From Brevundimonas fluminis (GTDB taxonomy: Bacteria > Pseudomonadota > Alphaproteobacteria > Caulobacterales > Caulobacteraceae): a stretch of DNA of 64,000 bases. Shown here piece by piece: positions 1 to 64,000 of this stretch. The DNA is taken from assembly GCF_003934285.1 (NCBI RefSeq), contig NZ_RQWJ01000003.1, forward strand, positions 678,501 through 742,500. The letters are read 5' to 3'. How positions within the stretch are numbered: the first letter of the stretch is position 1; the number at the start of each line of letters is the position of its first letter. The notes below the pieces were generated by a model. That model saw only the letters and a program-made list of their open reading frames with translations, made no database searches and was not told the origin of the DNA. Position numbers and translations under genes: made by a program.

Positions 1-167
1 ACGGGGCGCGGACGGTGTCGAGAGGCAGAGCCGGCCGTGCGAGCGGTCCCCCGGCGGATCGCGCCGCCCATGGAGAGTGGGGGTGGGGAAGTGGGGAGGC
101 CCGCTCCCGACCCATCGAGAACATAGGCCAGGTCGGTTTATGGGCGTGTGCCGCTAAGGATGCACTT

Positions 168-1229
168 CTACCCGCTGGCCGTAGTCGGCAGCCTGCCTCT
201 GAGAGTACACGTCGGATTGGGCTCGCCCGCGCCAGGGCATCCAAGCAGGCCCACCATATCTGGGTGGCGGGCGATGGTCTGGTTGACGCGGAACTGCGAC
301 GGGGGGTGAGTGGAAGACTGGGGCGCGTCGTAGCCGTCCGTGGCGTAAGCGATGATCTTGACGACCTGCTCCGGCGATGGGGGCCCTGCTGGGCGAGCGC
401 GCAACCTCCGCGCCAGGACCAAGGCGCCCCAATGGTCTGCCGTTATTTCATCAGCCAATCCCGGTTCCCAGATATACGTCACCTGGGTAATGGACCGGTA
501 GCAGGCCGCCATACCCGCATAGGCCTGAGGCCAGACCGACGAGTCTATGGCGTGGCCGAGTTCATGACCAAGAGTGTACGCCATGGCGTCCATCGCGTCG
601 GCGCGGCTCGCGTCGAAGTCGTGCAGCCCTAAAGCTAGGCCGGGGCAAAGCACCACGCTGCCGAGCGCAAAAAAGGCGTTTGGCTTTAAACCATTCCGCC
701 CGCAAGACGATTGATATGACCGGTAGGCTTGCACGGTCAGTTCGGGTTCACCGGTCGCATTGCCCTTTCGTCGCTCGTGACTGATATAGCTGCCAACATA
801 GTCTTCCGCAGTCTGGATCAGCGTCACGCCTTTCAGCTGTTCCGCCATCAAGCCAGACAGTTCGGTTGAAAGGCCGGCGTCGGTTCGGAGATGCGCCGCT
901 ATAGCTGCTTTCGCCGCCTCAAAAACTTCCTGAGCCATTGGGCCATCAGGCCCCCAGCTGGTGATCTCGTCAGCGCGGCGGGCGCCTTCAGAGGTAGCCG
1001 ACCGGGCCATCGCGTTGAACATGCTGGGAGTCGCGGTGGGGCCAAGTGTGTCCCAGTATTTGGCGTTGAGGCTTGTATCGAGCTGGTCAGCGTCGGCGCG
1101 TCCTTTCGGCACGGCGGAGGTGAAACCGAAGAGATCGCCGCACCTTAAGGGATAGTCCTGATCGGTCGCCTTTGCTGACGCGAAGCCCGCCAAGGCGACG
1201 GCGCTGACCCCCACCAACCAGGTTCGCAT
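168..1229 (-). CDS. exported gluzincin-type metallopeptidase (M13-like signature)
   Basis: Probable periplasmic zinc metallopeptidase of about 353 aa. Residues 1-21 form a signal peptide (MRTWLVGVSAVALAGFASAKA). The zinc motif HELGHAID lies at about residues 222-229, and about 35 residues later comes DEITAD, which supplies the ExxxD third-ligand pattern typical of neprilysin-like (M13) gluzincins. Several Cys residues suggest disulfides. The start was set at 1229 because a GGAGG lies 8 nt upstream; the ATG two codons earlier has only 2 nt of spacing. The rest of the protein does not look like classic 670-aa M13 enzymes, so this is a short or distant relative. The next gene on the same strand, about 260 nt upstream, encodes a TIMP-like protein. 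The metallopeptidase fold is likely; the substrate is unknown. Confidence 0.7.
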   Translation of the reverse strand: MRTWLVGVSAVALAGFASAKATDQDYPLRCGDLFGFTSAVPKGRADADQLDTSLNAKYWDTLGPTATPSMFNAMARSATSEGARRADEITSWGPDGPMAQEVFEAAKAAIAAHLRTDAGLSTELSGLMAEQLKGVTLIQTAEDYVGSYISHERRKGNATGEPELTVQAYRSYQSSCGRNGLKPNAFFALGSVVLCPGLALGLHDFDASRADAMDAMAYTLGHELGHAIDSSVWPQAYAGMAACYRSITQVTYIWEPGLADEITADHWGALVLARRLRARPAGPPSPEQVVKIIAYATDGYDAPQSSTHPPSQFRVNQTIARHPDMVGLLGCPGAGEPNPTCTLRGRLPTTASG

Positions 1230-1423
1230 CTGCATCGCCTCCGTCTTCAAGAGGAAGCTCGTCGACCCTCGTGTCTTGGTCAAGCTGCACGCGCGCTAGT
1301 GAACCTAAAGACCAAGCAAACCATGGCAGACATCACGGCATGGCGCTGTCGTTTCAGGTGCTGAGGTCCGCCACCTACCCCTGGCTGACGTCAGCGGGTC
1401 CGCCTTACGCCAAACCGCCGCAA

Positions 1424-1472
1424 GTCCGCTCTAGCTTGCGACGCCTGGGGCAGCTCCCGACCCGTTGCAGAC
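1424..1472 (-). repeat. 49-nt dispersed repeat, degenerate copy
   Basis: Read on the minus strand this begins GTCTGCAACGGGTCGGGAG and ends GAGCGGAC, which is the same length and has the same first half and end as the copies at 16669 and 17034. The second half is strongly degraded. It sits in the roughly 260-nt gap between the metallopeptidase and the TIMP-like gene. Confidence 0.5.
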
Positions 1473-1491
1473 AGAGCCTCCCCAAGAGTTC

Positions 1492-1896
1492 TTAGCGCGC
1501 AGCGGCTTGCTCGAAGTCCCGCAGCGCAAACTGAGGTCTGGCGCAGGAGCTTGTGAAAAGCGTGCCGCCTTGCGTGCGGGCAAGAACCAGAACCTCTCGT
1601 GATTGGACGAAGTCTATACCGCAGGTAGCTCCCCAAGCACCGGGCGCGTGCGCGATCCGCTGAACAGCGTTGTGCCTCCCCTTCAGGGTGCGGGAGACGA
1701 CGAACTCCGTCACCAAGTGTCCTTCGCGCCCCGTTGCCGAGTCAGGCACGGTCGATACCGCCTGTCCAACAAACGCGACATCGGCATGCCCGAGTTGGTC
1801 CGAGGCACTCCTCCAAGTTTGGCAGGAGCATGCCCACGCCACTCCGGCTATCAGCACCAAGGCAGTTGCACAGATCAGCGTGGTAATGATGCGCAT
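1492..1896 (-). CDS. TIMP/NTR-like exported protein
   Basis: Exported protein of 134 aa with a signal peptide ending in AWA, so that the predicted mature protein starts CSCQ. A mature N-terminal Cys-x-Cys is the hallmark of tissue inhibitors of metalloproteinases, where Cys1 chelates the catalytic zinc. The body follows the same pattern as the second copy at 11234: an ADVAFVGQAV strand, a VSRTLKG stretch, an internal CG..F, a strand VLVLART and a late SSC. Because the signal peptide ends in AxA and no lipobox is present, cleavage by signal peptidase I is expected. It lies upstream of, and on the same strand as, the HExxH metallopeptidase at 168-1229. An inhibitory role is inferred only from the fold and N-terminus. 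Confidence 0.6.
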   Translation of the reverse strand: MRIITTLICATALVLIAGVAWACSCQTWRSASDQLGHADVAFVGQAVSTVPDSATGREGHLVTEFVVSRTLKGRHNAVQRIAHAPGAWGATCGIDFVQSREVLVLARTQGGTLFTSSCARPQFALRDFEQAAAR

Positions 1897-1931
1897 GACG
1901 GGACGTTAGCAAAGGCGCATCGGTTCCCAAA

Positions 1932-1980
1932 GTCCGCTTCCCACCCTTAGGTGACTGTCGGCTCCCGACCCAAAGCGGAC
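1932..1980 (-). repeat. 49-nt dispersed repeat, full copy
   Basis: A full-length copy on the minus strand. It starts GTCCGCTTTGGGTCGGGAGC, its second half contains AAGGGTGGGAAGCGGAC, and it has the same length and spacing as the copies at 16669 and 17034. It lies between the TIMP-like gene and the gene ending at 1982, whose stop codon is 2 nt away. Confidence 0.8.
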
Positions 1981-1981
1981 G

Positions 1982-2521
1982 CTAGGGATTCTGGATCACT
2001 TCCGGGGGCGGACTTTGATTGCGGGATACTGACGTGCTTCCCACAAGCGCTAAGAAGCCCGCGATCCCAACGAAATCCGGCGCGTGAGTGCTCCCTGTGC
2101 CCATGGGGTCAGAACAGATTTCTGCAAGCATCGGCCAAGCTGGGCCATTGCTCACGACGGCCTCACTGTCCAGAGCCTGCCGATGCAGCACTCGTCCGTC
2201 AGGCGCGTAAAACCGCCGCTCGTAAAAGCCGTAAGAGCGGGAACCACAGTGGACTAAAAACGTCGTGGAAGCCGCGGCTGCGCCCGGATACTGCCGCAGC
2301 AGGACACTGTCATGGAGTAGAACTTCCACCCTGTAGCCATCGGGGATTGAGGCCCTAGCGGCGATCAGTTCTGCAGCCGGTATCGACGCTGAATGAAGCA
2401 TTCGCCCCGGCCCGCCGCTCGCTACCAAGGCTTGCGAGCATGAGGCTGAGGGCAATGCGCTCACGCTCAGTGCGGCAACCGCGAAAATAGCGTTTCGGCG
2501 AAACAGCTTTTGCAGACGCAT
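1982..2521 (-). CDS. exported protein, surface-adhesin-E-like pattern
   Basis: Exported protein of about 179 aa. The start was placed at 2521, where an AGGA precedes the ATG and a signal sequence follows (RRNAIFAVAALSVSALPSAS). The mature part shows the pattern of small exported proteins resembling surface-adhesin protein E: an early hydrophobic strand (VEVLLHDSVLLRQYPG), a middle VHCGSRSYGFYERRFY, then a late EICSDP, giving two conserved Cys. A second protein with this pattern is encoded at 15022. Function is unknown. The upstream gap contains a half copy of the 49-nt repeat. Confidence 0.5.
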   Translation of the reverse strand: MRLQKLFRRNAIFAVAALSVSALPSASCSQALVASGGPGRMLHSASIPAAELIAARASIPDGYRVEVLLHDSVLLRQYPGAAAASTTFLVHCGSRSYGFYERRFYAPDGRVLHRQALDSEAVVSNGPAWPMLAEICSDPMGTGSTHAPDFVGIAGFLALVGSTSVSRNQSPPPEVIQNP

Positions 2522-2601
2522 CGTCCTTCGGACCCCCACGAACTCCAGTCCGAACTTACCACCCTCAACGGTGGATGTCCGCTTCCTGCCGAGAGCCGTG
2601 T

Positions 2602-2628
2602 GTCTGCTTTCCACCCTTAGCAGTCGCA
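2602..2628 (-). repeat. half copy of the 49-nt repeat
   Basis: On the minus strand it reads CTAAGGGTGGAAAGCAGAC, matching the second half of the full copies. It lies just downstream of the small gene ending at 2636. Confidence 0.5.
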
Positions 2629-2635
2629 CGGCAGG

Positions 2636-2890
2636 TCAGCTTTTCGCTCCGACCTCACCATCCGACCGCCGGTAATAGTCCCCGATCGAGAAGCGCAGCT
2701 GGACCGCCGGCGGACCCTTCGCCCCGCACCGGCTGCACGTGACGCGGAAGGCGGCCTGGCCGAGGTCGTGAGACGGGTCCAGCCGCGCCCGGGCGTCGGC
2801 CGGGCCGAGGTAGCCCGAGCGGCCGCAGGGCTGACACCAGACGTCCAGCCCGATCTCCTTGTCGATCCAGGTGGAGATCGGCAGGGTCAC
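2636..2890 (-). CDS. small zinc-ribbon-like protein
   Basis: Hypothetical protein of 84 aa with two CxxC pairs (WCQPCGRSG and TCSRCGAKG), so a zinc-ribbon fold is likely. The start is a GTG at 2890 whose GTGA overlaps the stop of the upstream gene by 4 nt, which indicates translational coupling. It is the last gene of a three-gene cluster (3389 to 2636) with another Cys-rich small protein. I do not recognise the family. Its setting next to recombinase units suggests mobile-element cargo. Confidence 0.6.
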   Translation of the reverse strand: MTLPISTWIDKEIGLDVWCQPCGRSGYLGPADARARLDPSHDLGQAAFRVTCSRCGAKGPPAVQLRFSIGDYYRRSDGEVGAKS

Positions 2891-3165
2891 AGCATCGGCA
2901 CCTCGCCCTCGGCGCGCGGCGGGCGGGCCATGAAGACGACCTTGCCCGGGCAGTGAAGCCGCCGGCAGTCGGACGTCCGCCCCCAGAGCACGAAGCCGGG
3001 GCCGCGCGTGCGCTCCAGCCGCGCCAGATCCACCTTCATCTGCAGGCCGCAGACCCTGCAAATGGCGTGGACCGGCCAACCCTCGCGCCGGATCGCCGCC
3101 ACGTCGGGCGCGACCGCGCGCCACTGGGCCGGCGACCAGCGGCCGTGTCGGGGGTTCATGCCCAT
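2887..3165 (-). CDS. small Cys-rich protein (putative zinc-binding)
   Basis: Hypothetical protein of 92 aa. The first pair CRVCGLQ and the later DCRRLHCPGK could form a four-Cys zinc site. The N-terminal third (SPAQWRAVAPDVAAIRREGW) is predicted helical. ATG codons at 3165 and 3159 are both possible; neither has a strong ribosome-binding site. It follows the 72-aa gene by 5 nt and overlaps the next gene by 4 nt, so the three are probably one transcript. Function is unknown. Confidence 0.55.
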   Translation of the reverse strand: MGMNPRHGRWSPAQWRAVAPDVAAIRREGWPVHAICRVCGLQMKVDLARLERTRGPGFVLWGRTSDCRRLHCPGKVVFMARPPRAEGEVPML

Positions 3166-3170
3166 GGGGC

Positions 3171-3389
3171 TCAGTGCGACGTGACGTCGGTCCGCAAGCC
3201 GAGGCGCCGGGCGTCATTGGCGGCGTTGAGGCGGGCGATGAAGCCGGGCTGCGCGGCCTCGATCTCTCGCACCAGGTGGCCCAGCCCGGCGCGGGTGTCC
3301 GACCCGGCGGGCGCAAAGAGGACTTCGGCCAGCCGCCGCAGGCGTTCGGTCGCTTCGTCGTGGTTGTTCGGCGCGGTTTGATCGGTCAT
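3171..3389 (-). CDS. hypothetical small helical protein
   Basis: Hypothetical 72-aa protein, first gene of a three-gene cluster. The start was set at 3389 because GGAGG lies 5-6 nt upstream (GGAGGAAACG then ATG). An in-frame extension further upstream has no such signal. The sequence is mostly charged helix (HDEATERLRRLAEVLF, then GHLVREIEAAQPGF) without recognisable motifs. Confidence 0.55.
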   Translation of the reverse strand: MTDQTAPNNHDEATERLRRLAEVLFAPAGSDTRAGLGHLVREIEAAQPGFIARLNAANDARRLGLRTDVTSH

Positions 3390-3473
3390 CGTTTCCTCCG
3401 TCGCGCCACCGACGTTCTTGCTTTGTTCTAATTTCGCGTGGCACGCAACGGGGTCAGCCGAAGCGAGCTGGGG

Positions 3474-3569
3474 ATGAAGCGGAGTCGCAAAGAACTTGCA
3501 CTCGTGGCGGCCGTGGTGCTGGCGACAGCCGTCCACCTGGCCGCCCTGGTCGCCGGCGCTCTGAGCTAG
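3474..3569 (+). CDS. possible 31-aa single-span membrane peptide
   Basis: A very short frame, MKRSRKELALVAAVVLAT followed by a further hydrophobic stretch, which would form one membrane helix behind a basic N-terminus. The ribosome-binding site is poor (GCTGGGG directly before the ATG). It lies in the gap between the three-gene cluster and the first recombinase unit. It could equally be chance. Confidence 0.25.
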   Translation: MKRSRKELALVAAVVLATAVHLAALVAGALS

Positions 3570-3681
3570 CGGAGTGTGCGGGTCGCGAAGAAGGAAGCTC
3601 TCACTGATATGCGAGAGAACACCCCACTTCGGCAGGTATAGCGCAGGTCAAATTGCCGGAGACGCCCAGCGAAGGCGCTTT

Positions 3682-4401
3682 GGCCCGGTCATGAGTCACA
3701 GATCGATCTGTTCCGACATCTCCAGGGCGTCGTCCACCTCGATGCCGAGGTACCTGACGGTGCTCTCCAGCTTCCTGTGGCCGAGCAGGAGCTGACAGGC
3801 GCGAAGGTTGCCGGTCTTCTTGTAGACGAGCGACACCCTGGTGCGCCTGAGGCTGTGGGTCCCATAGCCCTGCGGTTCGAGGTCGACCATCCGAACCCAC
3901 TGATCCACGAGCCGTGCGTATTGCCGGGTGCCGATATGCTGGCCCGGGCGGCTGCGGCTCGGGAACAGCCAGTCATCTTCCCGCTCGCCGCACACCTTAA
4001 GCCAGGCCGCGATCGCGTCGCGCGCCGGCTCCGTGATCTCGAACGGCACCGGCCTCCCCGTCTTCTGCTGGATGACGATCGAGCGCTGGCGAAGCGCGCC
4101 GCCGGGAGCCACGTCACTGACCCGAAGCCGGACCAGGTCACAGGCTCGCAGCTTGGCATCCAGGGCGCAGTTGAACATGGCGAGATCGCGAACCCTCTTC
4201 GCGACTTTCAGCTGCTGTCGAATGGCCCAGATGTGCTTCGGCTTGAGTGGCGCCTTGGGGCCGATCAGACGGCCGGCATTCCATGGGCGCGTGGGTTGCT
4301 TGAACAGGTCAGACTGGCGCATGGCCAACCTCCATTGAGGTCGCCTCCCTGTCCGTGGCCCAGTCTACGCTCTCTGAATCTGTTCAGCGCCAGTTGCGGA
4401 C
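3682..4401 (-). repeat. 720-bp recombinase unit, copy 1 (inverted relative to copy 2)
   Basis: The block is nearly identical to 15510-16228 on the opposite strand. Homology runs from a GTCCGCAACTGGCGCTGAAC start, about 70 nt before the recombinase ATG, to GACCGGGCC about 15-30 nt after its stop. Outside these limits the sequences diverge abruptly. One single-base indel separates the copies in the leader. Copy 1 has lost the terminator hairpin that follows copy 2. Confidence 0.85.
3696..4328 (-). CDS. tyrosine recombinase, catalytic domain only (copy 1)
   Basis: A 210-aa site-specific recombinase/integrase of the tyrosine family. It has the catalytic Arg in KLRACDLVRL (about residue 61), a Lys in IVIQQKTGRPV, the H-x-x-R box THSLRRT, the second His in LLGHRKLEST and the nucleophile Tyr in TVRYLGIE. 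There is no N-terminal SAM-like core-binding domain, so its size resembles FimB/FimE-type invertases rather than phage integrases. It differs from the second copy at 15582 at only about five residues. The two copies face opposite ways around an 11-kb block. Recombinases of this size occur as repeated stand-alone genes in related bacteria, as I recall; the target site is unknown. Confidence 0.9.
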   Translation of the reverse strand: MAMRQSDLFKQPTRPWNAGRLIGPKAPLKPKHIWAIRQQLKVAKRVRDLAMFNCALDAKLRACDLVRLRVSDVAPGGALRQRSIVIQQKTGRPVPFEITEPARDAIAAWLKVCGEREDDWLFPSRSRPGQHIGTRQYARLVDQWVRMVDLEPQGYGTHSLRRTRVSLVYKKTGNLRACQLLLGHRKLESTVRYLGIEVDDALEMSEQIDL

Positions 4402-4490
4402 ATCGCCCGATGCACCGAAAGTCGACCTTCAGCCGGCCCTCACGACTGACCTAAGACTGCGGCCTGCATAGTCAGCTCTGGGGAGGAGCC

Positions 4491-4922
4491 ATGAGCCAGA
4501 ACAAGCAAGTTGCGGCGGCCATGGGGCGGGTGCCCCTCCTTGACCTGCAAGGACTAAAGACATTGCGGGAGAATGCTCTACGGTTCGGTGAGGACGCAGC
4601 GCCCCTTGTTCAAGCGATTGACGCGCGCTTGGCTGACTTTGACGCCGCTGGCGGGCTTGCCCACCACCGGCTGGAGTTCGCACGGCAGATGTTACGGATC
4701 GTGGAGCGTGGCCGTCCTCGTCAGTGGCAGGAGGGTAGGTCCGTTTTCAACAAGGCTGTCCTTGAGAACGGTGAGAATCCATTCGTTGCATGGATGAAGG
4801 GCAACACCGCACGGCAGATTCCCATCACCAAAGCACTAGAAGATGTACTGCCTGAGTTTCCGCACATCGAGCGCGACAAGGACGTACAGTCCGGAAGAGT
4901 GTCGTGGCGCCTGAAGGGCTAG
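4491..4922 (+). CDS. hypothetical protein
   Basis: Unrecognised 143-aa soluble protein with a good ribosome-binding site (GGGGAGGAGCC then ATG). It has no signal peptide and no membrane segment. The first half is helical (LQGLKTLRENALRF, APLVQAIDARLADF). The second half includes FVAWMKGNTARQIPIT and ends in a basic tail. It is the first gene inside the block bounded by the two inverted recombinase units. Function is unknown. Confidence 0.6.
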   Translation: MSQNKQVAAAMGRVPLLDLQGLKTLRENALRFGEDAAPLVQAIDARLADFDAAGGLAHHRLEFARQMLRIVERGRPRQWQEGRSVFNKAVLENGENPFVAWMKGNTARQIPITKALEDVLPEFPHIERDKDVQSGRVSWRLKG

Positions 4923-4997
4923 GCGGCTGGAAAGACGACTGAGCGCCAGAACCGGACCTTGAATCCCTCCTGAAAAGACGAAATCAGGCGACTGAAT

Positions 4998-5209
4998 GGT
5001 GCTGTCAACTTAAGCTGCGGGTAGTCGTCGGCAGAGTTGGAGTCCGTTGCACGAGTCGCCGTCAAAACAGACACTTAGGCCTAGGCGGCTCCCGATCACG
5101 ACGAACTCGACCGGCACGAGGGCCGCGAAGGGCGCATGTGCCTTGCGGCTGAAATCATTAGGCTTTTCAGATCGCCTCGTCTCTACTTGCCCGCTAAGTT
5201 GACAGCGCC
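4998..5209. mobile_element. MITE-like 212-bp element with IS6-type ends
   Basis: It opens with GGTGCTGTCAACTTAAGC and closes with GCTAAGTTGACAGCGCC, which is an inverted repeat of about 15-17 bp. The same ends (GTGCTGTCA near one side and its complement near the other) bound the two 810-bp IS6 copies at 7599 and 20230. No open frame of note lies inside. An 8-bp target duplication is not evident (GACTGAAT against GACGAGCT). It probably was mobilised by the IS6 transposase. It fills much of the 466-nt gap between genes here. Confidence 0.6.
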
Positions 5210-5388
5210 GACGAGCTGCTGTCTACACACTCTTCTAGCCCCGAAGCATCTCATCAACAGGAGCGCCCGGCGTGCCGTGCCAATACCCCGCTGATATCGA
5301 AGCAGTCTGACGCATCCTGACGGATCTTGTACTGCTCTTGACGCTACCTTCGACAGCGTGGCCTCATCTAGATAGCCTTCATATAAGA

Positions 5389-6192
5389 ATGGGGACTGGC
5401 TTGCGTCTTCTCGCATTCGTCCTGGCTTTGATTACGGCCGGCGGGGCCCAGGCCCAAACTGTGATTTTTAAGGACCCCAGCGGCGATGACCGCGGGCCGG
5501 GTCGCTACTCATATCCAACCGATCCGGTTTACGTTCCCGGGGCTTTTGACCTCACAGAACTCCGGGTGGAGGTCAAAGGCGATTGGGTCGAAGTCAGCGT
5601 CGAAGTGGCAGCAACCCTCAGCAACCCCTGGGACCTCCCGTTCGGCTGGTCGCTCCAGTTCCCCGTGGTTCTACTGGGAGCAAAGGAAATCATGGACCAA
5701 CGCGACCTTCCCGGGATGAATGCGACCTTCGGGTTTCCAGGCTGGGATCGCGCCGTCTTGATCAGTCCTCTTCCGCCGGCACAGGTTGGGCGACACGTGT
5801 CGGAATTTCGCGGCCTCGATCGAGATGTCGTCATATCGCCGACCCGCGCCAGGGTTGAGGGCCGACGCATCATCGCGACGGTGAGGCGCAGCGAGCTGCC
5901 CGCGGGGGACCCCGCCTTTTGGGGATACCAGGTCATCATGATGAAACACGACGCGTTCCCCACTCCCGGCTACCTCCTGACCCGCGGCGTGAATGAGTCC
6001 GCCGGATTCCACGTGTTTGGCGGGGGGGACGACGGGCACTGTGATCCGTCCATCATCGACATGCTCGCGGGAGAGGGGCACGGCGAGGCCGAAGAGATTG
6101 AAGCTCAGTACCAGGTGCTTTCGGACTATGAGTGCGACGCCTCCGGAGAGCCGCTTCAGTTCGCGAACATCCCAATGGTCTTTCTGCGATGA
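5389..6192 (+). CDS. exported protein with glucodextranase-C/DOMON-like domain
   Basis: Exported protein of about 267 aa. The start at 5389 is followed by a clear signal peptide (LRLLAFVLALITAGGAQA). The mature part opens with DPSGDDRGPGRYSYPTD and VPGAFDLTELRVE and later NPWDLPFGWSLQ. These match the beta-sandwich domain found at the C-terminus of glucodextranases and in S-layer-anchored carbohydrate enzymes, here as a stand-alone domain. The later part has a Cys pair (DGHCDPS and DYECDAS). It is followed with a 4-nt ATGA overlap by a second exported protein, so the two are probably co-translated. A carbohydrate-binding role is an inference. Confidence 0.65.
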   Translation: MGTGLRLLAFVLALITAGGAQAQTVIFKDPSGDDRGPGRYSYPTDPVYVPGAFDLTELRVEVKGDWVEVSVEVAATLSNPWDLPFGWSLQFPVVLLGAKEIMDQRDLPGMNATFGFPGWDRAVLISPLPPAQVGRHVSEFRGLDRDVVISPTRARVEGRRIIATVRRSELPAGDPAFWGYQVIMMKHDAFPTPGYLLTRGVNESAGFHVFGGGDDGHCDPSIIDMLAGEGHGEAEEIEAQYQVLSDYECDASGEPLQFANIPMVFLR

Positions 6193-6617
6193 GCGTTCGC
6201 CCCTTGATCTCCCGTCACATCATCGCGTGGGCCGCGGCCGCGCTCGCTCTGGGGATCGCCTCTGAAGTGGCGGCGCAGGTTCACAACGGCCCGGGGGTTT
6301 CCGAGCCGGCGCTGCGGTCTCCAACCCAGGCAGAACTGGACCAGGCCGCCAACACCGCTTGGATGAATTGGGTCAGTTGCCTTCAAGATCAGGCGCTTGG
6401 TCTGACGCTCGGGGCCGTAGATGCCGGTGCTTCGCCACCCACATCGTCTGTCGTCTTCGCGGCATGCGAGGAGAAAGAGGCGACCTTCGTACATGCGGCG
6501 GAGGCCGCCTCACGAGCGATGGTTTCACCTGAGGCGCGGCTGGCGATTCGAACCCGGCAAGAACAGTCGATCAACGAGCTGATCCGCAGTACTTATTCCG
6601 GCTATAATCATCGCTGA
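6189..6617 (+). CDS. exported Cys-containing hypothetical protein
   Basis: Exported protein of about 142 aa, with start ATG at 6189 overlapping the stop of the upstream gene (ATGA). The signal peptide is HIIAWAAAALALGIASEVAAQ. The mature part is helical with two Cys (NWVSCLQDQ and FAACEEKEA), which probably form one disulfide. No family recognised. The coupling to the DOMON-like protein suggests the two act together outside the cytoplasm. Confidence 0.55.
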   Translation: MSVRPLISRHIIAWAAAALALGIASEVAAQVHNGPGVSEPALRSPTQAELDQAANTAWMNWVSCLQDQALGLTLGAVDAGASPPTSSVVFAACEEKEATFVHAAEAASRAMVSPEARLAIRTRQEQSINELIRSTYSGYNHR

Positions 6618-6656
6618 GGCGGTCGTGGACAGCTGGCCAAATGACGGCGAAGTCGT

Positions 6657-7505
6657 TCAGGGCCGTGGCCGATTGTACACCGCCTCTTCGACGATCAGTG
6701 TGTATTGCTGTCGGTCAGAGCCGGAGCCGGTCTTGACGAAGGCGTAGACGTTTCCCGATCCGTCAATCTCGACTTGTGAGTTCCGGCTTGAGACGCTCAG
6801 GTCGTCATTCCAAGCGATGAGGTGCTCCTCACCCGAACAATCGCGGCTTTTCAGAATGGACAGCCGGGTATCGCCGGCGGCCTCGACGGTGATCCGATAA
6901 CGGCGACCGGGTCTCGTCCGGATTCTGACGCAGTCTTCGAGCTGGCCGAAGTCATCTACCTCAGCCCACTTTCGATCATGCAGGACGACGCGCCAGGCGG
7001 CAGGCGGCGGCGTCAGGATGCCCCAGGTGAATTTCTCACCTTCCCGTGGCCCGTCGAGTCGCGAGGCGGAAACTGGCGGCGGATCGCCTGTCCACACCGC
7101 ACATAGGAACTCGACGTACGGTGAGGGGCTGACCCACCATGGAAGGTCCCACGTGCTGTCGAAAGGTCGGTTCCGCCCGTCCCAGCTGAGCTGGACCGCT
7201 TCCACGTCCCCGCGATGCCAGGTCACCATGACGGCGACGGGCAAGGGATGATCGGTGAGCCGAACATGCCCACACATTGAATAACCCGCGTTTCCGACTA
7301 ACCAGCCGCGCCTCGGTTCCCGCCAATCCGTGCCCGCGGCCCGGGAGCCGAAGATCCGATGAACGGATCGATCCGCGGCCTCATAGAACTGCCTCTCGGT
7401 TGGTGCGGGGCCGAACGCGTTGTCGGTCGTCTGGCAAAACGCCGCCGTGGCGAGCACCATCCCAATGGCGCCCGCCGTTCCGCCAGTTGCATGTGTGGAG
7501 AACAA
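6657..7505 (-). CDS. exported protein with C-terminal PPC-like domain
   Basis: Exported hypothetical protein of 282 aa. The chosen start is a TTG at 7505 preceded by AGGGAAG at 7-nt spacing; an ATG at 7460 is the alternative. The signal peptide runs to about residue 24 (AIGMVLATAAFCQ). The N-terminal region is Trp-rich with Cys residues (MCGHV, FLCAVW). The last 90 residues (RIRTRPGRRYRITVEA, LIAWNDDLS, YTLIVEE) look like the pre-peptidase C-terminal beta-sandwich also suggested in the proteins at 8995 and 14024. Function is unknown. Confidence 0.5.
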   Translation of the reverse strand: MFSTHATGGTAGAIGMVLATAAFCQTTDNAFGPAPTERQFYEAADRSVHRIFGSRAAGTDWREPRRGWLVGNAGYSMCGHVRLTDHPLPVAVMVTWHRGDVEAVQLSWDGRNRPFDSTWDLPWWVSPSPYVEFLCAVWTGDPPPVSASRLDGPREGEKFTWGILTPPPAAWRVVLHDRKWAEVDDFGQLEDCVRIRTRPGRRYRITVEAAGDTRLSILKSRDCSGEEHLIAWNDDLSVSSRNSQVEIDGSGNVYAFVKTGSGSDRQQYTLIVEEAVYNRPRP

Positions 7506-7598
7506 GCTTTCTTCCCTATTTGTGACGCGATCGGCAGCGACTTAAGTGACGGCCTTGCAGACCGAAATTTCAGCTCGCCGGTTCAGCGGCTCCGATAG

Positions 7599-8408
7599 GT
7601 GCTGTCAGTCTAACGCTAACCCGTCTCTACTGATATGCTGAAAAGTCCATGCAGGGCAGGGACTTATGGCGAAACTCAGCTTCAAGCGACACCGGTTCAA
7701 AAGCGACGTCATCAAGCGGGCGGTCTGGCTTTACTACCGCTTCAATCTCAGCCTCCGGGATGTTGAGGAGATCCTCGCCGAGCGGGGGATCGACGTGTCC
7801 TACGAGGCCATCCGCGACTGGTGTCGGAAGTTCGGATTGCAGATCGCGAGGAACCTGCGGCGACGCCGACCGGGGCCTTCGCCGCGGTGGCATCTGGACG
7901 AGATGGTGAGCGTGATTGGCGGCCGGAACATGTACGTCTGGCGGGCGGTCGACGACGAAGGGGAGGTGCTCGGCTCCGCCGTCGAGCGCCGGCGGGACGG
8001 GGCGACCGCCGAGAGCTTCCTGAGAAAGCTCCTGCGTGATCAGCCCGTTATCCCAGAGTCGATAGTCACCGACGGTCTCGGCTCCTACAAGACCGCGCTG
8101 GATCGGCTGGGTCTAGGCGACCGCCATCGCCCCGGCCGCCTCCGGGAGAACAACCGCGCTGAGAACTCCCATCTGCCGATCCGTAAGCGCGAGCGGCAGA
8201 TGATCGGCTTCAAGAGCGCCGCCTCAGCGCAGCGGTTCCTGACGGTCCACGCCGCCGTCTACAACGCCTTCTACACCCAGCGGCATCTGGTCAGCCGCAG
8301 CACGCTCCGGCTGTTCCGGGCGCATGCGCATGCGGCTTGGAATGCGGCTGTGGCGTCGTGAGCGAGGCCGTTCAACTTGGCGATGGGCGGGAGTTAAGTT
8401 GACAGCAC
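7599..8408 (+). mobile_element. IS6-family insertion sequence, copy 1 (810 bp)
   Basis: Bounded by GTGCTGTCAGTCTAAC on the left and its imperfect complement GTTAAGTTGACAGCAC on the right, with one transposase gene inside. The same length and ends occur at 20230-21039 in the same orientation. The flanking 8-mers (TCCGATAG left, TGCGACGC right) are not duplicated, so either rearrangement has occurred since insertion or the duplication has decayed. Confidence 0.85.
7666..8361 (+). CDS. IS6-family DDE transposase
   Basis: Transposase of 231 aa, the usual size for IS6. An N-terminal zinc-free helix-turn-helix region (LSLRDVEEILAERGIDVSYE) precedes the DDE core: D in WHLDEMVSVIGG, D in IVTDGLGSYKTALDR and E in NNRAENSHLPIRKRE. 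The frame is intact. It differs from the copy at 20297 at roughly a dozen residues, so the two are not recent duplicates of each other. Confidence 0.93.
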   Translation: MAKLSFKRHRFKSDVIKRAVWLYYRFNLSLRDVEEILAERGIDVSYEAIRDWCRKFGLQIARNLRRRRPGPSPRWHLDEMVSVIGGRNMYVWRAVDDEGEVLGSAVERRRDGATAESFLRKLLRDQPVIPESIVTDGLGSYKTALDRLGLGDRHRPGRLRENNRAENSHLPIRKRERQMIGFKSAASAQRFLTVHAAVYNAFYTQRHLVSRSTLRLFRAHAHAAWNAAVAS

Positions 8409-8425
8409 TGCGACGCCACCTTCAC

Positions 8426-8662
8426 CTACTGCTGAGCTGCCGGGCTGCGGCGGAACAGCAGAAGGGGTCCGAGAGCGGCAATGCGCTTCTTCCAGATCTC
8501 CGAGTCCGCGACTGCCATCGGGCACCTGGCCCCATACAGGGCAAGTCCCGACCTCGTCCCGTGTAGGATCGCGTCGGCGCCAGCGGTATCGATGGTCAGA
8601 TTCAAAACGCGGGCAAGGGAGGGCCCAGCGCAAAGAGAACTCTCGACGACTTCACGCAGAGC
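8426..8662 (-). pseudogene. possible broken gene next to IS6 copy 1
   Basis: A frame of 78 codons is open on the minus strand from 8662 to a TAG at 8426. It contains protein-like sequence (ARVLNLTIDTAGADAILHG, SGLALYGARCPMAVADSEIW, KKRIAALGPLLLF) but has no ATG or GTG near its beginning; an in-frame TGA closes it upstream. It ends 18 nt from the IS. It may be the 3' part of a gene disrupted by the insertion or a frameshift. I see nothing else supportable in the rest of the 8409-8994 gap apart from vague repeat-like GTCCGC stretches. Confidence 0.3.
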
Positions 8663-8994
8663 TCAACAGCGCAAAAATGCACACTTGCGTTGCCAAAAGG
8701 GCTCGCCACTTCCGCATCGGCAAGCGGATTTCATCAATGTCGGCCAAGAGTCAGATGCGGCCATTCCCGAGGCGGCTCAGCTGGGACGTCCGCTGCTGAC
8801 TCATAGCCGACCTTCAACCCGTCCGCTTCAGGCCCGACACTGAAGCTTAGGCCCAGCACGTCCGCCTCTCACTCGTAGCAGGGAACGGGAGCGGCCGTTT
8901 CCCGTCGCCAGCAGTGTCAGGATTGCGACTTGGCAATAGCGCGCGCGACAACCTCCGGACCGCAACCATCAGCTTTAAAGGGTTGGAGGTGTAA

Positions 8995-9498
8995 ATGAAA
9001 ACCGTCATCCTCTTCGAGGAAAGGATCACAGTCATGATCAAAGCTCTTTTGGTCGCCTCGGTGCTTCAGCTCACGCTCGCCGCATCGGTGAATGCGCAGG
9101 AGATCGGCATTGAGCCCATCTATGGTCGGGTGAGCCTGACCGCAGGCGGGGATCACGCCGTGGAGCTAAAGGCCGGCGGACTGGAAAACATCGACGTCAC
9201 TGAAATGCTTCCCGATTGCCGGGGCTTCGTGTCGCGAGGCCCTCACTTCGTGGTCGACTACACCGCTGGCGAAGCCCCCTTGGTGTTCTTGGTGCATTCG
9301 AAAGCGGACACGACCTTGTTGGTGAATTTTCCGAACGGGAGCTGGGCGTGTGACGACGACAGTGGCCTCAACGGCGGCGATCCTGGCTTGGTGATCTTTG
9401 CCGCGCCATCGGGCCAATACGACATCTGGGTCGGCGCCAAGGAAGAATGGGCAACGCCCGACGCCACCTTGCGCATCACAGATAGCGCAGTCGACTGA
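8995..9498 (+). CDS. exported PPC-like beta-sandwich protein
   Basis: Exported protein of 167 aa. The ATG at 8995 has a strong ribosome-binding site (GGAGGTGTAA then ATG), although an internal ATG at 9034 would give a more compact signal peptide (MIKALLVASVLQLTLAASVNA). The mature part follows the PPC-like pattern found in many small alphaproteobacterial exported proteins: FVVDYTAGEAPLVFLVHS, then TTLLVNFPNGSWACDDDSG, then QYDIWVGAKEE. Two Cys (DCRG and WACDDD) may pair. Function is unknown. Confidence 0.6.
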   Translation: MKTVILFEERITVMIKALLVASVLQLTLAASVNAQEIGIEPIYGRVSLTAGGDHAVELKAGGLENIDVTEMLPDCRGFVSRGPHFVVDYTAGEAPLVFLVHSKADTTLLVNFPNGSWACDDDSGLNGGDPGLVIFAAPSGQYDIWVGAKEEWATPDATLRITDSAVD

Positions 9499-9576
9499 CT
9501 CCCTGTCTGAAGCACGCGGGGCCGGGAAAAATCGCGGTCTATGGCTCGCTTGAGAATTGGCGAAATGAGAGGGGTA

Positions 9577-10668
9577 ATGAACCAGACGCGCAGGAACCTC
9601 TTGGCTGGGGGACTGGCCCTCGCGGCGACGTCGCCAACCTTTGCGCGGCAAGCTTACCCCGCCATCGACGCCGAGGCCGCGAGCTTCCTGGCCACGACGC
9701 GCGCGCCGGGCTTGCAGGTCGCAATGGCGCGCAACGGCACGCTCGGCTTCGTCGGGGCCTGGGGCAGGGCCGATCAGACCGGCGCCCCGCTGACGCATGA
9801 TCACCGGTTCCGCATCGCGAGCCTTTCCAAGCCGATCACCGCGGCGGCCGTCATGCGGCTCATCGAAGCGGGCCGACTGACCCTGGACTCCACGATCTTT
9901 GGACCGGGATCCATTCTCGGCGATCGGTTCGGCCCGACCTCCGGGCCGCTCCGGGCGCTTCGTGTGCGTCACCTGCTCAACCACACGGCAGGAGGGTGGA
10001 CCAACGACGGGCGTGATCCGGTCTTTGCCCATCCCGAGCTCGATCAACGTCAGCTCATCGCCAAAACCCTGGCCGAGCATCCGCTGGAAGCCGCGCCCGG
10101 CACACGGCAAAGCTATTCGAACTTCGCCTATCTCATCCTTGGCAGGGTCATCGAGCAGGTGACGGGGGAAACCTATGAGGGCTGGGTTCGTCGCGACGTC
10201 CTGTCCCGTTGCGGTGCGGCGGGCATGCGCGTCGGGGACCGCGCACGGGGCGTCGGCGAGGTGGAATATCGCGCGCTGACGATCTTCGATGATCCGACCG
10301 CGGTGAACGTGCGCCGCATGGACGCGAACGGCGGCTGGATCGCCAGCGCCAGGGAGCTGGTGGGATTCGTGACGGCCGTCGACGGGACGGAGGGCCCCGG
10401 ACGAATCCTGCGTCCTGCCTCGGCGAGGCTGATGGCCACCGGGCCGTTCGCCGGCGCGGCCTACGGCCACGGATGGCAGATCAACCAGTGGGACAACTGG
10501 TGGCATACGGGCATCATTCACGGCACGGCCGCCTTCATGTGCAAGACGCGCTCGGGTTATGTGATGGCGGCCCTGACCAACACCGGCGGCCCTGGCTCGG
10601 ACGTCACGCTGAAGCTGGACCAGATGATGTGGCGCATGGCCGCCGCGATCCCGGGATGGCGGCCTTGA
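9577..10668 (+). CDS. Tat-exported serine hydrolase, beta-lactamase class C family
   Basis: Serine hydrolase of about 363 aa. The start was set at 9577 because GAGAGGGG precedes the ATG and a twin-arginine signal follows (MNQTRRNLLAGGLALAATS). The catalytic motifs of the class C / penicillin-binding-protein-like family are present: SLSK (S-x-x-K), YSN (Y-x-N) at about residues 180-185 and HTGIIHG near the C-terminus in the KTG position. Such proteins include esterases, D-aminopeptidases and DD-peptidases, so true beta-lactamase activity cannot be claimed. It acts in the periplasm. Confidence 0.8.
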   Translation: MNQTRRNLLAGGLALAATSPTFARQAYPAIDAEAASFLATTRAPGLQVAMARNGTLGFVGAWGRADQTGAPLTHDHRFRIASLSKPITAAAVMRLIEAGRLTLDSTIFGPGSILGDRFGPTSGPLRALRVRHLLNHTAGGWTNDGRDPVFAHPELDQRQLIAKTLAEHPLEAAPGTRQSYSNFAYLILGRVIEQVTGETYEGWVRRDVLSRCGAAGMRVGDRARGVGEVEYRALTIFDDPTAVNVRRMDANGGWIASARELVGFVTAVDGTEGPGRILRPASARLMATGPFAGAAYGHGWQINQWDNWWHTGIIHGTAAFMCKTRSGYVMAALTNTGGPGSDVTLKLDQMMWRMAAAIPGWRP

Positions 10669-10832
10669 CGCGCGATCGCTGCGACGTTGCGGTGTTGGAA
10701 TCCGATTTCCTTTTCTCGACCTCCATGATCGAGGCGCTTCTGGATTCGGACTCCTCTACGAGGCTTAAATACCTTCAATGCGGGCGATCCAGGAATCCCA
10801 CAAATGTCTGACTTAAGGAGAGTATCCTGCAA

Positions 10833-11180
10833 ATGGCGCGACTACTGAAAGCCTTCTTCATCGTGTCGTCATCGACGGTTTTGTTGGGATGCGAGACGAT
10901 ATTCCTGTCTCCCGAACCGGAAGTTCACAGCACCGAATGGGGGCAAATCACCGTTTGGCATTATCCCCCTGGCTACAACAGCTCGACCTACGGGTACCGA
11001 GAGCTCTGGGCGAAGAATACATCAAACACCCCCTACTGCGTGGTGGTGGCTCGTGCGGGCGGCAAGCAGCTCGTGACGGCGCCGGCGAACACGGAAAAGC
11101 TGCTTCTCGGGCGCGGACAAGTACCGGAAGGCGCCAGCGTGGATTGGATGCCGGGATCCTGCGAGGCTTGGGGAACCTGA
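10833..11180 (+). CDS. small lipoprotein
   Basis: Lipoprotein of 115 aa with lipobox LLGC at residues 17-20 after a hydrophobic stretch (AFFIVSSSTVLLGC). AAGGAG lies about 11 nt before the ATG. The mature part contains a Tyr/Trp-rich strand region (EWGQITVWHYPPGYNSST) and two more Cys (TPYCVVVAR and PGSCEAWG) that could form a disulfide. No family recognised. Confidence 0.6.
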   Translation: MARLLKAFFIVSSSTVLLGCETIFLSPEPEVHSTEWGQITVWHYPPGYNSSTYGYRELWAKNTSNTPYCVVVARAGGKQLVTAPANTEKLLLGRGQVPEGASVDWMPGSCEAWGT

Positions 11181-11233
11181 ACGGGACCACAGGAATGCGG
11201 GCAACCATCTCGCCCACTCAGCAATGCCTGTGA

Positions 11234-11659
11234 TCATCGAGCCTGAAGCTTAATCAGCTCCGCTTCATATCGCCCGAGCGGCAGCCAGTCGCGGCTGCAA
11301 GCCTGGGCGTAAAGGCGCCCTTCGGCTCGACGCGCGAAGACTACGTGTTCGCGGTCGCGGTCGAACTGCATGCCGCAAAGGCTGCTGTCACCGGACTGGT
11401 GACGAACGGCGGTCCACGTTCCGACGTCGCCCTTGAGCGACCGTTCGACCCTGAAGACGGTGGCGCTGATAGGTCGGCCGCCAGCCTGGCCCACGCGAAC
11501 GACGCGCTCGACCCTGCCGACGAAGATGACGTCGGCCTCGTCCACCTGGTCGGCGGGATCCGGGGGAAGGCAGGTGCATGCACAAGCCGGCCCGGCGGGG
11601 GCTGCAAGGCCTAGTGCAATCGCCAGCACCGCAGCCTGGACCATATGCGTCCGCGACAT
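11234..11659 (-). CDS. TIMP/NTR-like exported protein
   Basis: Exported protein of 141 aa with start at 11659 (AGGGAGA at about 7 nt). The signal peptide ends in ACA and the predicted mature N-terminus is CTCLPPDPADQ, very close to the CTCVPP start of animal TIMPs. ADVIFVGRVERV, VERSLKG, CGMQF, HVVFARR and ACSRDW follow in the order seen in the TIMP-like protein at 1492. Four or more Cys are placed for disulfides. It is the last gene of a minus-strand run starting at 13878. No metallopeptidase is immediately adjacent here. Metalloproteinase inhibition is inferred from the family. Confidence 0.65.
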   Translation of the reverse strand: MSRTHMVQAAVLAIALGLAAPAGPACACTCLPPDPADQVDEADVIFVGRVERVVRVGQAGGRPISATVFRVERSLKGDVGTWTAVRHQSGDSSLCGMQFDRDREHVVFARRAEGRLYAQACSRDWLPLGRYEAELIKLQAR

Positions 11660-11771
11660 TTGCGTTCTCCCTGAGCAATCGGCCATTTTCCCGGACTTTC
11701 CGGTAGCGTGTCCCTTCGCCAACGCCACGCAGCCATGCCGTCGTGTCCGCATCGGACAACGGGGGCGCCAT

Positions 11772-12209
11772 TCACTCACGGGGCACCCAAGGCTCCCTGC
11801 CGCGATAGACCGGAGCGATCGCATAGCAGAAGTCGCGCTGCTCGATCGGTGCAAGGGCGCAATCCTCGGTGAACGCCTTGCACAACCAGTACCGATCTGT
11901 GTCCGCGTAGTTGCACTGCCTCTCGGTGAGCGCTCGGCACTCCCAGTAGTCCGAGCGCTCCGCGAGGTTGCAGTTGCGTTCGGAGATCGCCTTGCAGAAC
12001 CAGTAGTGGCTGCGATCCGCCACGCCGCAGTTTCTCCGATCAAGCGCGTAGCAGAACCAGTAAAGGCTGTCGGTGAGTCGGCTGCAGTCGAGCCGCTGTT
12101 CCTGCGTCACGGGGGTCTCCGACGCAGCCGTCATCTGCGCGGCCCGCGCCGATGGAGCCGCTAGAGCCGTCACAAGGCAGAAGGCGAAGGTCCAAAACAG
12201 ATTGCGCAT
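11772..12209 (-). CDS. exported protein of tandem 19-residue Cys repeats
   Basis: Exported protein of 145 aa; signal peptide at residues 1-24 (WTFAFCLVTALAAPSARA). Residues 48-66, 67-85 and 86-104 are three consecutive 19-residue repeats of the form SxYWxCxAxxxRxCxxAxR. A fourth, degenerate repeat covers about 105-123 and a partial one (RDFCYAIA) closes the array. Each full repeat has two Cys and an invariant YW. I know no described family with this repeat. The start at 12209 places AGGA about 11 nt upstream; an in-frame ATG at 12233 lacks a ribosome-binding site. It sits 45 nt downstream of another exported gene, in a probable operon. Confidence 0.65.
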   Translation of the reverse strand: MRNLFWTFAFCLVTALAAPSARAAQMTAASETPVTQEQRLDCSRLTDSLYWFCYALDRRNCGVADRSHYWFCKAISERNCNLAERSDYWECRALTERQCNYADTDRYWLCKAFTEDCALAPIEQRDFCYAIAPVYRGREPWVPRE

Positions 12210-12254
12210 CTTGGGCGATATCCTGGCGATCATGGGCTGGTTACGCGGGCGTGT

Positions 12255-12749
12255 TTATCTGCTGGCTGCGAGCGCCTGCTCGATGCACCCAAGGGCCGCA
12301 TCGCGCGTGCCGCCGGCCACGTCGGGTCTGGGGTGATCGAAATCGCGGACGTAGATCGACCGGAGGTAGCCTTCGCTCAGCGGACCTATGCACTCCATTC
12401 TCTGATAGGAGCCGCGTTCGCGAGTGTCGCCGAGAAGGATGACCACCAGCGGCTTTGCGGAGGCGCGCTGCGGAATGGCGGCCCGTACGCATTGGCGGCG
12501 TGCGCCGGTCGGGTTCGGGTCTTCGGGCACGCAGTGTCGAAACACCTCGCCGTCGAAGGAAGGCCGTCCGTAAATCAGCCGGCCATCGGTTTCGAGCGCC
12601 TCGATCATTCGCACGGTCTGGCCGGCGACAGGGTCTCCGGGGCCGCCTGTGGAAAGCACGACGATCTCCGCATCAGCAACGCCGGGAGCTTCAGACGCGG
12701 GGGTCAGCGGGGCGGCCAGTAGGGCTGTGGCGAGAGCGGCACGGAGCAT
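12255..12749 (-). CDS. exported hypothetical protein
   Basis: Exported protein of 164 aa with a short signal peptide (MLRAALATALLAAPLTPAS) and GGGAG 7 nt before the ATG. The mature part has a Rossmann-like alternation (EIVVLSTGGPGD, RMIEALETDGRLIYG, PLVVILLGDTRERG) and four Cys (HCVPED, RQCVRA, MECIGP, LGCIEQ). No catalytic signature is recognised. It follows the gene at 12753 by only 3 nt, so both are in one transcript. Confidence 0.55.
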   Translation of the reverse strand: MLRAALATALLAAPLTPASEAPGVADAEIVVLSTGGPGDPVAGQTVRMIEALETDGRLIYGRPSFDGEVFRHCVPEDPNPTGARRQCVRAAIPQRASAKPLVVILLGDTRERGSYQRMECIGPLSEGYLRSIYVRDFDHPRPDVAGGTRDAALGCIEQALAASR

Positions 12750-12752
12750 CGC

Positions 12753-13463
12753 TCACTCCCTTTCCGGTTGAGGCCAAGCGACGGCACTGATGAATCGGTT
12801 GCCATGCCCGGTGCGCCACGCCCCGAGCCGCCGCATAGGTTGACCCTGCTCGGTCATCTGGACATAGACGACGGTGGAGTCCGGGACAGGAGGGGCAGGA
12901 GGCGGCGGAGGAATGACGGGCACGCCCGGAGGAGGAGGCGGCGGCACATAAGGCACTTCGCCGGGCCAGAAAGGCCCCGCGGCGGCACGGCACGGGCTGG
13001 TGAGAGCCGCTTCAATCGCCTGCACGTCCGGTGTGCCGAGGCGACCGCCCACAGGCTTCCAACGGTCAGTGTCCGATGCGATCGTGGCCTCTGCGCCGGG
13101 TTGGGGCGGCTGCTGGACGACCCGCGGGTCGCGGTTCTGTTTCCAAAACCACCATGTGCCGTCGCTCTCCTGCCAGACGGCCGTCCAGATCGTGTTGCCG
13201 TGGAGGCCGCCAGGCGGCGCGATGGCTCGAAACAGCACGCGGGCGTCTGGGGGCGGCGATCGCCAGGGACCGTCGGGAATGACGAACTCCGCGAACAGCT
13301 CGTCCTCGTAAGTGAGGTTGCGAGCGCGGGCGTCGGCGTACGCTGGGTCGGTGCGGACGGCTTCGAACCGCGCGATCTGCTCGGGAGATGCAACGCGGCA
13401 CTCAGCCGGATCCTGAATGTGACCGGCCAGAGCCGGAGAAGTCGCGATGAACTCAAAGAACAT
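12753..13463 (-). CDS. Pro-rich hypothetical protein, probably exported
   Basis: Hypothetical protein of about 236 aa. The start was set at 13463, where GAGG precedes the ATG by 6 nt; this ATG lies inside the last codons of the upstream membrane-protein gene (overlap 11 nt). A weak signal-like stretch opens the protein (MFFEFIATSPALAG). Residues 100-120 are Trp-rich (TAVWQESDGTWWFWKQNRD). Around residue 175-200 there is a proline-rich linker (VPPPPPPGVPVIPPPPPAPP). No family recognised. Confidence 0.5.
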   Translation of the reverse strand: MFFEFIATSPALAGHIQDPAECRVASPEQIARFEAVRTDPAYADARARNLTYEDELFAEFVIPDGPWRSPPPDARVLFRAIAPPGGLHGNTIWTAVWQESDGTWWFWKQNRDPRVVQQPPQPGAEATIASDTDRWKPVGGRLGTPDVQAIEAALTSPCRAAAGPFWPGEVPYVPPPPPPGVPVIPPPPPAPPVPDSTVVYVQMTEQGQPMRRLGAWRTGHGNRFISAVAWPQPERE

Positions 13464-13878
13464 TAGACACCTCGCCATCAGTGATCGGGCGGCCGCGGAC
13501 CAAACCGAACGCTGCGCCGCCCACCGCTCCTGCGAATGCGGTCATCAGCAACAACACCCAGCCCGGCTCTCTGTGCTCGTCAGGTGTTCCGCCGCTGGAC
13601 AACACGATCAATCCCGAGAGCAGACCGACGATCGCCCCTGCCAGAATGAACCAGGGCAGGCTGTCGCGGCAGGTCGCCTTGAGCAAAAGAAGTGAAGAGC
13701 CGCCTCCGACCACCGGCGCAGGAACGGTGAACAGGAGGCCGAAGAGTCCGATCATCAAGGTCCCGAAAACCCAAGACGTCGGGTCCGCGCCTGAGGACGC
13801 GCTGAGGGCGGCTGCGAGCGAAAGGCTCGACGCAATGGGAGCCGCTGCAAACGCCAAAATCGTACGACCCAGAGACAT
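13453..13878 (-). CDS. small integral membrane protein
   Basis: Hypothetical membrane protein of 141 aa with about four hydrophobic segments (residues 5-25, 37-62, 75-95 and 107-127) and a GAGGAG 7 nt before the ATG. No family recognised. It appears to lead a minus-strand run of five genes (13878 to 11234) that otherwise encode exported Cys-containing proteins, and could be their membrane partner; this is inference from order only. Confidence 0.55.
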   Translation of the reverse strand: MSLGRTILAFAAAPIASSLSLAAALSASSGADPTSWVFGTLMIGLFGLLFTVPAPVVGGGSSLLLLKATCRDSLPWFILAGAIVGLLSGLIVLSSGGTPDEHREPGWVLLLMTAFAGAVGGAAFGLVRGRPITDGEVSNVL

Positions 13879-14023
13879 CGCTCACTCCTCGGAGATCGAA
13901 GTGAAGCTGGAGGCGGCATCCAGCGTCAAGGTCAGAAGGAGCGGACGTCAGGTTGCGTCATTCGCCTGCCGCCGAAGCGTTCTGAGCCGCACACGCCGGA
14001 GCCGGGGCCCAGCTTGATCTACC

Positions 14024-14827
14024 CTACGGTTGGGTCGCAGGAGCCGCGGTGATGTTCATCGAGTAAGCGCCCGTCTCCCGAAGGCCGCCGCTGGTCACCG
14101 CGATGAAATAACTCCCTGCTCTGGGGAGCAGCCCAGACGCGCGAAATTCTTGAGGATCAACCTCGCCCGACCCGGACGTGGAATCTAGTTCTACAAAATA
14201 CCCCCGCCGGCACGACGGGTCCCTGTAGACGTGCCCGACAGGGCTGAAATCCGCAGATCGGACATTCAGCATCACCTGCACCGGTCCGGCGACGGTGACC
14301 TCATAGCAGTCGAAATATCGGCCAGGCGCCAGGTTGGCATCAACCGGAGACAACTCGCCGGACACCTCACTGCCGACGGTCATCGTCAGGGGATCCGCGC
14401 GCAGGCGGGCGGCGTCGGGCGTGTCCGCCACAGCCAGCCCGATCATGTAGTCTCCGACGTCCCGTGAATCCGAGCTGCTGGCCCGGAACGACCAAGTGCC
14501 CCCTTGATCCAGCGTCGCCTCAAGATGCGCTGCTCGAAAGCCGAACCCGCCGTCGTCGTCGGCGTCCTCCCATTCCCCCTGGCAGCCGGGTCCACGATGC
14601 AACGCGACCCAGGCATCCACGTCGATGGAGCGCATGACGATTTCGATCGACTGGCCTGCGACGCCCACAAAATCATGACAATCGTAGTGTGCGTCCCTGT
14701 GATCCACCGGGTCCTCCGGAGCCAATGCTCCGAAAACTACCTGCCCGGGTAAGATGGACTGAGCCAGGCAAGGCGCTACGCCGCAAGTTGTGGCGACGAG
14801 AACGGCGGCGCTTAGGAGGGATTTCAT
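14024..14827 (-). CDS. exported protein with two PPC-like domains
   Basis: Exported protein of 267 aa with signal peptide (LLSAAVLVATTCGVAPCLAQ). Two successive beta-sandwich units are visible. Residues about 35-130 contain HYDCHDFVGVAGQSIEIVM and VALHRGPGCQ. Residues about 150-260 contain YFDCYEVTVAGPVQVMLNV, VYRDPSCRR and GSYFIAVTSGG. Each unit has the paired Cys pattern and the YxIxVT ending of pre-peptidase C-terminal domains. There is no catalytic domain. GGAG lies 9 nt upstream of the ATG. It is the third PPC-like protein in this region. Confidence 0.6.
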   Translation of the reverse strand: MKSLLSAAVLVATTCGVAPCLAQSILPGQVVFGALAPEDPVDHRDAHYDCHDFVGVAGQSIEIVMRSIDVDAWVALHRGPGCQGEWEDADDDGGFGFRAAHLEATLDQGGTWSFRASSSDSRDVGDYMIGLAVADTPDAARLRADPLTMTVGSEVSGELSPVDANLAPGRYFDCYEVTVAGPVQVMLNVRSADFSPVGHVYRDPSCRRGYFVELDSTSGSGEVDPQEFRASGLLPRAGSYFIAVTSGGLRETGAYSMNITAAPATQP

Positions 14828-15021
14828 CAGTTATGGCTCCGGTTCGAGGAGAATGGAACGACTTGAGGCGATACTGGGACTGTAGGCAGTGGTTGGACGC
14901 GGAGCCAAACGCCGCTGCGATTGTGGTTGTGCAGATGATCGCAAGCACGCTTGTCGGTCGAAAAGGGCCATGCTGTTCTGCGCACGCGGTATAGTAGCGA
15001 GCGTGGGGGAGAGCGAGAACG

Positions 15022-15456
15022 ATGGTCTGGTTGATGGTGGCGCTTGCAAGCTTGGGCGGTCAGGATCCCGGCGAGCGCTGGGAGGTCGTCTATGAAACGA
15101 CAGACGTCTGGGTCGGTTACGACACCAGCCGCCCATATTCGCAAGGAAACTTCCGCCGAGGATGGTTCGTCGTCGCTTTACGAGCGCCCACGGGGCGGGA
15201 GGCCTATTCAGTCGTCCGAATGGTCTTCAATTGCGCAACGCCTCAGTTCAACGTGTGGGAGAAGTGGCGCCACGACATCGACGGCCATATGGTGGGCTAC
15301 GTCAACTCACGCGAAATCCTGCCGGTGTCGCCAGACACGCCGGAAGCGGCGATGCTTGCCCGTGTGTGCGTCGGCCCGCAGGCCGACGCGTCGACTGAAA
15401 CGAGGACTTATGCATTCCCGGCCGTTCTGGCGGAGGGAGCGCGGGCGGCGCGATGA
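15022..15456 (+). CDS. surface-adhesin-E-like small protein
   Basis: Protein of 144 aa with a short hydrophobic start (MVWLMVALASLGG) and GGGAGAG before the ATG. The body has the surface-adhesin-E-like layout: WEVVYETTDVWVGYDTS, then AYSVVRMVFNC, then MLARVCVGP, giving two conserved Cys, similar to the protein at 1982. It probably is exported. It is the last gene inside the block bounded by the recombinase units and reads toward copy 2. Function is unknown. Confidence 0.5.
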   Translation: MVWLMVALASLGGQDPGERWEVVYETTDVWVGYDTSRPYSQGNFRRGWFVVALRAPTGREAYSVVRMVFNCATPQFNVWEKWRHDIDGHMVGYVNSREILPVSPDTPEAAMLARVCVGPQADASTETRTYAFPAVLAEGARAAR

Positions 15457-15509
15457 GCGATCACCGACTGTCCAACGAAATAACGTCGGCTTCCTGGGAA
15501 TGTCCGAAG

Positions 15510-16228
15510 GTCCGCAACTGGCGCTGAACAGATCCAGAGAGCGTAGACTGGGCCGCGGACAGGGAGGCACCTCAATGGAGGTTGGCCATGCGCCAGTCTG
15601 ACCTGTTCAAGCAACCGAAGCGCCCATGGAATGCCGGCCGTCTGATCGGCCCCAAGGCGCCGCTGAAACCGAAGCACATCTGGGCCATTCGACAGCAGTT
15701 GAAGGTCGCGAAGAGGGTTCGTGACCTTGCGATGTTCAACTGCGCCCTGGATGCCAAGCTGCGAGCCTGTGACCTGGTTCGGCTCCGGGTCAGTGACGTG
15801 GCGCCTGGCGGTGCGCTCCGACAACGGTCGATCGTTATCCAGCAGAAGACGGGGAGGCCGGTGCCGTTCGAGATCACGGAGCCAGCGCGCGACGCAATCG
15901 CGGCCTGGCTCAAGCTCCGTGGCGAGCGTGAAGATGACTGGCTGTTCCCGAGCCGCAGCCGACCGGGCCAGCATATCGGCACCCGGCAGTACGCACGGCT
16001 CGTGGATCAGTGGGTTCGGATGATCGACCTGGAACCGCAGGGCTACGGGACCCACAGCCTCAGGCGCACCAGGGTGTCGCTCGTCTACAAGAAGACCGGC
16101 AACCTTCGCGCCTGTCAGCTCCTGCTCGGCCACAGGAAGCTGGAGAGCACCGTCAGGTACCGCGGCATCGAGGTGGACGACGCCCTGGAGATGTCGGAGC
16201 AGATCGATCTGTGACTCAGGACCGGGCC
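15510..16228 (+). repeat. 720-bp recombinase unit, copy 2
   Basis: Inverted copy of 3682-4401. It starts GTCCGCAACTGGCGCTGAAC and ends in GACCGGGCC. The GTCCGCAAC start resembles the start of the 49-nt dispersed repeats. Identity is close to complete over the whole block, including the 70-nt leader, which suggests the unit, not just the gene, is what moves or was duplicated. Confidence 0.85.
15582..16214 (+). CDS. tyrosine recombinase, catalytic domain only (copy 2)
   Basis: A 210-aa tyrosine recombinase almost identical to the one at 3696. All catalytic residues are kept: Arg in LRACDLVRL, THSLRRT, LLGHRKLEST and the Tyr in TVRYRGIE. The substitutions seen are T13K, VC to LR in the LKxxGERE stretch, V to I in VRMxDLE, and L to R directly after the nucleophile Tyr. 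The gene has a GGAGGT-like sequence upstream (CAATGGAGGTTGGCC) and is followed by an 11-bp-stem terminator. Function as a site-specific recombinase is clear from the family; the site it acts on is not. Confidence 0.9.
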   Translation: MAMRQSDLFKQPKRPWNAGRLIGPKAPLKPKHIWAIRQQLKVAKRVRDLAMFNCALDAKLRACDLVRLRVSDVAPGGALRQRSIVIQQKTGRPVPFEITEPARDAIAAWLKLRGEREDDWLFPSRSRPGQHIGTRQYARLVDQWVRMIDLEPQGYGTHSLRRTRVSLVYKKTGNLRACQLLLGHRKLESTVRYRGIEVDDALEMSEQIDL

Positions 16229-16245
16229 CGAATGCGGGCCCGGTC
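16220..16245 (+). terminator. hairpin after recombinase copy 2
   Basis: A perfect 11-bp stem (GACCGGGCCCG and its complement) with an AATG loop, 5 nt after the recombinase stop. Only a weak T-rich tail follows. Copy 1 retains just the first arm. Confidence 0.6.
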
Positions 16246-16252
16246 ATCGTCG

Positions 16253-16275
16253 CCTAAGGGTGGTTAGCTGACGTC
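16253..16275 (+). repeat. half copy of the 49-nt repeat
   Basis: CCTAAGGGTGG followed by TTAGCTGACGTC matches the second half of the full copies. It encodes the last codons and stop of the gene on the opposite strand (16264-16626). Confidence 0.6.
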
Positions 16276-16626
16276 AGGTTCTTCTGAGGGAGTGCGGTTT
16301 GGACTGAGATCACGCCAAGACCTGCGACGCGCCTGCAGTTGCAGATACACCGCCAAAGGTTCATCCGGGACTTTGGTCCACCCGCCGACCCGCTCAACGT
16401 CTTGCTTTAGGGAGCTTTCGACGATGTTGGCGGCCTCTTCATCGAGTCGTTCGACGACAGCCAGAGTCTGATTGGCCTTGCGCCGGACCCTTCTGCTTTC
16501 TCCAGCCTTCCGCGCCGGGATTGCCTTCCGCGACGACTTGTCGTTTTCACCATAGGTGTTGCGCCGGTCCTTCGCGTAACTGAGGGCCTTTTTGTCTTGC
16601 GGCGTCTTCGGAGGCTTACCAGTCAT
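16264..16626 (-). CDS. basic hypothetical protein
   Basis: Soluble, strongly charged 120-aa protein. The N-terminal half is Lys/Arg-rich (KKALSYAKDRRNTYG, SSRKAIPARKAGESRR). The middle is helical and acidic (AVVERLDEEAANIVESSLK), and the C-terminal stretch contains VYLQLQARRRSWRDLS. No signal peptide. I do not recognise a domain. The last residues (EPDVS) are encoded within a half copy of the 49-nt repeat, so the 3' end may have been remodelled by it. Confidence 0.55.
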   Translation of the reverse strand: MTGKPPKTPQDKKALSYAKDRRNTYGENDKSSRKAIPARKAGESRRVRRKANQTLAVVERLDEEAANIVESSLKQDVERVGGWTKVPDEPLAVYLQLQARRRSWRDLSPNRTPSEEPDVS

Positions 16627-16668
16627 CTAACGACGATGCCTGCGGCAGCGGAGTCCTGCAATCGGAAT

Positions 16669-16717
16669 GTCCGCAACGGGTCGGAAGCCGACCGTCACGT
16701 ACGGGTGGGAAGCGGAC
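16669..16717 (+). repeat. 49-nt dispersed repeat, full copy
   Basis: It is built of two similar halves in direct order: AACGGGTCGGAAGCCGAC, then TACGGGTGGGAAGCGGAC. The outermost 6 nt are inverted (GTCCGC at the start, GCGGAC at the end). It ends 22 nt before the ATG of the small gene at 16740. Confidence 0.85.
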
Positions 16718-16739
16718 GTTTCGAGAGCTACGATGATCT

Positions 16740-17033
16740 ATGCGCGACCCGCCAGCCAGTTTTGACAGGCTCTGTGGAGCATTTCACCAAGACGCCGTCG
16801 TGGTCTTGGGTGGAACGTTGGAATCGCAGGCCGACGAGTGCGTTGGATTTGTCTCTCTTAGCGACCAACCCGAGCTGTTGCTCTTTTTGGATGGCCTGCT
16901 GGAGCGAAAGGACAGCGGCGAACTGCGTCGGGTCCTAAGGAGGCAGCGCCACATCGACATTTCGATGCCGCGAGAAGCTTGGTGGACCCTCCTTGAGCTA
17001 GTCCGAGGGCGGCTGAGCGTGCATCATCGGTAG
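16740..17033 (+). CDS. small hypothetical protein bracketed by 49-nt repeats
   Basis: Hypothetical soluble protein of 97 aa. Visible features are a hydrophobic strand (QDAVVVLGGTLES), an acidic helix (LLLFLDGLLERKDSGELRR) and a C-terminal WWTLLELVRGRL. There is no clear ribosome-binding site. The gene lies exactly between two direct copies of the 49-nt repeat: one ends 22 nt upstream and the other begins at the base after the stop codon. It may be a passenger of a small mobile unit. Function is unknown. Confidence 0.45.
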   Translation: MRDPPASFDRLCGAFHQDAVVVLGGTLESQADECVGFVSLSDQPELLLFLDGLLERKDSGELRRVLRRQRHIDISMPREAWWTLLELVRGRLSVHHR

Positions 17034-17082
17034 TTCCGCAACGGGTCGGAAGCCTACGGTCACCTACGGGTGGAAAGCTGAC
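17034..17082 (+). repeat. 49-nt dispersed repeat, full copy
   Basis: Directly repeats 16669-16717 with few changes (AACGGGTCGGAAGCCTAC, then TACGGGTGGAAAGCTGAC). It starts at the base after the TAG of the 97-aa gene. Confidence 0.85.
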
Positions 17083-17141
17083 GTCCGGCAGGCATACACA
17101 CGACGATCTGCTTTCTGGCCGCCAGTGAATGGCCGCTGACG

Positions 17142-17744
17142 CTAGCCGGCGGTCATAACCATTCTGACCAACTCCGAGAGGCTACCAGCCTGCATCTTGG
17201 TCATGGCATTGGCCCGGTAGACCTCCACCGTACGCGGGCTGATGCCGAGGTCGAAGGCGATCACCTTGTTGGCATGTCCTTTGACGAGGCCGTCCACGAC
17301 ATCGCGCTCGCGCGGCGAGAGGGAGTCGAGGCGATCGGCGAAGGCACGCCTTTCGGCGTCGGCCGAGGTCGCCTTGCCCGCCTGATCCAGGACGCGATGG
17401 ATCGAAGCGAGGAGGACCTCGTCATCAAAGGGCTTTTCGATGAAGTCGACGACGCCCGCGCGCATGGCCTCGATGGCGAGGGGCACGTCGGCATGTCCGG
17501 TGATCACGATGACGGGCTCAACCGACCCGCTGTCGCGGAGCCTGCGGGCAAGTTCCAGTCCAGTCATGTCGGGCATTCGAACGTCGGTCACGACACAGCC
17601 CGCCGGACGATCCTCCACTGCCAAAAAGGCGACAGCGGACTCATAAGTCCGCACCGTCAGGTCGGCAGTTTCGAGCAGGAAGGCGATGGAGTCCCGCACC
17701 GCGGCATCGTCGTCGATGACGTGAATCATGGTGTTAGTCGCCAT
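17142..17744 (-). CDS. fixJ: FixJ-type response regulator
   Basis: Response regulator of 200 aa. The N-terminal receiver domain has the acidic pair (VIDDD), the phospho-acceptor Asp in [13 protein letters not shown], Thr in VITGHAD and Lys in IEKPFDD. A LuxR/FixJ helix-turn-helix follows ([19 protein letters not shown], then [15 protein letters not shown]). The start at 17744 has GGAGG 6 nt upstream and overlaps the stop of the sensor gene, so the pair is co-translated. In the family, phosphorylated FixJ activates microaerobic genes. Here the nearest candidate target is the divergent alternative oxidase beyond the sensor gene. Confidence 0.9.
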
Positions 17745-19212
17745 CGGCAGCCTCCTCCTCAATACGGGCGCGCTGAAGCGTGAAATGGAAGACGGTCCCG
17801 CCGCCCGGGTTCGGTTCGAACCAGATGCGTCCGCCATGAGTCTCGATGATGGTTCGGGAAATGGACAGTCCCACGCCCATCCCGCTCCTCTTGCTGGTCA
17901 CGAAGGGCTGGAACAGCTGATCCGCGAGCTCGTCGCCGACGCCCGCTCCGGTATCCGACACCGACACCCGCATCAGTTCGGCGTCCAAAGGGGCCGCGGC
18001 GATGACCAGCTCGCGCTTCGGCGAGTCTTCCATGGCGTCCATGCCGTTCCGGATCAGATTGAGCAGCACCTGTTGGATCTGCACCTTATCGGCGAGCACG
18101 CGGTCGGCGGCGGGATCTATCGCGAACCGTACGCGAACGCCGTGCTCACGCGCGCCGACGAGGGCTAGGGCGCTGGCTTCCTCGATGAGTTTCGGGAGGT
18201 CCTCGATGCGCCGTTCCGTTTCGCCGCGCGACACGAACTCGCGCAGCCGTCGGATGATGACGCCCGCCCGCAGGGCCTGATCCGCCGCTTGGTCGAGCGC
18301 AGTGGCGATCCGGTCCTCCCCCAGTCCCTTCGAGCTTAGCAGCCGTTTTGAGCCTTTGAGATAGTTGGAGATGGCCGTGAGCGGCTGGTTCAGTTCATGC
18401 GCCAGCGCCGAAGCCATTTCGCCTAGAGCCGTGAGGCGGGAAACCCGCACGAGGTCGCTCTGCAGCTCCTGCATCCGGGCCTCGGCCTGCTGGCGTTCGG
18501 TCAGGTCCCGCACGAAACCGGTGAAAAACCGGCCCTCGGCGGTGCGCATCTCGCCGACGGCGAGCTCCATCGGAAAGGTCGAGCCGTCCTTGCGCTGACC
18601 GACGACGATCCGCCCCAGACCGATAATGCGGCGCTCGCCTGTGTGGTAGTAGCGCTGCAGATAACCGTCGTGCGCCTCGCGATGGGGCGAGGGCATCAGC
18701 ACGCTGACATTCTGACCGATGGCCTCGTCGACAGACCAGCCGAACAGCCGCTCGGCCGTCGGGCTGAAGGCCCGGATCACGCCGGCGTCGTCGATCAGGA
18801 TCATCGCATCGGGAATGGTGTTCAGGATCAGCCGGAGGTGGGTCTCGCGCGCCGAGAGTTCCCGGTGGGCCCGTTGGAACCATTCGCCGCCCACTGTCAC
18901 GGCGGCCGCCACGCCGACGAACAGGGCGGCCTCGATCCAGAGCGCCGGGCTGGCCGGCGAGAGCAGCAGCCCGGCGCAGAGACCGATCACCCCCGCCACC
19001 GCTCCCGGAATCCAGCCGCCCATGGCGGCGCCGACCACCACAGCCGGGACAAAGACCAGAAACGCGCCGTGGTCGCCGATCCGCTCGTCGAGGGCGATGC
19101 GCAGCCCGGCGCCGACCAGGGCGACGACGACCGCCGCCGCAACGGCGATCCACGGGGACGCCGGGCGGATGAACGCCGAGGGCGCTGTCTCCGGGGACTG
19201 AAAGGATCGCAT
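17734..19212 (-). CDS. FixL-like membrane sensor histidine kinase
   Basis: Sensor kinase of 492 aa, start at 19212 (AAGGAG at 6 nt). Four membrane segments at residues 20-110 (DUF4118-like) are followed by a PAS domain at about 120-240, a HisKA domain with phospho-His272 ([11 protein letters not shown]) and an ATPase domain ([19 protein letters not shown]). The PAS domain is FixL-like throughout ([39 protein letters not shown]). However, in the position of the heme-ligand His of rhizobial FixL (DPHIIG, from memory) it has Arg195 (GERRIIG); the nearest His is 190. Heme binding in the usual way is therefore doubtful. Domain assignment is firm; the signal sensed is not known. Confidence 0.88.
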
Positions 19213-19340
19213 CGATGCTCCTTGCCCCGTCCGGCCGGCCTCCGCGCCTCCGGGATTCTCCTTAGGGTGAAGACCCGAATACCGCCGTCGGACGCACGCT
19301 TCTACACCGGTTGCATCTTCCAAGACGCCGCCGCAGCGGC

Positions 19341-19356
19341 CCGGAACGCTTTCCGG
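19341..19356. promoter_or_regulatory. palindrome CCGGAA-CGCT-TTCCGG before the oxidase gene
   Basis: Perfect 6-bp inverted repeat with a 4-nt spacer, 20 nt before the ATG of the alternative oxidase and close to its ribosome-binding site (AGGAG at about 19361). No FNR/FixK box (TTGAT-N4-ATCAA) is visible in this 163-nt divergent gap. It could be an operator or a leader hairpin. Confidence 0.4.
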
Positions 19357-19375
19357 ATCAACAGGAGCCAAGGCC

Positions 19376-20065
19376 ATGACCCCCTCCCTCGTCGACCTTT
19401 CGATCCACCATCAGCCGAAGGGCCTGTCGGACCGCGTGGCCTTCGGCTTCACCAAGCTGCTGCGCTTCTGCGCCGACACCTTCTTCGCCAAACGCTACGG
19501 TCACCGGGCCGTTGTGTTGGAGACCGTCGCCGCCGTGCCCGGCATGGTCGGCGCCACCATCAACCACCTGAGCTGCCTGCGCCGGATGTGCGACGACAAG
19601 GGGTGGATCAAGACCCTGATGGATGAGGCCGAGAACGAGCGCATGCACCTGATGACCTTCATCGAGATTTCGAAGCCGACGCTGTTCGAACGCTTCGTCA
19701 TCGTCTCCGTACAGTGGGTGTTCTACCTGTTCTTCTTCGGCCTCTACCTCGTCTCCTCGAAGACGGCTCACCGCGTGGTCGGCTATTTCGAGGAGGAGGC
19801 GGTGATCAGCTACACCCACTACCTCGCAGAGATCGACCAGGGCCGCAGCCCGAACGTGCCGGCGCCGGAGATCGCCAAGCGCTACTGGGGCCTGCCGGAT
19901 GACGCGACGCTTCGCGACGTGGTGCTGGTCGTCCGCGCCGACGAGGCCCACCACCGCGACGTCAACCACGGCTACGCCAACGAACTCGGTGGTCTACCGA
20001 TCCAAGCCGTCGCGCCCTGCCCGCCGCACGCGGCGCTGGAGCCGACTTGGAAGGCCGCTGCCTGA
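19376..20065 (+). CDS. alternative oxidase (di-iron ubiquinol oxidase)
   Basis: Cyanide-insensitive terminal oxidase of 229 aa that transfers electrons from ubiquinol to oxygen at the inner face of the cytoplasmic membrane without pumping protons. All iron ligands are present: E49 in VLET, E88 and H91 in NERMHL, E in FEEEAV at about 139-141, and E190 with H193 in RADEAHH. Two hydrophobic stretches (about 54-70 and 107-127) fit the monotopic anchor. The length matches bacterial homologues. It is divergent from the FixL/FixJ-like pair, separated by 163 nt, and is therefore a likely target of it. Confidence 0.95.
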
Positions 20066-20088
20066 TCCCACACTATCCAGCCGCGCCC

Positions 20089-20120
20089 AAGCCTCCCGTG
20101 AGCGTTACCACGGGAGGCTT
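20089..20120 (+). terminator. terminator-like hairpin after the alternative oxidase
   Basis: A perfect 12-bp stem (AAGCCTCCCGTG and its complement) with an 8-nt loop, 24 nt after the oxidase stop codon. The following bases are not a T-run, so intrinsic termination would be inefficient. Confidence 0.65.
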
Positions 20121-20185
20121 GCCTTGCCGGACTCAGAGATCATCCGTCTCGGTCCTCAAGCTATCTGCAGTGGCGGGTCGCTGAC

Positions 20186-20207
20186 GTCCGCAATGGGTCG
20201 AGAGCGG
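20186..20207 (+). repeat. fragment of the 49-nt repeat
   Basis: GTCCGCAATGGGTCGAGAGC matches the first half of the full copies. The second half is missing; the left end of IS6 copy 2 begins about 22 nt later and may have removed it. Confidence 0.5.
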
Positions 20208-20229
20208 TCTTTCAGCGGGCCCTGGACCG

Positions 20230-21039
20230 GTGCTGTCAGTCTAACCCTAACCGGTCTCTACTGATATGCTGAAAAGTCCATGCAGGGCAGGGACTTATGG
20301 CGAAACTCAGCTTCAAGCGGCACCGGTTCGAAAGCGACGTCATCAAGCGCGCGGTCTGGCTCTACTACCGCTTCAATCTCAGCCTCCGGGACGTCGAGGA
20401 GATCCTCGCCGAACGCGGGATCGACGTCTCCTACGAGGCGATCCGCGACTGGTGCCGGAAGTTCGGATTGCAGATCGCCAGGAACCTGCGGCGACGCCGA
20501 CCGGCGGCTTCGCCGCGGTGGCATCTCGACGAGATGGTGAGCGCGATCGGCGGGCGGCACATGTACGTCTGGCGCGCGGTGGACGACGAAGGGGAGGTGC
20601 TCGGCTCCGCGGTCGAGCGTCGGCGGGATGCGGCGACCGCCGAAAGCTTTCTGAGAAAGCTGCTGCGGGATCAGCCGGTTGTGCCAGAGACGATCGTCAC
20701 TGACGGCCTGGGCTCCTACAAGACCGCGCTGGATCGGCTGGGCCTGAGCGACCGCCATCGACCGGGTCGCCTCCGCGAAAACAATCGCGCGGAGAACTCG
20801 CATCTGCCGATCCGGAAGCGCGAGCGGCAGATGATCGGCTTCAAGAGCGCCCCTTCTGCCCAGCGGTTCCTGACGGTCCACGCCGCTTTCTACAACACCT
20901 TCTACACCCAGCGGCATCTTGTCAGCCGAGGCACGCTTCGGAAGCTCCGGGCGCAGGCGCACGCGGCCTGGAATGCGGCTGTGGCGTCGTGAGTGAGGCC
21001 GTTCAACTTGGCGATGGGTGGGAGTTAAGTTGACAGCAC
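20230..21039 (+). mobile_element. IS6-family insertion sequence, copy 2 (810 bp)
   Basis: Same length and terminal repeats as 7599-8408 (GTGCTGTCAGTCTAAC left; GTTAAGTTGACAGCAC right). Its right end interrupts a DUF3489 gene, whose remaining 3' part starts at 21041. No 8-bp target duplication (CTGGACCG left, TTGGCTGC right). Confidence 0.85.
20297..20992 (+). CDS. IS6-family DDE transposase
   Basis: Intact transposase of 231 aa, roughly 94 percent identical by eye to the copy at 7666. The DDE residues are kept in WHLDEMVSAIGG, IVTDGLGSYKTALDR and NNRAENSHLPIRKRE. The differences between the two copies are scattered, which argues for independent arrival of related elements or an old duplication. 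Confidence 0.93.
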   Translation: MAKLSFKRHRFESDVIKRAVWLYYRFNLSLRDVEEILAERGIDVSYEAIRDWCRKFGLQIARNLRRRRPAASPRWHLDEMVSAIGGRHMYVWRAVDDEGEVLGSAVERRRDAATAESFLRKLLRDQPVVPETIVTDGLGSYKTALDRLGLSDRHRPGRLRENNRAENSHLPIRKRERQMIGFKSAPSAQRFLTVHAAFYNTFYTQRHLVSRGTLRKLRAQAHAAWNAAVAS

Positions 21040-21040
21040 T

Positions 21041-21190
21041 TGGCTGCCGCACTCGGTGCGCGGCGCGCTGGCCGGCGCGGTCAAGAAGAAGCACAAGCTC
21101 ACCGTCACCTCGGAGAAGACCGACGCGGGCCGCATCTACCGCATCGCCCCGCTGGCTGCAGCCGCCAGCAACGGGCCGGCCGCCGAATGA
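21041..21190 (+). pseudogene. 3' remnant of a DUF3489 gene cut by IS6 copy 2
   Basis: Fifty codons in frame from the IS right end to a TGA at 21190. The sequence WLPHSVRGALAGAVKKKHK followed by LTVTSEKTDAGRIYRI is the conserved C-terminal block of DUF3489 proteins, as I recall the family. The 5' part of the gene is missing. The remnant still overlaps the next gene by ATGA, as expected for the intact DUF3489 / DUF2924 / recombinase cassette. Confidence 0.75.
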
Positions 21191-21612
21191 ACCGCGAGGC
21201 GATCAACGCCGAGGTCCGGGCACTGGAGCGCCTGGACCTCGAGGGCCTGCGGGCCGTCTGGGTGCGGCGCTACGGCTTGCCCGCGCCCAGGCTGCGGTCG
21301 CGCGAGCTTTTGGGCCTGAGCCTCGCCTGGCGGATCCAGGCCGAGGCCTTCGGCGGCCTGGACGCCGTCACCCGGCGCAAGCTGAAGGACGAGAAGGCGC
21401 CGCAGCGGGCGTCGGTGGACGTGCCGGTGGGCACGGTCCTGACGCGCGAGTGGAAGGGCGTGCCCCAGTCGGTGCGCCGGACCGCCAAGGGCTTCGAGTG
21501 GGACGGCACGACCTACCGCAGCCTGACCGCGGCGGCCCGGGCGATCTCGGGCGGCATCTGGGGCGGGCCGCTGTTTTTCGGCCTGGTGGAGCGGTCCGGT
21601 GGCAAGGCCTAG
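21187..21612 (+). CDS. DUF2924 family protein
   Basis: Protein of 141 aa, start ATG overlapping the upstream stop (ATGA). It contains the DUF2924 core: LERLDLEGLRAVWVRRYG, RSRELLGLSLAWRIQAEAFG, VGTVLTREWKGV, and GFEWDGTTYRSLTAAARAI. This family is regularly encoded immediately before a large serine recombinase in alphaproteobacterial islands. The 3' end overlaps the recombinase start by 14 nt. Its role, perhaps in directing or regulating recombination, is not established. Confidence 0.85.
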   Translation: MNREAINAEVRALERLDLEGLRAVWVRRYGLPAPRLRSRELLGLSLAWRIQAEAFGGLDAVTRRKLKDEKAPQRASVDVPVGTVLTREWKGVPQSVRRTAKGFEWDGTTYRSLTAAARAISGGIWGGPLFFGLVERSGGKA

Positions 21613-23203
21613 GCTCCGCTGCGCCATCTACACACGCAAGTCCTCCGAAGAAGGGCTGGAGCAGGAGTTCAACTCGCTGCATGCCCAGCGGGAAGCCTGC
21701 GAGGCCTATGTGAAGAGCCAGGCCGGGGAGGGATGGACCGCCCTGCCGACCGCCTACGACGACGGCGGGGTCTCCGGCGGGACGATGGAGCGGGACGGCC
21801 TGCAGAAGCTGCTGGCCGACGTGGCCGCCGGCCGGATCGACGTGGTGGTGGTCTACAAGGTCGACCGCCTGACCCGCGCGCTGAACGATTTCGCCCGCAT
21901 CGTCGAGGTGTTCGACAAGCACGGCGTCTCGTTCGTCTCGGTGACCCAGGCCTTCAACACCACGACCTCCATGGGCCGGCTGACGCTCAACGTGCTCCTG
22001 TCCTTCGCCCAGTTCGAGCGCGAGGTCACCGGCGAGCGCATCCGCGACAAGATCGCGGCCTCGAAGAAGAAGGGCATGTGGATGGGGGGCTGCCCGCCCC
22101 TGGGCTACGACCCCGACGGACGGAAGCTGAAGGTCAACGAAGCGGAGGCGGAGCTGGTCCACCACATCTTCCGCCGCTTCCTGGAGCTCCGGTCGGTCCC
22201 GGCGCTGCGCAAGGAACTGACGGCCGAAGGTCGGGTCTCCAAGCGGTGGACGGCCACCACCGGGACCGTGTTCGGCGGCATGCCCTTCGACAACGGCGCC
22301 CTCTACCACCTGCTTCGGAACAAGACCTACCTCGGCATGGTCCCGCACAAGGACCAGGCCTACCCCGCCGATCATCCGCCTATCATCGATCAGGCGACCT
22401 TCGACCGGGCCGAAGCGCAGCTGGCGACCCGTGCCCGGCGCGGACCCAACACGAAGAAGTCCGACCGGCCGGCCGCGCCGCCGCCGCTGCTCGAGCTGAA
22501 GGGCCGGCTCTTCGACTGCGACGGAACGGCGATGACCCCGATGCACGCCTACGGCCGCCGAGGCGGGGTGCATCGCTACTACGTCTCCAGCACGATCCAG
22601 CGGGGCAAGAAGGAGCGCCGGCCCGGCGCCATCCACAGACTGCCGGCCCTGCCGGTCGAGCGCTGGGCCATCGAGACCCTTCACCGGCTCTGCCCGGATC
22701 GTGATCCGCAAACGGTTCTGACACGGATGGATGTGCATGATCAGGCCGTGCAGATCGCCCTGCCGGTCAAGGCGTTGGCCCTTGAGGAGCGCGAGATCCC
22801 GTTGGCGGTCGATCGGGTCAAGCGGGCTCTGCAACCCGGCGAGACCGTCACCCTGGCCGGCGACCGCATTTGGGTCCACGTGCCGCGCCGGCTGAAGTTC
22901 CGCGGCGGGCGCGCCTGGCTGGAGGGCGAAGCGCCTAAGCAGGCGCGGCTCAGTCGGGCGCTGATCAAGGCGCTGAAGCGGGCGCATCAGGTGCTGGACG
23001 CCCACGTCGACGAGGACGGGGTGATGCCGCAGTCCCCATCTTCGCCCCACGAGCGCAACCTGGTGCGAATGGCCTGGCTGGCGCCGGACGTGCAGCTCGC
23101 CTTCCTCGAAGGTCGACAGAAGGCGGGCGTGTGCCTGGAGGACTTGCGGTGCGCCGCCATCCCGCTCTGCTGGGACGATCAAAGAGCTGCATTCGTCGCC
23201 TGA
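21599..23203 (+). CDS. large serine recombinase
   Basis: Site-specific serine recombinase of 534 aa with a GTG start that overlaps the DUF2924 gene. The N-terminal resolvase domain has the catalytic Ser in AIYTRKSSEEG (S15) and the usual VYKVDRLTRALNDF and LSFAQFEREVTGERIRDK helices. The recombinase DNA-binding domain follows at about 165-275 (GCPPLGYDPDGRKLKV, HIFRRFLELRS). The third domain (KGRLFDCDGTAMTPMHAYG) occupies the place of the zinc ribbon but has a single Cys, as in other members of this island family. It probably integrated or excises the island; the tRNA-Ser 340 nt downstream is a plausible attachment site. Confidence 0.92.
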   Translation: MARPRLRCAIYTRKSSEEGLEQEFNSLHAQREACEAYVKSQAGEGWTALPTAYDDGGVSGGTMERDGLQKLLADVAAGRIDVVVVYKVDRLTRALNDFARIVEVFDKHGVSFVSVTQAFNTTTSMGRLTLNVLLSFAQFEREVTGERIRDKIAASKKKGMWMGGCPPLGYDPDGRKLKVNEAEAELVHHIFRRFLELRSVPALRKELTAEGRVSKRWTATTGTVFGGMPFDNGALYHLLRNKTYLGMVPHKDQAYPADHPPIIDQATFDRAEAQLATRARRGPNTKKSDRPAAPPPLLELKGRLFDCDGTAMTPMHAYGRRGGVHRYYVSSTIQRGKKERRPGAIHRLPALPVERWAIETLHRLCPDRDPQTVLTRMDVHDQAVQIALPVKALALEEREIPLAVDRVKRALQPGETVTLAGDRIWVHVPRRLKFRGGRAWLEGEAPKQARLSRALIKALKRAHQVLDAHVDEDGVMPQSPSSPHERNLVRMAWLAPDVQLAFLEGRQKAGVCLEDLRCAAIPLCWDDQRAAFVA

Positions 23204-23544
23204 TCCGGGGAAGCGATTCCCTGCTGTGGGCGTTGAAAATCCCCTGCTTATGCGGCGGCTCGCTAAACACGATCACGCCGCAATGCAGGCGTGGCGGGCG
23301 CTTGGGCGCGAACAGCCCCTGTTTCAGGGCTGAGACGGCACAGCAATTTCCCTGTTAATTCCCTGTTAGCAGGGAAAACTCATCCGGATCTTTCGGCGGT
23401 TGAGAATGGCCCGCGCAAAAGCCCGCGAAACCTGGGATCAGGGCCGCCTGTCGTGCGAGATGCGATGAGTTTGAAAGTGAGTGCTCCCGACGTATCGGGG
23501 CCCTGTTTTCCACTTAAGTAATTGAGACTAAAGGGAAAAACCGG
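23204..23544. other. intergenic stretch between recombinase and tRNA-Ser; candidate att region
   Basis: No gene seen. The notable feature is a cluster of CCCTGTT/CCCTGCT motifs: GATTCCCTGCTG at the left, then GCCCCTGTTTCAGGGCTG, and TTTCCCTGTTAATTCCCTG followed by TTAGCAGGGAAAA at about 23349-23378. They form direct and inverted arrangements typical of a recombinase crossover neighbourhood. A fragment of tRNA-Ser would be expected at a tRNA attachment site, but I did not find one here. Confidence 0.4.
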
Positions 23545-23634
<90 letters not shown>

Positions 23635-23705
23635 GCGGCGCCGAAGCTTCGGTTGAAGGACGGCTTCTCTAGTCGGCGGCGCGCCGCGCCGCAAGGCCGT
23701 TTTCG

Positions 23706-24641
23706 CTATCTCACCGTCGGCAGCGGCAGGCCGGGCGCCTGGCCGTCGGCGGGGTCCAGGCCGGTCGCGCGGAACAGGGCGGCGGGGCGGCCGCCCGTTC
23801 CCGTCGAGGCCGCGCCGGTGGGCGCGACCAGGCCCGTGCGTTCGACGCCGCGGCGGAAGTTCTGCTTGTGCAGACTGACCCCCGCAACGGCCTCGGCGGC
23901 CGCCTGCAGCTGGGAGAGGGTGAAGGTCGGCGGCGTCAGGTCGAACAGCACGGGCCGGTATCTGAGTTTCGACCTCAGCCGGCCGAGCCCGGTGGCCAGG
24001 ATGCGGCGGTGGTCCGAGGCCATGGCGCGGCCCGGCGCGGCGCCCGGCGCGGGACGGTCGGCGTCGCGGGCCGCCTCGGCCACCACGCCGGCCTCGTAGA
24101 GCAGTTCATAGCGCTCCAGCACGCGCGTCTCCGCCCATCGCGCGTCGCCCGTCGCGAACAGGGAGTCGACCCGGGCGCGGCGTCGGACGTCGTCTCCGGC
24201 CCAGGCGGCCAGCTCCGCGTCGATCGCGGCCTGCACGGCGGGCGGCCCGCCGCGACGGTCCTCCCACGGGAAGAAGTCCAGCACGGGCGTCCAGCGCGCC
24301 TCGGCCCCGGGCGGATCCGCGGCCTCGGACGTCAGCGCCAGATAGCCGACCGACACCTCCCGCGCGCCCGTCGGTCCCGGCGTCGCCCGCGGACTCTCGC
24401 GACCGGCGTCGCCGAAGGTGTAGAGCTGCTCGACGAAGCCCAGGCGGAACCCCGTCTGCGCCGTCACGAAGTCGCGCAGGGCCCGCTCGAACGTGCGGTC
24501 CTTCACCGGGTCGAACGGACCGAAGGGCAGGGCGGCCAGACCGTCCCGGCCGGCGGTGGTCAGGACGCAGGCCCGGCCGTCGCGGATCGCCATGACGACG
24601 GCGGACAGGCCGATGCGGACGCCCTGATCCGCCACGGTCAC
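23706..24641 (-). CDS. NUDIX-like/winged-helix regulator (NAD-regulator type)
   Basis: Protein of about 311 aa. Start is GTG at 24641 overlapping the stop of the HD-hydrolase gene (GTGA). The N-terminal half resembles a NUDIX domain (VRIGLSAVVMAIRDGRACV, ERALRDFVTAQTGFRLGFV), but the full G-x5-E-x7-REUxEE box is not present, so hydrolase activity is doubtful. The C-terminal 90 residues look like a winged helix (FTLSQLQAAAEAVAGVSLHK, QNFRRGVERTGLV). This layout matches the COG4111-type alphaproteobacterial NAD regulators (NadQ) that bind DNA; the assignment is from memory of the family. It is co-transcribed with the HD hydrolase. Confidence 0.65.
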   Translation of the reverse strand: MTVADQGVRIGLSAVVMAIRDGRACVLTTAGRDGLAALPFGPFDPVKDRTFERALRDFVTAQTGFRLGFVEQLYTFGDAGRESPRATPGPTGAREVSVGYLALTSEAADPPGAEARWTPVLDFFPWEDRRGGPPAVQAAIDAELAAWAGDDVRRRARVDSLFATGDARWAETRVLERYELLYEAGVVAEAARDADRPAPGAAPGRAMASDHRRILATGLGRLRSKLRYRPVLFDLTPPTFTLSQLQAAAEAVAGVSLHKQNFRRGVERTGLVAPTGAASTGTGGRPAALFRATGLDPADGQAPGLPLPTVR

Positions 24642-25345
24642 TCCGTGTGCCAGGCGTCGGCGCCCGCCACCGTGCCCATGGCTTCGGCCAGGGTCCGGTA
24701 GCGCTCGACGTAGCGCGCCTGGGCCTCGGGGGCGCTCAGCGGCGTGATGTGCAGGTCGTACCCCGGAGGCGGCGCGCCGAAGAAGCCCAACGCCTCCTCC
24801 TCCGAGAAGCCCGCCAGCTGCGTCGCCTCGAAGAAGGCGCAGGCCTTGTCGGCTTCCTTGATCAGCTTCTTGATCTCCACCGGGTTCTTCGCAGGCAGGC
24901 CGAAGCGGATGTGGATGGCGTGCTCCAGCCGCGCCTCGAAATCCTTGTAGCTGACGCCCAGCGCGGCCTTGAACGGAGAGATCATGTCGCCGATGACGTA
25001 TTCGGAGGCGTCGTGCAGCAGCGCCGCCAGCCGCCATTTCGGCGCGATTCCGGGGCGGATGTGGGCGACGATCTCCTCCACCACCACGCTGTGCTGGGCG
25101 ACGGAGAAGGCGTGCTCGCCGACGGTCTGGCCGTTCCATCGCGCCACGCGCGCCAGGCCGTGGGCGATGTCCTCGATCTCGATGTCGAAAGGGGAGGGAT
25201 CCAGCAGGTCCAGCCGGCGGCCCGACAGCATGCGTTGCCAGGCGCGCGGCGCAGGCCTGCGCGAGGTTCGGGGTGCGGTCTTCGGCTTGGCGGGGGCGCG
25301 GGTGGGCAAGGCGGCTTCCTGACGTCGGCGGGTCAGGTGACGCAA
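24638..25345 (-). CDS. HD-domain phosphohydrolase (YfbR-like)
   Basis: Hydrolase of up to 235 aa. The HD metal site is H in NGQTVGEHAFSVAQHS, HD in LAALLHDASEYVIGD and a later D in IKEADKACAFFEA, a pattern of YfbR-type 5'-deoxynucleotidases. Members remove phosphate from nucleoside monophosphates in the cytoplasm. The start is uncertain: the frame opens with TTG at 25345 and the first ATG is at 25231, and neither has a clear ribosome-binding site. The first 35 residues are basic and low-complexity. Coupled to the NUDIX/winged-helix gene. Confidence 0.8.
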   Translation of the reverse strand: MRHLTRRRQEAALPTRAPAKPKTAPRTSRRPAPRAWQRMLSGRRLDLLDPSPFDIEIEDIAHGLARVARWNGQTVGEHAFSVAQHSVVVEEIVAHIRPGIAPKWRLAALLHDASEYVIGDMISPFKAALGVSYKDFEARLEHAIHIRFGLPAKNPVEIKKLIKEADKACAFFEATQLAGFSEEEALGFFGAPPPGYDLHITPLSAPEAQARYVERYRTLAEAMGTVAGADAWHTE

Positions 25346-25358
25346 TGCGTGGCCCGGA

Positions 25359-26138
25359 TCAATCCCCGACGTTCAGAGAGACCAGCGCCTCGGCGTCCTC
25401 GAAGGCCGCCTCCTTGTCGTCGTTCCGGGAGCGGACCAGGGCCACGACCAGCGGCCCGCCCTGCGGCCCCCGCGCCTCATAGCCGACCAGTCGCCAGCCG
25501 GTGGCGGCCTCGTCGCCGTCGGTCAGGATCCACTTGGCGCGGGTGGCGTCGCCCCGGGCGCGGACGCGCACCTCCGCCCCGCCCTCGTCCGCGCGGACGC
25601 TGACGCTGTCCTCCGAGGCGTCGCCCGAGGCCGAGGCCGTGGCCTGCGCCGTCGCGTCCGCCCGCGGCGCGTCCTCCTTCGCCTCGATGCGGAAGCCGCC
25701 GATGCGCACGTCGGCGTTCTCACCCTGGGCTTCGACGCTGATGCCCGGCAGCCGGACCGAAGCCCGGTCTCCGTCGGCGTTCACGGCCACCTGAGGGCCT
25801 TCGCCCGTGGGACCGCCCGCGATGTCGCGCCTCAGTTCGGCCTCCAGACCCTGGAGGACGGACGTCGGATCGCCGTCCAGCCTGATCAGCCGAAGTTGGA
25901 CCGACGAGCCTCGCGGGCCGACGTACCAGCAGGTCGCGCCCCCGTCGGTCGCCGCGCCCTTGCGCGTCAGCTGCCCCTGGGTTTCGGGGCATTGCAGGGT
26001 TTCGACGACCTTCAGCACGCCGCGCGGCTTGTCCGACGAGGAGCCGGTCGAGATGCTGACCGACCGCTCGCCGTCGCAGGCGGCGAGGCCGAGGCCGGCC
26101 ACGGCGAGCAGGGGAAGCAGGGAGGTGCGAAGACGCAT
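25359..26138 (-). CDS. lipoprotein of unknown function
   Basis: Lipoprotein of 259 aa with lipobox LAAC (residues 18-21: AGLGLAACDGE) and AAGGAAGAG about 7 nt before the ATG at 26138. A Cys pair in the N-terminal third (LQCPETQGQ, ATCWYVGP) is followed by alternating short strands and an Ala/acidic linker (about 155-185). The last part WILTDGDEAATGWRLVGYEA is conserved-looking. No enzyme motif. It lies downstream of the MoxR gene on the same strand. Confidence 0.65.
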   Translation of the reverse strand: MRLRTSLLPLLAVAGLGLAACDGERSVSISTGSSSDKPRGVLKVVETLQCPETQGQLTRKGAATDGGATCWYVGPRGSSVQLRLIRLDGDPTSVLQGLEAELRRDIAGGPTGEGPQVAVNADGDRASVRLPGISVEAQGENADVRIGGFRIEAKEDAPRADATAQATASASGDASEDSVSVRADEGGAEVRVRARGDATRAKWILTDGDEAATGWRLVGYEARGPQGGPLVVALVRSRNDDKEAAFEDAEALVSLNVGD

Positions 26139-26215
26139 GATGAACTCTTCCTTTGATCGCATCCTGCGCCGATCGGTCGGCATGGCCAGTGAAATCGGGG
26201 TAATCAGGGTGTCCG

Positions 26216-27085
26216 TCAGGCGCCGGGGCGGCGCGCCTCGCCCCGCGTGAGAAAGGCCAGACGCTCGAACAGGTGCACGTCCTGCTCGTTCTTGAGCAGG
26301 GCGCCGTGCAGCGGCGGGATCAGTTTCCCCGGCGTCTTCTCCCTCAGCGTCTCGGGCGCGACGTCGTCGACCAGCAGCAGCTTCAGCCAGTCCAGCAGTT
26401 CCGACGTCGAAGGCTTCTTCTTCAGGCCGGGCGTCTCGCGGATCTCGTAGAAGGTCTTCAGCGCCTCGGCGACCAGGCGCTTCTTGATGCCCGGAAAGTG
26501 CACCTCGACGATGGCCTCCATCGTCCCGGGATCCGGGAAGCGGATGTAGTGGAAGAAGCAGCGGCGCAGAAAGGCGTCCGGCAACTCCTTCTCGTTGTTG
26601 GAGGTGATGATCACGATCGGCCGCACCTCGGCGCGGATCGTCTCGCCGGTCTCCTGAACGTAGAACTCCATCCGGTCGAGTTCCTGCAACAGGTCGTTCG
26701 GGAACTCGATGTCGGCCTTGTCGATCTCGTCGATCAGCAGCACCGGGCGCACGGGGGAGGTGAAGGCCTCCCACAGCTTGCCCTTCTTCAGATAGTTGCG
26801 GACGTCGTGAACGCGCGCCTCGCCCAGCTGCGAGTCGCGCAGCCGACTGACCGCGTCGTACTCGTACAGGCCGTTGTGCGCCTTGGTCGTCGACTTCACG
26901 TGCCAGGTGATGAGCGGCGCTTCCATCGCCCCGGCGATCTCATAGGCCAGCACGGTCTTGCCGGTCCCCGGTTCGCCCTTGATCAGCAGCGGCCGTTCAA
27001 GCGCCACGGCGGCGTCCACGGCCATGCGCAGGTCGTGGGTCGCGACGTAGTTGGACGTGCCTTCGAAGCGGCGGCGTTCGGCCAT
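26216..27085 (-). CDS. MoxR-type AAA+ ATPase
   Basis: Cytoplasmic AAA+ ATPase of 289 aa. It has Walker A GEPGTGKT (about 37-44), Walker B VLLIDEIDKAD, sensor-1 IVIITSNNEKELPDAF and the arginine finger region LRRCFFHYIRF. MoxR proteins act as chaperones that insert cofactors or metals and usually work with a VWA-domain protein. No VWA gene follows here within the window, so the partner must be elsewhere. Confidence 0.92.
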   Translation of the reverse strand: MAERRRFEGTSNYVATHDLRMAVDAAVALERPLLIKGEPGTGKTVLAYEIAGAMEAPLITWHVKSTTKAHNGLYEYDAVSRLRDSQLGEARVHDVRNYLKKGKLWEAFTSPVRPVLLIDEIDKADIEFPNDLLQELDRMEFYVQETGETIRAEVRPIVIITSNNEKELPDAFLRRCFFHYIRFPDPGTMEAIVEVHFPGIKKRLVAEALKTFYEIRETPGLKKKPSTSELLDWLKLLLVDDVAPETLREKTPGKLIPPLHGALLKNEQDVHLFERLAFLTRGEARRPGA

Positions 27086-27146
27086 GCGGCGGGCTCTCCC
27101 TGATGCGAGGTCAGGACTAGCCCGGAACGCCCGGGGTTAACAACGT

Positions 27147-27296
27147 TCAGGTGATGCGCTTCGGACTCGCCGGGTCGCTGGCCGGAAAGGTCTCCTCCAC
27201 GCCTTCGTCGATCAGCGCCTCCTGACGATTCTCCGCGTCCTTCAGCCTGGGCTCCAGCTGGTCCGGCTTCGTCTCTTGCTTGCGCTCTTCGGTCAT
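27147..27296 (-). CDS. small conserved acidic protein (FPASDP motif)
   Basis: Small protein of 49 aa overlapping the preceding gene by ATGA at 27296. The C-terminal half, DEGVEETFPASDPASPKRIT, is a motif often seen in short proteins of Caulobacterales and Rhizobiales, as far as I recall. The start is MTEERKQETKPDQLEPRL, all charged. No known function. Coupling to the acidic 146-aa gene suggests joint expression. Confidence 0.75.
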   Translation of the reverse strand: MTEERKQETKPDQLEPRLKDAENRQEALIDEGVEETFPASDPASPKRIT

Positions 27297-27733
27297 TGCG
27301 GGGTCTCCTGCGTCGGGGTCTCGTCGGGCGCGTAGCCCAGCGAGGCGATGTCGTCGTCGGCCAGTCGCCTGGCCTCCCAGTGGGCGGCGCTGGCCTGAGC
27401 GCCCTTCTGCTCGCGCATCAGGCCGGTGTAGACCAGCTCGATCTCGTCCGGACTGGTGTCCGGCTCGCCGTCGTCGTCGCCCTCGGTCTCACCCTCGGCC
27501 AGAAGCGCGTCGGCCTCAGCCTCCAGCGTCTCGCGCTGCCGCAGGGCGTCGTCGGCTTCTTCGGACTCCTCGTCGCCGGCGTCCTCGTCGTCGTCGACGT
27601 CCGAGTCTCCGACGGCCTGGGTGGCGTCGAACACTGGATCCAGCTCGTCGAGCAGCATCTCCGTCTCGCCGTCGTCGTCGAGATGGGTCTCGTCGAAGAC
27701 TTCCGCCTGATCCTGTTCGTCGATGTCCGGCAT
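27293..27733 (-). CDS. highly acidic hypothetical protein
   Basis: Protein of 146 aa with GGAGAACGAC before the ATG. Around half of the residues are Asp or Glu (for example DVDDDEDAGDEESEEADD), so it is probably disordered and very acidic. The last third (LVYTGLMREQKGAQASAAHW, ADDDIASLGYAPDE) is less biased and could fold. Function is unknown. It leads a two-gene unit with the 49-aa protein. Confidence 0.7.
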   Translation of the reverse strand: MPDIDEQDQAEVFDETHLDDDGETEMLLDELDPVFDATQAVGDSDVDDDEDAGDEESEEADDALRQRETLEAEADALLAEGETEGDDDGEPDTSPDEIELVYTGLMREQKGAQASAAHWEARRLADDDIASLGYAPDETPTQETPQ

Positions 27734-27767
27734 GTCGTTCTCCTGTCGGGGAGAACAACGGACCGCG

Positions 27768-29570
27768 TCAGGCGGCGTTCCCGCGCTTCGCGACCACTTC
27801 GTCCAGCGCCGCCCGCACCTCGTCGATGCATGCCGGCCAGCCGTCGAACGCCCGCCTGAACAGGCGCGTGCGCGGATAGAAGGGATAACGGTCGGTGTTC
27901 AGCAGATGCCAGTCGTCCGGCGCCGTCAGCATCCACACGTTCGCGCCGACGGCGGAGGCGATGTTGGTGCCCGCGATGCCGGGACCTATGACCAGATCCA
28001 GCGCGCAGGACATGGCGGCCAGATCCTCCAGGTCGTCCTTCAGGTCGAACGGCGGCGTCCAGATGCTCACGCCCGCCGCTTCGGCCAGCGCCAGGTCCGC
28101 GCTCACGTCGCCGCACTGCAGGTTGACCATCACGGCGCCCGGCGTCTCCAGCACCGGCCGCCAGCGGTCGAAGCTGGAGAAGTAGCGCCCGCGGGATCCG
28201 GTCAGGATCAGGCTCTTCCAGTGCAGGCCGACCTTCAGCCCCGGCCCCAGGGTCTCCAGCTCGGCCTTCCAGCGCGCCACGCGCGCCGGGTCGGACGTCA
28301 GATAGCCGGCGCGATCGGGGAAGCTCTCCACCGTCGGCCGGAACTCCGCCAGCAGGGTGGCCATGGGCGTCCAGAAGTCGATCGGGCGGGCGTCCTCCGC
28401 GCGGTCGTCGAGGTCCGGGATGATGCGGTGCAGCCGCCCGTTGATCCTCACCGTGCGGTGGCCGATCACCTTCGCGGAGGGGAAGCTGCGCTGGAACAGG
28501 CTCACCAGCCGCGGCTCGACGGCCACATGCACGTCACCGTCGGGGCCGGCCGCCTCGATCACGTCGCCGACGCAGCCTCCGAAGACCATCTCGTCCGCCA
28601 GACCCTGCTCGCCGACGATCAGAACGGACCGCCCCGCCAGCGGTTCGCCAGTCCTGCGCGGCGATGCGGTGACCACGTGCATGGCGTCCGGCATGTCCGG
28701 GTCCAGCCGCACCTCGTACTCCTGAAATCCCTCCGGGATGCGGCCGACGCCCATCAGCGTCATCGCGCGGGCCATGCGCATCATCGCCGTCTCATAGCCC
28801 GGCTCGGCGCCCTTCAGGCCGGCGTCGAAGTCTTCCAGCGCGCCGGCCAGGTCGCCCAGCGGCTGGCGTGCGTTGGCGCGGTTGTACCGGGCCTTGGCCA
28901 TGTCCGGCTCCAGCCGCAGCGCCTCCTCGAAGAACGGCAGGCTTTCGGCCATCCGCCCCTGATCGCTCAGCACGGTGCCGAGCGTGTTCCACAGCAGGGC
29001 GCTGCCCGGTTCGATCTGGATCATGCCGCGCAGCAGGTCGATGGCCTCGTCATAACGGTTCTGCTCGCGCAGCACGCAGGCCAGGTTGTTGGTCCCGTCC
29101 ACGTGCCCCGGCTCGGCGGCCAGAAATTTCTGCAGCAGCTTCTCGGCGATCTCCAGATGCCCCAGCCGCTGGGCCAGCCGGCTCAGGTCGTGGGCGATCG
29201 CGGGATCCTCGGGCAACAGGGCCAGCGCCGCCTCGTAGGCCTGGATCGCCTCCACGAACCGCCCGACCTTCTCCTGACAGATGGCCAGCACGTGCCAGGC
29301 CAGCCCTGACGTCTCGTCGATCCGCAGCGCCTCCAGCGCCCTGTGGGCCCCGGCGTCGAAGTCACGCGTCCGCATCGCCGCGACCGCGGCCTTCAGCAGC
29401 TCCATCAGCCGCTTCTGCTTCTTCAGCGCCCCGCCGCCCGCCAGATTGCGCGACAGTCGTCGGATCGCTTCCGTCGACGCCGAATCTCCGGCCGTGCCCT
29501 GGGCCACGGGGGCGGGGGCGTGGACCAGCGGCTGGTCGGTGACGTCCTGTACGGCGGTCGGGGCGGTCAT
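27768..29570 (-). CDS. TPR protein with glycosyltransferase-like C-terminus (FlbA-like)
   Basis: Protein of about 600 aa. Residues about 60-290 consist of tetratricopeptide repeats (AWHVLAICQEKVGRFVEAIQ, HDLSRLAQRLGHLEIAEKLL, NLACVLREQNRYDEAIDLL). Residues 310-600 resemble the O-GlcNAc-transferase-like C-terminus found in bacterial TPR proteins (LIVGEQGLADEMVFGG, LKVGLHWKSL, VIGPGIAGTNIASAVG). It lies divergently beside flbT-flaF-flagellin. In Caulobacter crescentus a TPR protein, FlbA, is encoded next to flaF-flbT, so a role in flagellin modification or assembly is likely but inferred from context. The start was taken at 29570 (MTAPTAVQDV). Confidence 0.75.
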   Translation of the reverse strand: MTAPTAVQDVTDQPLVHAPAPVAQGTAGDSASTEAIRRLSRNLAGGGALKKQKRLMELLKAAVAAMRTRDFDAGAHRALEALRIDETSGLAWHVLAICQEKVGRFVEAIQAYEAALALLPEDPAIAHDLSRLAQRLGHLEIAEKLLQKFLAAEPGHVDGTNNLACVLREQNRYDEAIDLLRGMIQIEPGSALLWNTLGTVLSDQGRMAESLPFFEEALRLEPDMAKARYNRANARQPLGDLAGALEDFDAGLKGAEPGYETAMMRMARAMTLMGVGRIPEGFQEYEVRLDPDMPDAMHVVTASPRRTGEPLAGRSVLIVGEQGLADEMVFGGCVGDVIEAAGPDGDVHVAVEPRLVSLFQRSFPSAKVIGHRTVRINGRLHRIIPDLDDRAEDARPIDFWTPMATLLAEFRPTVESFPDRAGYLTSDPARVARWKAELETLGPGLKVGLHWKSLILTGSRGRYFSSFDRWRPVLETPGAVMVNLQCGDVSADLALAEAAGVSIWTPPFDLKDDLEDLAAMSCALDLVIGPGIAGTNIASAVGANVWMLTAPDDWHLLNTDRYPFYPRTRLFRRAFDGWPACIDEVRAALDEVVAKRGNAA

Positions 29571-29710
29571 GGGCGGGCTCGCGCGGGATTCGAAGGCGTG
29601 TGGCCGACCGTGCGATGCCGCTTCACAAGACATGGTTAACCACGTCCGTTCATCTTGCGTCAGCCGCGCGACGCCTAGCGTCCCGAAGCGCGGGCCGGGG
29701 AGAGCCGCAC

Positions 29711-30133
29711 ATGCCGCTGAAACTGTCGTTGAAGCCGGGCGAGAAGTTCGTGCTGAACGGAGCTGTCGTCCAGAACGGCGACCGCCGCGGCGTGCTGATC
29801 CTGCAGAACAAGGCCAGCGTCCTGCGGGAGAAGGACATCATGCAGGTCGAGGACGTGAAGACCCCGGCCACCCGCGTCTATTTCCCGGTGATGATGATGT
29901 ACCTGGACGAGGCCGCCGCGCCCAAGGTGTACGACGAGTTCGCGCGTCGGCTGACCGAGTTCATGAGCGCCACGCGCAACCCCGAAATCCTGAGCGAATG
30001 CGTCGCCGCCTCGCGGCACGTGATGGCACGGGAATACTACAAGGCCCTGATGTCGGCCCGGAAACTGGTGGATTACGAGGAACAGCTGTCCAATGTCGCT
30101 GCAGGCGTACAAGACCGCGGCCACGCGGGCTGA
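29711..30133 (+). CDS. flbT: flagellin mRNA regulator FlbT
   Basis: FlbT of 140 aa ([50 protein letters not shown]). In Caulobacter FlbT represses flagellin synthesis after transcription by acting at the 5' leader of flagellin mRNA until the hook is complete. The gene overlaps flaF by 41 nt and precedes the flagellin gene. GGGGAGAG lies before the ATG at 29711. Confidence 0.95.
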
Positions 30134-30455
30134 ATCCCCCCGGGAGCTGGAATACCGGCTGTTCGGCCAGGTCACCCGCGCCCTGATGCACGCCGCGACC
30201 GTGCCGGCCGAGGACATCGCCACGCGCATCGACGCGCTGGACTGGAACCGTCGCCTCTGGTCGACCCTGGCCACCGACTGCTCGGACCCGGACAACTCGC
30301 TGAACGATCCCTTGAAGGCCCAGATCATCTCGATCAGCCTGTTCGTCAGCCGCCACTCCTCGGCCGTCATGCGCGGCGAGGAGGATTTCGAGCCCCTGAT
30401 CGACATCAACCGCATGGTGATGCAGGGGCTCGCCCCGACCGCCGAGGCGGCCTGA
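30093..30455 (+). CDS. flaF: flagellar regulator FlaF
   Basis: FlaF of 120 aa ([54 protein letters not shown]). It acts with FlbT as the positive partner required for flagellin production and export. Start is inside flbT (overlap of 41 nt), so the two are translationally linked. Confidence 0.95.
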
Positions 30456-30480
30456 TCCTTTCCTGACCGGGGAAGAATTG

Positions 30481-30501
30481 CCGGGCGGCATGTTCGCCCG
30501 G
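30481..30501 (+). terminator. hairpin after flaF
   Basis: CCGGGCG, loop GCATGTT, CGCCCGG: a perfect 7-bp stem 26 nt after the flaF stop. No T-run follows. It may attenuate or end the flbT-flaF transcript before the flagellin gene. Confidence 0.45.
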
Positions 30502-30577
30502 ACGCATGGTCAATGAAATCAACGGGCTGAGACGGCATCCGTCTTGCGTCGCGCGGGAGCGAACCAGAACCGGTTCA

Positions 30578-30593
30578 GCGGTCAGAAGACCGC
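30578..30593 (+). promoter_or_regulatory. hairpin in the flagellin 5' leader
   Basis: GCGGTC-AGAA-GACCGC, a perfect 6-bp stem with tetraloop, 33 nt before the flagellin ATG. In Caulobacter FlbT acts on a structured leader of flagellin mRNA, so this is a candidate FlbT-responsive element. A convincing sigma-54 promoter is not visible upstream. Confidence 0.45.
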
Positions 30594-30626
30594 CAGACCC
30601 CCCGACCAGAACGGAAGGACCCGACC

Positions 30627-31457
30627 ATGAGCAACTCGGTCAACACCAACGTGGGCGCGCTCATCGCGCTCCAGAACCTGAACGCCACCAACGCCGAACT
30701 GGCGGTCACGCAAAGCCGGATCAACACCGGCAAGAAGATCGCCAGCGTGAAGGACAACGGCGCCATCTGGGCCATCGCCCAGGGGCAACGTGCCGACATC
30801 GGGGCGCTGGGAGCGGTCAAACAGTCGCTCGACCGGGGCGTCGCCGCGGTCGACGTCGCGCTGGCGGCGGGCGAGACGGTCTCCGACCTCTTGCTCCAAC
30901 TGAAGGAGAAGGCACTGGCGGCGACCGACGCGTCGCTGAAGACGGCGGCCCGGGCCGCGCTGAACGAGGACTTCGAAGCGCTTCGCGACCAGATCGCGAC
31001 GGTCACCAACAACGCCGAATTCAACGGGGTCAACCTGTTGAAGACCGGCGCGACCGGCTTCAACGCCCTGGCGAACGCCCAAGGCAACGCCACCATCACG
31101 GTGGCCGCCGAGGTGATGTCGCTGGGCGGGTCCATCGTCACCGTGGCGACGACCCAGGCGATCGACACCCTGACCAAGGCGTCCAACGCCCTGACCGCGG
31201 TGAACAACTCGATCGACGCGGTGTCCGGCGCCCTGGCGCGCCTGGGCACCAAGTCCAAGGCCCTGACCACCCACCTGACGTTCGTCGGCAAGCTGACGGA
31301 CTCGCTGGAGTCGGGCGTGGGCAACCTGGTGGACGCCGATCTGGCGAAGGAGAGCGCCAAGCTCCAGGCGCTGCAGACGAAGCAGCAGCTCGGGGTTCAG
31401 GCCCTGTCCATCGCCAACCAGACTCCGCAGCTGGTGCTGTCGCTGTTCCGGGGCTGA
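30627..31457 (+). CDS. flagellin
   Basis: Flagellin of 276 aa, about the size of Caulobacter fljJKLMNO proteins. The N-terminal D0/D1 helix region ([38 protein letters not shown]) and the C-terminal helix region ([35 protein letters not shown]) are both intact. The variable middle is small and Thr/Ala-rich. It is a structural subunit of the filament, exported by the flagellar type III system. Ribosome-binding site GGAAGGA. It is followed by a strong terminator. Confidence 0.95.
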
Positions 31458-31470
31458 CGCCCACGTGAGA

Positions 31471-31499
31471 AAGCCGGAGGGTCCGCCCTCCGGCTTTTC
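31471..31499 (+). terminator. rho-independent terminator of the flagellin gene
   Basis: Stem AGCCGGAGGG with its complement CCCTCCGGCT around a 4-nt loop, then TTTTC. It lies 14 nt after the flagellin stop. Confidence 0.9.
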
Positions 31500-31504
31500 T
31501 TCTC

Positions 31505-32164
31505 TCAGAACAGGCGGACGATCATCTCCCAGGTCGCGACCAGAACGCGGCTGACCGCCTCCCAGACGATCCAGGTGAAGGTCGCCATTCCGGCCGAGCC
31601 GACCCAGCCGACCAGCATCACCACCCCGTCCTTCTGCATCAGGCCGAAGCCGAAGGCCGCCACGATCAGCGAGGGGAACAGGTTGAATCCGATCAGCGGC
31701 AGCATGAGCACCGCGGCCCAAATCACGCACATCAGGCCGATCAGCGCCTCCGACAGGTCGCTGCTCATGAAGCTCAGGCGCGGCCGGCTGAACCTTTCGA
31801 CCCGCTCCAGCCGCGACCTGACCTTGGCCGCCGCCTCGGCGAAGGCCGCCCGCGGGAGGTCGCGCTTCAGGATCCAGCCCGGCAGCCACAGCTCGTCGCG
31901 CCGGAACAACAGCTGCACGCCGATGATCAGGATGGGAATGCCCAGAAGGGTCGTGGTGCCGGGGATCACGCCGATGACGGCGCTCAGCAGGCCCAGGATC
32001 AGCAGCAGGGCGCCGAATCCCCGCTCGCCGAAGGTTCGGACCAGCTCGTCCATCGGCAGAACGGGATCGTCCACCGCGCCGACGTCGATCAGCACCTGGG
32101 AAAAGGGCCGCGCGTTGAATGAGTTCGAATCGTCGTTCATGGAGCCGCCGGCGAACAGGGTCAT
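31505..32164 (-). CDS. ExoD family membrane protein
   Basis: ExoD-like protein of 219 aa (211 aa if the ATG at 32140 is used). It has an N-terminal GALLLILGLLSAVIGVIPG segment, the conserved TTLLGIPILIIGVQLLFRRD, and further membrane segments near the C-terminus (IGLMCVIWAAVLMLPLIGFN, GVVMLVGWVGSAGMATFTW). ExoD family proteins affect exopolysaccharide synthesis in rhizobia. It is convergent with the flagellin gene, sharing the terminator region. Confidence 0.85.
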   Translation of the reverse strand: MTLFAGGSMNDDSNSFNARPFSQVLIDVGAVDDPVLPMDELVRTFGERGFGALLLILGLLSAVIGVIPGTTTLLGIPILIIGVQLLFRRDELWLPGWILKRDLPRAAFAEAAAKVRSRLERVERFSRPRLSFMSSDLSEALIGLMCVIWAAVLMLPLIGFNLFPSLIVAAFGFGLMQKDGVVMLVGWVGSAGMATFTWIVWEAVSRVLVATWEMIVRLF

Positions 32165-32289
32165 CCGTCTCTAGGCCCCTCCGACGCGGCCGCGCCACTT
32201 AAGAAATGGAAAGGCCGCGGTTCACGTCTCCAGGACGTGCCCGCACCGACCCGGCGGATCGAAAACCGCCCGACCCGGCGCTCGTTCCC

Positions 32290-32775
32290 TCAGTCGAACT
32301 CTCGCACCATGTAGATCGCCAGCGGACCATAGCCCGCGACCTTGGCGGCCAGCGCCGGGGGCAGGGGATCGACCGGCCGCCAGTCCGCCCGCATCCAGTA
32401 GGGCGCCGCGCCCTCCACCGCGATCAGTTCGGATCTCCGGATGCCGGGAATGGCGGCCCGGCAGGCGTTCAGCAAGGCGCGTCCCGTGCCGGCCCCGCGC
32501 GCATGGGCCGCCACCGACAGGTCATGCACGTACCATACGGGCCCTTCCGCCGAGGCCAGCACCACGTCCGGAGGCGGGGGTCGCATCGAGACCCAGGGAT
32601 GGCTCAGGAGATAGCCGTCCAGCCGCCCGGCGGATTCCGCCACCCAGCACCAGCCCGGGGCGACGGCGGGGCGACTGGCGAACGCGGCCTCGCCGTCATG
32701 CAGATGCGTCGGATAGCCGACGGCCTGCAGCGCCAGCGCCGCGGGGAGGTCCGAGACCTCGAAGGGTCGGATCAC
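32290..32775 (-). CDS. GNAT family N-acetyltransferase
   Basis: Acetyltransferase of 161 aa. The start is GTG at 32775 overlapping the TGA of the acyl-CoA dehydrogenase gene. The acetyl-CoA binding motif is present ([21 protein letters not shown]-x-x-G-x-G/A pattern), followed by the usual [11 protein letters not shown]. Substrate is unknown. Translational coupling to the isovaleryl-CoA dehydrogenase gene suggests co-expression. Confidence 0.85.
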
Positions 32776-33935
32776 GCCCCCAGCAGCTCCCGCCCGATCA
32801 GGAAGCGGCGGATCTCGTTCGTGCCGGCGCCGATGTCGTACAGCTTGGCGTCGCGGACCAGACGCTCGACCGGCCACTCCTTCGTGTAGCCGGCCCCGCC
32901 CAGGGCCTGCACGGCCTCCAGCGACACCTTCACGGCGTTTTCGCTGGCCAGCAGTATGGCGCCCGCCGCATCGTACCGGGTGGTCTTTCCCTGATCGCAG
33001 GCGCGCGCCACGGCATAGACGTAGGCCCGGGCGCTGTTCAGGGCCACGTACATGTCGGCCACCTTGGCCTGCATCAGCTGGAAGCTGCCGATCGGCTTGC
33101 CGAACTGCTTGCGGTCGCGGACGTAGGGCAGAACCACGTCCAGCGCCGCCTGCATGATGCCCAGCGGCCCGCCCGCCAGCACGGCGCGCTCATAGTCGAG
33201 GCCGCTCATCAGCACGGCCGCGCCGCGACCCTCGCCGCCCATGACGTTCTCTTCCGGAACCTCGCAGTCCTCGAACACCAGTTCGGCGGTGTCCGAGCCG
33301 CGCATGCCCATCTTGTCCAGCTTCTTCGAGACGCTGAACCCCTTCATCCCCTTCTCGATCAGGAAGGCGGTGACCCCGCCGTTGCCGTCGCCGGTGCGGG
33401 CGTAGACGACAAGGGTCTCGGCCGTCGGCGAGTTGGTGATCCAGAATTTCGTGCCGTTCAGGACGTAGCGGTCGCCCTTCTTCTCGGCGCGCGTCCGCAT
33501 CGACATGACGTCCGAGCCGGACCCGGCCTCCGACATGGCCAGCGATCCCAGATGCTCGCCACTGATCAGCTTGGGCAGGTATTTCGCCTTCTGCTCCGGA
33601 GTGCCCCAGCGGCGGATCTGGTTGACGCACAGGTTGGAGTGGGCGCCGTAGCTCAGGCCGATCGAGGCCGAGGCGCGCGACACCTCCTCCATCGCCACGA
33701 CGTGCTCCAGATAGCCCATCCCCAGGCCGCCGTACTCCTCCTCGACGGTGATTCCGTGCAGGCCCAGCTCGCCCATCTCGGGCCACAGGTCGCGGGCGAA
33801 TTCGTTCTTCTCGTCGATCTCGGCGGCGCGCGGCGCCAGCCGGTCGGCGGCCCAGCGGGCGGTGGTTTCACGTATGGCGTCGGCGTTCTCGCCGAGGCCG
33901 AATTCCATGCTCTGGGGGGCGAAGGGAATGCTCAT
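32772..33935 (-). CDS. isovaleryl-CoA dehydrogenase
   Basis: Acyl-CoA dehydrogenase of 387 aa, FAD-dependent, in leucine degradation (isovaleryl-CoA to 3-methylcrotonyl-CoA). The family motifs are present: [34 protein letters not shown] and [20 protein letters not shown]. The catalytic Glu is in [15 protein letters not shown], the position specific to isovaleryl-CoA dehydrogenase rather than the C-terminal Glu of short/medium-chain enzymes. Length and C-terminus ([17 protein letters not shown]) fit. No other leucine-pathway genes are adjacent. Confidence 0.92.
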
Positions 33936-33973
33936 GTCCGCCGCCTAGCATCGTTCACGCGACCTGCGAAGCG

Positions 33974-35317
33974 TCAGGCCTTGCGACCGACCGTCCTCAC
34001 CCAGAGATGCCACGACGCGGCGCCGACGCAGACCGCGCCGATCACGGCCAGGGTCCACGCCACGGCGGTCGTCTCGCCCATGGGGGACGGATCCTCCACC
34101 GCCACGCGGAAGGCGGCGGCCGAGACGGCGCAGGACACCAGCCCCAGGCCGCCCATGATCACGTACATGCCGGTCTCGCTCCAGTCGAAGCGACGCGGCG
34201 CGGCCGGCTCCTCCTCGTGACGCAGGATGGAGGTCTGCGACGGGGCGTCGACGAACAGCGGGTCCTGGGGCGCCGCCGGAGCCGGGCGCTCCTCCTCGCC
34301 CCAGACCGGGCGCGCCGGCGGGGTCTCGGCCTCCGGCGGCGGCGTCAGGATCAGCGGCTCCACGATCGGCGCGGGGAAGGCCGACCTCACCGGCTCCGGC
34401 CACGGCCGGCTCTCGTCGGCGACCGTCGGCGCCTCGGTCATCGGCGTCCCGGCGATCTCGGCCGGGGGCAGGGGCGCGGGCGCCATGCTGACCGGCTCGG
34501 GGGCCGCGGCCGCGGCGGGCGCGCCGAAGCCGGGCAGGGGACCCACCACCGAGACGCCGTAGCGCGCGCCCCACTGCGGGGTCTGGGCCGGCGGCGGGGC
34601 TGCGACGGCGGTCGGGGCCACGACGGGCTCGGCGGCTTCCGGTTCGGAGACGGGCGTGACCGCCGTCCCGGCGGCCGTGAACGCGGGCACGACCACCGCG
34701 ACCGGCGGCTCCTCCCGCGACTCTCCGGCTTCTCCCAGCAGGGCCGCCACGGCCGCGGCCCGGGCCTCGGCATGGGGCCTGGGATCCGTCGTCGGCAGGG
34801 GGGCGGACAGCAGGTCGGCCAGGGCCACCGGCCGCGCGGGATCGGCCAGGAACAGGGCCCGCTCGGCGGCGCGCCGGCGCAGTCCGGCGATCGCGGGCGT
34901 CGGCTCGCTCCACGCCAGAAGCGCCTCGGCCGCCGCCTCCGGCCGTCCCTCGGCCAGCCGGGCGTGCACGTCCGACGCCGTGAACCGTTCGACGCCGACG
35001 GAGAAGGCGAAGCTGGCCAAGGCGTCGAACTGGTGCGCGTTCAGCTGTGCCGGCAGCGCGTTCAGCGCCGCCACCACGGGCATCAGATCGTACTGCAGCA
35101 GCAGTTCTGCGTCGGCCTCGCCGACCGTCAGCCCCTCGCGCGCGCTCTTGCGGTGGCCGTAGCCGATGACCCATCCCTCGCCGTCGCGCTCGGCGCGCGC
35201 GCGAAAGCCTTCGAAGCTCTTCAGCAGCACGACTCCCTCGCGGGAGACCTTGCGGCGGGCGTTGGAGGCGGGGTCGGACACTTGGTGTTCCAGATCGGGA
35301 CGACGGGTTTCGCTCAC
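33974..35317 (-). CDS. GH24 lysozyme-like protein with C-terminal membrane anchor
   Basis: Protein of about 447 aa. Residues about 25-150 are a T4-type lysozyme domain (GVVLLKSFEGFRARAERDG with the catalytic Glu, WVIGYGHRKSA, NAHQFDALASFAFSVG, AGLRRRAAERALF). About 220 residues of Pro/Ala-rich linker follow (PEPVSMAPAPLPPAEIAG). Two hydrophobic segments close the protein (YVIMGGLGLVSCAVSAAAF, AVAWTLAVIGAVCVGAASWH). There is no signal peptide, so the enzyme domain would be cytoplasmic unless exported like an endolysin. Start uncertain: GTG at 35317, TTG at 35332 or GTG at 35281 (with GGAACACCAA upstream). Confidence 0.75.
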   Translation of the reverse strand: MSETRRPDLEHQVSDPASNARRKVSREGVVLLKSFEGFRARAERDGEGWVIGYGHRKSAREGLTVGEADAELLLQYDLMPVVAALNALPAQLNAHQFDALASFAFSVGVERFTASDVHARLAEGRPEAAAEALLAWSEPTPAIAGLRRRAAERALFLADPARPVALADLLSAPLPTTDPRPHAEARAAAVAALLGEAGESREEPPVAVVVPAFTAAGTAVTPVSEPEAAEPVVAPTAVAAPPPAQTPQWGARYGVSVVGPLPGFGAPAAAAAPEPVSMAPAPLPPAEIAGTPMTEAPTVADESRPWPEPVRSAFPAPIVEPLILTPPPEAETPPARPVWGEEERPAPAAPQDPLFVDAPSQTSILRHEEEPAAPRRFDWSETGMYVIMGGLGLVSCAVSAAAFRVAVEDPSPMGETTAVAWTLAVIGAVCVGAASWHLWVRTVGRKA

Positions 35318-35344
35318 AAGGCGACGGAGCAAGCTCCGCGCCGA

Positions 35345-36745
35345 TCAGAGCAGGACGACGGTCGCCAGCCCGAGGAAGATCAGGAAACCAAAGAAATCCG
35401 TCGTCGCCGTGACGAAGACGGCCGACGACACCGCCGGGTCCTGCCTCATCTTCGACAGCGTCAGCGGCGTCAGCACGCCCACCGAGGCCGCGATGGCCAG
35501 GTTCAGGATCATGGCAGAGGCGATGACCGCGCCGATGCGCCAGTCGCCCGACCACCATCCGGCGGCCACCCCGATCAGGGGCGCCAGCACCAGACCGTTG
35601 GCCAGACCTACCGCCAGTTCGCGCTGGAAGGTCCGGCGCGCGTTGGAACTGTTCAGCTCGCGCGTGGCCAGCGCGCGCACGGTCACGGTCAGCGCCTGGG
35701 TCCCGGCGTTGCCGCCGATGGCGGAGACGATGGGCATCAGGGCGGCCAGCGCCACGATCTGCTCGATGGTGCCGCCGAAGAAGGCGATCACGCCCGCGCC
35801 CAGCGACGCCGTCACCAGGTTGATCGCCAGCCACGGCACGCGGCCGCGCACGATCTCCGGCACGGTGGAGCCGCGGTCCTCGTCCGACACCCCGGCCAGA
35901 CGCAGGATGTCCTCGCGGTTCTCCTCCTGGATGATGTTGACGATGTCGTCGACGGTGATCTGGCCCACCAGCCGGCCCGCCGCGTCGATGACCGGCGCCG
36001 AGATCAGGTGGTATTTCTCGAAGATGTAGGCGACCTCTTCCTGGTCCTGGTCGACGGTGATCTCGTTCACCGGTTCCATGATGTCGGTCAGCTTCGTCGC
36101 GCGCGGCATGCGCAGCAGACCGCTGACCGAAACCCCGCCCACCGGCCGGTTCAGCGGATCAACCACATAGATGTCGAAGAACAGCTCGGGCAGATCCTCC
36201 CCCTGGGCCCGGATGTGGTCGATCGTGTCGCCGACGTTCCAGAATTGAGGCGCGGCCATCACCTCGCGCTGCATCAGTCGGCCGGCCGAATCCTCGGCGT
36301 AGCCCAGCGAGCTCTCGATCGCCGCCCGGTCCACCTCCGGCATGGCGGCCAGCACCTTCTCGCGCTGGTCGTCCTCCAGATCCTCGACGACCGCCGCGGC
36401 GTCGTCCGAATCGAGTTCCTGCAGGGCTTCGGCCAGCGTCAGGTGCGGAACCCTTTCCAGCACCTCCTCGCGGATCCCGTCGTCGAGTTCCGGCAGAGTC
36501 TCGGCCAGCAGCTCGGGCGGCAGCCACTGCACGACGACGGCGCGATGCTCGGCGGTGAGAAAGCCCATCAGGTCGGCGACGTCGGCCGGGTGCAGGTCTT
36601 CCGTCAGGGCGCGCAGCCGCATGCCGTCGCCGTCGTCGGCGGCGTCGACCACCTTTTCGACGAAAGCGGGCGTCAGGACGTAGTCCTCGTCCAGGGCCTC
36701 GTGATCGATCTCGGGCGCGACGGGGGCGATGGCGTCGGTGCTCAC
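35345..36745 (-). CDS. mgtE: magnesium transporter MgtE
   Basis: Inner-membrane Mg2+ channel/transporter of 466 aa. Residues about 25-135 are the N-terminal superhelical domain (ADLMGFLTAEHRAVVVQWL). CBS domains follow at about 140-260 (LMQREVMAAPQFWNVGDTID, EKYHLISAPVIDAAGRLVGQ). Five membrane helices with the conserved APLIGVAAGWWSGDW-type pore region complete it (VSAIGGNAGTQALTVTVRAL). The start is GTG at 36745 with GGGGAGGA upstream. CBS domains gate the channel by sensing cytoplasmic Mg2+. Confidence 0.93.
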   Translation of the reverse strand: MSTDAIAPVAPEIDHEALDEDYVLTPAFVEKVVDAADDGDGMRLRALTEDLHPADVADLMGFLTAEHRAVVVQWLPPELLAETLPELDDGIREEVLERVPHLTLAEALQELDSDDAAAVVEDLEDDQREKVLAAMPEVDRAAIESSLGYAEDSAGRLMQREVMAAPQFWNVGDTIDHIRAQGEDLPELFFDIYVVDPLNRPVGGVSVSGLLRMPRATKLTDIMEPVNEITVDQDQEEVAYIFEKYHLISAPVIDAAGRLVGQITVDDIVNIIQEENREDILRLAGVSDEDRGSTVPEIVRGRVPWLAINLVTASLGAGVIAFFGGTIEQIVALAALMPIVSAIGGNAGTQALTVTVRALATRELNSSNARRTFQRELAVGLANGLVLAPLIGVAAGWWSGDWRIGAVIASAMILNLAIAASVGVLTPLTLSKMRQDPAVSSAVFVTATTDFFGFLIFLGLATVVLL

Positions 36746-36805
36746 GCGTCGTCCTCCCCGTTATGGATCAGCTCTCAGCCGATGGGCGTCCTCAGAATAA
36801 ATCGA

Positions 36806-36892
36806 TGGTGCGGTCGAGAAGACTCGAACTTCCACTCCGGTTAGGGAACAGCGACCTCAACGCTGCGCGTCTACCAATTCCGCCACGACCGC
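36806..36892 (-). tRNA. tRNA-Leu (anticodon GAG)
   Basis: Class II tRNA of 87 nt. Acceptor GCGGTCG pairs with CGACCGC and CCA is encoded. The anticodon loop TTGAGGT contains GAG and a long variable arm follows. It lies between mgtE and the secreted charged protein gene. Confidence 0.95.
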
Positions 36893-36992
36893 TCGCATCG
36901 GAGCGGGGGCGATAGCGGAAAGCCGGGCGGAAGGGAAGGGCCGGGAACGTCGTCCCCCGGACATACGTTTGTAGCCCTCGAAGGAGAGCGAC

Positions 36993-37934
36993 ATGCGTAA
37001 CTTCCTGATGATCACCGCCGTGGCCGCCGCGGCCCTCACCCTGCCTGCCGCCGCGATGGCGCAGAACGGAAACGGCAACGGCAAGGGCCAGGGAAATGGG
37101 CGCGGACAGGCCGAGCGCGGCCCCGACCGCGACGACGGCGACCGTGGACGCGGTCGCGGACAGGAGCGGGCCGAGCGCCGCGACGATCGCGGCCCGCGCG
37201 GCAAGGGCGACGACCGCCGCTGGGAACGCGCCGAGGTTCGCGTCCAGCCCGGCCCGCGCGACCGCGACCGTGACGACGACCGTCGCTGGGACGAACGTCA
37301 GGTCCGCCGTGCCGTGCGTGACGGCGTTCCCGTCGTCGTCCTGCGCGACGCCCCCCGCAACGTCTACATCCAGGGCTGCCCGCCCGGACTGGCCAAGAAG
37401 AACAACGGCTGTCTCCCGCCCGGCCAGGCCCGCCAGATCGCGCGCGCCGACCGGCGGTGGGACGACTGGTACTGGAGCCGCACGCGGGATGACGGCCGCT
37501 GGCGCTACGACGACGGCTACGTCTATCGAATCGCCGACAACGGCGGCGTCGCCGGCTGGCTGCCCGTGTTGGGCGGCGCCCTCGGTCTCGGCAACCTCTG
37601 GCCCCAGCAGTATCAGTACGCGCCCGCGCCGCAGTACTACACCGACTACTGGCGCGTGAACGACGGCTACGACTACCGCTACGCCGACGGCGTCATGTAC
37701 GGCGTCGATCCGCAGACCCAGGCCATCGGGTCGGTGGTCGCCCTGCTGACGGGACAGCAATGGAACGTCGGCCAGCGCATGCCGTCGGGCTACGACGTCT
37801 ACAACGTGCCCTACGCCTATAGGGGCCGGTACGCGGACACCGCCGACAGCTGGTACCGCTACAACGACGGCTACGTGTACCAGGTCGATCCCACGACCCA
37901 GCTGGTGCAGGCCGTGATCCAGCTGCTGGTCTGA
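36993..37934 (+). CDS. exported basic, charged repeat-like protein
   Basis: Exported protein of 313 aa with signal peptide (MITAVAAAALTLPAAAMAQ). Residues 25-110 are a low-complexity Gly/Asn/Asp/Arg-rich stretch (NGNGNGKGQGNGRGQAERG, RGRGQERAERRDDRGPRG). The C-terminal two thirds are Tyr/Trp-rich with repeated short motifs (YDDGYVYRIAD, YRYNDGYVYQVDP, VNDGYDYRYADG). Two Cys (GCPPGLAKKNNGC) are close together. The pattern resembles RcnB-like periplasmic proteins only loosely. Function is unknown. Confidence 0.6.
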   Translation: MRNFLMITAVAAAALTLPAAAMAQNGNGNGKGQGNGRGQAERGPDRDDGDRGRGRGQERAERRDDRGPRGKGDDRRWERAEVRVQPGPRDRDRDDDRRWDERQVRRAVRDGVPVVVLRDAPRNVYIQGCPPGLAKKNNGCLPPGQARQIARADRRWDDWYWSRTRDDGRWRYDDGYVYRIADNGGVAGWLPVLGGALGLGNLWPQQYQYAPAPQYYTDYWRVNDGYDYRYADGVMYGVDPQTQAIGSVVALLTGQQWNVGQRMPSGYDVYNVPYAYRGRYADTADSWYRYNDGYVYQVDPTTQLVQAVIQLLV

Positions 37935-37945
37935 GGGAACCCGCC

Positions 37946-38494
37946 ATGATCCGCGTATCGACCGCCGCCGTCCTGGCCGCATTCGCGCTCGCCGCCTGCA
38001 ACCCCGCCCCGTCGGCCGACGCCGGCGGGGCGGCCGAGCCCTCGTCGCGCACGCTCGCCGCCGAACTCAAGGGCGCGGGCGACCTCGGCACGCTCGAGGC
38101 CGTGCTGGTCAACTCCGGCCTGGAAAAGGTCCTCGAGGGCGTGGGCCCCTACACGGTCTTCGCCCCGGTGGACGACGCCTTCGACGGGGCGACCGCCTTC
38201 GACTTCCGCGACGAGGCCGAGAAGGCCCAGGCCGCGGCCCTGCTGCGGTCGCACATGGTGCCGGGGGCCGTGACCCGCGCGGACGTCTCCGCCGCCCTCG
38301 GCCGGGCGGAGGACGGCAAGGTCGAGATGCGGACGCTCGACAACGGCCTGATCACCTTCACCCGTGAGGGGGAGGCCATCGTCGCCACTCTGGCGGACGG
38401 AGGCCGCGCGGTGCTGACGGGGGAAGAGGTGCTCGCCTCGAACGGCGTCATCCAGCCCATCGACGGCGTCCTGCTGATGGCTCCGGCGGCCTGA
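37946..38494 (+). CDS. fasciclin-domain lipoprotein
   Basis: Lipoprotein of 182 aa with lipobox LAAC (residues 15-18) and a fasciclin (FAS1) domain: [30 protein letters not shown], and [12 protein letters not shown] at the C-terminus. Bacterial FAS1 proteins act in adhesion or as periplasmic stress proteins. It follows the charged exported protein by 11 nt and probably shares its transcript. Confidence 0.88.
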
Positions 38495-38498
38495 TCCG

Positions 38499-38795
38499 TC
38501 AGGCGGCGCCGGCCATGTAGTCATAGACGTCGGCCGCCCGGGTCACCGTGATCGAGATGCGGTCCTCGCTGATCGAGATCTCGCCGCGCGCCACCGGGTG
38601 ATTGTTGGCCAGGATCCAGACCTCGTCGTGTTCCGACGCGTCCAGCGGGATGACCGCGCCGCGGCCCATCTTCAGCAGCTGCGCCATGGGCAGCACGGAT
38701 CGCCCCAGCACGACCGAGATCTCGACGTCGACGGCTTCGATCTGGCTCATGGGGGACGCGAACTCGTACTGGTTGGCGGCGACAGGGTGTTGCAT
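38499..38795 (-). CDS. FliN-like SpoA-domain protein
   Basis: Protein of 98 aa made of a single SpoA (FliM/FliN C-terminal) domain: [38 protein letters not shown], and [16 protein letters not shown]. The flagellar switch protein FliN has this size and layout and sits in the C-ring. The start at 38795 has GGAG 4 nt upstream; ATG at 38813 and 38750 are alternatives. No other switch genes are nearby, so it may be fliN itself in an isolated position or a paralogue. Confidence 0.75.
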
Positions 38796-38825
38796 GGCGC
38801 TCCGACGCCCCACATTGCTGCGGCC

Positions 38826-39563
38826 ATGCTTTCCCAGTCCTTAAATTCCGGCGACTCCCGGCTGATTCGGGCCGACGGCCTCGCCGTGGAATGGGTCACG
38901 TCTCCGGGCCGCGTCGACCACCCCGAAGCCGTTGCGGAAATGGAGGCGCGCGTCGCCGCCATCGCCGGGGGCCGGGCGCCGGAACGGGTCTGGCTGCTGG
39001 AGCACCCGCCGCTCTACAGCGCCGGCGTCTCCGCGCGGGACGAGGATCTGCTGGATGCCCGGTTCCCCGTGCATCGCACCGGCCGCGGCGGCCAGTTCAC
39101 CTATCACGGCCCCGGCCAGCGCGTGGCCTACGTCATGCTGGATCTCGGCGCCCGCGGCCGCGACGTGCGCGCCTTCGTGCGTGGTCTGGAGGCGTGGCTG
39201 ATCGGAGCCCTGGGCCGGTTCGGGGTAGAGGCGGACGTCCGCGAGGGCCGCGTCGGCGTCTGGGTGGAGCGCAAGGGTCCCGGATGGTCGCGTGAGGACA
39301 AGATCGCCGCCATCGGCGTGAAGGTCCGCAAATGGGTGAGCTTCCACGGGATCAGCCTGAACGTCGAACCCGACCTGACCCACTTCGGGGGCATCGTGCC
39401 CTGCGGGATCAGCGAGCACGGGGTCACCAGCCTGGTCGACCTCGGCGTGCCGGCCACGATGGACGAGGCCGATGCGGCGCTCAGGGCTTCGTTTCAGGAA
39501 GTGTTCGGTCCCGTGCGCAGGGTGGAGGCGCCGGAGGCCGGAATCGGTGCAGACCTGAGCTGA
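38826..39563 (+). CDS. lipB: lipoyl(octanoyl) transferase
   Basis: LipB of about 245 aa, which moves octanoyl from acyl carrier protein to lipoyl domains of cytoplasmic dehydrogenases. Signature [19 protein letters not shown], the Lys in [17 protein letters not shown] and the catalytic Cys in [17 protein letters not shown] are present. The ATG at 38826 is divergent from the FliN-like gene with 30 nt between them. Confidence 0.93.
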
Positions 39564-39594
39564 GACCGCCCGTGGGCGGGTTCCGGAGCGTCGC

Positions 39595-41142
<1,548 letters not shown>

Positions 41143-41202
41143 GGAAACGCTCCGAAACGGCCACGCTTTCATTGGAGCCGGAACGGCTGCTAGCTTCGCC
41201 GC

Positions 41203-41784
41203 GTGAAAGTCAGTTCCGTCCATCGGGCCCTCCGGGTGGCCACCGCCCAGCGGCACGAGAGCCTCGAGACGGACGCGGACGTCGAGGCCCGTCTGCGCGA
41301 CCCCGAACGCCGTGTGGGCGTCATGACCGGTCTGCGCGACTTCCATCGGCACGCGGAAGCCATGGCGGCGCCTTTCGCATCCCTGTTCAGGACGGCCGGG
41401 ATCGATCCGGAAGGCCGCAGCGCCGCGCTGGACCGGGGACTGTCCAAACTCCGGGGGGACGCCGCGGCTCCGGCCGGCGAGGCGTCGCCCGCCGGCCTGT
41501 CCACCGCCCTCGGCTGGGCCTATGTGGCGGAAGGCTCCGCCCTGGGCGGGCGTGTCATGCGCAAGGCCATGGTGCGCGACGGCATCGACCTGACCGGCCT
41601 GGACTTCCTCGATCCGCACGGCGACGAAACCGGTCCGCGATGGCTGCGTTTCCTCGCCCTGCTGGACGCCGCCGTCTCCGACGGCCGCGCCGACCTCGAC
41701 GCCGTCCTCGGGGCGGCGGTCGACGCCTTCGACCGCGCGCGCGCCGCGCTTGTTCCCGCATCAACAGTGAGCCGTGCCGCGTGA
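41203..41784 (+). CDS. heme oxygenase (biliverdin-forming)
   Basis: Heme oxygenase of 193 aa with GTG start. The proximal heme-ligand His is in ATAQRHESLETDADV, and the distal helix is GLSTALGWAYVAEGSALGGR. It opens heme to biliverdin IX-alpha, releasing iron and CO. The stop overlaps the start of the bacteriophytochrome gene (GTGA), the usual bphO-bphP arrangement, so its product is probably the chromophore for that protein. Confidence 0.9.
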   Translation: MKVSSVHRALRVATAQRHESLETDADVEARLRDPERRVGVMTGLRDFHRHAEAMAAPFASLFRTAGIDPEGRSAALDRGLSKLRGDAAAPAGEASPAGLSTALGWAYVAEGSALGGRVMRKAMVRDGIDLTGLDFLDPHGDETGPRWLRFLALLDAAVSDGRADLDAVLGAAVDAFDRARAALVPASTVSRAA

Positions 41785-43919
41785 CCGACCAGATCGCCTC
41801 CGAGGCGCACGCCGCGCTGACCGACTGCGACCGCGAGCCGATCCATGTGCCGGAGGCGATCCAGCCCCACGGCCTGCTGTTCGTGCTCGACCGGGACGAC
41901 CTCAGAATCGTTCGCGAGGCCGGACGCATGACGTCGCTCACGAGCCGTGCCTCCTGGCTCGGATGCGCCGTGCATGAGTTCCTGGGAGACACCCTCGGCA
42001 AGCGGCTGAAGGCCCTGGCCAGCGTCGAACAGGGCTTCGCGGGCCGCTGGCGCGCCGCCAACGGGCTGGATTACGACGTCACCGTCCGCCCCAACGCCGC
42101 GGGTCTGGTGCTGGAAGTCGAGCAGAGCAGCCAGGGCGCCCAGCTTGGGGTGGAACTGATCAGTCGCCTCGACGCCGCCGCCGCCGCGCTGGAACGCGCG
42201 GGCAGCCTGCGGGCCGTCTGCGAGCGGGCCGCGGAGGCCTTCCGCGCGCTGACCGGCTACGACCGCGTCATGATCTACCGCTTCCTCGACGACTCCGCCG
42301 GTCAGGTGGTGGCCGAGAGCCGCAGCGCCGAGGTCGAGAGCTTCGACAATCACCACTTCCCGGCCACCGACATTCCCAGGCAGGCGCGCGCGCTCTACGT
42401 ACGCAATCCGGTGAGGGTCATCCCGGACTCGCACTACGAGCCACAGCCGCTGCTGCCCCGGGCGGCCGAGCCCCTGGACATGAGCGACTGCGGCCTGCGC
42501 AGCGTCTCGCCGGTGCACCTCCAGTATCTGAGAAACATGGGCGTGCGCGCCTCGGCCTCCGTGTCGATCATCGTCGACGGCGAGCTTTGGGGCCTGGTCG
42601 CCTGCCATTCCTCGCGGCCGCAGATCCTGCCGCTGGAACAGCGCATGGCCGCGACCAACCTCGCGCGCTCGCTGGCGCGTCAGATCAAGGCCAAGGGCGA
42701 CGCCGAGCTGTACCGCGAGCGGACCCGCCTGCGGCAGCTGGAGCATGAGCTGATCGGCCGCATCCCCGTCGACCGGCCGCTGGCGGACAGCCTCGCCGCC
42801 CAGGGGCGCGATCTGGCCGATCTGGTCGACGCCGACGGGGTCGCCGTCGTCGGGCCCGACGGCGTCGCCCGTTTCGGCGTCACCCCGGCCGATTCCGCCG
42901 TGGCCGAGCTGGCCGAGTGGGTCGCCGATCAGCCCAGCCTCAGGCCGTTCGCCACCCATGTTCTGAGCCAACGCCATCCGCCCGCCGCGCAGTGGGCGAC
43001 CGAGGCCAGCGGCCTGCTGGCCGTGCGGCTGCCCGGCGAACAGCCGCTGACCCTTCTCTGGTTCCGCGCCGAGATCGTCGAAACGGTCCGCTGGGCCGGA
43101 AATCCCTCCACTGCGGTGAAGGACGGCCCCTCCGGCGTCCTCACGCCCCGCGCCAGCTTCGAGGCCTGGTCCGAGACCGTGCGCGGGCGCTCGCGCCGCT
43201 GGACCCCCGCCCAGGTCGAGTCCGCCGGGCGCCTGCGCGACGCGCTGCTGGACATCGCCTCCGTAGGCCAGCTGCGCAGCCTGAACCGCACCCTTCAGGC
43301 CTCCCTCAGCGAACGGGACCTGCGCCTCGAACAGCAAGGCTTCCTGATCCGCGAGGTCAATCACCGGGTGCAGAACAGCCTGACGCTGGTTTCGTCCTTC
43401 CTCGGCCTTCAGGCGCGCCACGCCGAGGCCGCCGCCGCGGAGCAGCTGAACGAGGCGCGCCGCCGCGTCCGCGCCGTCAGCATGGTGCACAGTCGGCTTT
43501 ATCGCGCCGAGACCGGCGCCAGCGTGGACATGGCCCGGTACTTCGCCGAGCTGGTCGAGGACCTGGGCGGCTCGATGGGCGCCGACTGGCTGGCGCAGCT
43601 CGACTCCGACCTGGCGCCCGTCCGGATGGACGCCAGCCGGGCGGTCACCGTCGGCCTGATCCTGACGGAGCTGATCATCAACGCCCAGAAATACGCCTAC
43701 GACGGCGAGCCCGGCCCGATCCGGGTCGTCCTCGAGGAGGAGCCGGACCTGTTCCGTCTCACGGTCGAGGACCAGGGGAAGGGCGGCCACGCCGTCGGCG
43801 ACGGCTTCGGCTCCCTCATGATCCAGAGCCTCGTCGGTCAGCTGGGCGGCGAGCTGACCTATCGCGACGCCTCGCCCGGGCTCCGCGCGGTGCTCAAGGC
43901 GCCGATCGGCGGCGGCTGA
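41781..43919 (+). CDS. bacteriophytochrome histidine kinase
   Basis: Red/far-red light sensor of 712 aa, GTG start. An N-terminal Cys16 (ALTDCDREPIHVPEAIQPHG) is the usual biliverdin attachment site. PAS, GAF (ESFDNHHFPATDIPRQARAL, containing the conserved DIP) and PHY domains follow. The PHY tongue has PRxSF (LTPRASFEAWSETVRG). The output is a HWE/HisKA_2-type kinase (LIREVNHRVQNSLTLVSSFL with phospho-His, then LTELIINAQKYAYDGEPGPI). Cytoplasmic. The cognate response regulator is not in the adjacent genes; the hybrid kinase upstream carries a receiver. Confidence 0.95.
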   Translation: MTDQIASEAHAALTDCDREPIHVPEAIQPHGLLFVLDRDDLRIVREAGRMTSLTSRASWLGCAVHEFLGDTLGKRLKALASVEQGFAGRWRAANGLDYDVTVRPNAAGLVLEVEQSSQGAQLGVELISRLDAAAAALERAGSLRAVCERAAEAFRALTGYDRVMIYRFLDDSAGQVVAESRSAEVESFDNHHFPATDIPRQARALYVRNPVRVIPDSHYEPQPLLPRAAEPLDMSDCGLRSVSPVHLQYLRNMGVRASASVSIIVDGELWGLVACHSSRPQILPLEQRMAATNLARSLARQIKAKGDAELYRERTRLRQLEHELIGRIPVDRPLADSLAAQGRDLADLVDADGVAVVGPDGVARFGVTPADSAVAELAEWVADQPSLRPFATHVLSQRHPPAAQWATEASGLLAVRLPGEQPLTLLWFRAEIVETVRWAGNPSTAVKDGPSGVLTPRASFEAWSETVRGRSRRWTPAQVESAGRLRDALLDIASVGQLRSLNRTLQASLSERDLRLEQQGFLIREVNHRVQNSLTLVSSFLGLQARHAEAAAAEQLNEARRRVRAVSMVHSRLYRAETGASVDMARYFAELVEDLGGSMGADWLAQLDSDLAPVRMDASRAVTVGLILTELIINAQKYAYDGEPGPIRVVLEEEPDLFRLTVEDQGKGGHAVGDGFGSLMIQSLVGQLGGELTYRDASPGLRAVLKAPIGGG

Positions 43920-44088
43920 CGAACACGCCGGCGACGGGGGCAAGGGTCGCGACCCCCAGCATCAGGGCGCCCAGACCGTCCCAGGCGCCGTCCCCCAGAA
44001 GGGCCCCGAAGAGTCCGGTCAGGCTGACCGCCGCGATGATCGCGGGCCACAGAAGGGTGCGCGGCGCGCCGTGACGGGCGGGGCTCAT
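43894..44088 (-). CDS. small two-span membrane protein
   Basis: Membrane protein of 64 aa with two hydrophobic stretches (TLLWPAIIAAVSLTGLFGAL and GLGALMLGVATLAPVAGVFV). The ATG at 44088 overlaps the PepSY gene stop (ATGA), so it is the last gene of the iron-uptake operon. Its 3' end runs 26 nt into the end of the convergent bacteriophytochrome gene. Confidence 0.65.
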   Translation of the reverse strand: MSPARHGAPRTLLWPAIIAAVSLTGLFGALLGDGAWDGLGALMLGVATLAPVAGVFVSRRRSAP

Positions 44089-45170
44089 GCCGCCTTCCTC
44101 CGCCGGGGCCACCACAGGTAGAGACCCGATCCCAGCACCACGATCGTGGCCAGGTCCAGCAGCGCCCAGACGATCTTCAGGCCCAGTCCGCCGTAGTCGC
44201 CGAAATGCAGCGGCTGCGACAGCGACAGCAGCGACACGTACCACGGCGGCCGCGCCACGGCGGTCAGCGCGCCCGTCCGGGCGTCGATCAGCGCCGGCGT
44301 GATCAGATGCTCCGTCACGGGGCTGTCGCCGTGGAAGAAGACGGCATAGTGCCTGTCGGTGGTGTAGTCCGTGCCCGGAAAGGCCACGAACTGCAGCATC
44401 ATCCCGGGAAGGGCGGCCCGCGCGTCGCGCACCGCCTGATCCAGCGAGGCGCGGTTCGAGACGTCGAACGGCCGCGGATCCTCCGCGTCGACCAGCGCCA
44501 TCAGCGCGGTGTCCTTCCAGTGCGCGGTGATCGGCACGGCCAGGGTGTTGACGACGCCCGTCACGCCAACGACCAGCACCCAGGCCGTCGTCACGATGCC
44601 CAGCAGGTTGTGCCGGTCCAGCCAGCGCGTCCGCGCCGCCTTCTCCCGCCGGACGGTGCCGAACTCCAGCCGCCGCATGAAGGGCGCGTACAGCGCCGCT
44701 CCCGACGCCACCGCGATCACCAGCATCACCCCCATCAGGCCCAGAAACAGCATCCCCGGCAGGCCCAGGAACATGTCGGTGTGCAGCTGCAGCAGGAACT
44801 CCACCAGCGGATGCCCCGCCACCGGCGGCGCGGCCTCGCCGCTGGTCGCGTCCAGCGGCTGGAAGGCGTAGACGCCGTCCGGCGCGTCGGGGGGCCGGCT
44901 GGTGACGTTCACCACCGGCCGGTCCTCGTCGAAGCTCATGAAGGCCGGCACGTGACCCGGATGGTTCGCCAGCGCCCGGTCCAGGATCGCGTCGAGGCTC
45001 AGCCGCTCGGCCGCCGCCGGCTCCCACTCGCGATGCAGCAGGGCGTCGTTGATCTCATGGCTGAACACCAGCGGCAGTCCGGTGACGCACAGCATCAGCA
45101 GAAAGGCGGTCGAGACCAGGCTCGACCACCGATGCGCCCACGCCCAGCCCCTGATCGCCGTCGGCGTCAT
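44085..45170 (-). CDS. PepSY-TM (iron-regulated) membrane protein
   Basis: Inner-membrane protein of 361 aa with PepSY-associated membrane helices. The first helix opens RGWAWAHRWSSLVSTAFLLM. Periplasmic loops follow with HTDMFLGLPGMLFLGLMGVM, then WLDRHNLLGIVTTAWVLVVG and a last helix pair ending VVLGSGLYLWWPRRRK. The family is usually encoded beside siderophore receptors and is proposed to reduce ferric siderophores. The start at 45170 is 5 nt after the receptor stop, so it is co-transcribed with it. Confidence 0.88.
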   Translation of the reverse strand: MTPTAIRGWAWAHRWSSLVSTAFLLMLCVTGLPLVFSHEINDALLHREWEPAAAERLSLDAILDRALANHPGHVPAFMSFDEDRPVVNVTSRPPDAPDGVYAFQPLDATSGEAAPPVAGHPLVEFLLQLHTDMFLGLPGMLFLGLMGVMLVIAVASGAALYAPFMRRLEFGTVRREKAARTRWLDRHNLLGIVTTAWVLVVGVTGVVNTLAVPITAHWKDTALMALVDAEDPRPFDVSNRASLDQAVRDARAALPGMMLQFVAFPGTDYTTDRHYAVFFHGDSPVTEHLITPALIDARTGALTAVARPPWYVSLLSLSQPLHFGDYGGLGLKIVWALLDLATIVVLGSGLYLWWPRRRKAA

Positions 45171-45175
45171 GCTGG

Positions 45176-47335
45176 TCAGAATTCCGACGACAGCTGCAGG
45201 CTGAAGGTCCGCGGCGCGCCCAGCGTCAGATAGTTGGCGCCCGGATAGCCGCCGACCGCGACCCACTGGTCTTCGTCCAGCACGTTCTCGACCCGCGCCC
45301 GCAGCGTCAGCGGTTTGCCCGCCGCGTCAAACGACCAGCGCGCGCCGGCGTCCAGACGCGTCCAGCTTTCCAACTCGACGGTGTTGGTCGCGTTCACCTG
45401 CTGCGACCCGGTGTGCACGACCCGTCCCTCGACGGTCAGGCCCCGAACCATGGGCAGATCCCACTCGACGTTCACGTTCGCCTGGAACTCCGGCACGCCG
45501 ATCGCGGTGTTTCCGTCAAGCGCGCCGCCCTCCGTGCGCCGCAGCTCCGCGTCGATCAGCGTCCAGCCGCCCAGTACCCGCAGGCCGTCGCGCGGCTCGC
45601 CGAACCAGGTGACCTCCAGCCCCTGATTGCGCTGCCCGCCGTTCGCCGCGAACACGCCGCCTTCGACGAAGGCGCTGGCCAGGGTGGTCGAGAACAGGCT
45701 CACGGTCCCGCCGAACCGGCCGACGTCGTACTTGAACCCGATCTCCGCCTGCTCGCCGCGGAACGGCTCCAGCACCTCGCCGGCGTTGGTCACGGGCGAT
45801 CCGCCGCTGGTCGCCGGCGCGATCTGGCCGGGAACCAGCGCCTCGGCATAGTTGGCGTAGACCGAGATCCAGTCGTTCGGCTTGTAGACCACCGCGAAGG
45901 CCGGCGTGACCGCGTCCCCATCGTAGGCCGAGCCCAGGGCCCCGGTGTTGTAGTCATAGGTCCGCGTGCGGATGTCCTGCCACCGCGCGCCGGCGGTCAG
46001 CAGCAGACGGCCGTCCATCAGCGTGACCATGTCCGCCACCGCGAACGACGAGTTGCGCACCCGCTCGGTCACCAGCGGCGCGTCCAGATCGCCGCCGACG
46101 AAGAAGTCCGGCGTCGGCGCGGCCACGTCGACCGGCGCATACAGGTCCGAGGCGAAGCCCGCGAAGTTCGAGAAGGCATAGGCGTTGCGCGACTTCGAGC
46201 CGACCGACGACGCCGAGGCAACCAGACGGTGCTCCACCGACCCGGTCGTCACGTCCGCGCGCACGCCGACGTCGCCCGACCAGATCGTGTCTTCCCGCGC
46301 ATTGTCGAAGCGATAGGCCGACAGCGTGCCGCCCGGCTGCGCGGTCGGATTGGCCAGCACGTTGGCCTCGCGCCCGTCGCGCCCGCCGATCGCGGCCCAG
46401 GCGGTGACGTTGGGGGCCAGGTCGAACTCGCCGCGCGCCGCGCCGAACAGCTGGCGCTCGTCGGTGTAGGTCCAGGGCTGGGCAAAGTTGCCGCTCGCGT
46501 CCGGCGGCGTCGGCACGGCGCCGGCCGGCGTCACCGTCGGGCGCGGCGCGTCGATGCGGTGGTCCTGATAGCCCACGTCGGCCGAGAACCGCACCGGGCC
46601 GCCCCGGCGATCGACGCCCAGGCCGATCACGTCCAGCGTCCGCGCCTGCCGGTCGACCGACGACTCGCCGTCGCGCCGGGCAAGGTTCAGCCGCACGCCC
46701 CAGTCGCGGTCGGCGCCGAACCGCCGCGACACGTCCGCCGCGCCGTACAGTTCACCGCCGCCCTCGATCCCGGCCGTCAGCCTCGACAGGTCGGCGCCCG
46801 CCCGCTTGGGAACCAGATTGAACGCGCCGCCGACGCCCGACCCGCCCGGCGCCGCGCCGTTCAGGAAGGCGGTGGCCCCCCGGAACACCTCGACCCGCTC
46901 CAGCAGCTCGGCGGCTGTGAACTGGCGCGGCAGCACGCCGTACAGGCCGTTGTAGGTCATGTCGTCCGAGTACACGGGAAAGCCCCGCACGACGTACAGC
47001 TCCTGGAAGTTTCCGAACCCCTTGGTGACGCGCACCACCGGATCGTTCTGCAGCACGTCGCCGACGCTGCGCGCCTGCTGGTTGCGCGCCAGTTCCTCGG
47101 TGTAGTTGGCCGTGGCGAACGGCGTGTCCATCACGTCCAGCGCGCCGAACAGCCCCACGCGCCCGCCCGTCGCCACCTGCCCGCCGGCATAGGCGGGGCT
47201 GATCGCCACCTGAGACCCGGTGACGATCACGTCGTCGACGCGCGTCGCCTCCGGCTCCTGCTGCTGGGCCTGGGCGGGCAGGGCGGCGATCAAGCTCAGG
47301 GAGGAGGCGGCGAGCAGGAGGGCAGAGGCGCGCAC
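45176..47335 (-). CDS. TonB-dependent siderophore receptor
   Basis: Outer-membrane receptor of about 719 aa. Signal peptide ends in AQAQ (LLLAASSLSLIAALPAQAQ). A plug domain follows (VDDVIVTGSQVAISPAYAGG, TKGFGNFQELYVVRGFPVYS, GVGGAFNLVPKRAGAD) and a 22-strand barrel ends in the terminal Phe (TFSLQLSSEF). The frame can be extended to ATG 47383, but that stretch is AT-rich and looks like a regulatory region, so GTG at 47335 is preferred. With PepSY-TM and ExbBD-TonB (58855 onward) it makes an iron-uptake system, probably Fur-regulated. Confidence 0.92.
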   Translation of the reverse strand: MRASALLLAASSLSLIAALPAQAQQQEPEATRVDDVIVTGSQVAISPAYAGGQVATGGRVGLFGALDVMDTPFATANYTEELARNQQARSVGDVLQNDPVVRVTKGFGNFQELYVVRGFPVYSDDMTYNGLYGVLPRQFTAAELLERVEVFRGATAFLNGAAPGGSGVGGAFNLVPKRAGADLSRLTAGIEGGGELYGAADVSRRFGADRDWGVRLNLARRDGESSVDRQARTLDVIGLGVDRRGGPVRFSADVGYQDHRIDAPRPTVTPAGAVPTPPDASGNFAQPWTYTDERQLFGAARGEFDLAPNVTAWAAIGGRDGREANVLANPTAQPGGTLSAYRFDNAREDTIWSGDVGVRADVTTGSVEHRLVASASSVGSKSRNAYAFSNFAGFASDLYAPVDVAAPTPDFFVGGDLDAPLVTERVRNSSFAVADMVTLMDGRLLLTAGARWQDIRTRTYDYNTGALGSAYDGDAVTPAFAVVYKPNDWISVYANYAEALVPGQIAPATSGGSPVTNAGEVLEPFRGEQAEIGFKYDVGRFGGTVSLFSTTLASAFVEGGVFAANGGQRNQGLEVTWFGEPRDGLRVLGGWTLIDAELRRTEGGALDGNTAIGVPEFQANVNVEWDLPMVRGLTVEGRVVHTGSQQVNATNTVELESWTRLDAGARWSFDAAGKPLTLRARVENVLDEDQWVAVGGYPGANYLTLGAPRTFSLQLSSEF

Positions 47336-47347
47336 GGGAGCATTCCG

Positions 47348-47374
47348 ATGAAAATAAGAATGCGTCGCAATATG
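47348..47374. promoter_or_regulatory. AT-rich putative Fur-type operator upstream of the receptor
   Basis: GATGAAAATAAGAATGCG followed by TCGCAATAT is the only AT-rich stretch in this GC-rich neighbourhood. It lies just upstream of the preferred GTG start and contains imperfect inverted TGCG-A-CGCA. Iron-uptake receptors commonly carry Fur sites here. The match to a Fur consensus is not exact. Confidence 0.4.
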
Positions 47375-47419
47375 GCCGCTCACGCGCGGTGTCCAGCCCT
47401 CATCCGGGGCGAGGGGGCC

Positions 47420-48988
47420 TCACTTCCCGAAAATGCTGTCCCGATACCAGCTCGGCCGCTCGTCGGCGTTCGCCACGCGCAGCGCCAGCGCCGTGATGAA
47501 GTCGTGCAGGCGGATCTCGTCCTCGACCAGGATCGGCGTGGTCGTCATGTCGTCGGACGGCCTGTGATAGTGGGTCTCGTTGAACGTCCGGATGGTCGTC
47601 GCCTCCGGCGTGCCCGCGGCGAAGCCGAACTTGAACGCCACCGCCGGGATGCCCGCGGCGATGAAGGAGTACTGGTCCGAGCGGATGAACCGGTTCTCGG
47701 CCGGGAAGGGGTCGGGCGTCAGGGGCAGGCCCAACTCCGCACTCACCGCCGCAGCATGGTCGCCGAAGGTGCTCTCCGTCGCCCCCAGCACGTTCACGCC
47801 CGTCAGAGGAATGATCGGCAAGGCCATGTCGTAGTTCAGGTTCCCGACGATGCTGTCGCGCGGCACGGTCGGATTCGCCACGAAGGCCTTCGACCCCAGC
47901 AGGCCCCGCTCCTCCGCCGTCACGATGACGAACAGGACCGACCGGCGGGGCTTCGCCGCGATCAGCTGCTCGGCGATGTCCAGCTGCGCAGCCACGCCCG
48001 AGGCGTTGTCCAGCGCGCCGTTGTAGATGGCGTCACCGTTCACCGGCTCGCCGATCCCGTAACCGTCCAGGTGCGAGGTCATGACCACGTACTCGTCGGC
48101 CAGTTCGGGGTCCGAGCCCGGCAGCACGCCGATGACGTTGGGCGAGATCACCGCCGTCTGCGTCGCCGCGAACCGCCCGCTCAGGCGCGCGTCCAGCGGA
48201 AACGACGTCTGCGGCGCCCCCGACCGGGCGTCGGCCACGATCTGGTCCAGCGACCTCGGCGTCCCGTTGAACAGCCCGGCGGAGTGGTCCGGGTGCAGGA
48301 TGATCTCGGCGAAGGGCGCCTCGCCGGTGTCGGGGAAGAACCCGGGCCGCGCCGCCCCGCGCGTGACGCCGTTCCACGTGCCCGACGGGTCCGCCTGCGG
48401 CGGAATCAGACTGATCGTGCCGACCGCGCCGCGCGCCATGATCCCCGCCGTCCGCTGCGCCCTCGCATGGGTCAGGGTCAGGCTGGGCATGCCGTTGGGC
48501 GCGCCGTTGACGAAGACCGCGATCTTGCCCTTCAGGTCCACGCCGTCGAGATCGCTGTAGCCCTCCGACGGGATGTGCAGCCCGTAGCCGACGAAGACCA
48601 GCTCCGCGTCGATCGACGCGGGCAGGGGACGCCCGCCGCCGACGACCGCGTCGGCCGGCATGACCAGCGCTCGCTCGGCCCCGCCGACGGTCAGCACGGC
48701 GCTCGACGCGCCCAGGTCCACCGTCTGCTCCACGAACCGGATCGGCTGGTACCAGCCCCCGTCCGCGCCCCCCGGCTTCAGCCCCACGGCCTCCATCTCT
48801 GCGGCCACCCAGGCGGCGGCGCGGTCATACCCCGGCGTGCCGACCCGCCGCCCCTCCATGGAGTCGTCGGCCAGCGCCGCCATCCGCTGCACCCACCGCT
48901 CGCCGCGATCGGCGCTCTGCGCCAGCACGGGCGCCGCTCCGGCGGTCAGGATCAGGGCGGACAGACAGGCGGCGGCGACAAGGCGCAT
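47420..48988 (-). CDS. exported M28 family zinc peptidase with PA domain
   Basis: Secreted peptidase of 522 aa; start 48988 with AAGGAG 7 nt upstream, signal peptide RLVAAACLSALILTAGAAPV. A protease-associated domain insertion lies in the first third (ELVFVGYGLHIPSEGYSDLD). The M28 zinc site is complete: H and D in VVMTSHLDGYG, D in NGALDNASGVAAQ, EE in VIVTAEERGLLGS, D in GNLNYDM and the last His in ETHYHRPSDD. It is an aminopeptidase or carboxypeptidase acting in the periplasm. No partner gene. Confidence 0.9.
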   Translation of the reverse strand: MRLVAAACLSALILTAGAAPVLAQSADRGERWVQRMAALADDSMEGRRVGTPGYDRAAAWVAAEMEAVGLKPGGADGGWYQPIRFVEQTVDLGASSAVLTVGGAERALVMPADAVVGGGRPLPASIDAELVFVGYGLHIPSEGYSDLDGVDLKGKIAVFVNGAPNGMPSLTLTHARAQRTAGIMARGAVGTISLIPPQADPSGTWNGVTRGAARPGFFPDTGEAPFAEIILHPDHSAGLFNGTPRSLDQIVADARSGAPQTSFPLDARLSGRFAATQTAVISPNVIGVLPGSDPELADEYVVMTSHLDGYGIGEPVNGDAIYNGALDNASGVAAQLDIAEQLIAAKPRRSVLFVIVTAEERGLLGSKAFVANPTVPRDSIVGNLNYDMALPIIPLTGVNVLGATESTFGDHAAAVSAELGLPLTPDPFPAENRFIRSDQYSFIAAGIPAVAFKFGFAAGTPEATTIRTFNETHYHRPSDDMTTTPILVEDEIRLHDFITALALRVANADERPSWYRDSIFGK

Positions 48989-49056
48989 GGCGGACTCCTT
49001 CGAACGGAGCGCCACTAGGCACGTGCCCGGTCGGAAAGGAAAGCCGCGTCGGCGTC

Positions 49057-51039
49057 TCAGGCGAACTCCACCAAGACGTCGTCGGCGGCGACGGGGTCGC
49101 CGGCCCTGGCGCCGACCGCCTTCACGGTGCCGTCGCGCTCGGCCTTGAGGATGTTCTGCATCTTCATGGCCTCGATGATGGCCACCGTCTCCCCGGCCTT
49201 GACCTCCTGACCCACCTCGACGGGCACGGACACGACCAGACCGGGCATGGGGCTCAGCACCAGCTTCGACGTGTCGGCGGCCTGTTTCTCGGGCAGGCGG
49301 GCGTAAAGTTCCGCCACCCGCGGCGTCAGCACCCGCACCCGCGCCCTGGCGGCCCCCGAGCGGATCGTGAAGCCGTCCGGCACGCGCGCCACGTCGGCGG
49401 TGAAGGGCACGTCGTCCAGCACGGCGCGGAATTGCCCCAGCCCCGGGCGCCACTCGATGTCCGACAGCCGCAGCGACCGGTCCTCGCCGGCCAGCTCCAG
49501 CGTCAGCGCCTCCTCGTCGTCATAGCCCAGCGACACGCCATGCGCCTCCCGGTCGATCAGCACGATCCAGTCTGTGCGGTCCGACGGATCCTCCGCCTGC
49601 TCGGAAATGATCTCGTTCATGGCGACCGCCGCCGCGATCATCACGTCCTTGCGCCGCCGGTCGGGCGCCAGGCCGTGGAAGCCGTCGGGGAACTCGTCCT
49701 TGATGTAGCTTGTCGACAGCTTGCCCGAGCGGAACCGGTCCTGCTCCATCACCGCGGCCAGGAAGGGCACGTTGTGGCCCAGTCCGGTCAGGTGCGTGTC
49801 TTCAAGCGCGCGGGCCATGCCGTCGATGGCGGCGTCGCGCGTCGGCGCCCAGGCGCACAGTTTGGCGATCATGGGGTCGTAGAACATGCTGATCTCGTCG
49901 CCCTCGCGGACGCCGGAATCGTTGCGCACGACGTATCCGTCCCGCTCGCCTTCCTCGGGCTGCTCATACCGGACCAGCCGCCCGATCGACGGCAGGAAGC
50001 CGCGATAGGGGTCCTCGGCATAGATGCGGCTCTCGATCGCCCAGCCGTCGATCTTCAGGTCCTTCTGCGCGAAGGCCAGCTTCTCACCCCAGGCCGAGCG
50101 GATCATCTGTTCCACCAGATCGACCCCGGTGATCAGCTCCGTCACCGGGTGCTCCACCTGAAGCCGGGTGTTCATCTCGAGGAAGTAGAACGACTTGTCC
50201 TGCCCGGCGACGAACTCCACGGTGCCGGCGCTGTCGTAGTTCACCGCCCTGGCCAGGGCCACGGCCTGCGCGCCCATCTCCATGCGGGTCTTCTCGTCGA
50301 GAAGCGGGGAGGGCGCTTCCTCGATGACCTTCTGGTTCCGCCGCTGGATCGAGCATTCGCGCTCGAACAGGTGGACGACGGCGCCGTGCTTGTCGCCCAG
50401 CACCTGGATTTCGATGTGCCGGGGATCGACGATGAATTTCTCCAGGAACACCCGGTCGTCGCCGAAGGCCGCCATGGCTTCGGCCTTCACCGCGGCGAAG
50501 CCCTCGGCCATGTCCGCGTCGCCTTCCGCCACGCGGATGCCCTTGCCGCCTCCGCCAGCTGAGGCCTTGATCATCACGGGATAGCCGATCTCGCGGGCGA
50601 TCTTCACCGCCTCTTCCGGCGTCTCGATCAGGCCCATGTGGCCGGGAACGGTGGAGACGCCCGCCTCGGCGGCGAACTTCTTCGAGGTGATCTTGTCGCC
50701 CATGGCCTCGATGGCCTCGGGGTTCGGACCGATGAAGGCGATGCCCTCATCGCGCAGGCGGCGCGCGAAGCCCGCGTTCTCGCTCAGGAAGCCGAAGCCG
50801 GGATGCACCGCCTCCGCGCCGGTTTGCCGCACGGCCTCGATGATCCTGTCCGCCAGCAGATAGCTCTGCGCCGCGGGGGCCGGTCCGATCAGCACGCTCT
50901 CGTCGGCCATCTCGACCGCCAGCGATCCGGCGTCGGCCTCCGAAAAGACCTGCACGGTCGAAATGCCCATCTTGCGGCACGTCTTGATGATCCGGACGGC
51001 GATCTCGCCCCGGTTGGCGATCAGGATCTTTTTGAACAT
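49057..51039 (-). CDS. biotin-dependent acyl-CoA carboxylase alpha subunit (propionyl-CoA type)
   Basis: Biotin carboxylase plus biotinyl domain, 660 aa. The N-terminal carboxylase half has FKKILIANRGEIAVRIIKTC, the ATP-grasp glycine loop MIKASAGGGGKGIRVAEGD and the HIEIQVLGDKHGAVVHLFER segment. A BT-like linker and the biotin-accepting Lys in AIIEAMKMQNILKAERDGTV follow. Length and overall layout fit PccA (propionyl-CoA carboxylase). 3-methylcrotonyl-CoA carboxylase alpha is the alternative; no beta subunit is adjacent to decide. Confidence 0.88.
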   Translation of the reverse strand: MFKKILIANRGEIAVRIIKTCRKMGISTVQVFSEADAGSLAVEMADESVLIGPAPAAQSYLLADRIIEAVRQTGAEAVHPGFGFLSENAGFARRLRDEGIAFIGPNPEAIEAMGDKITSKKFAAEAGVSTVPGHMGLIETPEEAVKIAREIGYPVMIKASAGGGGKGIRVAEGDADMAEGFAAVKAEAMAAFGDDRVFLEKFIVDPRHIEIQVLGDKHGAVVHLFERECSIQRRNQKVIEEAPSPLLDEKTRMEMGAQAVALARAVNYDSAGTVEFVAGQDKSFYFLEMNTRLQVEHPVTELITGVDLVEQMIRSAWGEKLAFAQKDLKIDGWAIESRIYAEDPYRGFLPSIGRLVRYEQPEEGERDGYVVRNDSGVREGDEISMFYDPMIAKLCAWAPTRDAAIDGMARALEDTHLTGLGHNVPFLAAVMEQDRFRSGKLSTSYIKDEFPDGFHGLAPDRRRKDVMIAAAVAMNEIISEQAEDPSDRTDWIVLIDREAHGVSLGYDDEEALTLELAGEDRSLRLSDIEWRPGLGQFRAVLDDVPFTADVARVPDGFTIRSGAARARVRVLTPRVAELYARLPEKQAADTSKLVLSPMPGLVVSVPVEVGQEVKAGETVAIIEAMKMQNILKAERDGTVKAVGARAGDPVAADDVLVEFA

Positions 51040-51233
51040 GGGCTGAAAACGACGCTCGCTGAGCCTGAAACAATTGTGATCGTGCGGCCCCGATTAGGAC
51101 GCGGGGGCGTGCGAGTAAACCTGACTGCGGGCTCGCCCGTTCGGCGTCCGGGCTTGGCAAGGCCCGCCGCTGACGCTTTAACGTCGCCCGCATTCCCGGC
51201 CCCCCTGGCCCGAACGGTTACCCGGAGTTCCCG

Positions 51234-52712
51234 ATGTCCCTTCGCCTGCTGACCGCCGCGTCCGCCCTCGTCATGACCCTGAGCGCCGCCGCGGCCCACG
51301 CGCAGGACTTCCGCGCCCTGGCGGTGCAGGACCTGACGAAGGCCGAGGAAGAGATCCGCCAGAACCACCCCGCCCTGACCACGCCCGGCGTCGAGAGCCA
51401 GGCCTTCCGGCGGTGGCTCGACACGGGTCTGGCCCAGGCCCAGGGCTTCTCGGGCCGCGTCAACTCGGGCGACAGCCACGCCTATCTGATGCGCTACTAC
51501 GCCAACGGCTTCCGCGACCCCAGCGTCCGCATCGATCCGACCTTCGACCTGCTGGGGCCGTACTTCGCCACGTCGTGGGCCGGCGTCACGACGGGCTGGC
51601 GCGACGGCAAGTACGTCGTCACCCACGTCCAGCCGGGCACGCGCCGCGCGCCGCCGGTGGGCGCCGTCGTGATGGAGTGCAACGGCGTCCCGATCGAGGA
51701 ATTCGCCCAGCAGAAGCTGGACCTGTGGGAAGGCGACCTGACCACCGAGGCCGGCCGCGTCTACTCGGCGCCCTACCTGCTGTGGAACCGCAACAACCCC
51801 TTTACCCGCGGCGTGCCCCAGACCTGCAAGTTCCAGCCGAACGGCCGCGGTCGCGGTCGCGACTTCGAACTGCAGATCCAGCCGGTCAGCCCGCCGGCGA
51901 TGGAGGCGGCCTATCGCGCCACGGTCTTCATGCCGGGCGCCCAGCCGCTGGCCATCGAGGACGTGAACGGCCGCCCGTGGGTCCGGGTCAACAGCCTCGA
52001 CGACGAAGCCGACTGGCGGACTTTCAACGCGCAGTTGGAAGGCGCGGTCGACACCCTGCGCGGGCCCAACGGCTTCGTGCTGGACCTGCGCGCGGCCGGC
52101 CAGGACGACTACACCTCGCTGCGTCGCGCCTACGGCGTGGCCAACCGCATCTGGTCGCCGGAATACACCGTCAGCCGCCAGCCGGCCGCCGAATCGATCA
52201 CCTACCGCGCCACCGCCGACAACCGCGCCTGGTTCGCCGACACCCTGGCCCGCATGGAAGGCGACGCGGCCTTCGCCGCCGAGAACCCGGCGGTGATCGA
52301 GGAGACCCGCGCCGTGGTCGAGGCGTTCGACGCCGCCCTCGCCGCCGGTCAGGACACCTTCAGCCTGCAGGGCCGTCCGGCTCCGGCCGACACGGGCGCC
52401 GCCAACCCCGTTCAGGGCCCGGTCGTCGTCCTGGTAGACCAGGGCTGCGCCGGCGCCTGCCTGGACCTGCTGGACCTGCTGGTGCAGCTGCCCAACGTCC
52501 GCATCGTGGGCACGCCGACCTCGGGCGGCTCGATTTTCGTCGAGCCCACGCTGCTCCGTCTGCCGTCGAACTACGCCGACCTCGAGTACGGTCACAAGGC
52601 GTGGACGGGCCGTGCGCGCGGCCACCTGCAGCCCGTCACGCCGACCGTCGCCTACACCGGCAACCCGGCGGACGAGAACGCCGTCAAGGCATGGGTCGCC
52701 GGACTGTTTTGA
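51234..52712 (+). CDS. exported S41-like protein, catalytic serine apparently replaced
   Basis: Exported protein of 492 aa; signal peptide RLLTAASALVMTLSAAAAHA. It resembles a periplasmic S41 (tail-specific-like) peptidase: a leading helical part, a central PDZ-like segment (TRRAPPVGAVVMECNGVPIE) and a C-terminal Rossmann-like half (VVVLVDQGCAGACLDLLDLL, VRIVGTPTSGGSIFVEPTLL). In the S41 families I know the loop here reads CASAC with the nucleophile Ser; this protein has CAGAC. It may be a non-catalytic relative or bind substrates only. The following terminator separates it from msrB. Confidence 0.6.
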   Translation: MSLRLLTAASALVMTLSAAAAHAQDFRALAVQDLTKAEEEIRQNHPALTTPGVESQAFRRWLDTGLAQAQGFSGRVNSGDSHAYLMRYYANGFRDPSVRIDPTFDLLGPYFATSWAGVTTGWRDGKYVVTHVQPGTRRAPPVGAVVMECNGVPIEEFAQQKLDLWEGDLTTEAGRVYSAPYLLWNRNNPFTRGVPQTCKFQPNGRGRGRDFELQIQPVSPPAMEAAYRATVFMPGAQPLAIEDVNGRPWVRVNSLDDEADWRTFNAQLEGAVDTLRGPNGFVLDLRAAGQDDYTSLRRAYGVANRIWSPEYTVSRQPAAESITYRATADNRAWFADTLARMEGDAAFAAENPAVIEETRAVVEAFDAALAAGQDTFSLQGRPAPADTGAANPVQGPVVVLVDQGCAGACLDLLDLLVQLPNVRIVGTPTSGGSIFVEPTLLRLPSNYADLEYGHKAWTGRARGHLQPVTPTVAYTGNPADENAVKAWVAGLF

Positions 52713-52742
52713 TCCTTCGCTGAGCGATGGGCGTCGCCAGTG

Positions 52743-52777
52743 GGGCCGGCGGGGGGTGAAACCTCCGCCGGCCCTTC
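52743..52777 (+). terminator. terminator-like hairpin after the S41-like gene
   Basis: GGGCCGGCGG with its complement CCGCCGGCCC, 12-nt loop, followed by TTCCCATTT. About 30 nt after the stop at 52712. Confidence 0.6.
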
Positions 52778-52790
52778 CCATTTCAGCGGC

Positions 52791-53258
52791 ATGACCACGT
52801 CCCCTTCCGGCTATGACCTGACCCCGCCCACCGACGGCCAGCGCGCGGCCCTCGAGGCCGACCTCTCGCCCGAGGAGAAGCGCGTCCTCCTCGCCCACGG
52901 CACCGAGGCGCCGTTCTGCGGCGTACTGCTCGGCGAAAAGCGGCCGGGCGTCTTCTGCTGCCGCCAGTGCGGTCTGCCCCTGTTCCGGGCGGGGACCAAG
53001 TTCGAGAGCGGCACCGGCTGGCCCAGCTTCACCGAGCCCGTCGACGACACCCATGTGCGCGCCGTCGAGGACCGCAGCCACGGCATGGTCCGCGTCGAGA
53101 CCCGCTGCGCCCGCTGCGATTCGCATCAGGGCCACGTCTTCCCCGACGGCCCGCCGCCCACCGGCCTGCGCTACTGCATCAACTCCGTCGCCCTGACCTT
53201 CGTGGAGGAGGGCCGCCCTCTGCCCGATCCCTTGGGCCGCGGCGACGGGACGGCCTGA
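52791..53258 (+). CDS. msrB: peptide methionine-(R)-sulfoxide reductase MsrB
   Basis: MsrB of 155 aa that repairs methionine-R-sulfoxide in proteins. Two zinc-site CxxC pairs (CCRQCGLPLFR, RCARCDSHQGHVFPDG) and the catalytic Cys in GLRYCINSVALTF are present, as is the GTGWPSF motif. The start at 52791 (MTTSPSGYDLTPP) was preferred over an upstream ATG at 52740 that would include part of the terminator. Confidence 0.93.
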   Translation: MTTSPSGYDLTPPTDGQRAALEADLSPEEKRVLLAHGTEAPFCGVLLGEKRPGVFCCRQCGLPLFRAGTKFESGTGWPSFTEPVDDTHVRAVEDRSHGMVRVETRCARCDSHQGHVFPDGPPPTGLRYCINSVALTFVEEGRPLPDPLGRGDGTA

Positions 53259-53307
53259 CCTTGGCCGCAATCGCGGCTAGTCTGGTCGTCGAACCGGAGA
53301 CGCGCCC

Positions 53308-53696
53308 ATGCTGATCGCCGCCCTCGCCTTGCTGCTCGATTCGACCGGGGCGCCGCAGGATCCGCCGCCGCCCGCCGACCCGGTCGTCCGCATCGACCCG
53401 CAGATCCAGTCCTGGCTGGACGGCAGCCCGACGCGGGACGGCGAGCGGGGCCCCATCTGGGACGAGGACCGCGTCCATGGCGAGATTTCGGTGGGCGTCG
53501 GCACCGGCGGCTGGCGCGAGTTTGGTGGGGCCCTCAGCACGCCGGCGGGGCAGGGCGGCCGGCTGACCGTGCGCTATCATCAGTCGGAGGGCGACGCCTG
53601 GCGCGGTCGCCCCTACGGCTACGTTCCGACCTGGTGGCAGGGGGCCCTCGGCGCCGACGACCGGCCCCTGCACGGGTCCGGTCGCCGGTTCGAGAG

Positions 53697-53718
<22 letters not shown>
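53308..53718 (+). CDS. probable exported hypothetical protein
   Basis: Hypothetical protein of 136 aa with hydrophobic N-terminus (MLIAALALLLDSTGAP), then a proline-rich part and a Trp-rich mature region (IQSWLDGSPTRDGERGPIWD, YGYVPTWWQGALG). The last codons overlap the 3' end of the antisense tRNA-Thr by about 22 nt, so the natural end may be shorter. No family recognised. Confidence 0.5.
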
Positions 53719-53771
<53 letters not shown>

Positions 53772-53868
53772 GGAAATCTGAGGAAGCGGCCGTATAGCGA
53801 AGCGATCCGGCGGGGGGAAGCCCTCAAATGGATCGACGTGCGATCCCGGTTCGGTGAAGCTGCAGGCC

Positions 53869-54024
53869 ATGATCGACGACCCGGAATCGCCTGCGCCGAA
53901 ACCCGCGAGGCCTCAACCGTCCGAGCGGGAGAAGCGCCTCGCCGAGGCCCTGCGCGCCAACCTGAGACGCCGCAAGGCCGGAACGGCGCCGGCCGCAGGA
54001 GGCGATGACGAAAGTTCATCCTGA
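53869..54024 (+). CDS. small conserved protein upstream of murA
   Basis: Small protein of 51 aa, MIDDPESPAPKPARPQPSER followed by a helical basic segment (EKRLAEALRANLRRRKAG) and an acidic tail. Short proteins ending in a LRxNLRRRK segment commonly precede murA in this order, as I recall. An in-frame GTG at 53854 is possible. Function is unknown. Confidence 0.7.
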   Translation: MIDDPESPAPKPARPQPSEREKRLAEALRANLRRRKAGTAPAAGGDDESSS

Positions 54025-54102
54025 TCGCGCCTTTCGCGGCGCACCACGCTCGGGCTAGAGAGATCGACCGACCGGGCGTGATCCCGGCGCGACAGGAACG
54101 AC

Positions 54103-55383
54103 ATGGACCGCATCGCCATCCACGGCGGCGCCCGACTGAACGGAAGCATCCCGATCAGCGGCGCCAAGAACTCCGCGCTCAAGCTGATGGCCGCGTCGAT
54201 CCTGACCGACCGGCCCCTGCGGCTGACCAACATGCCGCGCCTGGCCGACACCAAATTCCTGGGCCGGCTGCTGCAGGCGCTGGGCGTCGAGGTCACCGAG
54301 AGCGAAAGCGGCGGCGAGCAGGAGACCCTGTTCCACGCCCGCGAGATCACCTCGACCTTCGCCCCCTACGACCTGGTCCGCCAGATGCGCGCCAGCTTCA
54401 ACGTCCTGGGCCCGTTGCTGGCCCGCACCGGCCACGCCCGGGTGTCGCTGCCAGGCGGCTGCACCATCGGCGCGCGGCCCGTCGATCTGCACCTGGACGC
54501 GCTCAGCCGCCTCGGCGCCGCGATCCAGCTGGAAGAGGGTTACGTCTCCGCCGTCGCGCCGGACGGTCTCCGCGGGGCCGAGATCGAGTTTCCCTTCGTC
54601 TCGGTCGGCGCGACCGAACACGCCATGCTGGCCGCGGTCATGGCCCGGGGCACCACCGTCCTGCGTCGTGCCGCCATGGAGCCGGAGATCGGCGACCTCG
54701 CCCGCTGCCTCACCGCCATGGGCGCGAGGATCGAGGGCATCGACACGGACGTGCTGACCATCGAGGGCGTCACCTCGCTGAACGGCGCCGACTGGTCCGT
54801 GATTCCCGACCGCATCGAGATGGGCAGCTTCGCCGTCGCCGCCGCCATGGCCGGCGGGGAGGTGCGTCTGACCCGCGCCCGCGCGGAACTGATGACCGCC
54901 CTCACGGAAAAGATGGTCCGGGCCGGGGTCGAGGTGACGCCCACCGAAGACGGGGTGATCGTCCGGCGCGATCCTGCCGTCCGGCTGCGCGCAGTGGACG
55001 TGGAGACCGAGGTCTATCCGGGCTTCGCCACGGACCTGCAGGCCCAGTTCATGACGCTGATGACGCTGGCGGAGGGCGAAAGCCGCATCCGCGAAACCAT
55101 CTTCGAGAACCGCTTCATGCATGCGCCCGAGCTGGGCCGTCTCGGCGCCGACATCCACGTCCACGCGGGTGAGGCGGTGGTGCGGGGCGTCGACCACCTG
55201 ATCGGCGCGCCGGTGATGGCCACCGACCTGCGCGCCTCCGTCAGCCTCGTGATCGCCGGCCTGGTGGCGCAGGGCGAGACGATCGTGGACCGCGTCTATC
55301 ACCTCGATCGCGGCTTCGAACGTCTGGAGGAGAAGCTGACCGCCTGCGGCGCCGACATCCGGCGGCTGAAGGGGGACGAATGA
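54103..55383 (+). CDS. murA: UDP-N-acetylglucosamine 1-carboxyvinyltransferase
   Basis: MurA of 426 aa, the first committed step of peptidoglycan synthesis in the cytoplasm. Conserved features include [35 protein letters not shown] and the catalytic Cys in [19 protein letters not shown], the target of fosfomycin. AGGAACGAC precedes the ATG. The stop overlaps the DUF2948 gene, which starts a tightly coupled run down to yacG. Confidence 0.95.
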
Positions 55384-55853
55384 CCGGCGCTCCGCCCGCG
55401 ACCCAGCCCGAGCCCCTCCGCCTGCTCGCGCAGGACGAGGACGATCTTCAGATCATCTCGGCCGCGCTTCAGGACGCCATCCTGCGTCCTCGCGACGTGG
55501 TCTGGGAGAAGGCCGCGCGACGCCTGACGGTGACCCTCAGCCGTTTCTGCTGGGAGTGCGGCGGCACGCGCGTGCTCTCGGCGCTGCAGTTCGGCGACGT
55601 TCTGGGCGTGCGCAGCCGCCAGCTGCCGCGCGGACCGGACGCCGTTCTTGAGCTTCTGGCGCTTCATTTCGTGCCGGGCGAGGCGCCGGGCGGCCAGGTC
55701 CTGTTGATGTTCGCCGGCGGCGGCGATCTGTCGGTCCAGGTCGAATGCCTCGACGCGGTCGTCGCCGACCTGACGCCGCGCTGGAAGGCCCAGGCCCAGC
55801 CGACCCATCCGGAAGTCGAGGCGGAGCCGGAGAATCGGGGAGCGACCCCGTGA
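55380..55853 (+). CDS. DUF2948 family protein
   Basis: Protein of 157 aa, DUF2948 core ([58 protein letters not shown]). It is the usual neighbour of murA in Caulobacterales and Rhizobiales. It overlaps murA by 4 nt and the next gene by 4 nt. In many relatives hisD lies next, but it is absent here. No known function. Confidence 0.85.
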
Positions 55854-56314
55854 CGGACCACCGCCTCGCCTCGGTCGAGCTGGACGCCGACAGCCTCGGG
55901 CCGGCCACCGCGGAGATGGAGCACGAGCGTCGCGTGGCGGTCTTCGATCTCGTGGAGAAGAACCACTTCGCCCCCGCGGGCGCCCCCGGCGGTCCCTACG
56001 CCCTCAGACTGTCCAGCCAGGACGGTCGTCTGGTGCTCGACGTGTCCGGGCCGGACTACGCCCGCGTCCACGGCCTGTCGCTGACGCCGCTGAAAGGCGT
56101 GATCCGCGACTACGCCCGCATCTGCGACAGCTACTACGAGGCCCTCCGGGGCACCTCGCCCCAGCAGATCGAGGCCGTCGACATGGGTCGGCGCGGCCTC
56201 CACAACGAAGGCGCCGAGGCCCTCAAGGCGCGGCTCGACGGCAAGATCGAGATCGACCACGAGACCGCGCGTCGCCTGTTCACCCTCGTCTGCGCGCTTT
56301 TCCGGCGGGCTTGA
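55850..56314 (+). CDS. UPF0262 family protein
   Basis: Protein of 154 aa starting at GTG 55850, overlapping the DUF2948 stop. The conserved UPF0262 blocks are present (MEHERRVAVFDLVEKNHFAP, LTPLKGVIRDYARICDSYYE, IEAVDMGRRGLHNEGAEAL). Function is unknown; synteny with murA and infA is conserved. Confidence 0.85.
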   Translation: MTDHRLASVELDADSLGPATAEMEHERRVAVFDLVEKNHFAPAGAPGGPYALRLSSQDGRLVLDVSGPDYARVHGLSLTPLKGVIRDYARICDSYYEALRGTSPQQIEAVDMGRRGLHNEGAEALKARLDGKIEIDHETARRLFTLVCALFRRA

Positions 56315-56419
56315 GGTCGCCGGCCGCCTCGACTTTCCCGCCATTATCGTGCATACGCCCGCGCCTTGAAGCGCGGTCCGCCCGACGCGCCGATCCGTAT
56401 CCCGGGCGAGAGAGGCCGC

Positions 56420-56641
56420 ATGGCTAAGGAAGAACTGCTCGAGTTTCCCGGCGTGGTCAGCGAACTGCTGCCCAATGCGACGTTCCGCGTGCTGCTCGAG
56501 GGGAACGACCACGAGATCATCGCCCACACCGCCGGCAAGATGCGCAAGAACCGCATCCGCGTGCTGGCCGGGGACAAGGTGCTGGTCGAGATGACGCCCT
56601 ATGACCTGACCAAGGGCCGCATCACCTACCGCTTCAAGTAA
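56420..56641 (+). CDS. infA: translation initiation factor IF-1
   Basis: IF-1 of 73 aa, starting [20 protein letters not shown] and ending [12 protein letters not shown], an OB-fold S1-like domain. Binds the 30S A site during initiation. The start at 56420 was preferred over an upstream ATG at 56366 because IF-1 has a conserved length. Confidence 0.96.
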
Positions 56642-56652
56642 GGGCCGCCTCC

Positions 56653-57228
56653 TTGCGACCCCAGCTGGTCCTGGCCTCGGCCAGCCCGCGCCGGCTGGAG
56701 CTGCTGGCCCAGATCGGCGTCGTCCCCGACCGCGTCGATCCCGCCGACGTCGACGAGACCCCGCAGAAATCCGAGACTCCGCCCCGGCTCGCCGAACGGC
56801 TGGCGCGGGCGAAGGCGCGGGTGGTCGCCGACCGCGCGCCGGACGCGATCGTCCTGGCCGCCGACACCGTCGTGGCCGTCGGCCGTCGTCTGCTGGAAAA
56901 GCCTGCGGACGCCGCCGAGGCGGAGCGGTTCCTGCGCCTGCTGTCCGGCCGCAACCATCGCGTCTTCACCGGCGTGGCCGTCGCCCGCGGGGACCGCCTG
57001 TCCGCAAGGGTCGTGGAAACCCGGGTGTCCTTCAAGCCGTTGAGCGACGTCGAGATCGCCGGCTACCTGGCCACCGGCGACTGGCGCGGAAAGGCCGGCG
57101 GCTATGCCATCCAGGGGCCGGCCGGCGCCTTCGTGCGCCGCATAGTCGGCAGCCATCCGGCGGTGATGGGTCTACCGCTGTACGAGACGATGCAGCTGCT
57201 GGCCGGCGTCGGCTGGACGCGCCCGTGA
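56653..57228 (+). CDS. maf: Maf-type nucleotide pyrophosphatase
   Basis: Maf/HAM1-like pyrophosphatase of 191 aa (LVLASASPRRLELLAQIGVV, LAADTVVAVGRRLLEKP, GGYAIQGPAGAFVRRIVGSH). Hydrolyses non-canonical nucleotides and is involved in septum regulation in some species. The frame begins with TTG at 56653; no ATG is close. It overlaps the next gene by GTGA. Confidence 0.9.
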   Translation: MRPQLVLASASPRRLELLAQIGVVPDRVDPADVDETPQKSETPPRLAERLARAKARVVADRAPDAIVLAADTVVAVGRRLLEKPADAAEAERFLRLLSGRNHRVFTGVAVARGDRLSARVVETRVSFKPLSDVEIAGYLATGDWRGKAGGYAIQGPAGAFVRRIVGSHPAVMGLPLYETMQLLAGVGWTRP

Positions 57229-58238
57229 GCGGGGTCGAGGCCTGGCTGGACGAGACGCCGGGCGAAACCCGCGGCGCGATCGCCCGCGACGGCCGCTTCA
57301 CGCATCTGCTCGTCGACCGTGAGGACACGCCGCCCCACCACCGCCTCGGCGCCCGCGTCGTCGGCCGCGTCACGGAACGCGCGCGCGGTCTCGACGCCGC
57401 GTTCGTGGACCTCGGCTGCGAAGGCCCGCCGGGCTTCCTGCCGGGCAAGGTCGGCGCCGTGGGCGAGCGGCTGGAATTGGAAGTCACGGCCGAACCCCGC
57501 GAGTCCAAGGGTCCGGTCCTGCGCCGCCTCGGGCCGGGGGAGGGGGCGCCGCGGCTGCTGTCGCCCGGTCCGACCGTTAGGGAAACGCTGACCGCCTTGG
57601 CCCCCGGCGTCGCCCCGGTCGAAGGGGCCGCCGAGGCGATCCGCGCCGTCATGGAGGCGGAGGGAGAGGCCCTGTCGGAACGGGTCCTCGTCCCGGACCT
57701 CGGCCTCGACGTCACCGTCCAGCGCACCCGCGCCCTGATCGCCGTCGACCTGGACCTCGCCGCCGACGCGCCGCGCGCCGCCCGCGACCGGGCGAATCGT
57801 CGCGGCCTGGCCGAGGCCGCGCGCCTGATCCGGCTCAAGGCGTGGGGAGGCCTGGTTGTCGTCGACCTGATCGGCTCCGCCCAGGACGGGGACAAGGTCA
57901 TATCCGCGGCCCGCGACGCCTTCGACGGCCCGCAGGTCGCCTTCGGGCCGCTCAGCCGCTTCGGACTGCTGCAGCTGAGCCTCCCGTGGAGCCGCACGCC
58001 GGTGGAGGAGACCCTGCTCCGTGGCGGGGCCGCCGTCGCCGGGGCCCTGGCCGGCGTGCGGGCGCTGCGCCTGGCGCTGCTGGAAGACCGCGCGGCGCCC
58101 CGGCTGACCCTGCGTCTGCCGGCGGCGGAGGCCGCGGTGGCTGGGCCCCTCGTCGCGCGTCTGGGGCCACGCGCGGCCCTCCGGGCGGATGCGGACCGGG
58201 CGCCCGGCGCCCATATGGTCGTCGAGGACCGATCATGA
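57225..58238 (+). CDS. ribonuclease E/G family protein
   Basis: RNase E/G-like protein of 337 aa, GTG start overlapping maf. An S1-like N-terminus is visible (GARVVGRVTERARGLDAAFV). The catalytic region shows the two Asp positions of the family in weakened form: ALIAVDLDLAAD and GGLVVVDLIGS. It is shorter than RNase G (about 480 aa) and lacks the zinc-link CPxC, so it may be monomeric and only partly active. Overlaps yacG by ATGA. Confidence 0.75.
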   Translation: MSGVEAWLDETPGETRGAIARDGRFTHLLVDREDTPPHHRLGARVVGRVTERARGLDAAFVDLGCEGPPGFLPGKVGAVGERLELEVTAEPRESKGPVLRRLGPGEGAPRLLSPGPTVRETLTALAPGVAPVEGAAEAIRAVMEAEGEALSERVLVPDLGLDVTVQRTRALIAVDLDLAADAPRAARDRANRRGLAEAARLIRLKAWGGLVVVDLIGSAQDGDKVISAARDAFDGPQVAFGPLSRFGLLQLSLPWSRTPVEETLLRGGAAVAGALAGVRALRLALLEDRAAPRLTLRLPAAEAAVAGPLVARLGPRAALRADADRAPGAHMVVEDRS

Positions 58239-58390
58239 GCGACTGCCCCATCTGCCGCCGGGCCCCGGCGGATCCGAAATACCGTCCCTTCTGCTCGCGC
58301 CGCTGCGCCGACGTGGACCTCCAGCGGTGGCTGGGCGGCGTCTACGCCATCCCCGGCGAGCCCGCCGAAGAGGCCCCGGGCGAGGACTGA
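58235..58390 (+). CDS. yacG: DNA gyrase inhibitor YacG
   Basis: Zinc protein of 51 aa with the C-x2-C and C-x3-C site (MSDCPICRRAP, RPFCSRRCADVDLQRWLGG). YacG binds and inhibits DNA gyrase in E. coli. It is the last gene of the murA-yacG run. Confidence 0.9.
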   Translation: MSDCPICRRAPADPKYRPFCSRRCADVDLQRWLGGVYAIPGEPAEEAPGED

Positions 58391-58455
58391 ACGCGGGCGC
58401 TGGACAAGGCCGCGCACGCTCGCTACAGACCCCGCTCCTCGCGGGGAATGCCCGG

Positions 58456-58531
58456 GCCTGGGTAGCTCAGTTGGTAGAGCAGCGGATTGAAAATCCGCGT
58501 GTCGGTGGTTCGAATCCGCCCCCAGGCACCA
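58456..58531 (+). tRNA. tRNA-Phe (anticodon GAA)
   Basis: Seventy-six nt. Acceptor GCCTGGG pairs with CCCAGGC, anticodon loop TTGAAAA (GAA), T arm with GGTTCGAATCC, encoded CCA. Confidence 0.96.
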
Positions 58532-58854
58532 TCCCGCCGCACGCTGAAGAAGCGCCCCCGTCAGCAATCACGAAAATGTCGCTTTGTGCGGCCACGGTCA
58601 CGGTCGAACCGCCTCGCTCCCGCACCGGGAGAAAAGCGGGAACGCGGTCTTGACGGGCTGTTATGGCTTCGTCAAAGCAGCTTGGCCCTGACCGGCCCCG
58701 ACCGAGCACCGCTCGGACGGCAACCGGTTACGGTCGGATGCGTTTGAACCTTCGCCGCAGGCGTGGGCTCCGGCGCTTCAGGTTTCACGGGACGCCGGAT
58801 TTCCGGGGTCTCATTGGTTTTCACGGGTCAGACCAACGCAGGAACTGGCGAAAA
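58532..58854. other. 323-nt promoter region of the exbB operon
   Basis: No gene seen. It must carry the exbB-exbD-tonB promoter. TTGACGGGC at about 58648 could be a -35 element, and CGCTCCCGCACCGGGAG forms a small hairpin at about 58617. No certain -10 or Fur box could be identified by eye. Confidence 0.35.
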
Positions 58855-59760
58855 ATGCTCGATAGCAAGAAGACGAACATCCTCCTCGCCATGGCCGGCG
58901 CCGCCGCCCTCATGGCCGCCTCGCCCGCGCTGGCTCAGGAAACGCCGGCTCCGGCCGCCGCCGAAGCCGCCACGGCCGCCCCGGCCACGACCACGGCTCC
59001 GGCCGCGGACGCCGCCGCCCCCGCCACCACGGAAGAGCCGGCCGAGCCGGGCGCCGTCGGCGGCGAGCAACATGGCAAGCTGACCGTCGTCGGCATGTTC
59101 ATGGAAGCCGACATCGTCGTGAAGGTCGTGATGGTCGGCCTTCTGCTGGCCTCGGTCTTCTCGTGGGCCCTGCTGCTCATCAAGCTGTTCGAGCTGGGTT
59201 CGCTCAACTCGCGCACCGACCGCTTCCTCGAGGCCTTCCGCGGCGCCCGCACCATCGCCGACATGCGCCGCATCGCCACCTCGGACGAATTCGAAGGCAA
59301 CCCGATGGCCGACATGGCCGCCGCGGCCACCGAGGAGATCGAGCTGTCGCGTTCGGCCGGCCTCAGCGTCGCCGGCGAGCACCGCGACTCGGCCATCACC
59401 CGCGCCTCGGCCGCCGTGGCCGCCGTTCAGTCGGGTCTGTCCAAGCGCCTGTCGGGCGGCCAGCAGTTCCTGGCCTCGACGGGTTCGACCGCGCCGTTCA
59501 TCGGTCTGTTTGGCACCGTGTACGGGATCATGAACTCGTTCATCGGCATCGCGAACACCAACACGACCAACCTGGCCGTCGTCGCCCCCGGCATCGCCGA
59601 GGCCCTGCTGGCCACCGGCATCGGTCTGTTCGCGGCCATCCCGGCGGTTATCTTCTACAACTACTTCAACACCCGCATCGCCGGCTACGGCACGCGTTCG
59701 GACGGCTTCCAGGCTGAACTGATGAACGCCATCTCGCGCCAGCTCGACAAGGGGGCGTAA
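58855..59760 (+). CDS. exbB: TonB-system biopolymer transporter ExbB
   Basis: ExbB (MotA/TolQ/ExbB family) of 301 aa. AGGAACTGG lies before the ATG at 58855. A signal peptide (ILLAMAGAAALMAASPALAQ) and an Ala/Pro-rich periplasmic segment of about 60 residues precede the three membrane helices (VKVVMVGLLLASVFSWALLL, TAPFIGLFGTVYGIMNSFIG, AEALLATGIGLFAAIPAVIF). It forms the proton channel with ExbD. The signal-peptide form is common in this order. Confidence 0.93.
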   Translation: MLDSKKTNILLAMAGAAALMAASPALAQETPAPAAAEAATAAPATTTAPAADAAAPATTEEPAEPGAVGGEQHGKLTVVGMFMEADIVVKVVMVGLLLASVFSWALLLIKLFELGSLNSRTDRFLEAFRGARTIADMRRIATSDEFEGNPMADMAAAATEEIELSRSAGLSVAGEHRDSAITRASAAVAAVQSGLSKRLSGGQQFLASTGSTAPFIGLFGTVYGIMNSFIGIANTNTTNLAVVAPGIAEALLATGIGLFAAIPAVIFYNYFNTRIAGYGTRSDGFQAELMNAISRQLDKGA

Positions 59761-59765
59761 GCCGG

Positions 59766-60203
<438 letters not shown>

Positions 60204-60222
60204 GGGAGGCAAGGACACAGCC

Positions 60223-60957
60223 ATGACCGACACCCCCGTCACGCCCCGCCGCAATCCGCTGCTGGACCCGCCGAAGTCGAAGGGCTTCCTGGGCGTGCCC
60301 CTGCCGATCCTGATCGGCATCGGCATCTTCATCCTGGCGCTCCACGCCCTGATGTTCGCCTGGCTGGCGGCGCAGAAGTTCAAGCTCAAGGAGTTCAACT
60401 ACGTCGACGAGTCCGTCGAGGTGGAGCTCATCGAGCCGATTCCGCCGCCGCCCCCGCCTCCGCCTCCGCCGCCTCCGCCGCCGGACACGCCTCCGCCGCC
60501 GAAGCTGCAGATCCGCGAGCCGGTGCTGAACACCCAGGCTCCGCCGCCGCCGGTGACGCTCAACATCGAGCCGACCAAGAAGGAAGACCGCGTCGAATAC
60601 ACCGCGCCGCCGGTCATCGTTCCCGGTCCGCCGCCGCCGCCGGCTCCGCCGGCTCCGGCCCGCCCGTCGGTGATCACCAATCCGCAGTGGTCGCGTCGTC
60701 CGCAGCCGACCGAACGGGACTTCCCCGATCGGGCCCTGCAGTCGGGCACCAGCGGTTCGGCCACCGTGCGCTGCATCGCCCAGGCCAACGGTCGTCCGGC
60801 GAACTGCCAGGTCGTTTCCGAGGATCCCTCGGGCTACGGCTTCGGTCGCGCCGCCGTCCGCGTGGTCGAGCGGGGTCAGCTGTCGCCGCGAACCGTCGAC
60901 GGCGCCGCCCAGAACGCCGCCTTCACGGTGACCATCCGGTTCCCGATCGCGAACTGA
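60223..60957 (+). CDS. tonB: energy transducer TonB
   Basis: TonB of 244 aa: N-terminal membrane helix (PLPILIGIGIFILALHALMF), then a linker with an uninterrupted run of about 14 prolines (residues about 75-90) and further Pro repeats, and a C-terminal TonB domain (ATVRCIAQANGRPANCQVVS, FTVTIRFPIAN). Transmits energy to outer-membrane receptors such as the one at 45176. Followed by a strong terminator. Confidence 0.94.
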   Translation: MTDTPVTPRRNPLLDPPKSKGFLGVPLPILIGIGIFILALHALMFAWLAAQKFKLKEFNYVDESVEVELIEPIPPPPPPPPPPPPPPDTPPPPKLQIREPVLNTQAPPPPVTLNIEPTKKEDRVEYTAPPVIVPGPPPPPAPPAPARPSVITNPQWSRRPQPTERDFPDRALQSGTSGSATVRCIAQANGRPANCQVVSEDPSGYGFGRAAVRVVERGQLSPRTVDGAAQNAAFTVTIRFPIAN

Positions 60958-60984
60958 TTTCGGGATCGAAGGCCAGACTGAACG

Positions 60985-61020
60985 ACGCCCCGCGGTTCAC
61001 CCCGCGGGGCGTTCTTCTTT
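60985..61020 (+). terminator. rho-independent terminator of exbB-exbD-tonB
   Basis: Stem ACGCCCCGCGG and its complement CCGCGGGGCGT with a 6-nt loop, then TTCTTCTTT. Lies 28 nt after the tonB stop. Confidence 0.9.
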
Positions 61021-61089
61021 GGGGCCGGTGCGCGAACCACCTTGGCCGTCCGGCGTTAGGTCGGCAGTCCAATCGCTGGGGAGCCCTTC

Positions 61090-61848
61090 ATGCGCCGCCT
61101 GATCCGTCCTGTCCCTCTCGCCGTCGCCGCCTGCGTCGCCGCCCTGTCCGTAGGCGCCTGCGCCTACAACGAGGCCCTAGGCCGCAACCAGCTGCTGATC
61201 GTCGACGACGCCGCCCTCCAGCAGCAGGCCGACGCCGCCTGGGCCCAGACGCTGCGCACCCAGCCGGTCTCCCGCGACGCCGCCCTGAACACGCGCGTCC
61301 GCACCGTCGGCGGCCGGGTCGTCGAGGCCGCGGGCCTGACCGGCCGGGGTTGGGAATACGCCGTCTTCGTCTCCGACAAGCCGAACGCCTTCGTCCTGCC
61401 GTCCGGCAAGATCGGCGTCACCACCTCCCTGCTGTCGCTGGTCCGCAATGACGATCAGCTGGCCGCGGTGCTGGGGCATGAGGTCGGACACGTCGTCGCC
61501 CAGCACGCGGCGGAGCGCTACTCCTCGACCGCCCTGACCTCGATCGGCATCCAGGCGGCCCAGGGCGTGGCGGGCGACTATGGCCAGGCCGTGGGCGCCC
61601 TTGGCGGCTTCGGCGCCCAGCTGGGCGTGCTGCTGCCCTTCTCGCGCCAGCACGAGCTGGAGGCCGATCGTCTGGGCGTCGACTACATGGTCCGCGCCGG
61701 CTACCGCGCCTCTGAATCGATCGCCCTGTGGCGCCTCATGGCGGCGCAGCGCCAGACGAACACCCCCGAGTTCGCGTCCACCCACCCGTCCGACTCCACC
61801 CGCATCGCGCAGCTGGAGGCCTACATCCGCGAGCGTGGCTACAGCTGA
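61090..61848 (+). CDS. M48 family metalloprotease lipoprotein
   Basis: M48 zinc peptidase of 252 aa with lipobox (VAALSVGAC, Cys at about residue 24), so it is anchored on the periplasmic side. The zinc site is VLGHEVGHVVAQHAAER with the third ligand in RQHELEADRLGVDYM. It is a small BepA-like member of the family that could act in outer-membrane quality control. Followed by a palindromic repeat and tRNA-His. Confidence 0.9.
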   Translation: MRRLIRPVPLAVAACVAALSVGACAYNEALGRNQLLIVDDAALQQQADAAWAQTLRTQPVSRDAALNTRVRTVGGRVVEAAGLTGRGWEYAVFVSDKPNAFVLPSGKIGVTTSLLSLVRNDDQLAAVLGHEVGHVVAQHAAERYSSTALTSIGIQAAQGVAGDYGQAVGALGGFGAQLGVLLPFSRQHELEADRLGVDYMVRAGYRASESIALWRLMAAQRQTNTPEFASTHPSDSTRIAQLEAYIRERGYS

Positions 61849-61857
61849 CGATCGGTT

Positions 61858-62001
61858 TCCGTCCCCATCAGGGGAGGGTGATCGCGAAGCGATCGGGTGG
61901 GAGGGACGAGGCGACCGGCCCTCGGAAGCGAGCGTGTCGCGCCCATCCCTCCCACCCGGCCTCGCCTGCGGCTCAGCCACCCTCCCCTGACGGGGAGGGA
62001 G
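61858..62001. repeat. palindromic intergenic repeat
   Basis: Long imperfect palindrome of about 140 bp. The outer arms are CCCCATCAGGGGAGGGTG and CCACCCTCCCCTGACGGGG. Inner arms GGGTGGGAGGGA and TCCCTCCCACCC are separated by a short central stretch. Contains GATCGCGAAGCGATC, itself a palindrome. It resembles repetitive extragenic palindromes of this order. No gene lies in the 62-kb gap apart from the tRNA. Confidence 0.75.
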
Positions 62002-62063
62002 ATTGCCCACGCCGCTTGATCCCCCCTCCCAACCCCGCTATGTCCGCCCCCTCGCGATGTCGC

Positions 62064-62140
62064 GCCGCCTTAGCTCAGATGGTTAGAGCGCCGGTTTGTG
62101 GAGCCGGAGGTCCTCAGTTCGATCCTGAGAGGCGGTACCA
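62064..62140 (+). tRNA. tRNA-His (anticodon GTG), without G-1
   Basis: Seventy-seven nt: acceptor GCCGCCT pairs with AGGCGGT (first pair G1-U72), anticodon loop TTGTGGA (GTG), T arm TCAGTTCGATCCTGA, and A73 followed by encoded CCA. The extra G-1 typical of tRNA-His is absent, as known for a subgroup of alphaproteobacteria including Caulobacter. Confidence 0.93.
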
Positions 62141-62160
62141 TCCTTCCGGGGGACAAGCGC

Positions 62161-62961
62161 ATGACCGCCGCCCCCCGAGACCCGTCATGGGATCCCGACC
62201 AGTACGACCGTTTCGAGGCCGAGCGCGACCGCGCTGCGCTCGATCTTCTCGTCCGGCTGCCGCCCGACCTTGAGCCGCGCACGGTCCACGACCTCGGCTG
62301 CGGCACGGGCCGTCACGCGGCCCTGCTGAAGCGCCGCTGGCCGGGGGCGGAGGTGCGCGGCCTCGACCGCGATCCCGCCATGCTGGACGCCTGCCGCTCC
62401 CGTCCCGAAGGGGTGATCTGGGAGCAGGGGGACGTGGCCGACTGGTCGCCGGATCGCCCGGTCGATCTGATCTTCGCCAACGCCTCCCTGCACTGGGCCC
62501 CCGATCATGCGGCCCTGTTCCCGCGGCTCGCCCGCCGCCTGTCGCGAGGCGGCGTGCTCGCTGTGCAAATGCCCATCCAGGCCGGCACGCGGCATCATCA
62601 GGTCGTCGCCGAGGTCGCCGCGGACGGGCCATGGGCCGGCCGGCTGGCCCGCCTCGCCCGCGTCCCACGGCCCCTGCTGACGGCCGAGGCCTATCACGAT
62701 CTGCTGTCTCCGACCTGCGGGGAGGTCGACCTCTGGTCGACCACCTATCTGCATGAGATCCACGGCCCCGACCCGGTTCTGGAGTGGCTGAAGGGCGCCG
62801 GTCTGCGGCCTCACCTCGCAGCGCTGGCCGACGATCCCCGGCTCACTCGGGACTTCCTGTCGCGGTTGGGCGCGGCGCTTTCCGACGCCTTCCCGGCACG
62901 AGCCGGCGGCGCGGCGCTTCTGCCGTTTCCCCGACTGTTTCTGGTGGCGCGTCGGGGCTGA
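62161..62961 (+). CDS. tam: trans-aconitate 2-methyltransferase-like
   Basis: SAM-dependent methyltransferase of 266 aa; GGGGGACAAGCG precedes the ATG at 62161. Motifs: SAM-binding VHDLGCGTGRHAALLKRRW, GLDRDPAMLDACRSR, DLIFANASLHWAPDH and a Tam-like C-terminus (TTYLHEIHGPDPVLEWLKG). Tam methylates trans-aconitate, an inhibitor of the citric acid cycle. The 3' end overlaps the convergent patatin gene by about 120 nt. Confidence 0.85.
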   Translation: MTAAPRDPSWDPDQYDRFEAERDRAALDLLVRLPPDLEPRTVHDLGCGTGRHAALLKRRWPGAEVRGLDRDPAMLDACRSRPEGVIWEQGDVADWSPDRPVDLIFANASLHWAPDHAALFPRLARRLSRGGVLAVQMPIQAGTRHHQVVAEVAADGPWAGRLARLARVPRPLLTAEAYHDLLSPTCGEVDLWSTTYLHEIHGPDPVLEWLKGAGLRPHLAALADDPRLTRDFLSRLGAALSDAFPARAGGAALLPFPRLFLVARRG

Positions 62962-64000
62962 GCCGCGGACGGCGCAGGTGCGTCACCGGTTCGTCCAGCT
63001 CGGCCAGCACGGCCTCGGTCGCGCGGCGACCGGCGTCCACCGCCACGTCGAAGGCCTTCCAGTCGCGGATGTCCATGCCCTCCGGCTCGGGCTGGATCAG
63101 CAGATCGGCGCGCGCGCGCGCGTGCTCCAGCTCCGCGTCGGTCGTCAGCGTCGCCGCACGCATCAGCACGCCGACGATCGGGGGCCCGCGCTTCCAGGCG
63201 CCCGACGCGATCCACCGCCACCACGAGGGCGGGTTCTTCAGGCCCTGGGGATCCACGCCGCGGGCCTGGCTCATGTCGACGCCGACGATCGGGCCGGCGT
63301 TGAACTGGCGCATGACGGCGGTGGGGAAGTTGTCGATGACGGCGCCGTCGACCAGCACCTGACCGTCCTGCACCACCGGCGGCATCACGCCCGGAATGCT
63401 GATCGTCGCCCGCATGGCCCGCTTCAGCGAGCCCTGCCGGTGCACCTCGATCCCGCCCCGGGTCAGATTGGTCGACACCGCGAAGAAGGGCAGGGGCATG
63501 TTCGACATCTCGACGTCGCCATAGGCCTCGTCCAGCAGCCGCTCGACCTTCCTCGACCGGGTCATGGCCACGATCGGGAAGGTGATGTCCGACAGCGGGT
63601 CGGAGTCGACGAAGGCGCGCTTCAGCCGCGCCTCAAGCTCGGCCTGGCTCCAGCCCAGCGCCGGTCCGGCCGCCACGATCGCGCCCATCGACGCCCCGCC
63701 GACGAAGTCGAACGGCACGCCCGCCGTCCTCAGCGCGTCGATGGCCCCGACGTGGGCATAGGCCCGCGCCCCGCCGCCCGACAGCACCAGGCCGACGGAG
63801 GTCGCCGTCACCACCCGGGCCAGCCGCTCGGCGTCGTTGGCGTCGCCGTCCTGGGCGTGGAACCAGCGCCCGGGATTCACCGCCTTCAGCCACACCGGCG
63901 TGTTGGCGGGCCGCGGCATGCGCGGGTCGCGCAGCAGCAGCAGGTCCGTCCGCCGGCGCGACTCCAGCTGCGGATTGTGCGGGATCTTCGAGACGTCGGG
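62843..64000 (-). CDS. patatin-like phospholipase, NTE type (5' end outside the window)
   Basis: Partial gene of at least 385 residues that continues past the right edge: codons upstream of the ATG at 63919 stay open and read like the end of an upstream domain (RRRTDLLLLRDPRMPRP). The patatin domain has the oxyanion GGGARAYAHVG, the nucleophile Ser in GGASMGAIVA and the catalytic Asp in VDGAVIDNFP. In this family a cyclic-nucleotide-binding domain precedes (neuropathy-target-esterase type). Hydrolyses phospholipids or lysophospholipids. The C-terminal tail is basic and extends into the convergent tam gene. Confidence 0.88.
   Translation of the reverse strand, partial: PDVSKIPHNPQLESRRRTDLLLLRDPRMPRPANTPVWLKAVNPGRWFHAQDGDANDAERLARVVTATSVGLVLSGGGARAYAHVGAIDALRTAGVPFDFVGGASMGAIVAAGPALGWSQAELEARLKRAFVDSDPLSDITFPIVAMTRSRKVERLLDEAYGDVEMSNMPLPFFAVSTNLTRGGIEVHRQGSLKRAMRATISIPGVMPPVVQDGQVLVDGAVIDNFPTAVMRQFNAGPIVGVDMSQARGVDPQGLKNPPSWWRWIASGAWKRGPPIVGVLMRAATLTTDAELEHARARADLLIQPEPEGMDIRDWKAFDVAVDAGRRATEAVLAELDEPVTHLRRPRLSPDAPPETVGETAEAPRRRLVPGRRRKAPRPTATGSPE

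Follow-up and report, generated by a model that had tools for sequence, protein, structure and literature searches.

Single-domain TIMP-like proteins, predicted to be exported, in Brevundimonas fluminis and other bacteria

The reading that we favour, with a probability of roughly 0.6, is that two genes of the window, by which we mean the whole stretch of 64,000 nucleotides of Brevundimonas fluminis DNA analysed here, encode members of a bacterial family of single-domain TIMP-like proteins, predicted to be exported, which would inhibit metallopeptidases by plugging the zinc with their first cysteine. The family is termed TIMP-like, and not TIMP, because one disulphide and the C-terminal domain are absent and only one of the two proteins passes the Pfam cut-off. 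The relevant features are:

1492..1896, minus strand: gene of a TIMP-like protein (P0001, 134 aa), predicted to be exported, recognized from its translation, AF2 model and structure matches
1831..1896, minus strand: predicted signal peptide of P0001, residues 1-22, ending in AWA, from the sequence
1822..1830, minus strand: codons of the predicted mature N-terminus of P0001, Cys-Ser-Cys, residues 23-25, from the sequence
11234..11659, minus strand: gene of a second TIMP-like protein (P0003/P0014, 141 aa), predicted to be exported, with predicted mature start CTCLPPDP, recognized by Pfam TIMP and phmmer

The translation of the 1492 gene (1896-1492, minus strand) reads MRIITTLICATALVLIAGVAWA, immediately followed by CSCQTW, and thus places an AxA signal-peptidase site directly before the CxC motif, as a preliminary description of this DNA had proposed; signal peptides of the window proteins were judged by eye, and residues A20 and A22 of this one are invariant in 17 aligned rows. 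The same description had named structure prediction and a Foldseek search as a check for an OB-fold: the AF2 model of P0001 (pLDDT 84.5) is predicted to have an NTR/OB fold, closest to N-TIMP, and its best PDB matches (Foldseek, VIA) are TIMPs, with 16-22% identity in the structural alignments. Cys23 aligns to TIMP residue 1 both in the structure alignment and in the sequence profile. The translation ends after the N-domain, the C-terminal domain of vertebrate TIMPs being absent. P0001 matched no Pfam family, and NCBIfam gave no match for P0001, the 11234 protein or the product of the adjoining 168 gene, discussed below.

The translation of the 11234 gene (11659-11234, minus strand) begins with MSRTHMVQAAVLAIALGLAAPAGPACACTCLPPDP. 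The protein exceeds the cut-off of Pfam TIMP, PF00965 (25.9 bits vs 23.1), and matches PDB TIMP-3 with an E of 0.0046 (phmmer). P0014 and P0017 bear a precomputed PF00965 label, in agreement with which bacterial sequences are presumably already listed in Pfam TIMP. The earlier view of both small proteins as TIMP-like is thus borne out, by the Pfam score of one and the structure matches of the other, and the two are homologous. The mature N-terminus CTCLPPDP, as originally assigned to the 11234 protein, holds in part: cleavage between ACA and CTC gives a TIMP-like start, but the cut site is ambiguous, cleavage between GPA and CACTC being an alternative. Four TIMP-like paralogues are found in the whole genome: those at 1492 and 11234, one at C4:11857-12240 and one on contig 7, the last sitting in a diverged copy (L024) of the 11234 neighbourhood.

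The region around CxC was read in 33 genome-search matches, 19 of which, scoring above 50 bits, are here called clear (14 from the genus, including the four from the window's genome), and 14 are weaker. Cys-(Ser/Thr)-Cys directly follows an Ala-ending triplet in 18 of the 19 clear members, the exception being a protein (G044) with no CxC there. The triplet is A-x-A in 17 and V-x-A in one, a count which takes ACA before CTC, rather than the alternative GPA before CAC, for four 11234-type proteins. The next two cysteines of these 18 members lie at positions 63-73 and 89-100 (script numbering). Since A-x-A-C-x-C is kept across a homologous family, in 18 of its 19 clear members, it is no chance motif; within the window, a hydrophobic N-terminal run was seen in 19 of 73 crudely called ORFs and A-x-A-C-x-C in one, the 1492 gene, the crude caller having missed the 11234 gene, which also has it. 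Among the weaker matches, CxC is absent in 7 of 14, and Asp, Glu, Lys or Gln stands between the cysteines in 5 of the other 7; six weak matches of the same genus (19-24 bits), devoid of CxC, were not counted as clear. Specific departures were also noted: among the 17 aligned rows, P0013 carries Glu at position 2; P0010, a close relative outside the alignment, lacks the last Cys; and the annotation of P0020 shows no signal peptide. Alignment A2 leaves out P0008, P0010, P0012 and P0020, from 17 homologues besides the query P0001. No Cys of the profile lies opposite the third N-terminal Cys of TIMP-3, and the cysteines of only two disulphides are conserved; the missing one we take to be Cys13-Cys124 (TIMP-1 numbering).

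Four further loci of the genus (L035, L036, L037 and L039) encode related exported-looking proteins, in which AxA precedes a single Cys instead of CxC, with a mature start C[LVM]PPP and, later, FVGRVVS. They may form a sister family, NTR-like but devoid of the second Cys.

The TIMP-like profile matches 17 of 131 genomes of the genus, 11 of them clearly, 11 of 385 in a class sample (9 outside the genus) and 6 of 398 in a phylum sample (3 outside the genus, one of which, G1139, without a plausible signal peptide), while the Pfam TIMP model alone selects one genome out of 289, the window's own. From these counts, TIMP-like genes are rare and patchy at this sensitivity. Misses are possible, as the profile searches scored part of each genome's candidates, up to 31 in the genus TIMP-like search, 10 in the class and phylum searches and 5 in the family mini-M13 search (see below). 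No match to P0001, P0014 or P0002, the latter encoded by the 168 gene, was found in 72,556 plasmid records.

The bacterial proteins share with the N-TIMP of animals (TIMP-1/2/3; PF00965) the predicted fold, the predicted mature Cys-Ser/Thr-Cys, two later cysteines in register and a similar domain length. They differ in lacking the C-terminal domain and one N-domain disulphide and in the low identity given above, and their inhibitory activity is a prediction. According to PMC3679795, the N-domain of TIMPs has three disulphides, single-domain TIMPs are known in helminths, and inhibition is tied to a Ser, Thr or Lys as the second residue; in TIMP-2, as PMC3779175 describes, the zinc is occupied by Cys1 and S1' by Ser2. 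By analogy, signal peptidase would cut the bacterial proteins exactly before Cys1. The free amino group and carbonyl of this residue would bind the catalytic zinc of a target metallopeptidase, Ser/Thr2 would occupy the S1' pocket, and disulphides would join Cys1 to Cys70 and Cys3 to Cys96 (mature numbering). The proteins would act in the periplasm or outside, with a chemistry like that of N-TIMP in a setting like that of Inh, and would probably serve to shield the periplasm or cell surface, the role proposed for Inh inhibitors of serralysins. Inh/AprI differs in fold, being a lipocalin-like barrel, and its gene lies near that of its own protease, aprA; beside the TIMP-like genes of the window no serralysin gene came to light. 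According to PMC4070987, the Pseudomonas AP Inh is likewise an exported bacterial protein, and its signal-cleaved N-terminus would sit on zinc.

PMC9409782 describes TIMPs as a family of metazoans, and PMC10755359 places their likely origin in the eumetazoan ancestor. With a bacterial family that retains the fold and, right behind a signal-peptidase-like site, the N-terminal cysteines and Ser/Thr2, the origin of the TIMP mechanism can be put to a direct test; the family could also be a source of small TIMP scaffolds with two disulphides. Among the open-access matches listed, no paper dealt with bacterial TIMPs, which does not establish their absence from print; the Salmonella TimP toxin, considered in this context, shares the name alone.

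It is possible, if rather doubtful, that these are NTR/OB-fold proteins with no inhibitory function, whose N-terminal Cys only staples the barrel while another ligand is bound, as in agrin NtA, PCOLCE and the complement NTR domains. NTR folds do serve other jobs, and the hookworm AceES-2, itself a single-domain TIMP-like NTR protein, failed to inhibit MMPs and lacks the second Cys and a suitable position 2 (PMC3679795), both of which the window's proteins keep. TIMPs are, however, ranked first both by sequence and by structure, and a cleavage-like site is coupled to CxC with Ser/Thr2 in nearly all clear members, while a mere staple would need no Cys at the mature N-terminus.

A second alternative concerns the target, and involves the gene adjoining the 1492 gene:

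168..1235, minus strand: gene of a half-size neprilysin (M13)-like gluzincin (P0002, 353 aa; mini-M13), predicted to be exported
552..566, minus strand: HELGH zinc/catalytic motif of P0002, from the sequence
435..449, minus strand: third-ligand motif of gluzincins, ExxxD (EITAD), of P0002, within DEITADHWG
1236..1491, no strand: gap of 256 nt between the two genes, from the stop of the 1492 gene to the ATG at 1235

This neighbour had been described as an exported gluzincin-type peptidase with HELGH and a downstream ExxxD, encoded on the same strand about 260 nt away, and in class and distance this was right: P0002 is an exported-looking gluzincin, M13-like rather than M48. It has HExxH and ExxxD and, in its predicted model, an M13 fold, and residues H222, E223, G225, H226, E261 and D265 are invariant in all 13 aligned rows. 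With 12.5 bits, P0002 falls short of the 24.5 that Pfam M13 requires, without any match to Pfam M13_N, and 10 of 13 mini-M13 members are matched by Pfam M13 at E<=1 (best E 0.019); it just exceeds the Pfam M48 cut-off (20.6 vs 20.3 bits), but over residues 182-230 only, and M48 matches 9 of the 13 members at E<=1. The ORF tool starts the gene at a TTG at 1283; the ATG at 1235 or 1229 looks more likely. Neprilysin, ECE-1 and PepO (M13) have chains of 619-698 residues, as against the 353 of P0002, and the full-length M13 of the same genome occupies a frame of 731 residues. A scan of genome contigs with the mini-M13 family gave a single match, in a MAG (G017) placed in the same genus, and 390 genomes of the same family yielded no further mini-M13, apart from partial matches in two frames, 700 and 717 residues long. 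The half-size M13-like peptidases seem to form a rare and separate group among the relatives of neprilysin. Promoter-like and terminator-like sites numbered 0 each in positions 1-2700, a result which is uninformative, since shuffles give 0.5 and 2.1. Beyond the mini-M13 gene lies a Pfam M1 peptidase gene (L023:3748-6051, plus strand), ending some 2.4 kb before the window begins.

That the 1492 protein serves this peptidase as its dedicated inhibitor, shielding the periplasm in the manner of potempins or Inh, seems unlikely to us. The two genes do lie on the same strand, the inhibitor gene first, and in Tannerella forsythia, according to PMC7296668, small inhibitor genes, those of the potempins, directly precede protease genes. 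A length about half that of a normal M13 could leave the cleft of the mini-M13 more open. A TIMP-like protein (P0020) and a mini-M13 (P0029, named as coming from a Brevundimonas MAG) may moreover share one contig, since the longest contig listed for each has 892093 bases. On the other side, potempins are lipoproteins in recurrent operons, whereas the window's pairing was seen once, and the recurrence expected of a pair did not emerge from the genomes. Among 131 genomes of the genus, 11 have a clear TIMP-like gene, 2 a mini-M13 and just one, the window's, both (Fisher p for co-occurrence 0.16, counting the window's own, ascertained genome). The mini-M13 gene of G017, a genome without a TIMP-like match, sits between ribulose-phosphate epimerase and RsmB genes, and two genomes with 74-76% orthologues of P0001 (G011, G032) lack a mini-M13. 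To our knowledge, TIMPs are known for metzincins and not for M13, which also counts against this pairing.

The preliminary description had further called for a survey of whether homologues of the two are neighbours elsewhere. No exported HExxH peptidase was found beside any of 21 other TIMP-like loci, within flanks of up to 8 kb (clearly shorter, because of contig ends, at L018, L057, L059, L060 and L061). These loci take in the 11234 gene, the weak matches of G477, G206 and G304 and the CxC-less G044, and the genes around them were called by a crude script. HExxH ORFs did occur near five (L054, L058, L061, L062 and L063). They correspond to an HTH plus IrrE-like M78 protein, 2.7 kb away, whose domain is of a metallopeptidase type but which has no hydrophobic N-terminal run (L054), to short-chain dehydrogenases (L061 and L063), to a fatty acid desaturase (L062) and to a frame of 2486 residues matched by no Pfam family (L058); L061, L062 and L063 passed the crude hydrophobic-run test though not peptidases. 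The adjoining metallopeptidase gene is, therefore, probably not a fixed partner: the pairing originally put forward finds no support, there being no recurrent neighbourhood in the examined genomes other than the window's own, though the 1492 and 168 proteins may still interact privately in this strain. The boldest reading, an improbable one, combines two claims: that bacteria own working TIMPs, exported single-domain proteins plugging protease zinc via Cys1 and Ser/Thr2 in just the way of animal TIMPs, and that the window encodes one of them immediately before the enzyme it inhibits, a pared-down neprilysin. If true, the TIMP mechanism would be no animal invention, and would reach gluzincins besides metzincins.

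Lipidation of the first Cys, which would leave no free N-terminus, is very improbable: the Cys directly follows Ala, with a hydrophobic stretch upstream, but the usual lipobox fits none of the 18 clear CxC members, which have Trp, Leu, Cys, Glu, His or Arg at -2.

For zinc-plugging inhibitors of the TIMP type, the half-size neprilysin-like neighbour is only one candidate target, and a metzincin, either the genome's own RTX-type M10 or one of other organisms, fits known TIMP biology better. M10 matches at E<=0.001 are found in 68 of the 131 genomes of the genus and in 4 of the 11 with a clear TIMP-like gene, so that M10 does not track the family (Fisher p 0.35, no association); a mini-M13 is present in one of the same 11, the window's. 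The genome's own M10 protease (L076:3584-7900, G000 contig 3), in a frame of 1439 residues, features HEIGHAIGLSHP, a SLMSYF Met-turn and RTX-like repeats. In another genome (G349, contig 2), a TIMP-like gene (C2:12608) and an M10 match (C2:2349) share a strand at a distance of about 10 kb; this is one case.

Positions 1-21040 of the window look like accessory, mobile DNA. The 11234 gene is bracketed by two elements:

7598..8409, plus strand: IS240-type transposase element, left copy (Pfam PF13610)
20229..21040, plus strand: IS240-type transposase element, right copy (Pfam PF13610)

The two copies are 91.4% identical over 812 bp. An inverted pair of about 720 bp, 94% identical, is also present (3682-4401 and 15510-16228), with a phage-integrase gene in 3682-4401, and the GC content of the first 20 kb is 0.62-0.65 vs 0.68-0.72. 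The lower GC, the IS240-type pair and the inverted pair are together consistent with accessory DNA. The 11234 neighbourhood (8796-14925) is 94% identical over 6.2 kb to a region of another genome (G395, L052:3521-9672). Directly upstream of the 11234 gene, 11772-12233 encodes an exported-looking protein that contains four repeats with Cys, centred on 'YWxC'; it scores over no Pfam cut-off and occurs at the corresponding place in G395 as well (L052:6213-6755).
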